A stretch of 64,000 bases of DNA from Pseudaquabacterium terrae (GTDB lineage Bacteria; Pseudomonadota; Gammaproteobacteria; Burkholderiales; Burkholderiaceae_C), in NCBI RefSeq assembly GCF_013266755.1, contig NZ_JABRWJ010000005.1, positions 62,001 to 126,000 on the forward strand, given 5' to 3'. How positions within the stretch are numbered: the stretch's first letter is position 1; each line of letters starts with the position of its first letter. The notes under the pieces are model-generated. The model was given only the letters and a program-made list of their open reading frames with translations. It made no database searches and had not been told where the DNA came from. The position numbers and the translations under genes were made by a program. Below are positions 1 to 64,000 of the stretch, one piece after another.

Positions 1-572
1 TCGTCAACCACTACCACGACGACCCCGGCTACATCGATGCCCTGGCCGACAGCGTGCGCGAGCACTGGCGTCGCGAGGGCCGCGCGGACAAGCTGGTGAT
101 GAGCTTCCACGGCCTGCCGGCGCGCACGCTGGCACTTGGCGACCCCTACCACTGCGAATGCCAGGTGACCGCGCGGCTGCTGGCCGAACGGCTGCAGCTG
201 CAAGCCCAGGACTACATCGTCAGCTTCCAGAGCCGCCTCGGCCGCGCCAGGTGGCTGCAGCCCTACACCGAGCCGACGCTGAAGCGGCTGGCGGCCGAAG
301 GCGTGCGCACGGTCGATGCGATCTGCCCCGGCTTCGCGGCCGACAACCTCGAGACGCTGGAAGAGATCGGCATCGAGGGCAAGGCGGCGTTCCTAGGTGC
401 CGGCGGCAAGGAGTTCCGCCTGGTGCCTTGCCTCAACGACCGCGACCCCTGGATGCGCGCGCTGACCGAGCTGAGCTTGCAGCACCTGCAGGGCTGGCCC
501 ACGCAGGTGCCGGATCCGGCGCTGCTCGACGAGCAGGCCAGGCGTGCCGTGGCCGCCGGCGCGCCGCGTTAG
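1..572 (+). CDS. hemH: Ferrochelatase, C-terminal part (cut by window start)
   Basis: Inserts Fe2+ into protoporphyrin IX, the last step of heme synthesis. The reading frame is open from base 3 to the TAG at 570-572, so the start lies outside the window; about 189 residues are visible. Seen: the SFHGLP segment that follows the metal-binding region, [15 protein letters not shown] and [15 protein letters not shown], all hallmarks of proteobacterial ferrochelatases. The missing N-terminal half would carry the rest of the porphyrin cleft. Its stop overlaps the stop of the convergent tctA gene by 4 bp. Identification is firm; only the length is unknown. Confidence 0.95.
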
Positions 573-2083
573 GTCCGCGCGGCGTTCAAGCGCCCCTGGC
601 GCCGGCTGAACCAGCCGACCGCACGCGGCAGCACCAGCACCGCGATCACGACCACCAGCAGCGTTGCCGACATCGGCCGCTCGATGAACACGGTCCACTT
701 GCCCTCGCCGATCGACAGCGCATTGCGCATCTGCGCCTCGGCCAGCGGCCCCAGGATCATGCCGACGACGACCGGGGCGGCCGGGAAGCCGAAGCGCCGC
801 ATCACCACGCCGAGCAGGCCGATCGCGTACAGCAGCACCAGGTCGAACGCCGACTGCCGCATGCCGTAGACGCCGACCGTCGCGAAGATCAGGATGCCGG
901 CGTACAGCGGCGCCTTCGGGATCTTCAGCAGCTTGACCCACAGGCCGACCAGCGGCAGGTTCAGCACCAGCAGCATCACGTTGCCGATGTACAGCGAGGC
1001 GATCAGCGCCCACACCAGCGCCGCGTTCTTGTCGAACAGCTGCGGCCCCGGCTGGATGCCGTAGTTCTGGAATGCGCCGAGCAGGATCGCCGTCGTGTTC
1101 GAGGTCGGGATGCCGAGCGTCAGCAGCGGGATCAGCGTCGCGGTGATCGCCGCGTTGTTGGCTGCCTCCGGACCGGCGACGCCTTCGATCGCACCGGTGG
1201 TGCCGAACTCCTCCTTGTGCTTCGACAGCTTCTTCTCGGTCGCATAGCTGAGGAAGGTCGGGATCTCGCTGCCGCCCGCCGGAATCGTGCCGAACGGGAA
1301 GCCGATGAAGGTCGCGCGCAGCCACGCCGGTATCGAGCGCCGCCACTCCGCGGCGGTCATGTGGACTCGGCTCATGCGGTTCTGGGTCTCGACCTCGCGG
1401 CCCTGGTACAGCACCGCGTACAGCGCCTCGGCGACCGCGAACAGGCCGACGGCGATCAGCACCACCTCGAGCCCGTCCATCAGCTCCGGCACGCCGCCGG
1501 TGTAGCGGGCCTGGCCGGTGAGCTGGTCGATGCCGACCAGCCCCATCGCCAGCCCGACGAACAGCGCCGTCAGGCCGCGCAGCGTGCTGCCGCCGAGCAC
1601 CGCGCTGACGGTGCAGAAGGCCAGCACCATCAGCATGAAGTACTCGGGCGGCCCGAGCTTGACCGCGAATTCGGCGACCACCGGAGCGAACAGCGTGACC
1701 AGCACGGTGGCGATGGTGCCGGCGACGAACGAGCCGATCGCCGCGGTGGCCAGCGCCGCACCGGCGCGGCCGTTCTTGGCCATCTTGTTGCCTTCCATGG
1801 CGGTGACCATGGAGCCGGCCTCGCCCGGCGTGTTCAGCAGGATCGAGGTCGTCGAGCCGCCGTACATCGCGCCGTAGTAGATGCCGGCGAAGAAGATCAT
1901 CGATGCCGTCGCCTCGACCTTCAGCGTGATCGGCAGCAGCATCGCCACCGCGGTCGCCGGCCCGATGCCGGGCAACACGCCCACCGCCGTGCCGATGGTG
2001 CAGCCGAGCAGCGCCCACAGCAGGTTGACCGGCGTGCCCGCCGTCATGAAGCCCTGCAGCAACTGGTTCCAGATATCCATCAT
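569..2083 (-). CDS. tctA: Tripartite tricarboxylate transporter, large permease TctA
   Basis: The large integral membrane subunit (504 aa, normal length) of a TTT-family secondary transporter that takes up carboxylates using a periplasmic receptor. Seen: many hydrophobic helices, the glycine-rich [17 protein letters not shown] near the N terminus and the paired internal motif [15 protein letters not shown] typical of TctA. The reading frame is open further upstream to 2260, but that part runs through tctB in another frame; the ATG at 2083 shares one base with the tctB TGA (TGATG), indicating translational coupling. Substrate cannot be read from sequence; citrate or another di-/tricarboxylate is likely from the family. 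Confidence 0.95.
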
Positions 2084-2574
2084 CACAGCCACCCGGTGCC
2101 GGTCAGCCCGGGCAGGTTGATTGCCAACGCCTTGGTGAACATCCAGTACACCGGTGCGGAGATCGCAGCGCCGATCGCCGCGTCGATCAGCCAGGCACGG
2201 GGGCTCAGGTCGAGCTGCCCTTCCGAGGCCTTGAAGCCGCGCACCGCCATCACGAAGCACAGCGTGCAGCTCAGGATGAAGCCGATCGTCGTGATCAGCG
2301 CGGCGTTCGCGAGGATGCCGGCCGAGACCCAGACGAAGGCCGGCCAGTCACCGCGCGCGGCGCCCTCGGGCGCCTCCATCTGCCGGAAGCCGCCGCTGTT
2401 GGCCTCCCAGACCAACAGACCGCCGCACAGCAGCATCGCCGATGCGACGAGCCACGGCAGGAAATTCGGGCCGACGCCGGCGTAGCCCGCGTCGCCCGAA
2501 ATGCCGATGGCGCCGGCGGCGAGCAGCGCGCCGAGGCCCAGCACACCCACACCCACCAGCGCCTGCAGCTTCAT
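2083..2574 (-). CDS. tctB: Tripartite tricarboxylate transporter, small permease TctB
   Basis: Small membrane subunit of the TTT transporter, 163 aa, with four hydrophobic segments (roughly residues 5-25, 40-60, 80-110 and 130-155) separated by a polar loop, the usual TctB topology. TctB proteins are poorly conserved, so the call rests on topology and its place between tctC and tctA. Both ends overlap neighbours as TGATG: its ATG shares a base with the tctC stop and its stop with the tctA start, so the three subunits are probably made as one coupled operon. Confidence 0.88.
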
Positions 2575-3533
2575 CAGACCATCCCGGACTTGACCATCAC
2601 CGCCCGCAGGCTGGCGAATTCATCGTCGACGAACTTCTCGAACTCGGGCCCGGCCATCAGCGCGGCGGTCCAGTTGTTCTTCTCCATCGCGTCGGACCAG
2701 GCCTTGCTCTTGGTCGCCTTGATCACCATCTCGGTCAGCGCCTTGCGCTGGTCGGCGTTGATGCCCGGCGCGCCATAGACCCCGCGCCAGTTGCCGATCA
2801 CGACGTTGATGCCCTGCTCCTTCAGCGTCGGCACCTCGATGCCCTTCAGCCGCTTGTCGGAGGTGACGGCGATCGCCCGCATCTTGCCGCTGTTGATGTA
2901 CTCGGCGAACTCGCTGTAGCCGCTGCCGCCGATCGACACGTTGCCGCCGAGGATCGCCGCCGTCGCCTCGCCACCCCCCCGGAACGCGACGTAGTTGATC
3001 TTCGCCGGATCGACGCCCACTTCACGCGCGATCATCGCCGCGGCGATGTGTTCCGTCGAGCCGCGCGAGCCCCCGCCCCACTTGATGCTGCCGGGGTCCT
3101 TCTTCATCTGCTCGACGACGTCCTTCATCGTCTTGTGCGGCGAATTCGCCGGCAGCACGAAGACGTTGTACTCGCTGGTCAGGCGCGCCAGCGGCGTGGC
3201 CTGCGACAGGGTGACCGGCGGCTTGCCGGTGATGATGCCCCCGAGCATCACCGCGCCCATCACCATCAGCGCATTCGGATCGCCCTTGCTGCCGTTGACG
3301 AACTGCGCCAGGCCGATCGCGCCGGCAGCGCCACCCTTGTTGTCGTAGCTCACCGACGAGGCGACGCCGGCGTCCTGCATCGCCTTGCCGAGTGCGCGGC
3401 CGGTGGTGTCCCAGCCGCCGCCGGGGTTGGCGGGAATCATCATCTTGAGGTTGGCCGACGCCCGTGCGGACAGCGGCAGCATGCCGGCTGCGGCCAGCGT
3501 GGCCATCGACTTGAGGAAAGCGTCGCGACGCAT
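2574..3533 (-). CDS. tctC: Periplasmic solute receptor of the Bug/TctC family
   Basis: 319-aa extracytoplasmic receptor delivering its ligand to TctAB. The ATG at 3533 was chosen because an AGGAG ribosome site lies just upstream and the N terminus is then a clean export signal (MRRDAFLKSMATLAAAGMLPLSARA) with a twin-arginine-like RRDAFLK, suggesting possible Tat export. Mature protein shows the Bug signature PANPGGGWDTTGRALGKAM near the start and a WRGVYGAPGI motif late, as in other family members. First gene of tctCBA and divergent from the 3803 gene. Bug receptors have expanded in Burkholderiales with varied ligands, so substrate is unknown. Confidence 0.92.
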   Translation of the reverse strand: MRRDAFLKSMATLAAAGMLPLSARASANLKMMIPANPGGGWDTTGRALGKAMQDAGVASSVSYDNKGGAAGAIGLAQFVNGSKGDPNALMVMGAVMLGGIITGKPPVTLSQATPLARLTSEYNVFVLPANSPHKTMKDVVEQMKKDPGSIKWGGGSRGSTEHIAAAMIAREVGVDPAKINYVAFRGGGEATAAILGGNVSIGGSGYSEFAEYINSGKMRAIAVTSDKRLKGIEVPTLKEQGINVVIGNWRGVYGAPGINADQRKALTEMVIKATKSKAWSDAMEKNNWTAALMAGPEFEKFVDDEFASLRAVMVKSGMV

Positions 3534-3581
3534 GTTGTGTCTCCTGGTCGGTTGGAAAACAGCATGCATCGTGACCAGCCA

Positions 3582-3601
3582 GGCTGTCGATCGGCTGTCG
3601 A
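3582..3601. promoter_or_regulatory. Two direct repeats one helical turn apart; candidate response-regulator site
   Basis: GGCTGTCGA occurs at 3582-3590 and again at 3593-3601, an 11-bp period, inside the divergent region between tctC and the 3803 gene. OmpR-family regulators bind tandem direct repeats on one face of the helix, and a TctD-like member is encoded at 5003. The link is inference: spacing and location fit, no experimental consensus was compared. Confidence 0.35.
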
Positions 3602-3802
3602 CCGACCTAGGGGAACTCCTGACAGGCACCGTTGCGGCAGCCCCATTGCAGGCGCCCGATGCAACCATTGCGCGACGTGTGAGCTGTTATCGATCGTTAC
3701 CACATGGGGACACCTGCTGGGGCATGATGCCGCCCGCAACGAGCGGGCACGCTGCAGATCAGCGCGGGCCCTCCACCAATCGAAGTTCGGGGGAGTCCAG
3801 CG

Positions 3803-4972
3803 ATGAAGTCAGCACTCGGCGCCGTGGCCTGCGCCATCGGCCTCACCATGGTCGCGCCCGCGTGGGGCGACATTTCAGCCGTCGTCGCGATCGAGCCGAC
3901 GGCGCGCAAGAACGGGCTGATGCTGTCGCGCTTCGGCATGGAGGAGCAGCTGCAGAAGCTGCTCAACCAGCAGGTCACCGTGACGACGACCGAAGACCTG
4001 ACCGACGCGATGCGCGCCACGCGCAGCGGCGGCTACGACGTCTTCATCGCGCCGGCGCAAGTGGCCGCCTCGGCGCTGGCCCACGGCTACGAGCTGGTCG
4101 GATCGACCGACCCGTCCGAGCACTACCTGCTGGTCGGGCGCGAGCAGCTCGCGTCGACCGCCGATATGCGCAAGGGCCGCATCTACCTGCCGCAGCAGGA
4201 CTCGATCTACACCTACATGGCGCGCGGCATGCTGACGTCCAGCGGGCTGTCGTTCAAGGACCTGCGCATCGTCGAGTTCGCGCGTTATCCGCAGGCCGGG
4301 CTGACCGCCGTCAGCCTCGGCCTGAGCGACGCGACCGTGATCCGCCGCGGCGAATGGGACGCGTGGTCGCGCGAGAACCCCGGCGTCGCCAAGGTGCTGG
4401 CCAGCTCGGGCGCCGTGCCCGGCGGCTTCTCGGTCGCGGTCAAGAAGGACCTGCCGGCCGACGTGCGCAGCAAGGTCGCCAAGTGGTTCGCCACGTCCGC
4501 GCAGAGCGCCGGGCTGAAGCCGGTGATCCAGCACGCCGAGCTCGCGCAGTACAAGGCCGTCGCCCAGCTCGGCACCTTCACGCCGACGCACCTGCCCGGC
4601 GCAACGGTGGTCACCGCGGCCGACGTGCAGCAGCTGCTCGCCAAGGGCGCGGTGGTCGTCGACACGCGCAACGAGAAGGAATTCCGCAGCAAGCAGATCC
4701 CCGGCGCGGTGTTCGTGCCCTACCACGAGAAGAGCCTGAAGGACGTCGCCTACGACGCCAAGCTCGATGACTTCGCCGGCCTCGACAAGCTCGACAGCGC
4801 CAAGCCGACGATCTTCCATTGCAATGGCGCCGAGTGCTGGAAGTCGTACAAGGCCAGCCGCGCGGCGATCGCCAAGGGCTTCAAGCAGGTCTACTGGTTC
4901 CGCGGCGGGCTGCCGGAGTGGGAATCCGCGGGCATGCAGATCATGCGCGACGTGCAGGTCGCGAAAAGATAG
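3803..4972 (+). CDS. Periplasmic phosphonate/substrate-binding-like protein fused to a rhodanese domain
   Basis: 389-aa exported protein with two parts. Residues 1-22 are a Sec-type signal peptide (ending PAWG). About 23-255 form a PhnD/SsuA-like type 2 periplasmic binding fold (phrases such as GGYDVFIAPAQVAASAL and a late YKAVAQLGTF). About 264-380 form a rhodanese domain with the active-site loop HCNGAECW; the catalytic cysteine would be C340. Rhodaneses transfer sulfane sulfur or act as redox/sensing modules. A GGGGGAG ribosome site precedes the ATG. It lies 30 bp before the response regulator, divergent from tctCBA, so it may be an accessory binding or sensing partner of that system; function is not established. 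Confidence 0.85.
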   Translation: MKSALGAVACAIGLTMVAPAWGDISAVVAIEPTARKNGLMLSRFGMEEQLQKLLNQQVTVTTTEDLTDAMRATRSGGYDVFIAPAQVAASALAHGYELVGSTDPSEHYLLVGREQLASTADMRKGRIYLPQQDSIYTYMARGMLTSSGLSFKDLRIVEFARYPQAGLTAVSLGLSDATVIRRGEWDAWSRENPGVAKVLASSGAVPGGFSVAVKKDLPADVRSKVAKWFATSAQSAGLKPVIQHAELAQYKAVAQLGTFTPTHLPGATVVTAADVQQLLAKGAVVVDTRNEKEFRSKQIPGAVFVPYHEKSLKDVAYDAKLDDFAGLDKLDSAKPTIFHCNGAECWKSYKASRAAIAKGFKQVYWFRGGLPEWESAGMQIMRDVQVAKR

Positions 4973-5002
4973 CCTCACCGAACCTGCGATCATCGGCAGC
5001 CG

Positions 5003-5686
5003 ATGAAGCTGCTGCTGATCGAAGACAACCCGACGATGCAGGCGACGCTGCAGCGCTCGTTCGAGCGCCGCGGCATCCAGGTCGTGACCTGTGCCGACGG
5101 TGCCCGAGCGCTCGACCGCTGGCAGGCCAGCGTGCCCGACATCGTGCTGCTGGACTTGAGCCTGCCGGGACTCGATGGCCTCGAGGTGCTGGCGCGCGCC
5201 CGCGACGCCGGCTTGACGACGCCGGTGATCATCCTGACCGCACGCGGCGCCGTCGGCGACCGCATCCTCGGGCTCAACACCGGCGCCGACGACTACCTGC
5301 CGAAGCCCTTCGACCTCGACGAGCTCGAAGCCCGCGTGCGCGCGCTGGCGCGCCGCCGCGGCGGCAGCGGCACCCACGAAGCGACACGTACCGAATCGGC
5401 GGACTACTGCGGCCTGCGTGTCGATGCCGCGAGCGGCGCCGTCTACCAGCGCGGCACGCCGCTCGAGCTTGCGCCGCGTGAATCGGCGCTGCTGCGCGCG
5501 CTGCTCGCGCGGCCGGGCCAGGCGGTGGCGAAGGAACGGTTGTTCGAGCTCGTCTTCGCCGGCGAGAGCGACGTGCAGCCCGATGCCATCGAGGTCGTCG
5601 CCTACCGCCTGCGCAAGAAGCTCGCGACCACCGAGCTGAAGCTGGTGACGCTGCGCGGACTCGGCTACCTCGTCGCACCGCAGTGA
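5003..5686 (+). CDS. tctD: OmpR-family response regulator, TctD-like
   Basis: 227 aa: receiver domain (residues 1-115) with acidic pocket IEDN, phosphoacceptor D51 in DIVLLDLSLPG, and the conserved lysine in YLPKPFDL; then a winged-helix DNA-binding domain (about 130-225) ending GLGYLVAPQ. It is followed by the histidine kinase with a 4-base GTGA overlap, and its neighbours are a TTT transporter, so it most likely is the TctD-type activator of tricarboxylate uptake. The gene symbol is from this context rather than from a sequence feature unique to TctD; QseB-like regulators are very similar. Confidence 0.85.
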   Translation: MKLLLIEDNPTMQATLQRSFERRGIQVVTCADGARALDRWQASVPDIVLLDLSLPGLDGLEVLARARDAGLTTPVIILTARGAVGDRILGLNTGADDYLPKPFDLDELEARVRALARRRGGSGTHEATRTESADYCGLRVDAASGAVYQRGTPLELAPRESALLRALLARPGQAVAKERLFELVFAGESDVQPDAIEVVAYRLRKKLATTELKLVTLRGLGYLVAPQ

Positions 5687-7110
5687 ACACGTCGCACCTG
5701 TCGATGCGCAGCCGGCTGCTGCTGGGCATCCTGCTGCCGGTGCTGGCGCTGGTCGCCTTCAACGCCGTCAGCCTGTACCGCCAGGCGCTGCGCGCCGCCG
5801 ACACGGCCTACGACCGCACGCTGCTGGCCTCGGCCAAGTCGATCGGCGAACTGCTCTCGGTCACCGGCGAGCGCGGTGCGCCGCAGCTGCGTGCCGCGGT
5901 GCCCTACTCCGCGCTGGAAGCCTTCGAAGCCGACAACCGCAGCCGCACCTACTTCAAGGTCAGCGGCTTCGCCGGCGAGATGGTCTCGGGCTTCGAGGAC
6001 CTGCCGACCTGGCGCGGCCGGCTGCCCGACCGCGGCATCTACGCTGCGCTGGTCGACTTCTACGACGACCGGTTCCGCGGCGAGCCGGTGCGTGTCGCGG
6101 TGCTGCTGCAGCCGGTCGCCGGTCAGGCCGGCCAGGGCATGGCGACGATCCAGGTCGCCGAGACGCTCGAGCTGCGCCGCACGCTGGCGCGGCAGCTGCT
6201 TGTCGACACGCTGTGGCGCCAGGCCGCGCTGGTGCTGGTGATCGCCGGCGTCGTGATCTGGGTCGTGCAGCGGGCGACGCGCCCGGTGCATGCGCTGTCG
6301 GCGGCGATCAAGGCGCGCGACCCCGACGATGTGTCGCCGATCGACGCGCCGACAGCACCCCGCGAGCTGATGCCGCTGATCGATGCCACCAACGACGCGA
6401 TGGCGCGCGTCGCCAGCCTCGTCGCGCACCAGCGCCGCTTCGTGCGCGACGCCTCGCACCAGCTGCGCACGCCGCTGGCGGTGCTGAAGACGCAGGTGCA
6501 ATCGGCGCAGCGCGGCGACGTTGCGCCCGAGGTGGCTCTGCTCGAGATCGGCCAGACCATCGACGGCGCGACGCAGCTCGCGAACCAGATGCTGGCGCTG
6601 GCCAAGGTCGAGCAGTTGCGCCAGCAAGGCGATCCGACGCCGCAGGACTGGGCCGAGGTGGTGCGCAGCGTCTCGCTGGACCTCGCGCCGCTGGTGGCCG
6701 AACGGGAGATCGATTTCGAGCTCGATGTCGTGCAGCCGGCGCTGGTGCTGGGTCACGAGTGGGCGCTGCGCGAGCTGGTGCGCAACCTGCTGCACAACGC
6801 CATCAGGCACGTGCCGCGGGGCGGTCGCTTGTCGGTGCGGCTGACCGCCCCTGGCGCAGAAGCGCTGTTGACCGTCGCCGACAACGGGCCCGGCCTGCCC
6901 GCGGCGCTGCGCGAGCGGCTGTTCCAGCCCTTCGCAGCCGGCCCGACCAGCTCCGGTTCCGGGCTCGGGCTCGCGATTTGCCGCGACATCGTGCAGTCGC
7001 TCGGCGGCAGCCTGAGCCTCGAGAATCGGGGCACGGACGGAGCGGTCGAGGGCCTAAATGCGCTGGTGCGGCTGCCGTTGGCCGCGCCGGTGGCAGGGCC
7101 GCACGGCTGA
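5683..7110 (+). CDS. tctE: Sensor histidine kinase, TctE-like
   Basis: 475-aa inner-membrane kinase. Seen: a first transmembrane helix (about 10-30), a periplasmic domain with YDRTLLASAKSI and FKVSGFAGEMVSGFEDLP, which is the signature of the 2CSK_N sensor domain of TctE-like kinases, a second helix (about 180-196), a HAMP-like linker, the phosphoacceptor H259 in DASHQLRTPL, and ATPase boxes including NLLHNAIRH, DNGPGLP and SGSGLGLAI. The start is GTG at 5683, overlapping the regulator's TGA (GTGA). Probably senses an external carboxylate and phosphorylates the 5003 product. Confidence 0.88.
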   Translation: MNTSHLSMRSRLLLGILLPVLALVAFNAVSLYRQALRAADTAYDRTLLASAKSIGELLSVTGERGAPQLRAAVPYSALEAFEADNRSRTYFKVSGFAGEMVSGFEDLPTWRGRLPDRGIYAALVDFYDDRFRGEPVRVAVLLQPVAGQAGQGMATIQVAETLELRRTLARQLLVDTLWRQAALVLVIAGVVIWVVQRATRPVHALSAAIKARDPDDVSPIDAPTAPRELMPLIDATNDAMARVASLVAHQRRFVRDASHQLRTPLAVLKTQVQSAQRGDVAPEVALLEIGQTIDGATQLANQMLALAKVEQLRQQGDPTPQDWAEVVRSVSLDLAPLVAEREIDFELDVVQPALVLGHEWALRELVRNLLHNAIRHVPRGGRLSVRLTAPGAEALLTVADNGPGLPAALRERLFQPFAAGPTSSGSGLGLAICRDIVQSLGGSLSLENRGTDGAVEGLNALVRLPLAAPVAGPHG

Positions 7111-7144
7111 GGGCCCTGAAGCAGCGGCGGCAGAATCACACGCC

Positions 7145-7567
7145 ATGCAATCTTCATCCACGCTGCGCCTGGACAAGTGGCTCTGGGCTGCCCGCTTCTA
7201 CAAGACCCGCTCGCTCGCCGCCGACGAGATCGGCAAGGGCCGGGTCAGCGTCAACGGCCAGGTGGCCAAACCATCGCGTGAGCTGCGCATCGACGACCGT
7301 GTCGAAATGCGCCAGCCGCACGGGCCACGCACGGTGATCGTGCGCGGCATCAGCGCGATGCGCGGGCCGGCGCCCGTGGCCCAGGCGCTGTACGAGGAAA
7401 CCGCCGACAGCCTGGCCGCCCGTTCGAAGGCCGCCGAGGAACGCCGGCTGGCCGCCGAGCCGGCACTGAGCATCGAGCAGGGCCGGCCCACCAAGCGTGA
7501 CCGGCGCGACCTGGAGCGCTCGCAGGTGGAGTGGCAGCGCTGGAGCGCCTCGGTCGACGACCGCTGA
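7145..7567 (+). CDS. hslR: Heat-shock protein 15, S4-domain ribosome-rescue factor
   Basis: 140 aa. Hsp15 binds 50S subunits that carry a stalled nascent chain and helps return them to use. The N-terminal S4 RNA-binding domain is clear (residues about 8-60: [39 protein letters not shown]); the C-terminal part is charged and basic, ending [14 protein letters not shown], as in the family. The frame is open further upstream, but the ATG at 7145 is where family similarity begins and it sits just after the kinase gene. It directly precedes the grpE-dnaK-dnaJ block, consistent with a heat-shock role. Confidence 0.92.
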
Positions 7568-7595
7568 CGCCTCGCAACATTCCGCAAGAATCCCT

Positions 7596-7623
7596 CTTGA
7601 AGCAGCGGGTATGCGCCCCATAT
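7596..7623 (+). promoter_or_regulatory. Sigma-32 (heat-shock) promoter of grpE
   Basis: CTTGAA at 7596-7601 (within CCCTCTTGAA) and CCCCATAT at 7616-7623, separated by 14 bp, match the known RpoH consensus CTTGAA ... CCCCATNT very closely. Transcription would begin near 7630, leaving a leader of about 26 nt before the grpE ATG at 7656. This placement also rules out the in-frame ATG at 7611 as the grpE start. Confidence 0.85.
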
Positions 7624-7655
7624 CCGGCTGCGACCGCTTGAAAGAAGCCAACGCC

Positions 7656-8216
7656 ATGACAACGACCACCCCGGAGAACGACTTCCCCTTTCCGCCCGCA
7701 GGCGACAGCCCCGAGGCCCCTGCGCAGGCCGCGGCGCCCGCCGCAGCCGCCCCCGCCCCCTCGCCGGAACAGCGCCTGGCCGAGCTGGAAGCCAAGCACA
7801 CCGAAGTGTCGGATGCGTTCCTGCGCGCCAAGGCCGAGGCCGAGAACGCACGCCGCCGCGCGGACGAAGAAGTCAGCAAGGCGCGCAAGTTCGCGATCGA
7901 TTCCTTCGCCGAGAGCCTGCTGCCGGTGAAGGACAGCCTGGAGGCGGCGATCGCCATGCCGGGTGCCAGCACCGAGCAGGTGCTCGAGGGCGTGCACGCC
8001 ACGCTGCGCCAGCTCAGCGCCGTGCTCGAGCGCAACAAGGTGCTGCAGATCGCACCGCCCGCCGGCACCAAGTTCGATCCGCACCAGCACCAGGCCATCA
8101 GCATGGTGCCGGCCGAACAGGAGCCCAACACCGTCGTCGCGGTGCTGCAGAAGGGCTACCTGATCGCCGACCGCGTGCTGCGCCCGGCACTGGTCACCGT
8201 CGCCGCGCCCAAGTAG
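7656..8216 (+). CDS. grpE: Nucleotide exchange factor GrpE
   Basis: 186-aa co-chaperone that releases ADP from DnaK. Seen: an acidic, proline/alanine-rich disordered N terminus, a long helix with [29 protein letters not shown] (coiled-coil dimer stalk), and a C-terminal beta domain with [14 protein letters not shown] and [17 protein letters not shown], the family signature. The start at 7656 is downstream of the predicted sigma-32 start site. First gene of the grpE-dnaK-dnaJ unit. Confidence 0.96.
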
Positions 8217-8228
8217 CGCCCGGTGGAC

Positions 8229-8255
8229 CCTTGAAAGCTGCGCGCTGAACCACAA
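8229..8255 (+). promoter_or_regulatory. Possible weaker sigma-32 promoter before dnaK
   Basis: CCCTTGAAAG about 8228-8237 is a good RpoH -35 match; the element at the expected distance, CCACAACT, resembles CCCCATNT only partly. It lies in the 77-bp grpE-dnaK gap, so dnaK may have a second heat-shock start. Weak call, given because the -35 match is good. Confidence 0.3.
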
Positions 8256-8293
8256 CTCGACGACAACCGAATACCAATCGCAGGAGTAACTCC

Positions 8294-10252
<1,959 letters not shown>

Positions 10253-10253
10253 G

Positions 10254-10284
10254 ATCGGCCGCAGCCCGCGCGGGCTGCGCCGAT
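10254..10284 (+). promoter_or_regulatory. Stem-loop between dnaK and dnaJ
   Basis: ATCGG-C-CGCAGCCC (10254-10267), loop GCGC, then GGGCTGCG-CCGAT (10272-10284): 13 base pairs with a single bulged base, starting one base after the dnaK stop. No T-run follows, so it is more likely an RNA-stability or processing hairpin that sets the DnaK:DnaJ ratio than a full terminator. Function is inference. Confidence 0.6.
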
Positions 10285-10362
10285 ATCTCGCCGCGTTCGA
10301 GGCGTCAGACGGTGTCTGCGCCCCGACGCGGCGGTTTCGCTTCCGAGTGCTGAAAGTTTTCG

Positions 10363-11514
10363 ATGGCAAAGCGCGATTACTACGACATCCTCGGCGTTCC
10401 GAAAAACGCCACGGACGAAGACATCAAGAAGGCTTATCGCAAGCTGGCGATGAAGCACCACCCTGACCGCAACCAGGGTGACGACGCCAAGAAGGCGGAA
10501 GAGCGGTTCAAGGAGGCCAAAGAGGCCTACGAAATGCTCTCCGAGCCGCAGAAGCGCGCGGCCTACGACCAGTACGGCCACGCCGGCGTCGATCCGAACG
10601 CCGCGGGCGTGGGCGGTGGCTTCCGCGGCGGGCCGGAAGGCTTCGGCGGCTTCGCCGAGGCCTTCGGCGACATCTTCGGCGACATCTTCAACAGCGGTCG
10701 CCGCGGCGGCGGCGCGGGTGGACCGCAGGTCTACCGCGGCTCGGACCTGTCGTACGCGATGGAGATCACGCTCGACGAAGCCGCGAACGGCAAGGAGGCG
10801 CAGATCCGCATCCCGACCTGGGACACCTGCGACACCTGCCACGGCACCGGCGCCAAGCCCGGCACCAGCGCCAAGACCTGCAGCTCCTGCAACGGTGCCG
10901 GCACGGTGCACATGCGCCAGGGCTTCTTCAGCATCCAGCAGACCTGTCCGCACTGCCACGGCTCGGGCAAGGTGATCCCCGAGCCCTGCACCACCTGCTC
11001 AGGCGCCGGCAAGATCAAGCGCCAGAAGACGCTGGAGGTGAAGATCCCCCCCGGCATCAACGAAGGCATGCGCATCCGCTCGGCCGGCAACGGCGAGCCG
11101 GGCACCAACGGCGGCCCACCCGGGGACCTGTACATCGAGATCCGGATCAAGGAACACGAGATCTTCGAGCGCGACGGCGACGACCTGCACTGCACCGTTC
11201 CCGTCGGGCTGACCACCGCGGCGCTCGGCGGCACGATGGAGGTGCCGACGCTCGGCGGCAAGGCCGAGATCGAGCTGCCCGAGGGCACGCAGCACGGCAA
11301 GACCTTCCGGCTGCGCGGCAAGGGCATCAAGGGGCTGCGCTCCAGCTATCCGGGCGATCTGTACTGCCACGTCGCCGTCGAGACGCCGGTCAAGCTGACC
11401 GACCAACAGCGCAAGCTGCTGCGTGAGCTCGACGAGGCGCTGCGCAAGGGCGGCGACAAACATTCGCCGAACGCCAAGAGCTGGACCGACCGGGTCAAGG
11501 ACCTGTTCAAGTAA
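10363..11514 (+). CDS. dnaJ: Co-chaperone DnaJ
   Basis: 383 aa. Stimulates DnaK ATPase and delivers substrates. Domain order: J domain (1-70, with HPD at 33-35), Gly/Phe-rich linker (about 75-125), four zinc-binding CxxCxGxG repeats ([32 protein letters not shown]), two C-terminal beta domains and a dimerisation tail. A type I DnaJ of normal length. Separated from dnaK by 110 bp that hold a strong stem-loop. Confidence 0.98.
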
Positions 11515-11573
11515 CGCCGGCACCAGCCCGGGCGCGAGAACTGCACCGGGTAAGTGCGCGTAATTGCAGGTTC

Positions 11574-11610
11574 GCAGCGGCGGTCAGCCCCTCAAGGCGG
11601 CCGCCGCTGC
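11574..11610. repeat. Inverted repeat after dnaJ
   Basis: GCAGCGGCGG (11574-11583) and its complement CCGCCGCTGC (11601-11610) can form a 10-bp stem with a 17-nt loop in the 200-bp gap between dnaJ and the next gene. There is no T-run, so a classical terminator is not shown; it may still end dnaJ transcription or be chance in GC-rich DNA. The rest of 11515-11714 shows nothing recognisable. Confidence 0.4.
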
Positions 11611-11714
11611 CGCCGATATCGTGGGGAACCACCGTTCCAGGTCACCCTCCCCATGTCCCTGCCCGGCATTCTTCTCGCGCTGCACCAGCGCCCTTCGCAC
11701 GAAAGGCGCCCGGC

Positions 11715-13340
11715 ATGATGATCGACCGCGACATCGATCAGGCCCACGCGCTGGTCATCGACGGCAACGTCACCTCGCGCAGCGTGATGGCGGCGCAGTT
11801 GCGCGACCTCGGCGTCGGCCATGTCAAGCAGACCGGACGCGTCAACGAAGCGCGGCTGGCCCTCGAACAGCGGCCGTACGACATCGTGCTGTGCGACTAC
11901 CACTTCGAGGGCACCGACATGTCGGGCCAGGACCTGCTCGACGAGCTGCGACGCGAGAACCAGCTGCCGTACTCGACGGTCTTCATCATGGTCACCGGCG
12001 ACGCGAGCTACTCGAAGGTCGTCGAGGCCGCCGAGGCCGCGCTCGACAGCTACCTGATCAAGCCCTACACCGCCTCGGCGCTCGGCGAGCGGCTGAGCGA
12101 AGCGCGCCGCCGCAAGCGCGTGCTGTGCGACATCTTCGAGGCGCTGGAGCGCGGCCAGCTCGACGTCGCGGCCAAGATCTGCCTGCGCCGCTACCAGGGC
12201 CGCGAGTCCTACTGGATGTTCAGCGCGCGGCTGGCCGCCGAGCTGCTGCTGAAGATGGATCGGCATGACGATGCGCGGCAGATCTACGAGGCCGTGGCCA
12301 AGGAAAAGAACGTCTCCTGGGCCCGCTTGGGCGTCGCCCGCGCGCAGTTCGGCGCCGGCGAGATCAACCCGGCGCGGCGCAGCGTCGAGGCATTGCTGCG
12401 CGACTCGCCCGAGCACGCCGATGCCTACGATGTGCTCGGCAGCCTGCAGGTCGACCAGGGCGAGCTGGCGCAGGCGCTGGTGACCTACCGCACCGCTTCG
12501 CAACTGACCCCGGGCTGCCTGCTGCGCCTGCAGCACTGCGGCACGCTGGCCTTCTACCAGGGCGAGCGCGACGAAGCACTGCGCCTGCTGGAACGCACGG
12601 CCGGCATGGGCATCAAGTCCAAGCTCTTCGATGCGCTGACGCTGCTGCTGATCGCCTTCCTGCGCTTCGACAGTGCCGACCCCAAGGGCCTGGTCGTCGC
12701 GCACGACCAGATCAAGCGCTTCTGCGAGCGCCATCCGGAATCGAAGCGGCTGCAGCGCCTGGAGCAGGCCGCCAGCGCGCTGCGCCTGCTGATGACGCGC
12801 AACATCGATGAAGCCTTGGCCGTCGCCCGCCGTCTCGCCGACGGCATCGAGAGTGATCACTTCGATGTCGAGGCATCGAACATCCTGCTCGCGCTGTGGA
12901 CACGGCTGCCGGAGAAGGAAGTGCCGGCGGGCGAGCTCGACACCCTGGCGCGCACGATCGCGATGCGGTTCTGCGTCTCCAAGGCGGTCACCGAGGTGCT
13001 GGTCGCCTCGGCGCAACGCCGCGACCCGTTGTTGACGACGATCCGCAGCTGCCAGGCCGAGATCACCGCGATCGCCGAGGAGGCGATGGCGCACTCGGTG
13101 CGCGGCCGGCCTCGCTCGGCCGTCGAGTCGCTGCTGAGCAAGGGCACCGATACGCGCAACGCGAAACTGATCGAGATGGCCGGCTTGGTCGCGCGCCGGC
13201 ATGCCGACTCGATCGAGGACCGCGACTCGCTGCTCGCCGAAGCGGCGACGCTGCAGAAGCGCTTCTGCCAGCCGATCACGCACCTGGCCGGCGTGCGGCG
13301 CACCGGGCGCTCGCCGGGCGGGCTGGTGCTGCGTACTTGA
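11715..13340 (+). CDS. Receiver-domain protein with a long TPR-like C-terminal region
   Basis: 541 aa. Residues about 10-130 are a CheY-like receiver: acidic pair near LVIDGNVTSR, phosphoacceptor D61 in DIVLCDYHFEG, conserved threonine in MVTGDAS and lysine in YLIKPYT. The remaining about 400 residues are helical with TPR-like periodicity (for example ADAYDVLGSLQVDQGELAQAL), and no DNA-binding or enzymatic output domain is visible. So it is probably a phosphorylation-controlled scaffold. There is no adjacent kinase; the partner is unknown. ATG codons at 11715 and 11718 are both possible starts. Proteins of this layout occur in Beta- and Gammaproteobacteria but are little studied. Confidence 0.8.
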   Translation: MMIDRDIDQAHALVIDGNVTSRSVMAAQLRDLGVGHVKQTGRVNEARLALEQRPYDIVLCDYHFEGTDMSGQDLLDELRRENQLPYSTVFIMVTGDASYSKVVEAAEAALDSYLIKPYTASALGERLSEARRRKRVLCDIFEALERGQLDVAAKICLRRYQGRESYWMFSARLAAELLLKMDRHDDARQIYEAVAKEKNVSWARLGVARAQFGAGEINPARRSVEALLRDSPEHADAYDVLGSLQVDQGELAQALVTYRTASQLTPGCLLRLQHCGTLAFYQGERDEALRLLERTAGMGIKSKLFDALTLLLIAFLRFDSADPKGLVVAHDQIKRFCERHPESKRLQRLEQAASALRLLMTRNIDEALAVARRLADGIESDHFDVEASNILLALWTRLPEKEVPAGELDTLARTIAMRFCVSKAVTEVLVASAQRRDPLLTTIRSCQAEITAIAEEAMAHSVRGRPRSAVESLLSKGTDTRNAKLIEMAGLVARRHADSIEDRDSLLAEAATLQKRFCQPITHLAGVRRTGRSPGGLVLRT

Positions 13341-13359
13341 GCCGCTAGGGCCGCTAGGG

Positions 13360-14496
13360 CTAGAACAGCGAGGCCTGCCGCGGCGATTCGTCGCCGCGCT
13401 TGGCCGGCCGCTGGAACTGCGTCAGGTCGAGCTCGACACGCTTGCGGTTGAAGCCAAGCCGCGCACAGGCCTTCTCGAAGCGCTGCCGCAACAGCTGCGC
13501 CCACAAGCCGCTGCCGGTCATGCGGCGGCCGAACGTCGCGTCGTAGTCGCGCCCGCCGCGCATGTCGCGCAGCCGCGCCATCACGCGCTCGGCACGCTCC
13601 GGAAAATGCTGCTGCAGCCACTGCAGGAAGAGCGGTTTCACCTCCCACGGCAGGCGCAGCACGATACTGAACGCTGACGTCGCGCCGGCCTCGCGCGCTG
13701 CTTCGAGGATGCGCTCGAGCTCCGGTTCGTTCAGGAACGGGATCACCGGCGACACGCTGACGCCGACCGGCACACCGGCTTTCGCCAATGTCTCGATTGC
13801 CCTCAGCCGGCGCTGCGGCGCGGCGGCACGCGGCTCCATCACGCGCGCCAGCGCAGGATCGAGCGTGGTGATCGAGAAGTACACCGAGGCGAGCCGCCGT
13901 TCGGCCATCGGAGCGATCAGGTCGAGGTCGCGCTCGACGCCGGCCGACTTGGTGATCAGCGAGAACGGGTGGCTGCATTCCTTCAGCACCTCGATCACCG
14001 AGCGCGTGATTCGTAGGCGCCGCTCGACCGGCTGGTAGGCATCGGTGGCCGAGCCGATGTTCAGCTGCAGCGGCGTGTAGTTGCGCGCCGAGAGCGCTTC
14101 GCGCAGCCGTTCGGCGGCGTTGACCTTCGCGATGATGCGGGTCTCGAAATCGATGCCCGGCGACAGGTTCAGGTAGCTGTGCGTCGGGCGCGCGTAGCAG
14201 TAGATGCAGCCGTGCTCGCAACCGCGGTACGGGTTGATCGACAGGTCGAATCCGATGTCCGGCGAATCGTTGCCGGCGAGGATGGTCTTGACGTGCTCCT
14301 CGAGCACCTGCGTGCCGATCGGCAGCGGCTCTTCCAGCGCTGCCTGCTCGAGCGTGCCCCAGCCATCGTCGAAGGATTCGCGCTGGTCGCGATTGAAGCG
14401 GTGCTCGAGCGCCCAGACGGTGCCGCGGCCCTTGGCCGGCGCGTAGACCAGGGTCGCTGGCGGCTCGGTGACGGGAACGATCGGGATCCGGCGCAT
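13360..14496 (-). CDS. PA0069-family radical SAM protein
   Basis: 378 aa. Seen: the radical SAM cluster-binding motif CEHGCIYC (C93, C97, C100) in NPYRGCEHGCIYCYARPTHS, followed by the SPL-related features of the PA0069/Rv2578c-like group (GSATDAYQPVERR, LITKSAGVERDLDLI, SVSPVIPFLNEPELERILEAA). The reaction is unknown; relation to spore photoproduct lyase suggests a nucleic-acid repair role, which is inference. The ATG at 14496 has no ribosome-binding site and starts where the predicted promoter would place the first transcribed base, so the mRNA may be leaderless. A LexA box sits 1 bp upstream. Confidence 0.88.
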   Translation of the reverse strand: MRRIPIVPVTEPPATLVYAPAKGRGTVWALEHRFNRDQRESFDDGWGTLEQAALEEPLPIGTQVLEEHVKTILAGNDSPDIGFDLSINPYRGCEHGCIYCYARPTHSYLNLSPGIDFETRIIAKVNAAERLREALSARNYTPLQLNIGSATDAYQPVERRLRITRSVIEVLKECSHPFSLITKSAGVERDLDLIAPMAERRLASVYFSITTLDPALARVMEPRAAAPQRRLRAIETLAKAGVPVGVSVSPVIPFLNEPELERILEAAREAGATSAFSIVLRLPWEVKPLFLQWLQQHFPERAERVMARLRDMRGGRDYDATFGRRMTGSGLWAQLLRQRFEKACARLGFNRKRVELDLTQFQRPAKRGDESPRQASLF

Positions 14497-14497
14497 G

Positions 14498-14513
14498 CTG
14501 TGAATATATACAG
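14498..14513 (-). promoter_or_regulatory. LexA (SOS) box of the radical SAM gene
   Basis: CTGTGAATATATACAG is an exact CTGT-N8-ACAG LexA site with an A/T-only centre apart from one G, and its flanks extend the symmetry (GCTGT...ACAGC). In this GC-rich genome such an AT-rich palindrome stands out. It overlaps the predicted -10 element. The family member PA0069 of Pseudomonas aeruginosa is, as I recall, in that species' LexA regulon, which agrees. Confidence 0.85.
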
Positions 14514-14531
14514 CACCTGTGGATCCGTCCA
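14503..14531 (-). promoter_or_regulatory. Predicted sigma-70 promoter of the radical SAM gene
   Basis: On the minus strand TGGACG (14531-14526) and TATATT (14508-14503) are separated by exactly 17 bp. The -10 lies inside the LexA box, the standard arrangement for repression. Transcription would start at or within a base or two of the ATG, explaining the lack of a ribosome site. Confidence 0.6.
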
Positions 14532-14540
14532 GCGTCGGTT

Positions 14541-15956
14541 TCAGTATTCGCCGCCGCCGAGCGCGCCGGGCGCCAGGTTGTCGAACTTCGTCAGCGGCTT
14601 CAGGAAGGTCAGCTTGACGGTGCCCACCGGCCCGTTGCGCTGCTTGCCGATGATGATCTCGGCGATCCCCGGCTCCTTGCACTGGTCCTTGGTGTAGTAC
14701 TCGTCGCGGTAGATGAACATGATGACGTCGGCATCCTGCTCGATCGCGCCGGACTCGCGCAGGTCGCTCATCATCGGCCGCTTGTCGGTGCGCGTCTCGA
14801 CCGAGCGGTTCAGCTGCGACAGCGCGATCACCGGGCACTGCAGCTCCTTGGCCAGCGCCTTCAGGCCACGCGAGATCTCGGACAGCTCGGTGGCGCGGTT
14901 CTCGCCGTCGGACTTCGAGGTGCCGCTCATCAGCTGCAGGTAATCGATGACGATCAGGCCGACCGTGCCGTGCTGGCGCGCCATGCGGCGCGCGCGGGCA
15001 CGCAGCTCGGCCGGATTGAGGCCCGGCGTCTCGTCGATGTACAGCGGCGCCTTGCTGAGCTTGTCGACGGCCTCGGTCAGCCGCCCCCACTCGTCGTCCT
15101 TGATGCGGCCGGTGCGCAGCCCGCTCTGGTCGATGCGGCCGAGCGAGCCGACCATCCGCAGCGCCAGCTGCGAGGCGCCCATTTCCATCGAGAAGACCAG
15201 CACCGGCAGGCCTTCGTTGACCGCGACGTTCTCGGCGATGTTCAGCGCGAACGCAGTCTTGCCCATCGACGGCCGCGCGGCCAGGATCAGCAGGTCGCCC
15301 TTCTGCAGGCCGGCGGTCATGCGGTCCATGTCGTAGAAACCCGAGCGCACGCCGGTGACGTCCTCGGCGCCGTTCTCGTAGAGCTCGGTCACGCGGTCGA
15401 TCAGCTGCACCGCAAGCTCGCTGATGCCGATGAAGCCCTGCTTGTTGCGCGAGCCCTCTTCGCCGATCTTGAAGATGCGGCCCTCCGCCTCGTCGAGGAT
15501 CTGCGACACCGCGCGACCCTGCGGATTGAAGGCGTTGGTGGCGATCTCGTCGGAGGCCGAGATCAGCTTGCGCAGGATCGCGCGCTCGCGCACGATCTCG
15601 GCATAACGCCTCAAGTTGGCGGCACTCGGCACGCTCTGCGCCAGCGCGTTGAGGTAGGCCAGGCCACCGCAGGACTCGGCCTTGCCGTTGCTCTGCAGCC
15701 GCTCGAACACGGTGATCACGTCGGCCGGCTTGCTCGCATTGATCAGCACGGCGATGGCGTTGAAGATCTCGCGGTGCTCGTAGCGGTAGAAGTCGCTGTC
15801 GTTGATCAGATCGCCGGCGCGGTCCCAGGCCTGGTTGTCGATCAGCAGGCCGCCGAGCACGCTCTGCTCGGCTTCGTTCGAATGTGGCGGGATGCGCAGC
15901 CGGGCGACTTCGTCGTCGGCGGCAGGGGGTTCGGCGGAGCGGAAGACTGCAGACAT
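14541..15956 (-). CDS. dnaB: Replicative DNA helicase DnaB
   Basis: 471 aa, hexameric helicase that unwinds DNA ahead of the replisome and interacts with primase. Seen: N-terminal domain beginning at PPHSNEAEQSVLGGLLIDN, Walker A ARPSMGKTAFAL, Walker B GLIVIDYLQLM, and the C-terminal RecA-fold motifs (SQLNRSVETRTDKRPMMSDLRESGAIEQDAD). No intein is present. The start MSAVFRS at 15956 was chosen because upstream codons lie in non-coding sequence. It follows rplI after two strong terminators, so it probably has its own promoter or depends on read-through. Confidence 0.98.
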   Translation of the reverse strand: MSAVFRSAEPPAADDEVARLRIPPHSNEAEQSVLGGLLIDNQAWDRAGDLINDSDFYRYEHREIFNAIAVLINASKPADVITVFERLQSNGKAESCGGLAYLNALAQSVPSAANLRRYAEIVRERAILRKLISASDEIATNAFNPQGRAVSQILDEAEGRIFKIGEEGSRNKQGFIGISELAVQLIDRVTELYENGAEDVTGVRSGFYDMDRMTAGLQKGDLLILAARPSMGKTAFALNIAENVAVNEGLPVLVFSMEMGASQLALRMVGSLGRIDQSGLRTGRIKDDEWGRLTEAVDKLSKAPLYIDETPGLNPAELRARARRMARQHGTVGLIVIDYLQLMSGTSKSDGENRATELSEISRGLKALAKELQCPVIALSQLNRSVETRTDKRPMMSDLRESGAIEQDADVIMFIYRDEYYTKDQCKEPGIAEIIIGKQRNGPVGTVKLTFLKPLTKFDNLAPGALGGGEY

Positions 15957-16065
15957 GGGCGCTGGCGATGATACGGCCGCACGCCTGCGCGGCCTGTGGA
16001 CAGAGCTGTGGACGGGCGGGGGAGCTTCGGTGCATAGCCACCGAAATCGCCGCACCAACGAAAAA

Positions 16066-16115
16066 GGGCCGGCAATGCCGGCCCCTTTCGGGAAAAGGGC
16101 CGGCGTTGCCGGCCC
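16066..16115 (-). terminator. Tandem near-identical intrinsic terminators after rplI
   Basis: Two hairpins of 8-bp stem: GGGCCGGC-3 nt-GCCGGCCC at 16097-16115 and at 16066-16084. Read on the minus strand each is followed by a T-run (TTTT and TTTTT). The copies differ only in the loop. They lie just past the rplI stop and should stop most transcription of rpsF-priB-rpsR-rplI before dnaB. Confidence 0.88.
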
Positions 16116-16138
16116 TTCGGGTGCTGGGAGCCGCAGGC

Positions 16139-16591
16139 TTATTCGGCCTCGGCCACCACGTGCACCGTGACTTCGACGACCACGTCGGTGTGCGGTGCCA
16201 CCGACACCGGGTGCTCGCCAACGGTCTTGAGCGGACCGGTGGGCAAACGCACCTGGGCCTTGGCGATGTCGAAGCCGGTCTTCTTCAGCGCGTCGGCGAT
16301 GTCGGCGTTGGTCACCGAGCCGAACAGGCGGCCGTCGACGCCGGCCTTCTGCGAGATCGTCACGGTCTTGCCGGACAGCTTCTCGCCGAGCGCTTGCGCG
16401 GCGGTGAGCTTGTCGGCGGCGACCTTCTCGAGCTCGGCACGGCGCGCTTCGAATTCCTTGATCGCGGTGTCGGTCGCGCGGCGGGCGCGCTTGGTCGGGA
16501 TCAGGAAATTGCGGGCGTAGCCGTCCTTGACCTTGACCACATCACCCAGGTTGCCGAGGTTGGCGACCTTGTCGAGCAGGATCACTTGCAT
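16139..16591 (-). CDS. rplI: 50S ribosomal protein L9
   Basis: 150 aa, normal size. Binds 23S rRNA domain V at the L1 stalk base. Seen: N-terminal signature [32 protein letters not shown], a long connecting helix, and the C-terminal domain with [10 protein letters not shown] and a conserved [12 protein letters not shown] end. Fourth gene of rpsF-priB-rpsR-rplI; 16 bp after rpsR. Confidence 0.99.
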
Positions 16592-16607
16592 GTTGTTCTC
16601 TCCTGGC

Positions 16608-16898
16608 TCAGACGCGATGCTGGTCGCTGTACGGCAGCAGCGCCAGGAAGCGGGCGCGCTTGATCGCGGTGGTCAGCTGGCGCTGGTAGTACGCGCGGGT
16701 GCCGGTCAGGCGGGCCGGCGTGATCTTGCCGTTCTCGCCGACGAAGTCACGCAGCACGTCGACATCCTTGTAGTCGATCTCTTCGACACCGGCGACGGTG
16801 AAGCGGCAGAAGCGCTTGCGCTTGAACAGCAGCGATTGCTGGTTGCGCTTGGGCTTGCGGTCCTTGGAAAACTTACCTTTACCACGGGGCGGGGGCAT
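16608..16898 (-). CDS. rpsR: 30S ribosomal protein S18
   Basis: 96 aa. Binds with S6 to the 16S platform. Seen: [25 protein letters not shown] and the family signature [28 protein letters not shown]. The N terminus is Lys/Arg/Gly-rich ([15 protein letters not shown]), slightly longer than the E. coli protein, as is common in Betaproteobacteria. Sits 12 bp after priB in the S6 operon. Confidence 0.99.
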
Positions 16899-16910
16899 GG
16901 TGCACCTCTC

Positions 16911-17231
16911 TCAATCTTGCGAAACGTTGGGGCTCGAGGACTCGAGGCCGAAATCCAGGGCGGTGACATGGAACAGCAGTCCGCGTCCGTTGCGTGCTGT
17001 GGCCAGGAAGCCGGCGAAAGTGCCTTGGCTGCCCAGCGCCAGCGCGCCCAGGTGCTGCGTGATCGCCCCGATGCCCAGTGCCTTGATCTCCATCGAGACC
17101 TTGCGCGGGGAACCATCCTGGCTGACCGTCGACTCGTGCTGGAGTCTCAGGTCGAGGGCCGGCAAGCCGGCGGGCGTGTAGCGCATCGCACCTCGTTCGA
17201 CCAGTTGCGCCGTCAGAACCAGCCGGTTCAT
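16911..17231 (-). CDS. priB: Primosomal replication protein N (PriB)
   Basis: 106-aa single-OB-fold protein that binds single-stranded DNA and works with PriA to restart stalled replication forks. Seen: MNRLVLTAQLVERGAMRYTPAGLPALDLRLQHES, then IKALGIGAITQHLGALALGSQGTFAGFLA, matching SSB-derived PriB. Its place between rpsF and rpsR is the conserved one. The start MNRLVL at 17231 fits the family; further upstream codons are out of character. 41 bp after rpsF. Confidence 0.95.
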   Translation of the reverse strand: MNRLVLTAQLVERGAMRYTPAGLPALDLRLQHESTVSQDGSPRKVSMEIKALGIGAITQHLGALALGSQGTFAGFLATARNGRGLLFHVTALDFGLESSSPNVSQD

Positions 17232-17272
17232 CGACGGCGCGACCGGCTCGGTCGCGGCGGCGGTTGCCGATG

Positions 17273-17635
17273 TCAGGCGCTGGTCTCCTGGGCGGCCTTG
17301 CGGGCTTCTTCCTTCTCGACCGCCTTCATCATCACCGAAGGCGTGGTCTCGGCCTTGGCCTTGGCCACCGTCAGGTGGCGCAGCACGGCGTCGTTGTAGC
17401 GGAAGCCGGTCTCGATCTCGATCAAGGTCTCGTTCGAGACCTCGATGTTCAGGCACACGTAGTGCGCCTTGGCGAGCTTCTGAATCTGGTAGGCCAGCTG
17501 GCGGCGGCCCCAGTCCTCGACCCGGTGCAGCTTGCCGCCGGCAGCGGCGACGATGCCCTTGTATCGTTCCAGCATGGCCGGAACCTGCTCGCTTTGATCC
17601 GGGTGGATCACGAGCACGATCTCGTAATGACGCAT
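17273..17635 (-). CDS. rpsF: 30S ribosomal protein S6
   Basis: 120 aa. Partner of S18 on the 30S platform. Starts [25 protein letters not shown]; the conserved [21 protein letters not shown] and [11 protein letters not shown] motifs are present. The ATG at 17635 is the family start. An AAGGAG ribosome site lies just upstream. First gene of rpsF-priB-rpsR-rplI. Confidence 0.99.
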
Positions 17636-17747
17636 GAACACTCCTTGTGGGTTCCGTGGATCGGAAGCCACCCAGCAGCGTCAGGAGCTGGTGTGGCAAG
17701 TGGACGTGACCGCCTTCAAGGCATGGCCAGTCCGGGAAAAGCCGGCG

Positions 17748-17753
17748 ATTATA
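17748..17753 (-). promoter_or_regulatory. Perfect TATAAT -10 for the rpsF operon
   Basis: TATAAT on the minus strand at 17753-17748, about 113 bp upstream of the rpsF ATG. No good -35 is visible at 16-18 bp, so the promoter may rely on an activator or other element. The TAA stop of the symporter gene (17751-17749) lies inside the hexamer. Confidence 0.5.
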
Positions 17754-19881
17754 GCCCGCTCGTCGGGCTCGCGGCAGTTCCCGGATGGCGCGCCGGCACC
17801 GGCTGGTGCAGTTGCTCGACCAGCGACGATTCGGCCGGGCCGGGGCGCCGGCTCAACAGGCTGACGACGATCAGCACCAGCGCACCGGCCGGCACGCCGA
17901 ACACGCCGGCCGACACCGGATCGATGCCGAACCAGCGCAGCGGTTGCGGCGACAGCCCGAGCCACATGCGCGCCGCCGGCAGCCCGGCGATCATGTAGCC
18001 GACGCAGACCGCGAGGCCGGCGAGCATGCCGGCGGTGGCGCCGGCGCGGGTCGCGCGGCGCCAGAAGATCCCGAGCACCAGCGCCGGGAAGAAGGCCGCG
18101 GCGGCGAGCGAGAACGCCGCCGAGACGAAGGGCAGGATGCCGGCAATGCGCAGCGAGGCGACCCAGGCCGCGGCGACCGCGGCGACCAGCACCATCATCT
18201 TCGACAGCATCACCCGCTTGACGGCCGACGCACGCGGGTTCAGCACGCGGTAGTACAGGTCGTGCGACAGCGCGTTGGAGATCGTCAGCAGCAGCCCGTC
18301 GGCGGTCGACAGCGCCGCCGCCAGCCCGCCGGCCGCGACGAGGTAGGTCACGACCAGCGGCAGCCCGCCGAGCTCGGGCGCGGCGAGCACGATCATGTCG
18401 CCGGCCAGCCGCAGCTCCGACAGCTGCAGGATGCCGTCGGCATTGATGTCCTGCACCGACACCAGCCCGGAATCGAGCTTCGACCAGCGCCGGATCCAGT
18501 CCGGCAGCGCGCCGAACGAGGTGCCGACGAGCTCGGTGAAGACCTGGTACTTGACCAGCACCGCGAGCACCGGCGCACACAGGTACAGCAGCACGATGAA
18601 CGACAGCGACCAGCCGACCGAGCGCCGCGCCGACGCGACGCCGGGCGTCGTGTAGTACCTCGTCAGCACGTGCGGCATCGCCGCGGTGCCGAGCATCAGG
18701 CAGAACACCAGCGCGAGGAAGTTGCGCCGCGGCGGCGATTCGGGGCTGCCGGTCGACGCGCCGGCGACGGCCGCGAAAGGGTCGGTCTGCGGCGCGATGC
18801 CGGCCATCGGGCGCGACTGCGCATCGGCCAGCGTCAGCTCGCGCTGATACCCGGCGCGCGCATCGGCCACCGTGCGCGGCAGCCGCTGCAGGCCGCGCTC
18901 GGCCTGCTGGATCTCGGCCAGCGGTGCGTTCTCGGCGCGCAGCCGGTCGGCCTCGCGCGCCAGCCGCTCGGCATCGGCGACCATCGCCGCGGGCACGTCG
19001 GCGAGCTTGCGGCGGGCATCGTCGGCACGCTGCGCCCACAGGCGCTGCACGTCGAGCTCGCGCGGATCGGCCCGCAGCTCCCCTTCGCGCTGCGTGACGA
19101 CCGCGAGCTGCTGGCCATAGCTCAGCCACGGCACCCACGAGCCGGTCTGGTTGACGCTGAGCCACAGCACCGGCACGACATACGCAATGATCAGGACGAT
19201 GTACTGCGCCACCTGCGTCCAGGTGACCGCGCGCATGCCGCCGAGGAACGAGCAGACCAGCACGCCGCCCAGCCCGACGAAGATGCCGATCTCGAAGTTG
19301 AAGCCGGTGAGGTGCGAAGTGATCAACCCGACGCCGTAGACCTGCACGACGACGTAGACGAAGGACACCAGCACGGTCGCGCCGACGCCGATCAGCCGCG
19401 GCAGCTGGCCGCCGTAGCGCGCGCCGAGGAAGTCAGGCACCGTGTACTGGCCGAAGCGGCGCAGGTAGGGCGCGAGCAGCAGCGCAACCAGGCAGAAGCC
19501 GCCGGTCCAGCCGAGGATGTAGGCCAGGCCGGCAAAGCCCTGCAGGTACAGCACGCCGGCGGTGCCGATGAAGGACGCCGCCGACATCCAGTCGGCCGCG
19601 GTCGCCATGCCGTTGTACATCGCCGGCACGCGGCGGCCGGCGACGTAGTACTCGGCCTCGTCGGTGGTGCGGCTCAGCAGGCCGATCGCCGCATAGATCA
19701 GCACCGTGGCGATCAGGAAGCTCGCGCCGATGCCGTGCCGCGGCCAGCCGGCACGCTCGCCGAGCGCAAGCACGATGACGAACAGCACGACACCGGCGGT
19801 GAACAGCGCATAGCGCCGGTGCAGGCTGCGCGCGAAGCTGCGGGTGGTTTGCGGGGGCGGCGGCTGGCCGGTGTCGTCCAA
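17749..19881 (-). CDS. Na+/solute symporter of the VC_2705 group (ActP-like) with a large insert
   Basis: 710-aa SSS-family membrane transporter. Seen: many hydrophobic helices, the SSS motif GGMRAVTWTQVAQYIVLI, ADWMSAASFIGTAGVLYLQGFAGLAYILGW, and the later AAGGLAAALSTADGLLLTISNALSHDLYY typical of ActP-like carriers. Two unusual parts: residues about 265-385 form a highly charged, Ala/Arg/Glu-rich stretch probably coiled-coil, and residues 478-489 (DINADGILQLSE) form a textbook EF-hand calcium loop. Related carriers import acetate or other monocarboxylates; the substrate here is not shown. A cytoplasmic N terminus and no signal peptide are seen. Confidence 0.88.
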   Translation of the reverse strand: MDDTGQPPPPQTTRSFARSLHRRYALFTAGVVLFVIVLALGERAGWPRHGIGASFLIATVLIYAAIGLLSRTTDEAEYYVAGRRVPAMYNGMATAADWMSAASFIGTAGVLYLQGFAGLAYILGWTGGFCLVALLLAPYLRRFGQYTVPDFLGARYGGQLPRLIGVGATVLVSFVYVVVQVYGVGLITSHLTGFNFEIGIFVGLGGVLVCSFLGGMRAVTWTQVAQYIVLIIAYVVPVLWLSVNQTGSWVPWLSYGQQLAVVTQREGELRADPRELDVQRLWAQRADDARRKLADVPAAMVADAERLAREADRLRAENAPLAEIQQAERGLQRLPRTVADARAGYQRELTLADAQSRPMAGIAPQTDPFAAVAGASTGSPESPPRRNFLALVFCLMLGTAAMPHVLTRYYTTPGVASARRSVGWSLSFIVLLYLCAPVLAVLVKYQVFTELVGTSFGALPDWIRRWSKLDSGLVSVQDINADGILQLSELRLAGDMIVLAAPELGGLPLVVTYLVAAGGLAAALSTADGLLLTISNALSHDLYYRVLNPRASAVKRVMLSKMMVLVAAVAAAWVASLRIAGILPFVSAAFSLAAAAFFPALVLGIFWRRATRAGATAGMLAGLAVCVGYMIAGLPAARMWLGLSPQPLRWFGIDPVSAGVFGVPAGALVLIVVSLLSRRPGPAESSLVEQLHQPVPARHPGTAASPTSGL

Positions 19882-19899
19882 GACCGCCCTCGCCCGCTT

Positions 19900-22296
<2,397 letters not shown>

Positions 22297-22452
22297 GGGA
22301 AAGCTCCGTGATGGTGAGAAACCGGTGCCGTCCAGGCTGCACCACGGGCCCACGCTCCAGCGTTTGTCGATTCTTGTACGAGGCGGGAGGGGCTCATCGA
22401 GGGGCAGTCAACTGCGAAAAGCGCTGGGCCTGGATTCTAGGGATGAAACACC

Positions 22453-22458
22453 TATCAT
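22453..22458 (+). promoter_or_regulatory. Possible -10 of the PEP synthase regulator
   Basis: TATCAT at 22453-22458 lies about 41 bp before the ATG at 22500 in the 203-bp divergent gap (22297-22499). The -35 candidate (TGGATT at 22431) is weak. No clear ppsA promoter was found in the same gap. Confidence 0.35.
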
Positions 22459-22499
22459 CCTGAACCGCTGCTGAATCGACGCCTGCCGGCCGCCCCGCC

Positions 22500-23324
22500 A
22501 TGCCCCTACGAAGTGTGTTCTTTGTCTCGGACGGGACCGGCATCACCGCCGAGACCTTCGGCAACTCGATCCTGGCGCAGTTCGCGGCCAAGCCCCGGCA
22601 CGTGCGGCGGCCGTTCATCGACACCATCGACAAGGCGCGCGCGGTGGTCGACGAGATCAACGGCGTCGCGGCCAGCGAAGGCAAGCGGCCGATCGTCTTC
22701 ATCACGCTGGTCAGCGACGAGGTGCGCGACATCGTCACCTCCGACAATTGCCGCGGCCTGGTACTGGACATGTTCCGCGCCTTCGTCGAGCCGCTGGAGG
22801 CCGAATTCGGCATCAAGTCGAACCACCGCGTCGGCCGCTTCTCGGATGCCGCGAAGAGCTCCGAGTACAACGATCGCATCGAGGCCATCAACTTCTCGCT
22901 GGCCCACGACGATGGCCAGTCGGCGCGCAACCTGGCGCAGGCCGACGTGATCCTGCTCGGCGTCAGCCGCAGCGGCAAGACGCCGACCTCGCTGTACCTG
23001 GCGATGCAGCACGGCATCAAGGCCGCGAACTATCCGCTGATTCCGGAGGACTTCGAGCGCGGCAAGCTGCCGGGGTCGCTGTCGCAGCACCTGGCCAAGT
23101 GTTTCGGCCTGACGATCGATCCGGAGCGGCTGCGCCAGATCCGCAACGAGCGCCGGCCTGACAGCAAATACGCCTCGCTCGACAACTGCCGCTACGAGGT
23201 GCGCGAGGCCGAAGCGATGATGCGGCGCCACGGCGTCTCGTGGCTGAGTTCCACGCACAAGTCGATCGAGGAGATCGCGACGACGATCCTGCGCGACATC
23301 CGGCCGGACCGGCTGATCTATTGA
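22500..23324 (+). CDS. ppsR: PEP synthase regulatory protein, bifunctional kinase/phosphorylase
   Basis: 274 aa (DUF299 family). Inactivates PEP synthase by ADP-dependent threonine phosphorylation and reactivates it by Pi-dependent dephosphorylation. Seen: FFVSDGTGITAETFGNSIL at the N terminus and the P-loop-like GVSRSGKTPTSLYLA, both diagnostic. Its divergent pairing with ppsA agrees with the role. The stop overlaps the convergent trmH-type gene by 7 bp. Confidence 0.96.
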   Translation: MPLRSVFFVSDGTGITAETFGNSILAQFAAKPRHVRRPFIDTIDKARAVVDEINGVAASEGKRPIVFITLVSDEVRDIVTSDNCRGLVLDMFRAFVEPLEAEFGIKSNHRVGRFSDAAKSSEYNDRIEAINFSLAHDDGQSARNLAQADVILLGVSRSGKTPTSLYLAMQHGIKAANYPLIPEDFERGKLPGSLSQHLAKCFGLTIDPERLRQIRNERRPDSKYASLDNCRYEVREAEAMMRRHGVSWLSSTHKSIEEIATTILRDIRPDRLIY

Positions 23325-24106
23325 CCGGCGTCCGCCCCGCGCATCGATTCGTGCAGGCAGATCGCCGCCGCCGCGGCGACGTTCAGCGATTCCTCGCCGC
23401 CCGGCTGCGCGATGCGCACCAGTTGCGCGCAGCGCGCCTGCAACGCCGGGTCGACACCCTGCCCTTCATGGCCGAACAACCACGCGCAGGGCCACGGCAG
23501 CGCCGTGCGATGCAGCGGCGCGCTCGCCTGCAGGCTGCTGCCGATGCAGGGCACCTGCAGCCGATCGATGTCTGCCGGCTGCAGCCCCTCGATCAGCCGC
23601 AGCGCGAAGTGCGCGCCCATGCCGGCGCGCAACACCTTCGGCGACCACAGTGATGCGGTGCCACGCAGCGCCAGCACTTGCGTGAAGCCGAACGCCGATG
23701 CGCTGCGCAGCAGGCTGCCGACGTTGCCGGCATCCTGCACGCGGTCGAGCACGATGCTGGCGAGCCGGCCGTCGATGTCGGGCGCGGCCGGCAGCGCCCA
23801 CAGGAAGCCGATGCGGCCGGGCGATTCGAGTGCGCTGACGCTGTCGAACAGCGCGTCGGGCACCACGGCGACACGCGGCGCCCATTCGGCCAGCGAGCGC
23901 AGCGCCGCACGACCCCAGGCCGATTCGGCGACCAGCGCCTGCGCCGGCCGCTCACCGCGCGCGCGCAGCGCACTGCACAGGTGTTCGCCCTCGAGCCACA
24001 CCTGGCCGTCCTTGCGGTAGCCGGCTCCGTCGCGCAGCAGCTTGCGCAGGCGCACCAGCAACGGGTTGTCGCGGGCGGTGATTGCCTGCGCGACCGGCGA
24101 CGTCAC
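23318..24106 (-). CDS. TrmH/SpoU-family RNA 2'-O-methyltransferase
   Basis: 262 aa. N-terminal RNA-binding substrate domain ([11 protein letters not shown]...WLEGEHL) followed by the SPOUT methyltransferase fold: motif 1 [21 protein letters not shown], motif 2 [11 protein letters not shown], motif 3 [22 protein letters not shown]. Methylates a ribose in rRNA or tRNA; the target cannot be assigned. The start is a GTG at 24106 that overlaps the rnhB stop as GTGA, so it is probably the last gene of the long cluster. Confidence 0.88.
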
Positions 24107-24840
24107 CGTCGATCCTCGTCGTCGATCACGTCGGCGACCGCCTGCGCCGCCGCCAGTGCATCGACCGGCAGGCCGAGCGCCACGCGCACCGGTGCGTAGC
24201 TGCGGCGGTGGATGTCGCAGGCGCCATGCACCCGCAAGGCTTCGAGGTGTTCGGCCGTGGCATAGCCCTTGTGCGCGGCGAAGCCATAGGCGGGATAGCG
24301 CTCGTGCAGCTCGAGGCACAAGCGGTCGCGGTGCACCTTCGCGAGGATCGACGCCGCCGAGATCGAGGCCACCAGCGCATCGCCCTTGACGATCGCCTCG
24401 CCCGGCATGCGCAGCACCGGCAGCCGGTTGCCGTCGACCAGCACCTTGTGCGGCACCAGGCGCAGCCCGTCGACCGCGCGGCGCATCGCCAGCATCGTTG
24501 CCTGCAGGATGTTCAGTCGGTCGATCTCCTCGACATCGGCCTCGGCGATGCAGCAGGCCAGCGCCTTGGCGCGGATCTCGTCGAACAGCTTCTCGCGCCG
24601 CGCCGGCGTCAGCACCTTCGAATCCGCGAGGCCGCGGATCGGGTGCAGCTCGTCGAGGATCACCGCCGCGGCCACGACCGGGCCGGCCAGCGGGCCGCGG
24701 CCGGCTTCGTCGACGCCGGCGACCAAGCCGCCCGGCACGTCCCACGACAGGCCGAGCTGTTGTGGGGCACGCAAACGCTTCGCGCGGCGGGCCGGCGCTT
24801 GGGGGCTGCGGTCAGGCGGCGAGGACTTGCGCGATCGCAT
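24103..24840 (-). CDS. rnhB: Ribonuclease HII
   Basis: 245 aa. Removes ribonucleotides misincorporated into DNA and RNA-DNA junctions. The family motif [20 protein letters not shown] is clear with its acidic residues, as are [16 protein letters not shown] and the C-terminal HRRSYAPV. The first about 35 residues are basic and unlike the family and overlap lpxB by 29 bp, so the true start may lie downstream. Here 245 aa compares with a usual about 200. Confidence 0.95.
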
Positions 24841-25957
24841 CGGCGGCTCGTTGGGCGGTGTCTTGGCGCAGCAGTTGGTGCAGTTCGGCGAAGCGGCGCT
24901 CGACCGCTTCGACGCGGGGCCGATTGTCCAGCCATGCGAGCGCCTCGCGCGCCAGTGCTTCGGGCGTCGCGTCGTCCTGGATCAGCTCGGGCACGACGAA
25001 CTCGCGGCTCAGGATGTTCGGCAGCCCGACCCAGGGCTGGTAGCGCATGCGCTTCATGCGCTGCCAGTTCAGCCAGGCGAGGCGGTAGCAGATCACCATC
25101 GGCCGCTTGAACAGCGCCGCTTCGAGCGTCGCGGTGCCGCTGGCGACCAGCGTGACGTCGCAGGCCGCCAGCGCTTCGTGCGAGCGGCCGTCGAGCAGCT
25201 CGACCGGCACGCCGGGCGCCAGCTGCCCGAGCAGCGGATCGACCAGGCCGCGCAATCCCGGTACGACCGGCATCACGAAGCGCAGCTCGCGGCGCTGGCG
25301 AAACATCAGCGCCGCAGCCGCCAGGATCAGCGGCGCGATGTGGCGGATCTCGCTGCGCCGGCTGCCCGGCAGCAGCGCGACGACCGTGTCGCCATCGGCC
25401 AAGCCGAGCGCGGCGCGGCTGGCCGCACGGGGCGGCTCGAGCGGAATCACATCGGCCAGCGGGTGGCCGACGTAACTTGCGGCGACGCCGTGCCGCTGCA
25501 GCAGCTCGGGCTCGAAGGGGAACAGGCACAGCACGTGGTCGGCGGCTTCGCTGAGCTTCTTCACCCGCTCACCACGCCAGGCCCAGATCGACGGGCAGAC
25601 GAAATGCAGTGTCTTGATGCCGCCGGCGCGCAGCCGCGTCTCGAGGCCGAAGTTGAAATCCGGCGCATCGACGCCGATGAAGGCCGCCGGCCGTTCCTGC
25701 AGCAGGCGCTCAGCAAGCTGGCGGCGGATGCGCAGCAGCTCGGGCAGCCGGCTGAAAGCGTCGACATACCCGAACACCGAGAGCCGCTCATGCGGCCACC
25801 AGGCGTCGAAACCCTGCGCGGCCATGCGCGGCCCGCCGATGCCGGCAGCCTGCAGATCGGGCCAGCGTCGGCGCACGCCGGCCAGCAGCAGCGACGCGAG
25901 CAGGTCGCCCGAGGCTTCGCCGGCGACGAGCGCCAGCCGCAGTGCGTCGCCGGACAT
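24812..25957 (-). CDS. lpxB: Lipid-A-disaccharide synthase
   Basis: 381 aa. Condenses UDP-diacylglucosamine with 2,3-diacylglucosamine-1-phosphate to form lipid A disaccharide at the inner membrane. Seen: [19 protein letters not shown] terminus, [24 protein letters not shown], and the GT-B donor region with [32 protein letters not shown]. Follows lpxA with 4 bp between. Usual length. Confidence 0.98.
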
Positions 25958-25961
25958 GCGC

Positions 25962-26750
25962 CTAACGCACGATGCCGCGGGCGGCCGAAGCGAGGAAGCC
26001 GAGCATCAGCTCGATGTCGGCCAGCGATTCCGGCGCGTCGGCCTTCATTGACTCGATCTCGGCGATCGCCGCCTCCAGCGTCAGGCTCTTGCGGTACAGC
26101 GCGCGGTGCATCTGCTTGATGCGGCTGATGCGCTCGGCGCTGAAGCCGCGCCGCTTCAACCCCTCGGCATTGATGCCCTGCGCCTCGGCCGGGTTGCCGG
26201 CACAGGTCACGTACGGCGGCACGTCCTGCGACAACCGGGTCTGGAAGCCGGCCATCGCGTGCGCGCCGACGCGCACGTACTGGTGCACGCCGGACAGCCC
26301 GCCCAGGTACGCCCAGTCGCCCAGGTGCACGTGACCGGCGAGCTGCACCGCGTTGGCGATGATCGTGTGGTCGGCGATGTGGCAGTCGTGCGCGATGTGC
26401 ACGTAGGCCATGATCCAGTTGTCGTCGCCGATGCTGGTCAGCCCGCCGTCCTGCACGGTGCCGGTGTTGATCGTCACGAACTCGCGAATCGTATTGCCGT
26501 CGCCGATCTGCAGCAGCGTCGGCTCGCCGGCGTACTTCTTGTCCTGCGGCGCCGCGCCGACCGAGGCGAACTGGAAGATGCGGTTGTCGCGGCCGATCGT
26601 CGTGTGGCCGTCGATCACGCAGTGCGCGCCGACCGTCGAGCCGGCGCCGATGCGCACATGGGCGCCGATCACCGCATAGGGGCCGACGGTGACGTCATCG
26701 GCCAGCTCGGCCTGCACGTCGACGATCGCGGTGGCATGGATGCGGGACAT
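25962..26750 (-). CDS. lpxA: UDP-N-acetylglucosamine O-acyltransferase
   Basis: 262 aa, first committed acyl transfer of lipid A synthesis, using acyl-ACP. Left-handed beta-helix of hexapeptide repeats is visible (for example [21 protein letters not shown]), with the conserved [28 protein letters not shown] (catalytic His in HIAHDC). C-terminal helical domain ends with [17 protein letters not shown]. Lies between lpxB and fabZ. Confidence 0.99.
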
Positions 26751-26768
26751 CGTCGCGCTCCTCCGGCG

Positions 26769-27221
26769 TCAGGCGACCTTGCGCATCGTGCACATCAGCT
26801 CGGCCTCGACGGCCGTCTCGCCGTCGACGCTGGCGCGCACCTTGTACTTGTAGATGCCGGCCTTCGCGCGCTCGAGGCTGGCCTCGAGGATCAGCTGGTC
26901 ACCGGGCTCGACGACGCGTTTGAAGCGCGCACCGTCGATGCCGACGAAATACACCACGGTGTTCTCGTCCGGGTCCTCGCCCATCGATTCGAAGGACAGC
27001 AGCGCCGCCGTCTGCGCCAGCGCTTCGAGCATCAGGACGCCCGGCATCACCGGGCGGTGCGGGAAATGGCCCATGAAGAAGGGCTCGTTGATGGTGACGT
27101 TCTTCAGCGCCTTGATGCGCTTGTTCGCTTCGAACTCGATGACGCGGTCGACCAGCAGGATCGGATAGCGATGCGGCAGCTTCTTGAGGATCTTGTGGAT
27201 ATCGAGCACGGCGGCGGTCAT
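26769..27221 (-). CDS. fabZ: 3-hydroxyacyl-ACP dehydratase FabZ
   Basis: 150 aa. Dehydrates 3-hydroxyacyl-ACP in type II fatty-acid synthesis; competes with LpxA for hydroxymyristoyl-ACP. The active-site [24 protein letters not shown] (His in [11 protein letters not shown], Glu in MLEALAQ) is complete. Overlaps lpxD by 4 bp (ATGA) and is followed by lpxA after 18 bp. Confidence 0.98.
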
Positions 27222-28255
27222 GATTTCTTCTCCAGCGCACGCAGCCGTTCGCGAAGCGAGTGCAACTGGCGCAGCGTGGCGGCGTTCTTTTCCCAGGACG
27301 CATTGTCATCGAACGGGAACAGGCCGCTGTACTGTCCCGCCTTGAGGATCGAGCGCGTGATCACCGTCGCCGCGGTGATGTGCACGTGGTCGACGAGCTC
27401 GAGGTGGCCGAGGATGATCGCGCCGCCGCCGACCGTGCAGTGGCGGCCGATCTTGGCCGAGCCGGCGATGCCGACGCAGCCGGCCATCGCGCAATGCGCG
27501 CCGATGCGCACGTTGTGGCCGACCTGGATCAGGTTGTCGAGCTTGACGCCCTCGTCGATCACCGTGTCGTCGAGGGCGCCGCGGTCGATGCAGGTGTTGG
27601 CGCCGATCTCGACGTCGTCGCCGATGCGCACGGCGCCCAGCTGCTCGATCTTTTCCCAGCGGCCACCGGCGTCCAGCGCTTGCGGCGCGAAGCCGAAGCC
27701 GTCGGCGCCGATCACGACGCCGGCGTGCACGATGCCGCGTGCGCCGATGCGGCAGGCGTCACCCAGCGTGACCCGACCCCCGAAGCGCGTGCCGGCGCCG
27801 ACGAACGCGTCCGCGCCGATGTGACTGTGCGGGCCGATCACGGCATCGGCGCCGATCTCGGTGCCGTCGTCGATCACTGCGAAGGCGCCGATCGAAGCGC
27901 TCGGATGCAGCCGCACGCCGGCGCCGATCACCGCGCTCGGATGCACGCCGGCCACGGCGCGGCGGCGCGTGCGCGCGGCCCACCACTGCGTCAGGCGCGC
28001 GAAGTACAGATAGGGGTCGGCGGTGACGATGACCGCACCGCGGGCCGCGGCCGCCTCGCGCAGCGCCGGGGCGACGATCACGGCCGCGGCCTGCGTCGTC
28101 GCGAGCTGCGCCGCGTAGCGCGGATTGGCGAGGAAGCTGAGCGCCGCGGGATCGGCTCTGTCGAGCGGTGCGAGCCGGCTGATCGGCAGCGTCGCGTCAC
28201 CGAACAGTTCGCCCCCGAGGGCGGCGACGATCTCGGCCAGCGTGACCGGTGACAT
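27218..28255 (-). CDS. lpxD: UDP-3-O-(3-hydroxymyristoyl)glucosamine N-acyltransferase
   Basis: 345 aa from the ATG at 28255; a GTG just before it at 28258 could add one residue. Third step of lipid A synthesis. Seen: N-terminal uridine-binding domain ([37 protein letters not shown]), then a hexapeptide-repeat beta-helix with the conserved [25 protein letters not shown] (catalytic His in VGHNV), and C-terminal helix. Follows ompH with 22 bp. Confidence 0.98.
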
Positions 28256-28277
28256 CACCGCACGGGAAACGAAGCCG

Positions 28278-28796
28278 TCAGCGGCCGGCCGGCGCGGCGT
28301 TGAGCGCCTTGATCACCTTCTCGGTGATGTCGACACGCGGGCCGGCGAAGACGACGTCCTGCAGGATCAGGTCGTACTTCTCGGCGTCGAAGATCTGCTT
28401 GATGACCTTGTTGGCGCGCTCGACGATGCCGGCGGTCTCTTCGTTGCGGCGCTGGTTCAGGTCTTCCTGGAACTCGCGGCGCTTGCGCTGCAGGTCGCGG
28501 TCGGCTTCGACCAGCTCGCGCTGGCGGCGGTTGCGCTCGGCTTCGGGCAGCGTCGGGGCGTCTTTCTCGAGCTTGTCGGCGGCCGCCTTGAGCTTGGCGC
28601 CCTGGTCGTTGAGGTCCTTGTCGCGCTTGCTGAAGTCCGCTTCCATGCGCTGCAGCGCGGCTTTCGCCGGTGCCGCTTCGCGCAGCACGCGCTCGCTGTT
28701 GACGTAGCCGATCTTCAGGTCCTGCGCCTGCGCGCTGCCCAGTGCCGCAACGGCTGCGGCGGTCACGACCAGGGACTTGAAAAACTTGGTGATCAT
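28278..28796 (-). CDS. skp: Periplasmic chaperone OmpH/Skp
   Basis: 172 aa. Holds unfolded outer-membrane proteins during transit to BamA. Signal peptide [24 protein letters not shown], then a short strand ([21 protein letters not shown]) and long charged helices with coiled-coil character (residues about 50-140), the Skp tentacle pattern. Its ATG overlaps the bamA stop as TGATG, suggesting coupled translation after bamA. Confidence 0.95.
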
Positions 28797-31102
28797 CAGA
28801 ACGCAGTCCCGATCTGGAATTGGAAACGCTGGATTCTATCCGTGGGCTTGCTGCGCACCGGGGTGCCGTAGCTGAGCTTCAGCGGGCCGACCGGCGAGAT
28901 CCACGACAGGCCGACACCTGCCGACGCGCGCAGGCTGCCGGCGTCCAGCCGCTCGCCCTCGCGCCAGACGTTGCCGGCATCGGCGAACGCGAAGATGCGC
29001 AGCGACTTGTCGTTGCCGGTGCCCGGCACCGGGAAGTACAGCTCGGCATTGACGTTGAGCTTGCTCGCGCCGCCGACGTAGGCACCGGTCGGATCGATGA
29101 CGCCGAGCGAGTTCTGCTCGAAGACGCGCACCGAGCCGAGGCCGCCGCCGTAGAAGTTCTTGAACACCGGGAACGGTCGGCCGCCGAGGCCCTTGCCGTA
29201 GCCGAGCTCGGCGTTCAGGCCGAGGCTCATCTTGTTGTTCCAGAACGGGATGTACTGCTGCCACTGCAGGTTCGAGCGCAGGTAGCGCACGTCGCCGGCG
29301 ACGCTCCATTCGAGGTTGACGCGCTGGAACTTGCCGGCGGTCGGCGTGACCACGCTGTCGCGGCTGTCGCGGGCCCAGCCCAGCGTCAGCGGCACCGAGG
29401 TGCTGCGCGGGCCGTAGCGGAAGCGGTAGTCGAAGTAGCTGTTCGGAATGCCGGCGGTCGTGCCGATGTTCGTCTGCTCCAGGCCGATGCCGAAGAACAC
29501 CGTGTCGAACTCGGTGAAGGGCACGCCGAAGCGCACCGTCGCGCCCGGGTTGCTGATCTGGTACTCGTCGCCCAGGCTGTTGAACGGCCGCGTCGTGCGG
29601 TAGAAGACGTCGAGCGAGCGCGAGATGCCGTCGACAGTGAAGTAAGGGTCGACGGTGCTGAAGACGAGGCTGCGCTGGCTCTTGCTGGTGTTGACCTCGA
29701 AGCCGAGGTAGTTGCCCGAGCCGAACACATTGTCCTGGCGGATCGATGCGTTCAGTGCCAGCCGGTCGGCGCTCGAGAAGCTGACGCCGAACAGCAGGTT
29801 GCCGGTCGGCCGCTCGACGACGTTGACGGCCAGGTCGACCTGGTCGGGCGCGCTGGCGACCTCGTTGGTGTCGACGTTGACTTCCTTGAAGTAGCCCAGG
29901 CGCTCGACCCGGTCGCGCGACAGCTTGATCTTGCCGCCGTCGTACCACGAGGACTCGAGCTGGCGGAACTCGCGACGCACCACTTCGTCGCGCGTGCGCG
30001 TATTGCCGGCGACATCGATGCGCCGCACGTAGACGCGGCGTTGCGGATCGGCGGCCAGGGTCAGCCCGACCTGGCCCGTCGCGCGATCGATCTCGGGCCG
30101 CGCGTCGATGCGCGCGAACGCATAGCCATAGACGCCAAAGCGCTCGGCCATGGCCTTCGTCGTCTCCGCGACCGCGGCGGCGCGATACGGCTCGCCGGGC
30201 TTGATCGACACCAGTTCCTTGAACTCGTCGTCCTTGCCGAGGTACTCACCCTGCAGCTTGACCGAGGTCACCGTGTAGGGCTGGCCTTCCTTGACGGTGA
30301 TGGTGATCGAGATGTCCTGCTTGTCCGGCGAGATCGTCACCTGCGCCGATTCGATCTCGAACTCGAGGTAGCCGCGATTCAGGTAGTACGAGCGAATCGT
30401 CTCGAGGTCGGCGTTGAGCTTGGCGCGCGAATAGCGGTCGTTCTTCGTGTACCAGGTCAGCCAGCCGCCGACGGTCAGGTCCATCAGGCCGGTCAGCGTC
30501 GATTCGCTGAAGGCCTTGGTGCCGACGATGCGGATGTCCTTGATCTTCGCGGCGTCGCCTTCGGTCATCGTGAAGGTCACGTTGACGCGGTTGCGCTCGG
30601 CCGGCGAGATCGTCGTGACGACCTCGGCGCCGTACAGGCTGCGCGACAGGTACTGGCGCTTGATCTCCTGCTCGGCGCGCTCGACCAGCGCGCGGTCGAA
30701 GGGCAGGCCCTCGCCGATGCCGGCATCCTTCAGCGACTTGATCAGCGTGTCCTTGTCGAACTCCTTCAGGCCGGCGAAGTTGACCGACTGGATGACCGGG
30801 CGTTCTTCGACGACGACGATCGCGACCTTGCCATCGATCTCGATGCGCACGTCCTTGAACAGGCCGGTCGCGAACAGCGCACGCAGCGCGGCAGCGCCCT
30901 TGTCATCGGTGTAGGTGTCGCCGACGCGAAACGGCAGCGCGGCGAACACGGTGCCGGGATCGGTGCGCTGCAGGCCTTCGACACGGATGTCGGCGAGTGC
31001 GAACGGCTCGACCGCAAACGCAGCCGGGGCCGCGAGCGTCGCGATGGCGGCCACGGCGATGGCCGCAGGGCGATTCAAACTCGACGGAAAAATCGAAAGC
31101 AT
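28796..31102 (-). CDS. bamA: Outer-membrane assembly factor BamA
   Basis: 768 aa. Core of the BAM complex that inserts beta-barrels into the outer membrane. Signal peptide ends AAPAAFA; five POTRA repeats span roughly 30-430 (first begins FALADIRVEGLQRTDPGTVFAALP) and the barrel follows, ending in FQFQIGTAF with the terminal Phe of the outer-membrane beta-signal. Between rseP and ompH as usual in Proteobacteria. bamB is encoded far away at 53930. Confidence 0.99.
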   Translation of the reverse strand: MLSIFPSSLNRPAAIAVAAIATLAAPAAFAVEPFALADIRVEGLQRTDPGTVFAALPFRVGDTYTDDKGAAALRALFATGLFKDVRIEIDGKVAIVVVEERPVIQSVNFAGLKEFDKDTLIKSLKDAGIGEGLPFDRALVERAEQEIKRQYLSRSLYGAEVVTTISPAERNRVNVTFTMTEGDAAKIKDIRIVGTKAFSESTLTGLMDLTVGGWLTWYTKNDRYSRAKLNADLETIRSYYLNRGYLEFEIESAQVTISPDKQDISITITVKEGQPYTVTSVKLQGEYLGKDDEFKELVSIKPGEPYRAAAVAETTKAMAERFGVYGYAFARIDARPEIDRATGQVGLTLAADPQRRVYVRRIDVAGNTRTRDEVVRREFRQLESSWYDGGKIKLSRDRVERLGYFKEVNVDTNEVASAPDQVDLAVNVVERPTGNLLFGVSFSSADRLALNASIRQDNVFGSGNYLGFEVNTSKSQRSLVFSTVDPYFTVDGISRSLDVFYRTTRPFNSLGDEYQISNPGATVRFGVPFTEFDTVFFGIGLEQTNIGTTAGIPNSYFDYRFRYGPRSTSVPLTLGWARDSRDSVVTPTAGKFQRVNLEWSVAGDVRYLRSNLQWQQYIPFWNNKMSLGLNAELGYGKGLGGRPFPVFKNFYGGGLGSVRVFEQNSLGVIDPTGAYVGGASKLNVNAELYFPVPGTGNDKSLRIFAFADAGNVWREGERLDAGSLRASAGVGLSWISPVGPLKLSYGTPVRSKPTDRIQRFQFQIGTAF

Positions 31103-31112
31103 TCGGGTGGGT

Positions 31113-32483
31113 TCAGTGCAGGCCCAGCAGGCGGGCCACGTCGTTGAAGAGGGCTACCGACATCATCGCCAGCAGGACTGCGATGCCGCCGCGCTGTAGA
31201 CGCGCGAGCCACAGGTCGGAGACCGGGCGCCCGGTCAGGCCCTCGAAAAGATAATACATGAGGTGTCCGCCATCGAGCATCGGCAGCGGCAACAGGTTCA
31301 GCACGCCCAGGCTGACGCTGACCAGCGCGAGGAAACCGAGGTAGTACGCGAGGCCCTGGTTGACCGATTGGCCCGCATAGTCGGCGATCGTCAGCGGACC
31401 GCTCAGGTTGCGGATCGAGGCCTGCCCGATCAGCATGCGGCCGAGCATGCGCAGCGTCAGCACCGAGACCTCCCAGGTGCGCGCGGCACCGCGCTGCAGG
31501 CCTTCGATGAAGCCGAACTGCACGGTGACCATTGCCGGCGGTTGGCCGGGCGCAAGGTCGACGCGGCCGACACGGCGTTCACCGTCGCGCGCGACACGCG
31601 GCGTCACCACGATGTCGAGCCCCTGGCCCTGGCGCTCGATGCGCCAGCGCATCGGCCGGCCGGTGTCGCCGTCGACTGCCGCGCTGACGCGCTCGCGCAG
31701 CGCATAGGCATCGTTGATCGGCACATCGTCGATGCGCAGCACGCGGTCGCCGCTGCGCAGCCCTGCCGCTGCGCCCGGACCGCCGGGCTTGATCTCGCCG
31801 AGCACCGGTTCGCTGAACGGCAGGCCGAGGCCGATGCGCTTCATCATCGCCGCATCGATCTCCTTCGACTCGAGCTGGTCGAGCGCCAGCACGATCTCGC
31901 GCCGCTGCACGCCGCGCGCATCGCTGACCTGCAGGCGCAGCGGCCTGCCCTGCAAGGCGTGCTGCGTGACCTGCCAGCGCAATTCGCTCAGCGAACGCAG
32001 CTCGTTCCAGGCGCCATCGTCCTCGCCATAGGCCAGGACCCAGTCGCCCGAGCGCATGCCGGCGCGCTCGGCCAGGCCACCGGCGGCCGGCGTGCCGAGC
32101 AAGGCCTTCGGCTCGTCGACGCCGATCCAGTGCGACGCGGCGTGCAGGACGACGGCGAGCAGCAGGTTGGCGATCGGCCCGGCGGCGACGATCGCCGTGC
32201 GCTGCCACAGCGACTTGCGGTTGAACGCGCGATCGAGCTCATGCGGCGCGACCGGCCCTTCGCGTTCGTCGAGCATGCGCACATACCCACCGAGCGGCAG
32301 CGCCGACAGCACGAACTCGGTGCTGTCGGGCGTCGCCTGGCGGCGCCACAGCACGCGGCCGAAGCCCATCGAGAAACGCAATACCCTGACGCCGCAGGCC
32401 ACCGCGACGCGGTAGTGGCCGTACTCGTGCACGACGATCAGCACGCCGAGCGTCAACAGGAAGGCAAGCACGGTGGTGATCAT
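31113..32483 (-). CDS. rseP: Site-2 membrane protease RseP
   Basis: 456 aa. Cleaves anti-sigma factors within the membrane, releasing sigma-E in the envelope stress response. Zinc motif HEYGH (in VVHEYGHYRVAVACG), two PDZ regions (around GLAERAGMRSGDWVLAYG and GPGAAAGLRSGDRVLRIDD), and the C-terminal LNLLPLPMLDGGHLMYYLFE with its metal-binding Asp. Overlaps dxr by 4 bp (ATGA) and precedes bamA. Confidence 0.98.
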   Translation of the reverse strand: MITTVLAFLLTLGVLIVVHEYGHYRVAVACGVRVLRFSMGFGRVLWRRQATPDSTEFVLSALPLGGYVRMLDEREGPVAPHELDRAFNRKSLWQRTAIVAAGPIANLLLAVVLHAASHWIGVDEPKALLGTPAAGGLAERAGMRSGDWVLAYGEDDGAWNELRSLSELRWQVTQHALQGRPLRLQVSDARGVQRREIVLALDQLESKEIDAAMMKRIGLGLPFSEPVLGEIKPGGPGAAAGLRSGDRVLRIDDVPINDAYALRERVSAAVDGDTGRPMRWRIERQGQGLDIVVTPRVARDGERRVGRVDLAPGQPPAMVTVQFGFIEGLQRGAARTWEVSVLTLRMLGRMLIGQASIRNLSGPLTIADYAGQSVNQGLAYYLGFLALVSVSLGVLNLLPLPMLDGGHLMYYLFEGLTGRPVSDLWLARLQRGGIAVLLAMMSVALFNDVARLLGLH

Positions 32484-33664
32484 CGGCGGCTCCGTTCCAC
32501 GGCCGCCAGGGCCGCCGCGCGGGCGCGCGCGTCGAGTGCGAGCAGTGCATCGAGGCTGTCGGCATCGCCGCTGCGCGGCTCGAGCGCCTCGACGATCGCG
32601 GCGTTGATGCGGTGGATATCGGTGAAGCGGATGCGCCGCTCCAGGAAGGCGGCCACTGCGACCTCGTTGGCTGCGTTCAGCACCGTCGTGCTGCCCTCGG
32701 CGGCATGCAGCGCCGCGTACGCGAGGCCGAGCGCCGGATAACGTCCATGGTCAGCGGCCTCGAAGGTCAGCGCCTGCAGCGCCAGGAAATCGAGCCGGCT
32801 GGCACCCGACTCGAGCCGCGCCGGATGCGCGAGGCCGACGCTGATCGGCACCTTCATGTCCGGCGTGCCGAGCTGCGCCAGCACCGAGCCGTCGCGGCAG
32901 ACAACCATCGAGTGGATGATGCTCTGCGGATGCAGCACGACGCGAACGCGCTCGGGCGCCAGGTCGAACAGCCAGCGCGCCTCGATCACCTCGAGCGCCT
33001 TGTTCATCATCGTCGCCGAGTCGACCGAGATCTTGCGGCCCATCACCCAGTTCGGGTGCGCGCAGGCTTCGTCGGGAGTCACGTCGTCGAGGCTGCGTGG
33101 ATCGCGCGCGCGGAACGGCCCGCCGGAGGCCGTCAGCACGATGTGATCGATGCGCTCGGGCCACTGCCGCCGGTCGTCGGGCAGGCACTGGAAGATCGCC
33201 GAGTGCTCGCTGTCGATCGGCAGCAGTGTGGCGCCGCCCTGGTGCACCGCCTGCATGAACCAGCGGCCGCCGACGACGAGCGCTTCCTTGTTGGCCAGCA
33301 TCAGCCGCTTGCCGGCGCGTGCCGCGGCGATGCACGGGGCCAAGCCGGCGGCGCCGACGATCGCCGCCATCACGCTGTGAACCTCCGGATGCGCCGCGAG
33401 GTCGCACAGCGCCTGCGTGCCGTGCAGCACCTCGGTGCGCACGCCCTCGGCCTGCAGCACGGCGCGCATCTCCCGCGCCTGCGCTGCGGTCGCCACGGCC
33501 GCGAAACGCGGACGCCAGCGCCGGCACAAGGCGATCAGCTCGTCGACACGCTGCTGCGCCGTCAACGCGAAAACCTCGAAACGCTCGGGATGCAGTGCGA
33601 TCACCTCGAGCGTGCTGAGACCCACCGACCCGGTGGCTCCGAGAATGCATACGCGCTGGATCAT
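32480..33664 (-). CDS. dxr: 1-deoxy-D-xylulose 5-phosphate reductoisomerase
   Basis: 394 aa. First committed step of the MEP isoprenoid pathway. NADPH-binding start CILGATGSVGLSTLEVIA, catalytic loop PIDSEHSAIFQCLP, GRKISVDSATMMNKALEVIEA, and the flap motif HPQSIIHSMV are all present. The start MIQRVCILG at 33664 was preferred over an upstream in-frame codon since family similarity begins there. Product feeds ispG, encoded at 57164. Usual length. Confidence 0.98.
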   Translation of the reverse strand: MIQRVCILGATGSVGLSTLEVIALHPERFEVFALTAQQRVDELIALCRRWRPRFAAVATAAQAREMRAVLQAEGVRTEVLHGTQALCDLAAHPEVHSVMAAIVGAAGLAPCIAAARAGKRLMLANKEALVVGGRWFMQAVHQGGATLLPIDSEHSAIFQCLPDDRRQWPERIDHIVLTASGGPFRARDPRSLDDVTPDEACAHPNWVMGRKISVDSATMMNKALEVIEARWLFDLAPERVRVVLHPQSIIHSMVVCRDGSVLAQLGTPDMKVPISVGLAHPARLESGASRLDFLALQALTFEAADHGRYPALGLAYAALHAAEGSTTVLNAANEVAVAAFLERRIRFTDIHRINAAIVEALEPRSGDADSLDALLALDARARAAALAAVERSRR

Positions 33665-33697
33665 CGACAACCTGCTCTCACGACTGCCAAGCAACTT

Positions 33698-34537
33698 CTA
33701 GAGGTGGGCCAGCGCGAGCGCCACCGGCAGCACCGGCAGCAGCGCATCGACCCGGTCGAGCACGCCACCATGTCCCGGCAGCAGGTGGCTCGAATCCTTC
33801 GCGCCGGCGGCGCGCTTGACCAGCGACTCGAAGAGATCGCCGACGACGCTCAGGCCCGCCAGTGCCAGCGCGGCAATCGCCATGCCGGCCAGCCCGATGC
33901 GCAGCGACAGCACCGTGAACAGGCTCATCGAATCGAAGTCCCAGCGCTGATCGGCGGCCAGCCACAGCGCCGCCAGCAGCAGCACGCCGGCCATGCCGGA
34001 GAACACGCCTTCCCAACTCTTGCCGGGACTGATGGCCGGCGCCAGCTTTCGCTTGCCGAACGCGCGGCCGCCGAAATAAGCCGCAATGTCAGCGGCCCAG
34101 ACGATGCACAGCACCGACAGCAGGAAATTGATGCCGATGACCCGTGCGTTGGCCAGTGCCCACCAGCCCAGCCACAGCAGCGCCAGGCCGATCAGCACGC
34201 GCAGTGCCGCGGGCACCGCGGGCCAGCCAACCGGGCCGCCTCGCAACACCGCAGCTCCGCCGAGCACCCAGACCGCGACACCGAGCCACCATGGCCACGC
34301 CGGTCCGGCGCCCAAGGGACCCAGCAGGCCGGCCACCCCGCACGCGACGGCCAGCGCGACGCCGCAGGCGATCGCTGCGGGCGGTGTCGCGAGGCCGTTC
34401 AGTCGCGCCCATTCCCAGCCGGCCGCGCTGATCAGCACCAGCGTGAACAGCACGAAGGGCATCGGATGCGGCGCGAACAAGGCCGGCAGCAGCACGGCCA
34501 TCAGGATCACGGCGGTGATGACGCGCTGGCGCAGCAT
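33698..34537 (-). CDS. cdsA: Phosphatidate cytidylyltransferase
   Basis: 279-aa inner-membrane enzyme making CDP-diacylglycerol for phospholipids. Multiple hydrophobic helices and the family signature near the C terminus: RKLAPAISPGKSWEGVFSG, SVVGDLFESLVKRAAGAKDSSHLLPGHGGVLDRVDALL. ATG at 34537 (MLRQRVITA) chosen because upstream is the uppS gene region. Follows uppS closely. Confidence 0.97.
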   Translation of the reverse strand: MLRQRVITAVILMAVLLPALFAPHPMPFVLFTLVLISAAGWEWARLNGLATPPAAIACGVALAVACGVAGLLGPLGAGPAWPWWLGVAVWVLGGAAVLRGGPVGWPAVPAALRVLIGLALLWLGWWALANARVIGINFLLSVLCIVWAADIAAYFGGRAFGKRKLAPAISPGKSWEGVFSGMAGVLLLAALWLAADQRWDFDSMSLFTVLSLRIGLAGMAIAALALAGLSVVGDLFESLVKRAAGAKDSSHLLPGHGGVLDRVDALLPVLPVALALAHL

Positions 34538-34545
34538 CGCGCAGC

Positions 34546-35271
34546 TCAGGCCGGATGCGCGGCGGCACCCATGTTGAGTGCACCGAAGCGGCGCTCGCGC
34601 CCGGCATAGGCGGCCAGTGCGGCGTCGAGCTCGGCCTCGCCGAAGTCGGGCCACAGGCAATCGGTGAACAGCAGCTCCGAATACGCGGCCTGCCAGAGCA
34701 GGAAATTGCTGATGCGGACCTCGCCGCCGGTGCGGATGAAGAGATCAGGATCGGGCGCATGGCCCATTGCCATGTAGCGCGACAGCGCTTCCTCGTCGAT
34801 CTGCTCGGGCTTGAGGCCGTCGGCGACCGCGCGGCGGCAGGCCTGCACCATGTCCCAGCGGCCGCCGTAGTTGAAGGCCACCGTCAGCGTCAGGCGGTGG
34901 TTGCTCTTCGTGGCCTCTTCGACGTCGTTCCAGGCCTTGCGCAGGCGGTCGGAGACCGCCTCGCGGTCGCCGGCGATCACGACTCGCACGCCGTTGCCGA
35001 CCATCTTCTGCATGTACTTGGCCTGCGCGACGAGCACCAGGCCCATCAGCCCGGACACCTCGTCGGCCGGGCGCTTCCAGTTCTCCGACGAGAACGCGAA
35101 GACCGTCAGGTAGCGGATGCCGCGGTCGGCGCAGGCGTCGATGATCCGGATCAGCGCATCGACGCCGGCCTTGTGGCCGAAGAAGCGCGGCAGGAAGCGT
35201 TTCTTCGCCCAGCGCCCGTTGCCATCCATCACGATGGCAACGTGCTGCGGAATCGACAGGTCGCGATGCAC
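34546..35271 (-). CDS. uppS: Undecaprenyl diphosphate synthase
   Basis: 241 aa. cis-prenyltransferase making the C55 lipid carrier for peptidoglycan and LPS. Motif VAIVMDGNGRWAKKR with catalytic Asp, RYLTVFAFSSENWKRP, and the C-terminal DLFIRTGGEVRISNFLLWQAAYSELLF are complete. Between frr and cdsA in the usual order. Confidence 0.98.
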   Translation of the reverse strand: MHRDLSIPQHVAIVMDGNGRWAKKRFLPRFFGHKAGVDALIRIIDACADRGIRYLTVFAFSSENWKRPADEVSGLMGLVLVAQAKYMQKMVGNGVRVVIAGDREAVSDRLRKAWNDVEEATKSNHRLTLTVAFNYGGRWDMVQACRRAVADGLKPEQIDEEALSRYMAMGHAPDPDLFIRTGGEVRISNFLLWQAAYSELLFTDCLWPDFGEAELDAALAAYAGRERRFGALNMGAAAHPA

Positions 35272-35290
35272 GGCGGGCTTCGGGCGGTGC

Positions 35291-35851
35291 TCAGACCGCC
35301 ATGATGTCGGCTTCTTTCGAATGCACGAGCTTGTCGATCTCGGCGACGGTGCGGTCGGTCAGCTTCTGCACCTCGTCCTGCGCGCGGCGTTCCTCGTCCT
35401 CGGTCGCCAGCTTGTCCTTCAGCAGCTTCTTCAGGTGCTCGTTGGCATCGCGGCGCAGGTTGCGCACGGCGATCTTGGCTTCCTCGCCCTCGTGGCGCGC
35501 GACCTTGGTCAGTTCCTTGCGCCGCTCCTCGGTCAACGCCGGCATCGGCACGCGCAGCAGGTCACCCTGGCTCGACGGATTCAGGCCGAGCTCGCTCTCG
35601 CGGATGGCCTTCTCGATCTTCGGGCCCATGCCCTTTTCCCAGGGCTGCACGCCGATCGTTCGCGCATCGAGCAACGAGACGTTGGCGACCTGGCTGATCG
35701 GCACCATCGAGCCGTAGTAGTCGACGTGCACCTGGTCGAGGATGCCCGGATGCGCGCGACCGGTGCGGATCTTCTGCAGCTCGCTGCGCAGCGCCTCGGT
35801 GGTCTTGGCCATCTTGAACTCGGCGTTCTTCTTGATCTCGGCGATCGTCAT
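35291..35851 (-). CDS. frr: Ribosome recycling factor
   Basis: 186 aa. Splits post-termination ribosomes with EF-G. Opening helix [53 protein letters not shown], and the closing helical region [34 protein letters not shown] are characteristic. Usual length; between pyrH and uppS. Confidence 0.99.
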
Positions 35852-35870
35852 GGTGATGACTCCTCAGCTC

Positions 35871-36581
35871 TCAAACGTGGACCAGCGTGCCCTCGTCCTG
35901 CCCCAGCACCACGCGCTTGAGCGCACCGGGCTTGAAGATCGAGAACACCTTGATCGGCAGCTTCTGATCGCGGCACAGCGCGAACGCGGTCGCGTCCAGC
36001 ACCTGCAGGTTGCGGGTGATCGCTTCATCGAACGTGACGCTGGCGTAGCGCGTCGCCGTCGGGTCCTTCTTCGGATCGGCGGTGTAGACGCCATCGACCT
36101 TGGTCGCCTTCAGCACGATCTCCGCGCCGATCTCGGCGCCACGCAGCGCGGCCGCGGTGTCGGTGGTGAAGAACGGGTTGCCGGTGCCTGCGGCGAAGAT
36201 GACGATCTTGCCTTCCTCGAGGTACTGCAGGGCTTTCGGCCGCACATAGGGCTCGACGACCTGCTCGATGCTGATCGCCGACATCACGCGCGCGGTCATG
36301 CCTTCCTGGCGCATCGTGTCGGCCAGCGCCAGCGCGTTCATCACGGTGGCCAGCATGCCCATGTAGTCGGCGGTCGCTCGGTCCATGCCGACCGAGCCGC
36401 CGGCGACGCCGCGGAAGATGTTGCCGCCGCCGATCACCACGGCGACCTCGCAGCCCAGCGCGGTGATCTCCTGCACCTCGCGCACGATGCGCACGATCGT
36501 CGCGCGGTTGATGCCGTAGGCGTCGTCGCCCATCAGGGCTTCACCCGAGAGTTTCAGCAGGAGGCGCTTGTAGGCGGGCAT
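35871..36581 (-). CDS. pyrH: UMP kinase
   Basis: 236 aa. Phosphorylates UMP to UDP. Amino-acid-kinase fold: [13 protein letters not shown] start, [48 protein letters not shown] and the late GTLV end. ATG at 36581 (MPAYKR) fits the family start. Follows the tsf terminators, so it probably has its own promoter for pyrH-frr and beyond. Confidence 0.99.
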
Positions 36582-36629
36582 GCGTTCGGTTTCTCCGCTC
36601 GGGGTCGGGCACAAAAAGGGGAGTTTAAA

Positions 36630-36679
36630 GGGCGCCGCGAGGCGCGGCGCCCGGGCCGCCAGGCGCTTTACCTGGCGGC
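36630..36679 (-). terminator. Terminator hairpins between tsf and pyrH
   Basis: Two hairpins: GCCGCCAGG/CCTGGCGGC (36655-36663 with 36671-36679) and GGGCGCCGC/GCGGCGCCC (36630-36638 with 36644-36652). On the minus strand the second is followed by TTTAAACTCCCCTTTTT. This marks the end of the rpsB-tsf transcript. Confidence 0.85.
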
Positions 36680-36689
36680 AACGAAGGGC

Positions 36690-37586
36690 TTACTGGCCCT
36701 TCGCGGCAGCGACCTGCGCCGCCACTTCGGCCGCGAAGTCGTCGACCTTCTTCTCGATGCCTTCGCCGACGACGTAGAGGGTGAAGCCCTTCACCGTCGT
36801 CGCCTTGTCCTTCAGCATCGCGCCGACGGTCTGCTTGCCGTCGGCGGCCTTCACGAAGACCTGGTCGAGCAGCGACACTTCCTTCAGGTACTTCTGCACC
36901 GAACCTTCGACCATCTTGGCGACGATCTCGGCCGGCTTGCCGGACTCGGCCGCCTTCTCGGTGGCGATCTTGCGCTCGAGGTCGATCTTGTCGGCCGGCA
37001 CGTCAGCGGTCGACAGCGCGACCGGCTTCATCGCGGCCACGTGCATCGCCACGTCCTTCGCGGCGACGTCGTCGCCCGTGAACTCGACGACCACGCCGAT
37101 GCGCGTGCCATGCAGGTAGCTGGCGAGCTTCTGGTCGCCGGCGTAGCGCTTGAAGCGGCGGATCGCCATGTTCTCGCCGATCTTGCCGATCAGGCCCTTG
37201 CGCACGTCTTCCACCGTCGGGCCGAAGCCGTCCTGCGACAGCGGCAGCGCCGACAGCGCGGCCACATCGGCCGGGTTGTGCTGGGCCACCAGCTCGGCGC
37301 ACGACTTGACGAAGGCCAGGAAGGAATCGTTCTTCGAGACGAAGTCGGTCTCGCAGTTGACCTCGATCATCGCGCCGGTGCTGCCATTGACCACCGCCGA
37401 CACCACGCCTTCGGCAGTGACGCGCGAGGCGGCCTTGCCGGCCTTGCTGCCGAGCTTGACGCGCAGGATCTCCTCGGCGCGGCCCATGTCGCCGTCGGCC
37501 TCGGTCAGTGCCTTCTTGCACTCCATCATCGGGGCGTCGGTCTTCGCGCGCAGCTCGCCGACCATGCTTGCAGTGATTGCAGCCAT
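36690..37586 (-). CDS. tsf: Elongation factor Ts
   Basis: 298 aa. Exchanges GDP for GTP on EF-Tu. The UBA-like N terminus [39 protein letters not shown] and [20 protein letters not shown], GenBank-style EF-Ts signatures, are clear. The ATG at 37586 (MAAITA) is preferred over a codon five residues earlier. Follows rpsB after an attenuator-like hairpin. Confidence 0.99.
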
Positions 37587-37617
37587 CTGAAATTTCTCCA
37601 AACAACGTTTGCGAAAA

Positions 37618-37635
37618 AGGGGCTGTAGAGCCCCT
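37618..37635 (-). terminator. Attenuator-type hairpin between rpsB and tsf
   Basis: AGGGGCT-GTAG-AGCCCCT (37618-37635) gives a 7-bp stem; on the minus strand it is followed by TTTT. A terminator in this position would lower tsf relative to rpsB; a similar arrangement is known in E. coli. 27 bp past the rpsB stop. Confidence 0.7.
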
Positions 37636-37661
37636 CGTTCAAGACCGGGGCGAGGGGCGCC

Positions 37662-38405
37662 TCAAGCGTCTTCGTTGACTTCCACGAACTCGTCGGCGCC
37701 GGCAACGGCCTGCGTGACTTCGTTGATCGCGTTGGCCTTGCCATCGGTGACCGCATCGGCGACCGCGCGGGCATACAGCGCGACGGCCTTGGCCGAGTCG
37801 TCGTTGCCCGGGATCACGTAGTCGATGCCGTCCGGCGAGTGGTTGGTGTCGACGACGCCGATGACCGGGATGCCGAGCTTCTTGGCTTCGGCGACGGCGA
37901 TCTTGTGGTAGCCGACGTCGATGACGAACAGCGCATCGGGCAGCGCGTTCATGTCCTGGATGCCGCCGATGTCCTTCTCGAGCTTGGACAGCTCGCGTTC
38001 GAACATCAGCGCTTCCTTCTTGGTCAGCTGCTCGAGGCCGGTTTCCTTCTGGGCCTGCATGTCCTTCAACTTCTTCAGCGAACCCTTGACGGTCTTGAAG
38101 TTGGTCAGCATGCCGCCGAGCCAGCGCTGGTCGACGAAGGGCATGCCGGCGCGCTGCGCTTCCATGTTGATGACGTCGCGCGCCTGGCGCTTGGTGCCGA
38201 CCATCAGGATCGTGCCGCGCTTGCCTGCGAGCTGGCGCACGAACTTCATCGCTTCCTCGAACTTCGGCAGCGTCTTTTCGAGGTTGATGATGTGGATCTT
38301 GTTGCGATGGCCGTAAATGAACGGGGCCATCTTGGGGTTCCAGAAGCGGGTCTGGTGTCCGAAATGGACACCCGCTTCCAGCATTTCACGCATCGTGACT
38401 GACAT
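37662..38405 (-). CDS. rpsB: 30S ribosomal protein S2
   Basis: 247 aa. Binds the 30S head near the mRNA exit. [22 protein letters not shown], the Rps2 signature [31 protein letters not shown] and [22 protein letters not shown] are present. Leads the long minus-strand cluster. The 191-bp upstream gap (38406-38596) shows no promoter I would defend. Confidence 0.99.
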
Positions 38406-38596
38406 GGAGTAGCTCCAAAGGTTGGGTCTAGAATCCGGCGCGAATCGCTGACGTCGTTACGCGGTTTTCTCCTCGTAGCACGCAGTCAGCGACACCTTTT
38501 CGAAGCCGGTTCGCGATTGGTTCGTCTGGATCGGTTTTCAGAGCATCCGGTGAAAGCGTCCGGTGCTGCCTTTCGGTGACCGGGCTTGAATGCCGC

Positions 38597-39931
38597 ATGC
38601 AGATCCAGATAAACCCAAAGAGTATAGCAGCGGGCACGATCAGCGCCCGCGAGGCGCTGCGCGAGTCGCAGGTGCAGGGCGACGCGCCGGCATGCCGCCA
38701 TGTCTTTCTGCGGCGCTTCGATGCCGCGGCCGACGCCACGGCGCAGGCGGTCGATCGCGCTCGCGACGCCGGGCTGCCGCTGCCCGTGCTGGCCGGCGTG
38801 CCGATCTCGATCAAAGACTTGTTCGACGTGGCCGGCCAGCCGACCACCGCAGGTTCACGCTCGCTGGCCGATGCGCCGCCGGCAGTGCGTGACAGCACGG
38901 CCGTGGCCCGGTTGCGCGCCGCCGGTGCGGTGCTCGTCGGCCACACGAACCTGACCGAGTTTGCGTTTTCCGGCGTCGGCATCAATCCGCACCACGGCAC
39001 GCCGCGCAACCCTTGCTCGGTCGCAGAGGCGCTGATCCCCGGCGGCTCGAGCTCAGGGGCCGCCGTCTCGGTGGCTACCGGCGCGAGCTGGGCCGCACTC
39101 GGTTCCGACACCGGCGGCTCGATCCGCATCCCGGCGGCGCTGCAGGGCCTGGTCGGTTTCAAGAACACGCAACGGCTGACGCCGCTCGAAGGCTGCATCC
39201 CACTGTCGCCGACGCTGGACACGACCTGCGCCATCACGCGCAGCGTCGGCGATGCGGTGCTGGTGCACGGCATCCTGTCCGCGCGGCTGCCGCAGCCGCT
39301 GCGCCGCCCGTTGCGCGCCTTGCGTCTGGGCGTGCCGTCGACGCTGATGCTCGATGCGCTGGCGCCGGACGTCGCGGCAGCCTTCGACAGCGCGCTGCGC
39401 CGCCTTGCTGCGGCCGGCGCGCAGATCGAAACCCTGCCGCTGCCGGCACTCACCGACATGGCCGGCCTGCAGGCCCAGGGCGGCTTTGCCGCCGCCGAGG
39501 CCTGGGCCTGGCACCGCCAGCGCCTCGCCACGCGCGAAGCCGACTACGACCCGCGCGTCGCGATGCGAATCAAGCGCGGTGCGGCGATCAGTGCCGCCGA
39601 CTACCTCGACCTGCAACAAGCCCGCCGCTCGTGGATCGAGCGCGTCGAGCTCGCGGTGCAAGGCTTCGATGCGCTGCTGTCGCCGACCGTGCCGATCACG
39701 GCGCCGCCGCTGGCGCCGCTGCTGCACGACGACGATGCCTTCTTCGCGACCAACGCGCTGCTGCTGCGCAACCCGTCGGTGATCAACCTGCTCGACGGCT
39801 GCGCCCTCTCGCTGCCCTGCCAGGCGCCCGGCACGCTGCCGGTCGGCCTGATGGTCTGGGCACCGGCACTGTGCGACGACGCCGTGCTCGGCGTGGGTCT
39901 GGCGATCGAAGCCGTGTTGGCCGGAGCCTGA
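38597..39931 (+). CDS. Amidase of the amidase-signature family
   Basis: 444 aa. Seen: the catalytic lysine in PISIKDLFDVAG (K73), the glycine-serine core IPGGSSSGAAVSVATG (residues about 148-162) with the cis-Ser, and nucleophile Ser175 in SDTGGSIRIPAAL; this Lys-Ser-Ser set defines the family. Substrate unknown: it may be a carboxamide hydrolase or a GatA-like protein, but there is no adjacent gatB or gatC. The start MQIQINPKS follows a short gap and is shorter than the usual family N terminus; a GTG at 38576 is an alternative. Followed by a 110-bp gap holding a repeat. Confidence 0.88.
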   Translation: MQIQINPKSIAAGTISAREALRESQVQGDAPACRHVFLRRFDAAADATAQAVDRARDAGLPLPVLAGVPISIKDLFDVAGQPTTAGSRSLADAPPAVRDSTAVARLRAAGAVLVGHTNLTEFAFSGVGINPHHGTPRNPCSVAEALIPGGSSSGAAVSVATGASWAALGSDTGGSIRIPAALQGLVGFKNTQRLTPLEGCIPLSPTLDTTCAITRSVGDAVLVHGILSARLPQPLRRPLRALRLGVPSTLMLDALAPDVAAAFDSALRRLAAAGAQIETLPLPALTDMAGLQAQGGFAAAEAWAWHRQRLATREADYDPRVAMRIKRGAAISAADYLDLQQARRSWIERVELAVQGFDALLSPTVPITAPPLAPLLHDDDAFFATNALLLRNPSVINLLDGCALSLPCQAPGTLPVGLMVWAPALCDDAVLGVGLAIEAVLAGA

Positions 39932-39939
39932 CGCCATGG

Positions 39940-40041
39940 AGCCCCCACGCTCACTGCGTTCGCTGCCCCCAAGGATCCGAAGGATCCCTTGCGGGATCCC
40001 CGGGGTGCGTCAGTGCCTTCGGGCGGCCGGGCGGCACTGAC
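39940..40041 (+). repeat. 102-bp interspersed repeat, copy A
   Basis: Begins AGCCCCCACGCTCACT, contains GGATCCGAAGGATCC and GGATCCCTTGCGGGATCC (hairpin-forming BamHI-like palindromes), then CCTTCGGGCGGCCGGGCGGCACTGAC and stops exactly at the ATG of the next gene (40042). A second copy at 53816-53917 is about 94% identical with no gaps and points the other way. Low-copy bacterial repeat; mobility not shown. Confidence 0.85.
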
Positions 40042-41319
40042 ATGCGGATTGCCGTGATCGGCGCCGGCATCATCGGCGTCACGACTGCCTACGAGCTGGC
40101 CGCGGACGGCCACGAGGTGACCGTCTTCGAGCGCCGCAGCAGCGTCGCCGAAGAGACCAGCTTCGCCAACGCCGGCCTGGTCGCGCCGGGTTATGTCACG
40201 CCGTGGGCCGCGCCGGGCATGCCGGCGAAGGTCTTCAAGCACCTGTTGAGCCGCCATGCGCCGGTGCGGCTGGCGCGGCCGATGGCGCGCGGCCAGCTGC
40301 GCTGGATGTGGCGCTGGTGGCGCGCCTGCAGCGCGGCGAGCTTCCAGGCCAACCGCCAACGCATGCACCGACTGGCACGCTACAGCCAGCAGCGGCTGGC
40401 CGCGCTGACGCATGACCTGCGGCTCGACTACGAGCAAAGCAGCGGATACCTGGTGTTGTTGCGGTCGCAGCAGGACCTGGTGCTCGCCCGCACGAGCCTG
40501 AAGCTGCTGGCCGAGCTCGGCGTGAGCTTTCACCTGATCGACGCGGCCAAGGCGCGCCTGCTCGAACCCGGACTCAACCCGCAGACGCCCCTGCACGCGG
40601 CCGTGCACTTGCCGAACGACAGCGTCGGCAACTGTCGGCAGTTCGCCCACCTGCTGCGCGGCGAAGCGCAGCGACTGGGCGCCGACTTCCGCTTCCAGCA
40701 CCAGGTGCTGGGCTTGCGCGGCGGCAGCGTGCCGATCGTGCAACACCGCGCTGTCGACAGCGACGCTGCAGCGACCGAGGACCGCTTCGACGCCATCGTC
40801 GTCTGCGCGGCGATGGGGGCGCCCGCATTGCTGTCGCCGCTCGGCTGCCGGCTGCCGCTGGTGCCGGTGCACGGCTACTCGATCACCGCGCCGCTGCGCC
40901 AGATCGACGGCCACCCGACGCCCGGGCCGCGCTCCGCGGTGATGGACGAGCACTACAAGGTCGCCATCTCGCGCATGGGGCAGCGTGTGCGCGTGGCCGG
41001 CAGCGCCGAGCTCGGCGGCCGCCTCGACCGCCACAGCGCGCCGGCGCTGCAGACCCTCTACAAGCTGCTCGACGACTGGTTCCCGGGCTGCGCCCAGCTG
41101 TCCCAAGTCCAGGCGTGGAAAGGCGCACGCCCGATGCTGCCGGACGGTCCGCCGGTGCTCGGCCGCAGCGGCACCGACGGTATCTGGCTGAACCTCGGCC
41201 ACGGCTCCAGCGGCTGGGCCTTGAGTTGCGGCTCGGCGCGCGCGCTGGCCGACGTGATCGGCGGCCGGCCCGCGCCGATCGACCTCGAGGGCCTGGGCAT
41301 CGAACGGCTGAAGCGCTGA
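40042..41319 (+). CDS. dadA: D-amino-acid dehydrogenase
   Basis: 425 aa. FAD enzyme oxidising D-amino acids (mainly D-alanine) to 2-oxo acids and ammonia. Dinucleotide motif VIGAGIIGVTTAYELAADGHEVTVFERRSSVAEETSFANAGLVAPGY is diagnostic for DadA; YVTPWAAPGMPAKVF and a late GHGSSGWALSCGSARALADVI are also typical. The frame is open far upstream, but the ATG at 40042 is the family start and coincides with the end of the repeat. No alr is next to it. Followed 8 bp later by nnr. Confidence 0.93.
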   Translation: MRIAVIGAGIIGVTTAYELAADGHEVTVFERRSSVAEETSFANAGLVAPGYVTPWAAPGMPAKVFKHLLSRHAPVRLARPMARGQLRWMWRWWRACSAASFQANRQRMHRLARYSQQRLAALTHDLRLDYEQSSGYLVLLRSQQDLVLARTSLKLLAELGVSFHLIDAAKARLLEPGLNPQTPLHAAVHLPNDSVGNCRQFAHLLRGEAQRLGADFRFQHQVLGLRGGSVPIVQHRAVDSDAAATEDRFDAIVVCAAMGAPALLSPLGCRLPLVPVHGYSITAPLRQIDGHPTPGPRSAVMDEHYKVAISRMGQRVRVAGSAELGGRLDRHSAPALQTLYKLLDDWFPGCAQLSQVQAWKGARPMLPDGPPVLGRSGTDGIWLNLGHGSSGWALSCGSARALADVIGGRPAPIDLEGLGIERLKR

Positions 41320-41327
41320 GGCGAACG

Positions 41328-42806
41328 ATGCTGCATCGCGTGCTGCCGTCCGAACGCGCCTGGCCGCTGTACGACACCGCCGCGACGCGCGCACGCGAGC
41401 AGGCGGCGCAATCCGAGTTGCCGCCGCACACGCTGATGGAGCGCGCCGGCCTGGCCGCGGCGCGGCTGGCGCTGGCGACTGCGCCGCATGCGCGCGTGGT
41501 GTGGGTCGCCGCCGGCGGCGGCAACAACGGCGGCGACGGCCTGATCGTCGCGCGCCACTTGGCGGCCGCCGGCAAGCAGGTCAGCGTCGGCTTGTTCGGC
41601 GATCCGGCACGCCTGCCCGCCGATGCGCGGCACGCTTACGACACGGCCGCGGCCGCCGGCGTGCGCTTCGATCAGGCGCTGCCGGACGACGCCGGGCTGA
41701 TCGTCGATGCACTGCTGGGCATCGGCGCGCAGCAGCCGGTGCGCGCCGAGATGGCGCGCCTCATCGAGCGCATCAACGCCTGCGGCGTCCCGGTGCTGGC
41801 GCTCGATCTCCCCAGCGGCCTGCCGGCCGACACCGGCGCGGCGCGCGGCCGTGCCGTGGTGCGCGCCGACCACACGCTGTCGCTGCTGAGCCTGAAGCCG
41901 GGCCTGTTCACCGCCGATGGCCGCGACCACGCCGGCCAGGTGTGGTTCGACGACCTCTCCGTGGACGCCGCCGCGCAGGACGCAACGGCAATCCTCGCCG
42001 GGCCGCCGCGCGTGGCGCTGCGGCGCCACGTGCAGCACAAGGGCAGCTTCGGCGACGTGCTGGTGATCGGCGGTGCGGCCGGCATGGGTGGCGCCGCGGC
42101 GCTGGCGGCGCGTGCCGCATCCGCAGCCGGCGCCGGTCGCGTTTTTCTCGGCCGGCTCGGTGGCGCGGATCGTGGCTTCGACGAACTGCGCCCCGAGCTG
42201 ATGCTGCGGCCCGCGGCCGAGCTGGTGCAGCCGATGCGCCTGGCCCGCGCGACGGTGGTCTGCGGCTGCGGCGGCGGCCAGGTGATTGCCGAATGGCTTC
42301 CTGCCGTGCTCGCCCATGCCATGAAGCTGGTGCTCGACGCCGATGCGCTGAATGCGATCGCCGCCGCGCCAGCGCTGCGCGCGCTGCTGGCCGGCCGCGC
42401 GGCGCGCGGCCTGCCGAGCGTGGTCACGCCGCATCCGCTCGAGGCGGCGCGCCTGCTCGGCAGCAGCGCCGCCGACGTGCAAGCCGACCGGCTGCGCGCG
42501 GCGACGCGCCTGGCGCAATCGCTGTCGGTCAGCGTGCTGCTCAAGGGCTCGGGAACCGTGATCGCGACACCGGGCCAGCAACCGATCATCAACCCGACCG
42601 GCAATGCGCGGCTGGGCAGCGCCGGCAGCGGCGACGTGCTCGCCGGCTGGCTGGGCGGGTTGTGGTCGGCCCACGCCGACTGGAGCGCCACCGAGGCCGC
42701 CGCGGCGGCGGCCTGGCTGCACGGGCGCGCGGCCGAGCTCGGCGATCAGCGCCTGCCGCTGGCGGCGTCCGCGCTGGTCGACGCGCTCGCCGACGCGCTG
42801 CGCTGA
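41328..42806 (+). CDS. nnr: Bifunctional NAD(P)HX epimerase and ADP-dependent dehydratase
   Basis: 492-aa fusion that repairs hydrated NAD(P)H. N-terminal YjeF_N epimerase part (about 1-220: LPPHTLMERAGLAAARLAL, AGGGNNGGDGLIVARHLAAAGK) and C-terminal ribokinase-like ADP/ATP-dependent dehydratase part (about 230-490: VLVIGGAAGMGGAAALAARA, SVVTPHPLEAARLL, NARLGSAGSGDVLAGWLGG). ATG at 41328 begins at MLHRVLPSERAWPLYDTAATR. Likely co-transcribed with dadA, but the pairing is not an obvious pathway. Confidence 0.95.
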   Translation: MLHRVLPSERAWPLYDTAATRAREQAAQSELPPHTLMERAGLAAARLALATAPHARVVWVAAGGGNNGGDGLIVARHLAAAGKQVSVGLFGDPARLPADARHAYDTAAAAGVRFDQALPDDAGLIVDALLGIGAQQPVRAEMARLIERINACGVPVLALDLPSGLPADTGAARGRAVVRADHTLSLLSLKPGLFTADGRDHAGQVWFDDLSVDAAAQDATAILAGPPRVALRRHVQHKGSFGDVLVIGGAAGMGGAAALAARAASAAGAGRVFLGRLGGADRGFDELRPELMLRPAAELVQPMRLARATVVCGCGGGQVIAEWLPAVLAHAMKLVLDADALNAIAAAPALRALLAGRAARGLPSVVTPHPLEAARLLGSSAADVQADRLRAATRLAQSLSVSVLLKGSGTVIATPGQQPIINPTGNARLGSAGSGDVLAGWLGGLWSAHADWSATEAAAAAAWLHGRAAELGDQRLPLAASALVDALADALR

Positions 42807-42842
42807 CACCGCCCGTTCGGGGCGCCGTGCGCGCCCGCCCGT

Positions 42843-45056
42843 TCAGGGCGTCTTGCGCACGCGCCCGCTCTTGCCGCCGCCGCGCTCGCGCACGGCCTTG
42901 CCGGCGGTCACCGCGCGGCCGGCGGCCACCTTCGCCCGCGCGGCCTTGGCCTTGCGGTCCTTGGCCTGCACTTCCTTCAGCGCCTGCGCGGCGCTGGTCA
43001 CGGGCCTGCGGCCGCGCGACAGCAGCTGATCGGTGTCCCCCTCGCGCACCATGCGGAAGTCGATCTTGCGACCATCGAGGTCGACGCGGCTGACCTGCAC
43101 CCGCACGCGCGAGCCGACGCTGTAGCGCACCCCCGTGCGTTCGCCGCGCAGCTCCTGGCGCGCCTCGTCGAAGCGGAAGTATTCGCCGCCGAGCTCGGTG
43201 ATGTGCACCAGGCCCTCGACGTAGAGGTCATCGAGCGTGACGAAGACGCCGAAGCTGGTCACCGCGCTGACGGTGCCCGAATACTCCTCGCCGAGGTGAT
43301 CGCGCATGAAGCGGCACTTCAGCCAGGCCTCGACATCGCGCGATGCCTCGTCGGCGCGCCGCTCGTTCGCGCTGCAGTGCGCACCGGCGGCCTCCCACAG
43401 CTCCGCCTCGTGCGAATCGACCGGTACTTTCGGCAGCGCCTTGCCGCCCTTGCGCGCCGGTTTGGCCGGGGCCGCATCCTCCATCACGCCGCCGGCCAGG
43501 TGGTAGCGCTTGGCATGCAGCAAGGCCTTGATCACACGGTGCACCAGCAGGTCCGGATAACGCCGGATCGGACTGGTGAAGTGCGTGTAGGCCTCGTAGG
43601 CCAGGCCGAAGTGGCCGCTGTTGGTCGCGGTATAGATCGCCTGCTGCATCGAGCGCAGCAGCATCTGGTGGATCTGCACCGCGTCGACGCGGTCTTTCGT
43701 GGCCTGCGCGATCGCCTGCAGCTCGCCCGGCGTCGGGTCGTCTCCGATGCTCAGGCCCAGGCCGAGCGCGCGCAGGTAGTTCTGCAGCGTCACCCGCTTC
43801 TCGGGCGTCGGCCCCTCGTGCACGCGGTACAGCGCCGGGTGCTTGTGGCGCTGGATGAAATCGGCAGCGCAGACGTTGGCCGCGAGCATCGACTCCTCGA
43901 TCAGGCGGTGCGCCTCGTTGCGCACGCGCGGCACGATCTTCTCGATGCGGCCGTTGTCGTCGCAGACGATCTGCGTCTCGGTGGTCTCGAAGTCGACGGC
44001 ACCGCGCGTGCCGCGGTGCTTCAGCAGCGCGCGGTAGGCCTCGTGCAGGTGCAGCAGGTGCGGCACCAGGTCCTTGCGCCGCTGCGCCTCGGCGCCGCGC
44101 GTATTGCCGAGGATCGCCGCGACCTCGGTGTAGGTGAAGCGCGCCTGCGAGCGCATCACCGCCGGATAGAACTGGTAGGCCTCGATCTCGCCCTGCGCGC
44201 TGACCAGCATGTCGCAGACCATGCACAGCCGCTCCTCGTCCGGATTCAGCGAGCACAGGCCGTTCGACAGCTTCTCCGGCAGCATCGGGATCACGCGGCG
44301 CGGGAAGTAGACCGAGGTCGCGCGCTCGTAGGCATCCTCGTCGAGCGGTTCGCCCGGCTTGACGTAGTGGCTGACGTCGGCGATCGCGACGATGAGGCGC
44401 CAGCCGTCGAACGCGCTCTTGCCGCGGCCGCGCTTGAGCGGCTCGCAGTAGACCGCGTCGTCGAAGTCGCGCGCGTCCTCGCCGTCGATCGTCACCAGCG
44501 GCACGTCGGTCAGGTCGATGCGGTGGCGCTTGTCGGCCGCGCGCAGGCGGTCCGGCAGCGCCGCGGCCTGCGCCAGCGTCTCCGCCGAGAAGCGATGCGG
44601 CACCTCGTACTTGCGCACCGCGATCTCGATCTCCATGCCGGGATCGTCGATCTCGCCTAACACCTCGGTGATGCGGCCAACCGGCTGCGAATACATCGAC
44701 GGCGTCTCGGTCAGCTCGAGCGCGACGACCTGGCCGACGGTGGCGTTCGCCGTGGCGTTCTTCGGGATCAGGATGTCCTGGCCGTAGCGGCGGTCCTCGG
44801 GCGCGACGAGCCAGATGCCGTTCTCGTGCAGCAGGCGGCCAATGATCGGCGTCTTGCGGCGCTCGACGATTTCGAGCACGCGGCCTTCGGGCCGGCCCTT
44901 GCGGTCGTAGCGCACGACACGCACGCGCACGCGGTCGCGGTGCAGCACCGCGCGCATCTCCTGCGGCGAGAGGTAGATGTCGGGCTCGTTGTCGTCGCGG
45001 CGCACGAAGCCGTGGCCGTCTCGGTGCCCGAGCACGGTGCCCTCGATCTCGCTCAT
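42843..45056 (-). CDS. rnr: Ribonuclease R
   Basis: 737 aa. Processive 3'-5' exoribonuclease able to unwind structured RNA; role in tmRNA and rRNA quality control. Seen: two cold-shock-like domains in the first about 170 residues, RNB catalytic domain with HRIDLTDVPLVTIDGEDARDFDDAV (metal-binding Asp residues) starting near 178, the S1 domain (GTVSAVTSFGVFVTLDDLYVEGLVH) and a long Lys/Arg-rich tail. Divergent from tRNA-Leu. Shorter N terminus than the E. coli enzyme. Confidence 0.96.
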   Translation of the reverse strand: MSEIEGTVLGHRDGHGFVRRDDNEPDIYLSPQEMRAVLHRDRVRVRVVRYDRKGRPEGRVLEIVERRKTPIIGRLLHENGIWLVAPEDRRYGQDILIPKNATANATVGQVVALELTETPSMYSQPVGRITEVLGEIDDPGMEIEIAVRKYEVPHRFSAETLAQAAALPDRLRAADKRHRIDLTDVPLVTIDGEDARDFDDAVYCEPLKRGRGKSAFDGWRLIVAIADVSHYVKPGEPLDEDAYERATSVYFPRRVIPMLPEKLSNGLCSLNPDEERLCMVCDMLVSAQGEIEAYQFYPAVMRSQARFTYTEVAAILGNTRGAEAQRRKDLVPHLLHLHEAYRALLKHRGTRGAVDFETTETQIVCDDNGRIEKIVPRVRNEAHRLIEESMLAANVCAADFIQRHKHPALYRVHEGPTPEKRVTLQNYLRALGLGLSIGDDPTPGELQAIAQATKDRVDAVQIHQMLLRSMQQAIYTATNSGHFGLAYEAYTHFTSPIRRYPDLLVHRVIKALLHAKRYHLAGGVMEDAAPAKPARKGGKALPKVPVDSHEAELWEAAGAHCSANERRADEASRDVEAWLKCRFMRDHLGEEYSGTVSAVTSFGVFVTLDDLYVEGLVHITELGGEYFRFDEARQELRGERTGVRYSVGSRVRVQVSRVDLDGRKIDFRMVREGDTDQLLSRGRRPVTSAAQALKEVQAKDRKAKAARAKVAAGRAVTAGKAVRERGGGKSGRVRKTP

Positions 45057-45082
45057 CAGTGCAGCGCCGAGCGGCGTCGGGT

Positions 45083-45112
45083 TTGTTGTCTGTGTTGTCT
45101 TTATGCTAGACT
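45083..45112 (+). promoter_or_regulatory. Promoter of tRNA-Leu
   Basis: TTGTTG (45083-45088) and TAGACT (45107-45112) with an 18-bp spacer; TG two bases before the -10 (TGCTAGACT) makes it an extended -10. Transcription would start about 10 bases before the tRNA. Confidence 0.6.
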
Positions 45113-45128
45113 CCTAGCTTCGGTACCT

Positions 45129-45213
<85 letters not shown>

Positions 45214-45223
45214 AGAAAAAATG

Positions 45224-45253
45224 AATGGCCGACACGAAAGTGTCGGCCATTTT
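45224..45253 (+). terminator. Intrinsic terminator after tRNA-Leu
   Basis: AATGGCCGACAC-GAAA-GTGTCGGCCATT: 12-bp stem with GNRA-type tetraloop, followed by TT. Starts 11 bases past the tRNA 3' end. Confidence 0.88.
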
Positions 45254-45294
45254 CCATTGCGGGCCCAGCTTCCAGAACCCGCATTGCCGCTGCA

Positions 45295-45816
45295 TCAGAC
45301 GGCAAACTTCTTCGCCAGTCCGTCCGGCCGCAAGGCGTCGTACTCCTCGAACGGCTGGTGGATCCAGGGGCTCGTCGGCAGCATCTCGACGTAGTACTCC
45401 GGCGTGTAGTTCGAAACGCCCTTGACCCAGATCACCGCGCTGCGCAGCTCGCTGATCGAGGGCAGACCGCGCAGGCGCTCGACCACCGCCTTCAGCGTGA
45501 CTCCCGAGTCGGCGAGGTCGTCGACCAGCAACACGCGACCGGCCAGCTCGCCCTTGGGCATCGTGATGTACTTGGCCATGTCGAGCCGCCCCTGGATCGT
45601 GCCGGCCTCGGCGCGGTACGAGCTCGTCGACATGATCGCCAGCGGCTTGTCGAACACGCGCGACAGCACGTCGCCCGGGCGCATGCCGCCGCGCGCGAGG
45701 CACAGGATCTGGTCGAACTGCCAGCCCGACGCGGCGACCTTCAGTGCCAGCTTCTCGGTCAGCAGGTGGTACTCGTCCCAGGATACGTACAGATGCTTGC
45801 CGTCGTCGGTCAGCAT
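45295..45816 (-). CDS. Purine-type phosphoribosyltransferase (xanthine/hypoxanthine-like)
   Basis: 173 aa. PRPP-binding motif VLLVDDLADSGVTLKAVVE and LCLARGGMRPGDVLSR place it in the type I PRTase family. The gene order purA-PRTase and length match the group often annotated xanthine or hypoxanthine phosphoribosyltransferase; the base specificity is not certain. A WIHQPFEEYDALRPDGL tail is visible. Last gene of the minus-strand array, 14 bp after purA. Confidence 0.85.
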   Translation of the reverse strand: MLTDDGKHLYVSWDEYHLLTEKLALKVAASGWQFDQILCLARGGMRPGDVLSRVFDKPLAIMSTSSYRAEAGTIQGRLDMAKYITMPKGELAGRVLLVDDLADSGVTLKAVVERLRGLPSISELRSAVIWVKGVSNYTPEYYVEMLPTSPWIHQPFEEYDALRPDGLAKKFAV

Positions 45817-45830
45817 GGAAGGGTCTCCAT

Positions 45831-48378
<2,548 letters not shown>

Positions 48379-48465
48379 GAGGAAATCCGGGGGGATTAAA
48401 AGCGGCATTGTACTGGCCGCCATCGAGGCGATTTTCGCGCCCCGACCGGCCGCCGGCCGGCGTGA

Positions 48466-48651
48466 TCAGCGCCAGATCGCCAGCAGCAGCAGACCGATCA
48501 GCATGCTGGACAAGCCGAGAAAACGAATCTGGCCGTCGCTCATGCGAATCGCGCGCTCGAAGACCTGGCGCCAGGTGCCGGGGCTGAAGAACGGCAGCAG
48601 TCCCTCGACGACCAGCACCAGCGCCAGGGCACCCAGCAGCAAGTCACCCAT
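48466..48651 (-). CDS. Small membrane protein, DUF2065 family
   Basis: 61 aa with two hydrophobic segments, matching MGDLLLGALALVLVVEGLLPFFSP...GQIRFLGLSSMLIGLLLLAIWR, the DUF2065 pattern. These small proteins are often encoded next to hflC in Proteobacteria. Function unknown. Lies between hflC and hisZ, 87 bp before hisZ's start. Confidence 0.85.
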   Translation of the reverse strand: MGDLLLGALALVLVVEGLLPFFSPGTWRQVFERAIRMSDGQIRFLGLSSMLIGLLLLAIWR

Positions 48652-48672
48652 GCGCGCGGCGGGACGCGGGCG

Positions 48673-49596
48673 TCAGCGCCGCGGCGCCGCGGGAGCCGCC
48701 GCAGCGGCCGGCGGGGCGACGCCGGCACTGCTGCCCGGCCCGCGCATCGCCTTGAAGAAGTCGCTCGACGGATCGACGACCATCACGTCGCTGCGATTGC
48801 GGAAGCTGGAGCGATAGGCCTCGAGGCTGCGGTAGAACTGCGCGAACTGCGGATCGCGGCCGAAGGCATCCGCGTACAGCAGCGAGGCCTTGCCATCGCC
48901 CTCGCCGCGCACCTTCTGCGCGTCGCGATAGGCCTCGGCGATGATGATCTCGCGCTGCTTCTCGGCATCGGCGCGGATCTTCTCGGCCTCGGCAGCGCCC
49001 TGCGAACGCAGCTCGTTGGCGACCTGCTTGCGCTCGGACTCCATGCGGCGGTAGACCGAGTCGGTGATGTCGGCGACGAAATCGACGCGCTTGATGCGCA
49101 CGTCGACGATCTCGATGCCGAAGGACTTGGCCTCGTCGACGAGGCGGTTGCGAACGTCCTGCATCACCTTGTCGCGCTCGGCGGCGAGCACGCCGCGCAC
49201 GGTGCGCTTGGTGATTTCCTCGTTGAACGCCGCCTGCACCACCGGGCTCAGCCGGCCCTCGAGGTTGCGGATGTCGGTGCCGTTGTTGCGGATGAACTGG
49301 CGCGGCTCGACGATGCGCCACTTCACCAGCCAGTCGATCACCAGGCTCTTCTTCTCGGCGGTGAAGATCGGCCGCGTCTCGGGGCTGTCCAGCGTCTGCA
49401 CGCGCTTGTCGAGGAACACGACGTTCTGGAACGGCGGCGGCAGCTTGGCCTTCAGGCCCGGCTCGGTGATGACTTCCTTGATCTCGCCGAGCGCGTAGAC
49501 CACCGCCACCTGGCGCTGGTCGACGACGAACAGGATCGACGACGCCAGCATCAGCATGATCAAGATGCTGGCAATGATGAGTCCGATGCGATTCAT
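48673..49596 (-). CDS. hflC: HflC, FtsH modulator
   Basis: 307 aa. SPFH-domain membrane protein that with HflK forms a cage around FtsH and tunes its proteolysis. N-terminal transmembrane helix (about 5-25: GLIIASILIMLMLASSILFVVDQRQVAVVYALGEI), then prohibitin-like region (GIEIVDVRIKRVDFVADITDSVYRRMESERKQVANELRSQGAAEAEKIRADAEKQ). Ends in Ala/Pro-rich tail. Follows hflK by 15 bp. Confidence 0.98.
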   Translation of the reverse strand: MNRIGLIIASILIMLMLASSILFVVDQRQVAVVYALGEIKEVITEPGLKAKLPPPFQNVVFLDKRVQTLDSPETRPIFTAEKKSLVIDWLVKWRIVEPRQFIRNNGTDIRNLEGRLSPVVQAAFNEEITKRTVRGVLAAERDKVMQDVRNRLVDEAKSFGIEIVDVRIKRVDFVADITDSVYRRMESERKQVANELRSQGAAEAEKIRADAEKQREIIIAEAYRDAQKVRGEGDGKASLLYADAFGRDPQFAQFYRSLEAYRSSFRNRSDVMVVDPSSDFFKAMRGPGSSAGVAPPAAAAAPAAPRR

Positions 49597-49611
49597 GTTC
49601 TTGTCTCGTCC

Positions 49612-50796
49612 TCAGCGGCCGTCGCGGTCGCGGCTGCGGCTGCCGTCGCGCGCGCGGGCGTCGCCGCTGGCGCTCGGCTCGGTCTGCTGCGCGGCCGGCA
49701 TCGTCGGCGGCGCAGCCGGAGCCGCCGTGGTGGCGCCGGCCTGCTGCAGCAGCTTGTCGAGCGGCAGGTACAGCAGGTTCGAGCTGCCGCGGGTGTCGAC
49801 CAGCACCTTGCTGACGTTGGAATAGACCTGCTGCATCGTGTCGATGTACATGCGGTCGCGGGTGACGGCGGGCGCCTTCTGGTATTCGGTCAGCACCGAG
49901 CGGAAGCGTTGCGCATCACCCTCGGCCTGCGCGATGACCCGTTGCCGGTAGCCCTCGGCCTCCTCGCGCAGGCGCGCAGCGGTACCGCGCGCCTTCGGGA
50001 TCACGTCGCTGGCGTAGGCCTGGCCTTCGTTCTTGAAGCGGTCGCGATCGGCGCCGGCCTTCACCGCGTCGTTGAACGCCGCCTGCACCTGCTCGGGCAC
50101 CTGCACGTTCTGGACGTTCACATTGACGATCAGGATGCCGGCCTTCAGTCGGTCGAGCTGCGACTGGATCGACTTGACGAGATCGGCGGCGATCGCATCG
50201 CGCGCCTCGTAGAGCACCGAGTCGACCTTGCTGCGGCCGACGATCTCGCGCACGGCCGATTCGCTGGCCTGCTCGACCGCCTTGTCCGGATCGCGGTTCT
50301 CGAAGAGATAGTTCTTCGCTTCCTTCAGGCGATATTGCACCGTGAAGCGGATGTCGATGATGTTCTCGTCCTGCGTCAGCATCGACGAGTCGCGCAGGCC
50401 GGTGGTCTGGCCGATGCTGTTGCGGCCGACGTCGAGCGAGCGCAGCTGCGTGACGGCGACCGTGTCATGGGCCTGGAACGGATACGGGAAGCGCCACTGG
50501 AAGCCGGCGTCGACCGTCGAGCTGTAGCGGCCGAAGGTCGTGATGATCGCCTGCTGGCCTTCCTGCACGATGAAGAAGCCGCTGCCGGCCCAGATCACCA
50601 GCACGACGAAGCCGATCAGGCCGATGCCGACGCCGGCGTTCTTCATGTCGGGCTGGAACGACGACGGCCCGTCCTCGCGCGGCTCGGGTGGCTGCTTGCC
50701 GCCGCCGCGGCCGCCGAACAGGCCACCGAGCTTGCGATTGAAGTCGCGCCACAGCTCGTCGAGATCGGGCGGGCCTTCGTTGCGGCCGTTGCTCAT
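49612..50796 (-). CDS. hflK: HflK, FtsH modulator
   Basis: 394 aa from the ATG at 50796. Partner of HflC. Seen: MSNGRNEGPPDLDELWRDFNRKLGGLFGG start, transmembrane helix (GVGIGLIGFVVLVIWAGSGFFIV), SPFH domain with QEGQQAIITTFGRY and the helical AEGDAQRFRSVLTEYQKAP region. A longer reading from 50886 (MSMPSPHSADP) overlapping hflX is open but its first 30 residues are unlike the family. Pro/Gly-rich C-terminal tail. Confidence 0.92.
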   Translation of the reverse strand: MSNGRNEGPPDLDELWRDFNRKLGGLFGGRGGGKQPPEPREDGPSSFQPDMKNAGVGIGLIGFVVLVIWAGSGFFIVQEGQQAIITTFGRYSSTVDAGFQWRFPYPFQAHDTVAVTQLRSLDVGRNSIGQTTGLRDSSMLTQDENIIDIRFTVQYRLKEAKNYLFENRDPDKAVEQASESAVREIVGRSKVDSVLYEARDAIAADLVKSIQSQLDRLKAGILIVNVNVQNVQVPEQVQAAFNDAVKAGADRDRFKNEGQAYASDVIPKARGTAARLREEAEGYRQRVIAQAEGDAQRFRSVLTEYQKAPAVTRDRMYIDTMQQVYSNVSKVLVDTRGSSNLLYLPLDKLLQQAGATTAAPAAPPTMPAAQQTEPSASGDARARDGSRSRDRDGR

Positions 50797-50857
50797 CCAC
50801 AGCCCGGCAAAGCGCCGGCGCAGCAATGCGCGGACGCCGCGCGGCGCGGCAACGGGG

Positions 50858-52117
50858 TCAGCGGAGTGGGGTGAAGGCATGCTCATTGGGCGGCGATGGT
50901 AACCCGGGGTCTTGCGCCGAAGCGCCGATGGATGCGGCCACAACTGGGGCCAGCGCAGGTGGAATCAAGCCTTCCGGCGAGGCGGCACGCGCCAGCAACG
51001 CGCGCAGCTCGTCGAGTCCCTGCCCTTCGAGCGCGCTGACGAAGACGCGCGGCACCCACAGCCCCGGCTCGCGCTCGACCCAGTCGCTCAGCGCGCGCGG
51101 CGGCGGCTGCACCAGGTCGAGCTTGTTGTAGACCAACACCTGCGGGATGTCCTGGGCACCGATCTCGGCCAGCACGCGCTCGACTTCGTCGCGCTGCTCC
51201 TGCAGCAGCGGGCTCGCGGCGTCGACGACGTGCAGCAGCAGGTCGGCATCGGTGGCCTCCTGCAGCGTGGCCTGGAAGGCCTCGACCAGCTTGTGCGGCA
51301 GGTCGCGGATGAAGCCGACGGTGTCGGACAGCGCCACCGTGGTGCCGAGCGCTTCGAGGTACAGCGAACGCGTCGTCGTGTCGAGCGTGGCGAAAAGCTG
51401 GTCGGCGGCATAGGCGCGCGCCTTGACCAGCGCGTTGAACAGCGTGGACTTGCCGGCGTTGGTGTAGCCGACCAGCGAGATGCGGAAGCTGCCGCTCTTC
51501 TGGCGCGCACGGCGCTGCGTATTGCGCTGGCGCTTGACCTTCGCGAGGCGCGCCTTCACCGATTTGATGCGGTCGCCCAGCATGCGGCGATCGAGCTCGA
51601 TCTGCGCCTCGCCCGGCCCGCCGCGATGGCCGACGCCGCCACGCTGGCGTTCCAGGTGTGACCAGCGCCGCACCAGGCGCGTCGCGACGTACTGCAGCCG
51701 CGCCAGCTCGACCTGCAGCTTGCCTTCATGGCTCTTCGCGCGCCGCGCGAAGATTTCCAGGATGAGCGCGGTGCGGTCGGCAACCTGCACGCCCAGGTGG
51801 CGTTCGAGGTTGCGCTGCTGCGCCGGCGACAGCGCCTGGTCAAAGATCACGCCGTCGGCACCGTGCGCGATCACCAGCGCCTTGATCTCATCGGCCTTGC
51901 CGCTGCCGACGAAGAGCGCGGCGTCGGGCGCATTGCGGCGCGCGATGACGCGCGCGACGGTCTCGTCGCCGGCGGATTCCGCCAGCAGCGCGAGCTCGTC
52001 GAGCGTCGGATCGAAGGAATGCCCGGTGCCGAAGTCGACACCGACCAGCACGGCGCGCGCCGGCCCATCCGGCCGGTCCGCGGGCGGCGCCGCATCCACC
52101 CTCTCGTCGAGGTTCAA
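50858..52117 (-). CDS. hflX: GTPase HflX
   Basis: 419 aa. Ribosome-splitting GTPase used in stress. N-terminal HflX domain (VGVDFGTGHSFDPTLDELALLAESAGDETVA, FDQALSPAQQRNLERHLGVQVADRTALILEIFARRAKSHEGKLQVELA), then the G domain: G1 GYTNAGKSTLFNAL, G3 DTVGFIRDLP, and NKLD. Sits between hfq and hflK in the conserved order. Confidence 0.98.
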   Translation of the reverse strand: MNLDERVDAAPPADRPDGPARAVLVGVDFGTGHSFDPTLDELALLAESAGDETVARVIARRNAPDAALFVGSGKADEIKALVIAHGADGVIFDQALSPAQQRNLERHLGVQVADRTALILEIFARRAKSHEGKLQVELARLQYVATRLVRRWSHLERQRGGVGHRGGPGEAQIELDRRMLGDRIKSVKARLAKVKRQRNTQRRARQKSGSFRISLVGYTNAGKSTLFNALVKARAYAADQLFATLDTTTRSLYLEALGTTVALSDTVGFIRDLPHKLVEAFQATLQEATDADLLLHVVDAASPLLQEQRDEVERVLAEIGAQDIPQVLVYNKLDLVQPPPRALSDWVEREPGLWVPRVFVSALEGQGLDELRALLARAASPEGLIPPALAPVVAASIGASAQDPGLPSPPNEHAFTPLR

Positions 52118-52151
52118 GGTGTCGGAGGTCGGACTCGAGCCGGCGTGGGCA

Positions 52152-52394
52152 TCAGCCTTGGTCGGCCTGGTCGTTGGCGTGGAAGTTGACCGGACGGCCC
52201 GGCACGACGGTCGAGATCGCGTGCTTGTAGACCATCTGCGTCACGGTGTTGCGCAGGAGAACGACGTACTGGTCAAAAGACTCGATGTGCCCCTGCAGCT
52301 TGATGCCGTTGACGAGGTAGATCGAGACCGGTACATGCTCCTTGCGCAGCAGATTCAGGAAGGGGTCTTGTAGGAGTTGCCCTTTGTTCGACAC
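52152..52394 (-). CDS. hfq: RNA chaperone Hfq, GTG start
   Basis: 80 aa. Hexameric Sm-like protein for sRNA-mRNA pairing. Sequence [64 protein letters not shown] is the family standard; the proximal-face YKH motif is at 56-58. A GTG at 52394 is the start: it gives the usual N terminus, and a GGAG ribosome site lies 7 bases upstream. Upstream in-frame ATG at 52430 would add 12 unconserved residues. 12-residue variable tail at the C terminus. Confidence 0.96.
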
Positions 52395-52477
52395 GATATG
52401 CTCCGTGTTAAGAGTCAAGATACGCCGCACCTTAACACATCAGGGTATTCATGGGGGCCGCGTGAGAGCGCATTCAC

Positions 52478-53815
52478 TCAGCGCTCCTTGTCCTCGTCGA
52501 ACGGATTGTGCGAGGACCTCAATTCGATGCGCAACGGCGTACCGACCAGCTTGAAGTGGTCGCGCACGCGGCCTTCGAGGTAGCGCTTGTAGGCATCGGT
52601 CACGTGCTCCAGCGCATTGCCGTGCACGACGACGATCGGCGGGTTCATGCCGCCCTGGTGCGCGTATCGCAGCTTGGGCCGGAACATGCCGGCGCGCTTT
52701 GGCGCCTGGTGCTCCACCGCCTCGCGCAGCAGCCGCGTCAGCACCGGCGTCGGCAGCTTGCGCGTCGCCGACGCATGGGCGTCGCCGATGGCCTTCCACA
52801 GCGGCCCCAGGCCTTGCCGCTTCAGCGCCGAGATCGGCAGCACCGGCGCGAATTTCAGGAACGGCAAGCGCTGTTCGACCGAGCGCTCGAACATCTGGCG
52901 CTGGTAGCTGTCGACCGCATCCCACTTGTTGACCGCGATCGCCACCGCGCGGCCGGACTCGAGGATGTAGCCGGCGATGTGCGCATCCTGTTCGCTGACG
53001 CCCTGCGTCGCGTCGACCAGCAGCACGACGACGTTGGCATCGGCGATCGCCTGCAGTGTCTTGACGACCGAGAACTTCTCGATCGCCTCGAAGACCTTGC
53101 CCTTGCGGCGCAGGCCCGCGGTATCGATCAGCTCGAAGCGCTGCCCGTTGCGTTCGAAGGGCACGTGGATCGCGTCGCGCGTCGTGCCGGGCTGGTCGAA
53201 GGCCACCAGGCGCTCCTCGCCGAGCCAGGTGTTGATCAGTGTCGACTTGCCGACATTCGGGCGACCGGCGACCGCCAGGCGGATCGGTGCACCCTCGTCC
53301 GGCTCGGCGGCTTCTTCGTCTTCCGGGAAGTCCTGCAGCGCGATCTCGACCAGGCTGCGGATGCCCTGGCCGTGCGCCGCCGAGACCGGAATCGGGTCGC
53401 CGATCCCGAGCTCGTGGAATTCGGCGAGCGCCGGCGACTCGCTCATGCCCTCGGCCTTGTTGACCGCCAGCAGCACGCGCTTGCCGGCGCTGCGCAGGTA
53501 GCGGGCGATGTCATGGTCCTGGCCCGAGACGCCGGTGCGCGCATCGACGACGAAGACCACCGCGTCGGCCTCGGCGACCGCGGCCTGCGTCTGCTTGGCC
53601 ATCTCGGCGACGATGCCGGTCGGCTTCTCGGGCTCGAAGCCGCCGGTGTCGATGACGATGTACTCGCGCCCACCTTGGCGCCCGTCGCCGTAGTGGCGGT
53701 CGCGCGTCAGCCCGGCGAAGTCGGCAACGATCGCGTCGCGCGACTTGGTCAACCGGTTGAACAGCGTCGACTTGCCGACGTTCGGCCGGCCGACGAGCGC
53801 GATGACGGGTTTCAT
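52478..53815 (-). CDS. der: Ribosome-assembly GTPase Der (EngA)
   Basis: 445 aa, essential in 50S maturation. Two tandem G domains: [20 protein letters not shown] with DTGGFEPEK, and [20 protein letters not shown] with [11 protein letters not shown]; then a KH-like C-terminal domain ([27 protein letters not shown]). ATG at 53815 immediately follows repeat copy B. Precedes hfq after 83 bp. Confidence 0.98.
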
Positions 53816-53917
53816 GTCAGTGCCGCCCGGCCGCCCGAAGGCGGTGACGCGCCCCAGGGATCCCGCAAGGGATCCTTCGGATCCGTGGGGGCAGCGAACG
53901 AAGTGAGCGTGGGGGCT
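53816..53917 (-). repeat. 102-bp interspersed repeat, copy B
   Basis: Minus-strand copy of the element at 39940-40041, about six mismatches in 102 bp and no indels. Its end (CACTGAC) abuts the der start codon. It interrupts the otherwise conserved bamB-der junction. Same internal palindromes GGATCCGAAGGATCC and GGATCCCTTGCGGGATCC. Confidence 0.85.
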
Positions 53918-53929
53918 TTCATCCTGCCG

Positions 53930-55042
53930 TCACTCGGGCCGGAAGGCGAACAGTCCGCCGTTGCGGGTGACGACGAGCATCGTCGTGCCGGCCAGTGCCG
54001 GTGCGCCGACGATCGGCGAACCGTCGGTCGGCAGGCGCAGCAGCGTCTTGCCGTCCTCGCGGGCGAGGAAGTGCACCTGGCCCTCGCCGTCGCCGAAGAC
54101 GACGGTGCGGCCGGTGCTCAACGGGGCGCTCAAGTCGCGGTGCAGCAGCCGCTCGTTGGTCCACGCGGTATCGCCGCTGGCGGTGCGCCACGCGGTGATG
54201 CGGTCCGACGCATCGGCGCCAAAGACCAGATCGGCGTCGCCGCCGACGCCGTTCTGGCCGCCGCCCAGGCGGCTCCAGCGCAGCGAGGTCGTGTTCGCGG
54301 CGATGCAGCCGACGGCGGACTGGAAGGCGCGCGCACAGACCGTGTCGCCGACGCGCAGCGCCGGCCCGACCAGGTCGTTCAGGCGCTCGACCTCGTTGGT
54401 GCCGCGGGGCGAGGTGACCGGCACGTCCCAGCGCAGCGTGCCCTTCAGCGGGTCGAGCCCGACCAGCGAGGCGCCCTGCCCCGTCAGCAACGTGTCCTTG
54501 TAGGCCGCCAGCACACCGGGCTGCGCCAGCGTCAGCGGCTCGCCGGTGCGGCGATAGGTCCACAGGCGCCGGCCGTCGAGCGCATCGAAGGCATGCACGA
54601 CGCGGTCGACGCCGATCACGAAGACCCGTTCGCCGGCGACCAGCGGCGAGGTCGTCGTGCGCGACGACAGCGCGGCTGTCCACAGCCGCTTGCCGCGCTC
54701 GAGCACGACGAGCTCGTTGTTCTGCGTGACCACCGCGGCAAAGCGGCCGTCGCTGCCGACGCCGGCCGCAACGCGGCTGCCGGCCTCGCCGCGCCACAGC
54801 TCGCGGCCGCTCTGCGCGTCGAGCGCGACCACGCTGCCGCCGGTCGATGCGACGACGAAGGCGCCATCGCGCACCGTCACCTGCATCGGGAACTGCACGC
54901 CATCCAGGCGCGCGCTCCACACCTGCCGGCCGGCGATCTGCGGCGTCACCGCTTCGAGCGGCGTCGGCTTCGGCTTGTCGGTGCTCGAGCAGGCGGCCAG
55001 CAACGCCGCGCCGATCAGGACCAGCGGGACCAGACGGGTCAT
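53930..55042 (-). CDS. bamB: BAM complex lipoprotein BamB
   Basis: 370 aa. Outer-membrane lipoprotein scaffold for BamA. Lipobox LLAACSS after signal MTRLVPLVLIGAA, then an eight-bladed PQQ-like propeller (repeated strands such as GSVVALDAQSGRELWRGEAG, RVVHAFDALDGRRLWTYR). Overlaps yfgM by 4 bp (ATGA). Confidence 0.95.
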   Translation of the reverse strand: MTRLVPLVLIGAALLAACSSTDKPKPTPLEAVTPQIAGRQVWSARLDGVQFPMQVTVRDGAFVVASTGGSVVALDAQSGRELWRGEAGSRVAAGVGSDGRFAAVVTQNNELVVLERGKRLWTAALSSRTTTSPLVAGERVFVIGVDRVVHAFDALDGRRLWTYRRTGEPLTLAQPGVLAAYKDTLLTGQGASLVGLDPLKGTLRWDVPVTSPRGTNEVERLNDLVGPALRVGDTVCARAFQSAVGCIAANTTSLRWSRLGGGQNGVGGDADLVFGADASDRITAWRTASGDTAWTNERLLHRDLSAPLSTGRTVVFGDGEGQVHFLAREDGKTLLRLPTDGSPIVGAPALAGTTMLVVTRNGGLFAFRPE

Positions 55043-55713
55043 CGAGCCGCTCCCGAAGCGGCGGCGGACGCCGCCGGCGCGGCGCCGAGCGCGGTCAACT
55101 TGGCATCGACCAGGCGCCGGTAGTCGAGCTTCTCGTCCATCGCCTTGTAGGCGGCCTGGTAGGCGGCCTTGGCCTCGTCCTTCTTGCCCTGCGCGAGCAG
55201 CACGTCGCCGCGGCGGTCGGCGACCAGCGCCGCGAACTCCGGCGCGCTAGCGCCGGCGAGCTGCTTCAGCGCTTCGTCGTACTGCTTGGACTCGAACAGC
55301 ACGCCGGCCAGGCGCAGCCGGGCGATCGTGCGGTACTCGTCCTCGCTCGCGTGCTCGGCGACCCAGGCCAGCGCGGCGCGGGCCGGGTCGGCCTGGCCCT
55401 TCTCGCTCAGCAGCTTCGCGGCCAGCAGGCCGCCTTGCTGCGCGAACGCGGTGCGCGGATAACGTTCCTTCAGGTCATTGAAGGCCTGGCCGCCGCGCGC
55501 GGCATCGCCGGAAGCGACCGCCTGCTCGAGCGCCTCGTACAGCGCGCCGGCTTTCTTGCCCTGTTCGCGCTGGTACCAGTTCCAGCCGTTCCACGCCGCG
55601 AAGGCCAGCATCGCCAGCGTCAGCACGCCGGTGATCAGGTTGCCGTACTGCTTCCAGAAGGCCTTCAGTTCGTCGAGTTGTTCCTGCTCTTGCAGGTCGA
55701 GTTGTTTCGCCAT
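55039..55713 (-). CDS. yfgM: YfgM-family TPR membrane protein
   Basis: 224 aa. Single N-terminal transmembrane helix (about 25-45: LITGVLTLAMLAFAAWNGWNWY) and C-terminal TPR-like helices (LKAVRADEHY-like organisation; QPDPARAALAWVAEHASEDEYRTIARLRLAGVLFESKQYDEALKQL), matching YfgM, a SecYEG-associated protein. Ends in an Ala-rich tail. Between hisS and bamB as usual. Confidence 0.9.
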   Translation of the reverse strand: MAKQLDLQEQEQLDELKAFWKQYGNLITGVLTLAMLAFAAWNGWNWYQREQGKKAGALYEALEQAVASGDAARGGQAFNDLKERYPRTAFAQQGGLLAAKLLSEKGQADPARAALAWVAEHASEDEYRTIARLRLAGVLFESKQYDEALKQLAGASAPEFAALVADRRGDVLLAQGKKDEAKAAYQAAYKAMDEKLDYRRLVDAKLTALGAAPAASAAASGAAR

Positions 55714-55752
55714 GGCGCGCCCCTGTGGAGGCCGTTCTCGGAAAGGGAAGGA

Positions 55753-57063
55753 TTATGCGTTGCGCAGTTCGCGCGCCCAGGCTGCCACCTCGGCCAGCGG
55801 CCGCAGCGTCTGCGCCAGGCCGGCCTCGCGCAAGGGCTTGATCGCGACCATGCCTTGCGCCAGCTCGTCGGCGCCGAAGACCAATGCAAAACGCGCGCCG
55901 CTGGCATCGGCTCTCTTGAACTGCGCCTTGATGCTGCCACCGCCCGCGTGCATCAGCACCGCGAGTCCCTGCGCCCGCAAGGCCTCGATCGTGACCAGCG
56001 CGCGCGGCAGCGCCGAGGCATCGCCGATCACCGCGTACGCGTCCGGCGCGGCGTCGGGGACGGCCAGGCCGAGCTCCTGGATCAGCAGCAGCAGGCGCTC
56101 GATGCCGAGCCCGAAACCGACCGCCGGCGTCGGCTTTCCGCCGAGCTGCTCGAAGAGCCCGTCGTAGCGCCCGCCGCCGCACACCGTGCCTTGCGAGCCG
56201 AGCTGGTCGGTGACCCACTCGAAGACGGTCAGGTTGTAGTAGTCCATGCCGCGCACCAGGCGCGTATTGACGCGGTACGCGAGGCCGGCCGCGTCGAGCG
56301 CCGCCTTGACGGCATCGAAGTGCGCCAGGGTCTCGGGCCCCAGGAAATCCATCAGCCGCGGCGCTGCATCGACCAGTGCCTGCATCGCCGGATTCTTGGT
56401 GTCGAGGATGCGCAGCGGATTGCTGTGCAGGCGGCGCCGCGCGTCCTCGTCGAGCTGCCCGGCGTGGGCCTCGAAATAGGCGACCAGCGCGTTGCGGTGC
56501 GCCAGGCGCTCGGCCGGCTGGCCCAGGCTGTTGAGCTCCAGACGCACATGCTGGCCAACGACCAGGCCCAGCTCCTGCCACAGCCGGCGCACCATCAGGA
56601 TCAGCTCGACGTCGACATCCGGCCCGGCGAAGCCCAGCGCCTCGACGTCGAGCTGGTGGAACTGGCGGTAGCGGCCCTTCTGCGGCCGCTCATGGCGGAA
56701 CATCGCGCCCATCGTCCACAGGCGCAGCGGGCCGTTGTACAGCGCGTTGTGCTCGACCATCGCGCGCACGATGCCGGCGGTGGCCTCGGGGCGCAGCGTC
56801 AGCTGGTCGCCGTTCATCGCATCGACGAAGGAGTACATCTCCTTCTCGACGATGTCGGTCACCTCGCCGAGCCCGCGCACGAAGAGCGCGGTCGGCTCGA
56901 CGGTCGGCGTCAGCAGGTACTGGTAGCCGTAGCGGCCGAGCACCGAGCGCACGGTGGTCTCGAACCAGGACCACAGGGCGCTGTCGGGCAGCTTGTCCTT
57001 GCGCGGGACGCTGCCCGGCAGGATGTCGTTCATGCCCTTGATGGCTTTCAGGACGTTGCTCAT
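55753..57063 (-). CDS. hisS: Histidyl-tRNA synthetase
   Basis: 436 aa. Class II synthetase. Motif 2 [22 protein letters not shown], HisA/HisB boxes [16 protein letters not shown] and [14 protein letters not shown], motif 3 [15 protein letters not shown] are intact, and an anticodon-binding domain follows. Distinguished from hisZ by these catalytic motifs. Follows ispG after 100 bp. Confidence 0.99.
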
Positions 57064-57163
57064 GTTCGCGTGGGAGTCCGTGCCGCCAGGGGCGGCACGC
57101 GGTGAAGGGTCGGGATGCGCGCCGGTCGGCGCGCAGGCTGCTAACGTGGCATCGGCGCGGCCG

Positions 57164-58479
<1,316 letters not shown>

Positions 58480-58483
<4 letters not shown>

Positions 58484-59358
58484 GGCAACTCGATGTTGAG
58501 CACGTTGTCCCGCGTGCGCGAGGCCAGGTCGACCGACTGGCCACGGTCCAGCAGCTCGGTGCCGCGCACGTTGCCGATGCGCAGGCGGTACGGGCGCGGG
58601 CCCACCAGCTCGAAAGTCTCGCCGGCCTGCAGCGTGCGCGCGAGCAGCGTCTGCCCCCGGCCATCGACCGCCTGGATCCAGCTGGCCTGGACGGCGCGCA
58701 CCTGTGCACCGGCGCCGGCGACGGCCGGCGGCACGCTGGCCGGAACCGATGCGCCCGGCAGCGGGTTCGGCGGCAGCGCGACGGCGCTGGCCGGGACCTC
58801 GTCCACGACGGTTGGCGCGGCGGGCACGATCGCGGAGGTGGCCGGCGTCGTCGATGGCGTCTCGATCACCGTCGTCGTGGGCGCGGCGATCTGGGTTTCG
58901 TCGCCCCCGCCGGGCAGCCAGCGGCCCCACCAGGCGTTTGGCGCCAACACGAACGCGGCAGCGGCCACCAGCAGCAGCAGCGCGAGCCACAGCGCCGGCT
59001 GGCGCGGCAGCAGCCATTCGGTCGGCACCATGCGCGCGGGGCGCTCGCGGAAGGGCGTGTTCAGCCCGTTGTCGACCTTGTCCAGCGCGGCCGGCGCGCT
59101 CGACGGCAGCTGGGCCAGCACCGGCTGGGCATCGATCTTCAGCACGCGGCAGACGCTTTGCGCCAACGCGCGCGCGAAGGTCGCATCGGGCAATTCGTCG
59201 TAGCGCCCGGCTTCGAGCGCCTCGAGCTTGGCCGGCGCGACCTTGATCGAGGCGGCCAGCGCCGCGATGTGCAGGCCCTGGCGCTGCCGTGCCGCACGGA
59301 TCAAGGCCCCGGCGCCGACGGCCGGCGCTTCGGTTTGATCGAGGGACGGCTCACTCAT
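58480..59358 (-). CDS. rodZ: RodZ-family cytoskeletal anchor
   Basis: 292 aa. Seen: N-terminal helix-turn-helix ([59 protein letters not shown]), transmembrane helix (about [19 protein letters not shown]), a Pro/Thr-rich linker and a C-terminal DUF4115 beta domain ([40 protein letters not shown]). Links MreB to the membrane and affects cell shape. ATG at 59358 overlaps pilW. Confidence 0.9.
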
Positions 59359-60165
59359 CGAAACGCCCCCGGTCGAGCAGCACCAGCTCGGGCGCCTGCG
59401 GGAAGCGCGCACGCATGCGCTCGCCGTACTCGCGCACGCCCATCGGGTTGCCGAGCTTGTGCTCGATGCGCGCCGCGAGCCACAGCGTCTGCGCGTTGGT
59501 GTTGTCGGGCACCGCGTTGACGCGGCCGATGTAGAAGCGCGCGCGCGTCAGCTCGCCGCGGCGCAGCAGCACGTCGCTCAGGTTCAGCGCCGTGCCGGGG
59601 TTCGCCGGGTCGAGCTCGTACGAGCGCATCAGCGAGGCCTCGGCCTCGAGCCACTGGCCGGCACGCGCCTGGCAGACGCCGCGCGCGGCATACGTGCGCG
59701 GCGCATCGCGGTACTGCGGCTGCGCGAGCGCCTGGTTGAACTGCCCGACCGCGTCGGCAAAGCGCTGGCGCTGGCACAGGAACCAGCCGTAGTTGTGCAG
59801 CGCGTCGGCGTCGCGGCCGTTGATCTGCAGCGCGCGTTGGAAACTCTCCTCGGCCTGGCGCTCGTCGCCGAGCGCGGCATGGATCAGCCCGCGCAGGTTG
59901 TACGCCGGCGCGTGGTTCGGGATCGACGCGAGCGAGCGCCTGACCTCCTCGAGCGCGGTGTCGTACTGACCCTGCGAGTAGTAGGCGCTGGCCAGCTGCA
60001 GCCGGACCTGCGCGCGGCGCTCGGCTTCCTGCGGATCGGGGGCCGCCGTGCCGCGCCGTTCGACCGACGGGTTGGGTGTGGAGGTGGACACGCAGCCGAG
60101 TAGCACGCTGCCCGAACCGGCCACGCAGACGAGCCAGACGGCGATGCCGCGCAGCGGACTTCGGA

Positions 60166-60169
<4 letters not shown>
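59351..60169 (-). CDS. pilW: Type IV pilus biogenesis lipoprotein PilW/PilF
   Basis: 272 aa. Lipobox LLGC in the signal ([26 protein letters not shown]) and about six TPR units ([43 protein letters not shown] and others). PilW/PilF is the outer-membrane pilotin for the PilQ secretin. Named from layout and gene neighbourhood (rlmN-pilW-rodZ). Overlaps rlmN by 4 bp. Confidence 0.93.
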
Positions 60170-61326
<1,157 letters not shown>

Positions 61327-61351
61327 GACCGCTTCAGTGCCGCGGATGCTT

Positions 61352-61777
61352 TCAGCGGCTGTAGACGTTCATGCCCGGGAAGAAGAACGCCACTTCGATC
61401 GCGGCGGTCTCCGGGGCGTCCGAACCGTGCACGGCGTTGGCGTCGATGCTGTCGGCGAAATCGGCGCGGATGGTGCCCTTCTCGGCCTTCTTCGGATCGG
61501 TCGCGCCCATCAGGTCGCGGTTCTTGGCGATCGCGTTGTCGCCTTCGAGCGCCTGGATCATCACCGGGCCCGAAATCATGAACTCGACCAGGTCCTTGAA
61601 GAACGGACGCGCCTTGTGCACGGCGTAGAAGGCCTCGGCCTCGCCGCGCGACAGGTGAGCCATCCTGGCCGCGACGATCTTCAGGCCGGCGCCTTCGAAG
61701 CGGGCGTAGATCTGGCCGATCACGTTCTTCGCCACGGCGTCGGGCTTGATGATCGAGAGCGTGCGTTCGAGGGCCAT
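61352..61777 (-). CDS. ndk: Nucleoside diphosphate kinase
   Basis: 141 aa. Equilibrates NTPs by ping-pong phosphohistidine. [18 protein letters not shown] start; active-site His in [20 protein letters not shown]. The open frame extends to 61840 but the family start is at 61777. Between rluB and rlmN. Confidence 0.99.
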
Positions 61778-61866
61778 AAAGTTCTCCTGAATCAATGACT
61801 TGGGTAAACCCAATATTCTAGCCGGCGCGGATGACTGCACCGGTGGCGGCGCGACTGAAGGCCCTG

Positions 61867-63939
61867 TCAGCGCCCGCCGCCGCGCCGCTTGCCGCGGCCG
61901 CCGCCGCCGCCCTGCTGCTGGAATTTGCGCACGAAGGCATCGGCGCCGATGTAGCCGACCGAGGTCTTCATCGGATCGGGCTGACCGCCGCCGTCGCCGC
62001 CACCTTGCTTGTTGCGGCCACCCCCGCCGCCGCCGCCACCGCCGCCGCCGAAGCCACGCTGCTTCTGCACGAAGCGCTTGTCGTAGGTCTGCTCGAGCGG
62101 GTTCGGGATCGGCCCATCCTCGGAATACTCGCGGCGCGGCTGGCGCGCCTCCTTGATCGCCCGCTTGTCGAAGGTCTGCTGCAGCGGGTTGGGAATCGGT
62201 CCGCCCTCGCCCGGCTCACGGCGCTCGACGATCCGATCGCCGCCGCGGTCGATCCGCTCGCCGCGATCCGGACGGTCGACGCGCTGCTCGTTGCGGTCAT
62301 TGCGGTCATTGCGGCCACCGCGGCGGTTGCGGCGCGGCTTGCCGGGGCCGTCGCCCTGGCGCGGACCCTGGCCTTGACCCTGGCCTTGACCCTGGCCCTG
62401 ACCCTGGCCCTGACCTTGTGCAGGCTGACCGTCGCGGCCACCGGCCATGCGGCGCAGCTCGCGCACCTCGGCCTCGTTCAGGTCGACCCACACGCCACGC
62501 TTCAGGCCGCGCGGCAGCACGACGCAGCCGTAGCGGATGCGGATCAGCCGGCTGACGGTCAGCCCGACGCTGTCGAAAAGCTTGCGCACTTCGCGGTTCC
62601 GCCCTTCGCTGATGACGACGCGGTACCAATGGTTCGCGCCCTCGCCGCCGCCGTCGGCGATCGACTTGAATGCCGCGCGCAGGCCGTCGATCTCGATGCC
62701 TTCGAGCAGCGTCTCGCGCGCTTCCTCGTCGAGCGTGCCGAGCACGCGCACGGCGTACTCGCGCTCGACGCCGAAGCGCGGATGCATCAGCTGGTTCGCC
62801 AGCTCGCCCGAGCTGGTGAACAGCAGCAGGCCCTCGGTGTTGATGTCGAGGCGCCCGACCGACTGCCACTTGCCTTGCGGCAGCCGCGGCAGGCGGCGGA
62901 AGACCGTCGGCCGATGCTGCGGGTCGTCGTGCGTGACGACCTCGCCGACCGGCTTGTGATAGGCCAGCACGCGCGGCAGCGGCGGCACGATGCGCACCTT
63001 GACCGGCTTGCCGGCGACCTTGATCTGGTCGCCGAAGGAGATGCGCTGGCCGACATGCGCCGGCTGGCCGTTGACGGTGACTCGGCCGTCGGCAATCAGC
63101 TGCTCCATGTCGCGCCGCGAGCCGATGCCGGCCTGCGCGAGCACCTTGTGCAGCTTCGGCGCATCCGGCTCGGCGGCCAGCACGCGGCGCTCGGGGATCG
63201 CTTCGATGTCCTCGGACGGCAGCGCGTCGTAGGCCCCTGACAACACATCGGCGAAGGTCTCGCCGGCGTCGACGGGCGGCAGCGGCGCCGCCGGTGCCGC
63301 AGCAGCTTCGTCGGCATCGTCCTCGTCGTCGTCCGCATCGGCGTCGGCGTCGCTGAGTGCGACGGCGGCCGGCGGCTCTGCCGCGCCCTCGGCCACGCCT
63401 TCCGGCAACGCGCGATCGGCACCACCGCGACGGCCACGGCGGCGACCGCGATTGCGACGGCGCGCACCGTCGCCACCTTCGTCGCCCTCGGCACCCTCGC
63501 CCGGCGCGGAGTCAGCCGCTTCGGTCGACGCCTCGTCGCGCGGGCCGGCATCGCTCGGGGCAGCGACGGCATCGGCCACCGACACCGTGGGCGGGACCTC
63601 GGCCGGCGCAGCGGGCAGCGGCGCTTCGAACACCACTGGCGCAGGCATCGCCTCCACCACCGGGGGCGCGGCGGCTTCGGCCGCTGGCGGAAAATCCTCG
63701 ACCACCGCGGCCTTGCGGCGCGTGCGCTTGGGCTTCGCCGGCGCCTCGTCGGCCACGGGTGGCGTCGGATTCTCGGCGACGTCGGTCGCCGCTTCGGCCG
63801 CGATGGCCTCGGGCTCGGCGTCGGGCTTGGGCGCGGCGCGACGGCGGCGCGGCTTCGGTGCCGCGGGGGTGTCGGCCGCGGTATCGGCCGGCGTGCCGGG
63901 TTCCTCGGGCTGAAGCGGATCGGTGTCTTGCGGGTTCAT
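61867..63939 (-). CDS. rluB: 23S rRNA pseudouridine synthase RluB-like with very long disordered tails
   Basis: 690 aa, about twice the size of E. coli RluB. Residues 1-260 are disordered, Pro/Ala- and Arg/acidic-rich. Core: S4 domain (262-308: [31 protein letters not shown]) and synthase with catalytic Asp365 in [17 protein letters not shown]-terminal 490-690: nine QG dipeptides, two GPIPNPLxQTxDKR repeats and 11 Gly in a row. Family isomerises U2605 of 23S rRNA. Its ATG overlaps the upstream stop (ATGA). Confidence 0.92.
62017..62049 (-). repeat. Glycine codon tract in rluB
   Basis: Eleven consecutive GGN codons, 33 bp, within the disordered C terminus. A site prone to length change by slippage. 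Confidence 0.8.
62365..62418 (-). repeat. QG-coding tandem repeat in rluB
   Basis: Nine Gln-Gly dipeptide codon pairs, 54 bp, built on a 12-bp unit CAGGGCCAGGGT with small changes. In-frame length variation would leave the protein readable. Confidence 0.9.
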
Positions 63940-64000
63940 GCGTGCGAGGCGGGGGAAAGATTTTCGGGCGGAGCGACGGTGTCGTCGGACGGGGGCGCCG
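63936..64000 (-). CDS. 3' end of an upstream minus-strand gene, possibly scpB
   Basis: On the minus strand the frame from the window edge to the TGA at 63938-63936 is open, reading [20 protein letters not shown] and stopping in an ATGA overlap with rluB. In Burkholderiales scpB commonly precedes rluB, so this is probably its C-terminal tail; about 20 residues cannot confirm it. Confidence 0.4.

Follow-up and report, generated by a model that had tools for sequence, protein, structure and literature searches.

The closest described counterpart of the gene studied here is splB (COG1533), for which Sanchez-Alberola et al. 2012 predicted LexA control in alpha- and beta-Proteobacteria; in the accessible part of their report, LexA sites precede splB in both classes despite different LexA motifs, and the product is read as a photoreactivation enzyme (PMC3323433). 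As in the PA0069 family, the gene in question is an splB homologue of the radical SAM type with LexA sites, and the two are probably the same gene family (PMC3323433). Excerpts from two further studies place splB (COG1533) among the core SOS genes of Bacteroidetes (PMC8565304) and tie SplB-like proteins to SOS genes by neighbourhood (PMC3765255), in both cases for proteins that may not be exactly the PA0069 family. As for leaderless messages, which are documented in Burkholderiales, the available text on Burkholderia cenocepacia reports 72 genes, perhaps including tRNA genes, with primary starts exactly at the annotated start, the leaderless genes having a TA-rich promoter motif directly upstream (PMC4603805), and that on Cupriavidus metallidurans counts 4.67% of primary starts as leaderless, with enrichment of such mRNAs for the transcription and replication/repair classes (PMC7563307). 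The locus described below resembles the B. cenocepacia genes in its TA-rich promoter motif adjoining the gene; it differs in that its promoter doubles as a LexA-type operator and in having a geometry shared across a clade, LexA being absent from the accessible text of both transcriptome studies (PMC4603805, PMC7563307), just as the word leaderless is from that of the splB study (PMC3323433). The SOS control of an splB-named gene in alpha- and beta-Proteobacteria is already known as a prediction and is not new. What is new here, on comparative sequence grounds, is the clade-wide fusion of the operator with the start codon, together with the evidence that the PA0069-family enzyme is not a spore photoproduct lyase (SPL).

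In the SOS response, RecA-driven self-cleavage of LexA after DNA damage frees promoters. Within the window, i.e., the whole 64 kb stretch of DNA that was analysed, the ATG of a radical SAM gene is preceded by one base and then by a perfect CTGT-N8-ACAG palindrome (gene strand 14513-14498; Table 1). On re-reading the sequence, the letters and position of this box and the one-base gap given in the initial annotation proved exact, the promoter TGGACG-17 bp-TATATT was found to run across the box as described, and the absence of a Shine-Dalgarno sequence was likewise confirmed, since the box occupies all 16 nt that precede base 14497. The -10 hexamer stands about 6-7 nt 5' of the start codon, which with the missing Shine-Dalgarno sequence fits a leaderless gene, and the overlap of box and predicted promoter fits a member of the LexA/SOS regulon. 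The choice of this ATG is supported by N-termini that are alike directly after it (MRRIPIVPV in the window, MRHIPIV in locus L062); upstream of it the reading frame stays open.

Table 1. Features of the radical SAM locus (positions in the window)
Feature	Position	Strand	Basis
Radical SAM gene, 378 aa, PA0069 family (NF033668)	13360..14496	-	ORF translation, profile match
Start codon ATG; predicted transcript start 14496	14494..14496	-	+ strand reads CAT
Candidate LexA box CTGTATATATTCACAG (gene strand), CTGTGAATATATACAG on + strand	14498..14513	-	sequence, orthologue conservation
-10 hexamer TATATT, within LexA box	14503..14508	-	sequence, promoter alignment
-35 hexamer TGGACG, 17 bp from -10	14526..14531	-	sequence; TTGACA-like at same offset in leaderless group
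dnaB, upstream neighbour	14541..15956	-	start codon chosen by us

We consider it quite probable that the site is a LexA operator overlapping the promoter of this PA0069-family gene, that the gene is damage-induced and gives a leaderless mRNA, and that its product is not SPL. LexA bound to this site would block RNA polymerase, since the operator contains the -10 and the -35 closely precedes it; the self-cleavage of LexA driven by RecA upon DNA damage would then free the promoter, RNA synthesis would begin at the A of the ATG or no more than about two bases from it, and the resulting leaderless mRNA would be translated without a Shine-Dalgarno sequence. The arrangement thus suggests a gene induced by DNA damage and transcribed without a leader. 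In relatives outside the lineage the same box is mostly followed by a short leader, one that this lineage seems to have lost.

Orthologues were gathered at 110 loci (30 from the family search, including that of the window, and the 80 best named loci), of which 109 were anchored; L118, where the motif anchor is missing, was left out of the box, spacing, promoter and background counts. When loci with a weak box or none are set aside, 87 with a usable box remain, and the start codon follows the box after 1 nt in 30 of them and after 2 nt in 4. An in-frame stop lies inside the box at 15 of these 34 fused loci, so that translation cannot begin further upstream there. On a quick tree of 109 proteins (SH-aLRT support, no bootstrap; L107, with no start found, left out of the protein set), the fused geometry occupies 30 of the 31 rows of one clade (SH-aLRT 95), in which 11 of the 17 named rows are Sphaerotilaceae, and recurs at four further loci outside that clade. 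Plotted on the tree, the geometry label requires 5 changes, compared with about 29 when shuffled, which indicates that the fusion was gained few times and then kept. The one exception within the clade, L061, has a degenerate box, CTGTATATATTTAAGG, with no start codon close by. The clade also holds L075, on a contig labelled as a Myxococcales MAG, with dnaB and a fused box; it is probably a mis-binned contig.

Aligned on the box, the 34 fused loci share a TTGACA-like -35 at offset -18 with a mean of 2.71 matches out of 6, against 2.00 for the highest of 300 shuffle maxima (the shuffles ignore relatedness). The spacer between this -35 and the -10 at box index 5-10 is 17 bp, and the best -10/-35 pair (index 5, spacer 17) is found in 15 of the 34. 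Among the 48 loci with a gap above 6 nt, the remaining 5 of the 87 belonging to neither group, the best pair falls at index 3 with a spacer of 16 (15 of 48) and the -35 signal is weaker, at 2.08 versus a highest shuffle maximum of 2.06. In both groups the messages have weak structure over their first 36 nt. A Shine-Dalgarno-like 4-mer at -18 to -4 occurs at none of the 34 fused loci, a zero that the box imposes by taking up that space, and at 9 of the 53 other boxed loci. In a wider set of 70 loci described below, a start codon was assigned at 39, of which 18, within the class or order but outside the family, have a CTGT box; the leader after the box measures 14-22 nt in 17 of these and 33 nt in one, and 10 of the 18 have a Shine-Dalgarno-like 4-mer (also 10 of 18 over the whole leader). 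On this evidence a short leader with a Shine-Dalgarno sequence may be ancestral and the leaderless form derived, a loss of the leader that is weakened by the 9 of 53 among the nearer relatives. Taken together, the fixed -35/-10 pair, the gap of 1-2 nt, the clade and the in-frame stops lend good indirect support to the leaderless message that was predicted from this single locus. Our search of the open-access literature, outside which most subscription journals lie, found no paper joining leaderless with the SOS response, a LexA box and the start codon.

The alternative that survives best keeps LexA control and takes the main transcript from upstream, by a distal promoter or by read-through from dnaB, with the box acting as a roadblock in the 5' untranslated region. 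It draws on the position of dnaB: this gene has the same orientation and its end is 44 nt upstream, so that read-through could give a leadered mRNA, as might a promoter at a variable distance upstream. We nevertheless hold it to be unlikely, because the same geometry occurs at 15 of the 34 fused loci where no dnaB was found within 1.5 kb upstream, because the -35/-10 pair has a fixed place across the box, and because no Shine-Dalgarno sequence is at hand for translating a leadered message. The initial annotation had also taken the position just after dnaB as a hint of a role in SOS repair, which we do not retain: dnaB lies at most 1.5 kb upstream at 19 of the 34 loci of the leaderless group and at 0 of the 53 other boxed loci (one of which, L096, has only 225 nt of upstream sequence), a local synteny restricted to that group that says little about function.

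As for the iron-sulphur radical enzyme itself, it scores 468.9 bits against the PA0069 family NF033668, above the cut-off of 360, and matches Pfam Radical_SAM; for the Rv2578c family NF038135 it reaches 213.2, below the cut-off of 430. The three cysteines C93, C97 and C100 (CxxxCxxC) are conserved in 109 of 109 proteins. With SPL (Bacillus subtilis SplB; PDB 4FHC) the family shares its radical SAM type, the C-x3-C-x2-C motif and the tyrosine before the third cysteine, and differs from it in lacking a fourth conserved cysteine, in its unconserved relay tyrosine and in scoring far below the SPL cut-off. It is against this background that the published splB annotation, that of a true SPL or of a generic photoreactivation enzyme (PMC3323433), has to be weighed. 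The CxxxCxYC pattern speaks for it, as do weak matches to TIGR04070 and TIGR03886 and, in PHROGs, a weak photolyase match beside one family without assigned function. However, the score against the SPL family TIGR04070 is 23.7 bits for a cut-off of 400, and C141, essential in SPL of B. subtilis according to the accessible text of PMC3742179, has no equivalent among conserved positions, the next commonest cysteine columns of the 109-protein alignment holding 23, 36 and 48 of 109. Of the 109 proteins, 65 have F and 44 have Y (as here) at the position of the SPL relay residue Y99, next to the third cluster cysteine; at that of Y97, 108 have Y. A profile comparison with SplB (probability 24) gave an alignment gappy around C141, so that the argument rests on cysteine conservation over the whole alignment. 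We therefore reject the identity with SPL, which we regard as improbable; the photolyase label does not fit the conserved residues of the PA0069 family and, as far as the accessible text of PMC3323433 goes, the photoreactivation reading is unsupported by the cysteine and tyrosine tests applied here.

A different repair or nucleotide chemistry appears to be the likeliest reading of the PA0069 family, and the enzyme probably acts on damaged DNA or nucleotides. The PADLOC search for anti-phage systems gave no match, and among solved structures searched by sequence there was no close relative. It is worth adding that 12 of 53 near-complete genomes of the same family have no PA0069-family match, from which it follows that some of these bacteria can dispense with the gene.

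With regard to LexA itself, a palindrome of this kind carries little weight on its own. The window contains only one perfect CTGT-N8-ACAG for a mean of 0.45 expected from shuffles, at least one being present in 37 of 100 shuffled windows, so the bare motif alone is not significant in 64 kb; the whole genome holds 27 perfect sites versus 12 for a reversed control pattern, and perhaps half of its perfect boxes are background. The box owes its significance to its position and its conservation in orthologues: the same 109 loci hold 75 perfect boxes in 39,330 nt of orthologue 5' regions and 4 in 541,914 nt elsewhere. LexA control was to be abandoned if orthologues had no LexA sites in front of them; perfect sites are in fact present, in about 360 nt around and upstream of the start, at 75 of the 109 anchored loci (that of the window included), rising to 90 of 109 when at most one outer mismatch is allowed. 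Among the 19 of 109 without a box at this level, 7 have another LexA-type box; in the 26 loci inspected, GTTC-N7-GTTC was seen in five named ones and GAAC-N4-GTTC in two (Gallionellaceae, Nitrosomonadales).

A wider search of 299 genomes of the phylum found the PA0069 family above the cut-off in 111. All 31 matches sharing the class or order but not the family were read, and of these 23 have CTGT-N8-ACAG, one has TTAG-N6-TACTA and 7 have none of the perfect boxes tested. Outside the class, 39 of 73 above-cut-off matches were read (the 30 best-scoring and 9 chosen ones, their classes being partly inferred), and GTTC-N7-GTTC was present in 35 of the 39; for the 30 best-scoring loci, with either strand counted, it has 28 occurrences in 5' regions and none in the remaining 109,635 nt. 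At 9 of these 70 wider loci, which lack an anchor, the whole stretch was scanned for boxes. Every perfect box tested was absent at 11 of the 70, among which 4 outside-class loci have GTTC-N7-GTTC with one mismatch. We take GTTC-N7-GTTC, TTAG-N6-TACTA and GAAC-N4-GTTC to be the LexA boxes of alphaproteobacteria, xanthomonads and some betaproteobacteria. LexA thus seems to keep its hold on the PA0069-family gene even as the sequence it recognises changes, and without selection for SOS control a LexA-type site kept through changes of box type would be difficult to account for. The conservation in orthologues and the switch of box type between groups strongly support the LexA control that had been predicted for the gene. 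The PA0069 homologue of Pseudomonas aeruginosa is presumably LexA-controlled as well, as the initial annotation stated; in the open-access literature, which most subscription journals stand outside, no paper was found joining PA0069 with LexA. That an AT-rich -10 in a GC-rich genome merely happened to match CTGT-N8-ACAG, with no LexA control at all, is barely credible, given that the outer CTGT/ACAG bases are conserved before orthologues and that other groups have other LexA-type boxes, even if the bare motif is to be expected by chance at the rate given above and the genome has, at ruvB, a box that seems fortuitous.

A gene that seems SOS-controlled despite a changing LexA target likely matters when DNA is damaged. 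It is tempting to go further and to see in the PA0069 family a core SOS enzyme that repairs DNA by a radical chemistry other than that of SPL, held by LexA through several box changes, whose operator in the Sphaerotilaceae lineage would have merged with the start codon, making the induced message leaderless and readable by ribosomes that translate leaderless mRNA under stress; we offer this wider picture tentatively, as a possibility that is somewhat unlikely in its entirety. The leaderless clade beside its leadered relatives provides a natural comparison for asking whether leaderless translation helps during DNA damage.

Elsewhere in the genome, one LexA and one RecA are encoded, each above its family cut-off, and boxes of the same type as that of the radical SAM gene accompany them, as befits a LexA/SOS regulon: CTG-N10-CAG sites lie upstream of lexA (CTGGATAAAAATACAG and CTGGATGAATACGCAG) and of recA (CTGTACAAATATCCAG), with one outer mismatch in the recA site, one in one lexA site and two in the second lexA site. 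The ruvB gene was considered as a second fusion of operator and start codon, its start ATGGGCATACAG lying inside a perfect box (G000:C1:866254-866269; L005:2055-2070), and was rejected. Among relatives, a perfect ruvB box was found in 0 of the 25 loci giving output (of 30), and L231 has a one-mismatch box over the start codon. Since the M-x-I-Q N-terminus encodes a half site, the perfect box of ruvB is probably a coding coincidence, and it follows that a perfect box alone proves nothing.

The genes adjoining AT-rich sites include an SRAP-domain protein, a DEAD_2 helicase and a recombinase of the phage-integrase family. The LexA-like box CTGTATAAATCAACAG (L008:2080-2095) lies 68 nt 5' of the SRAP (SOS response associated peptidase) gene, and CTGTATATCCATACAG (L016:2083-2098) lies at the 5' end of the DEAD_2 helicase reading frame. 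A further LexA-like box, CTGTATATATGTACAG (G000:C34:2556-2571; L021), is a strong one; it lies 6 nt before the first start codon of a gene encoding an integrase (Phage_integrase and SAM_4 domains) that by eye resembles an integron integrase. AT-rich perfect boxes also stand near further genes (L015:1997-2012, L007:2043-2058 and L023:2099-2114), those of L007 and L023 being an identical 16-mer in opposite orientation.
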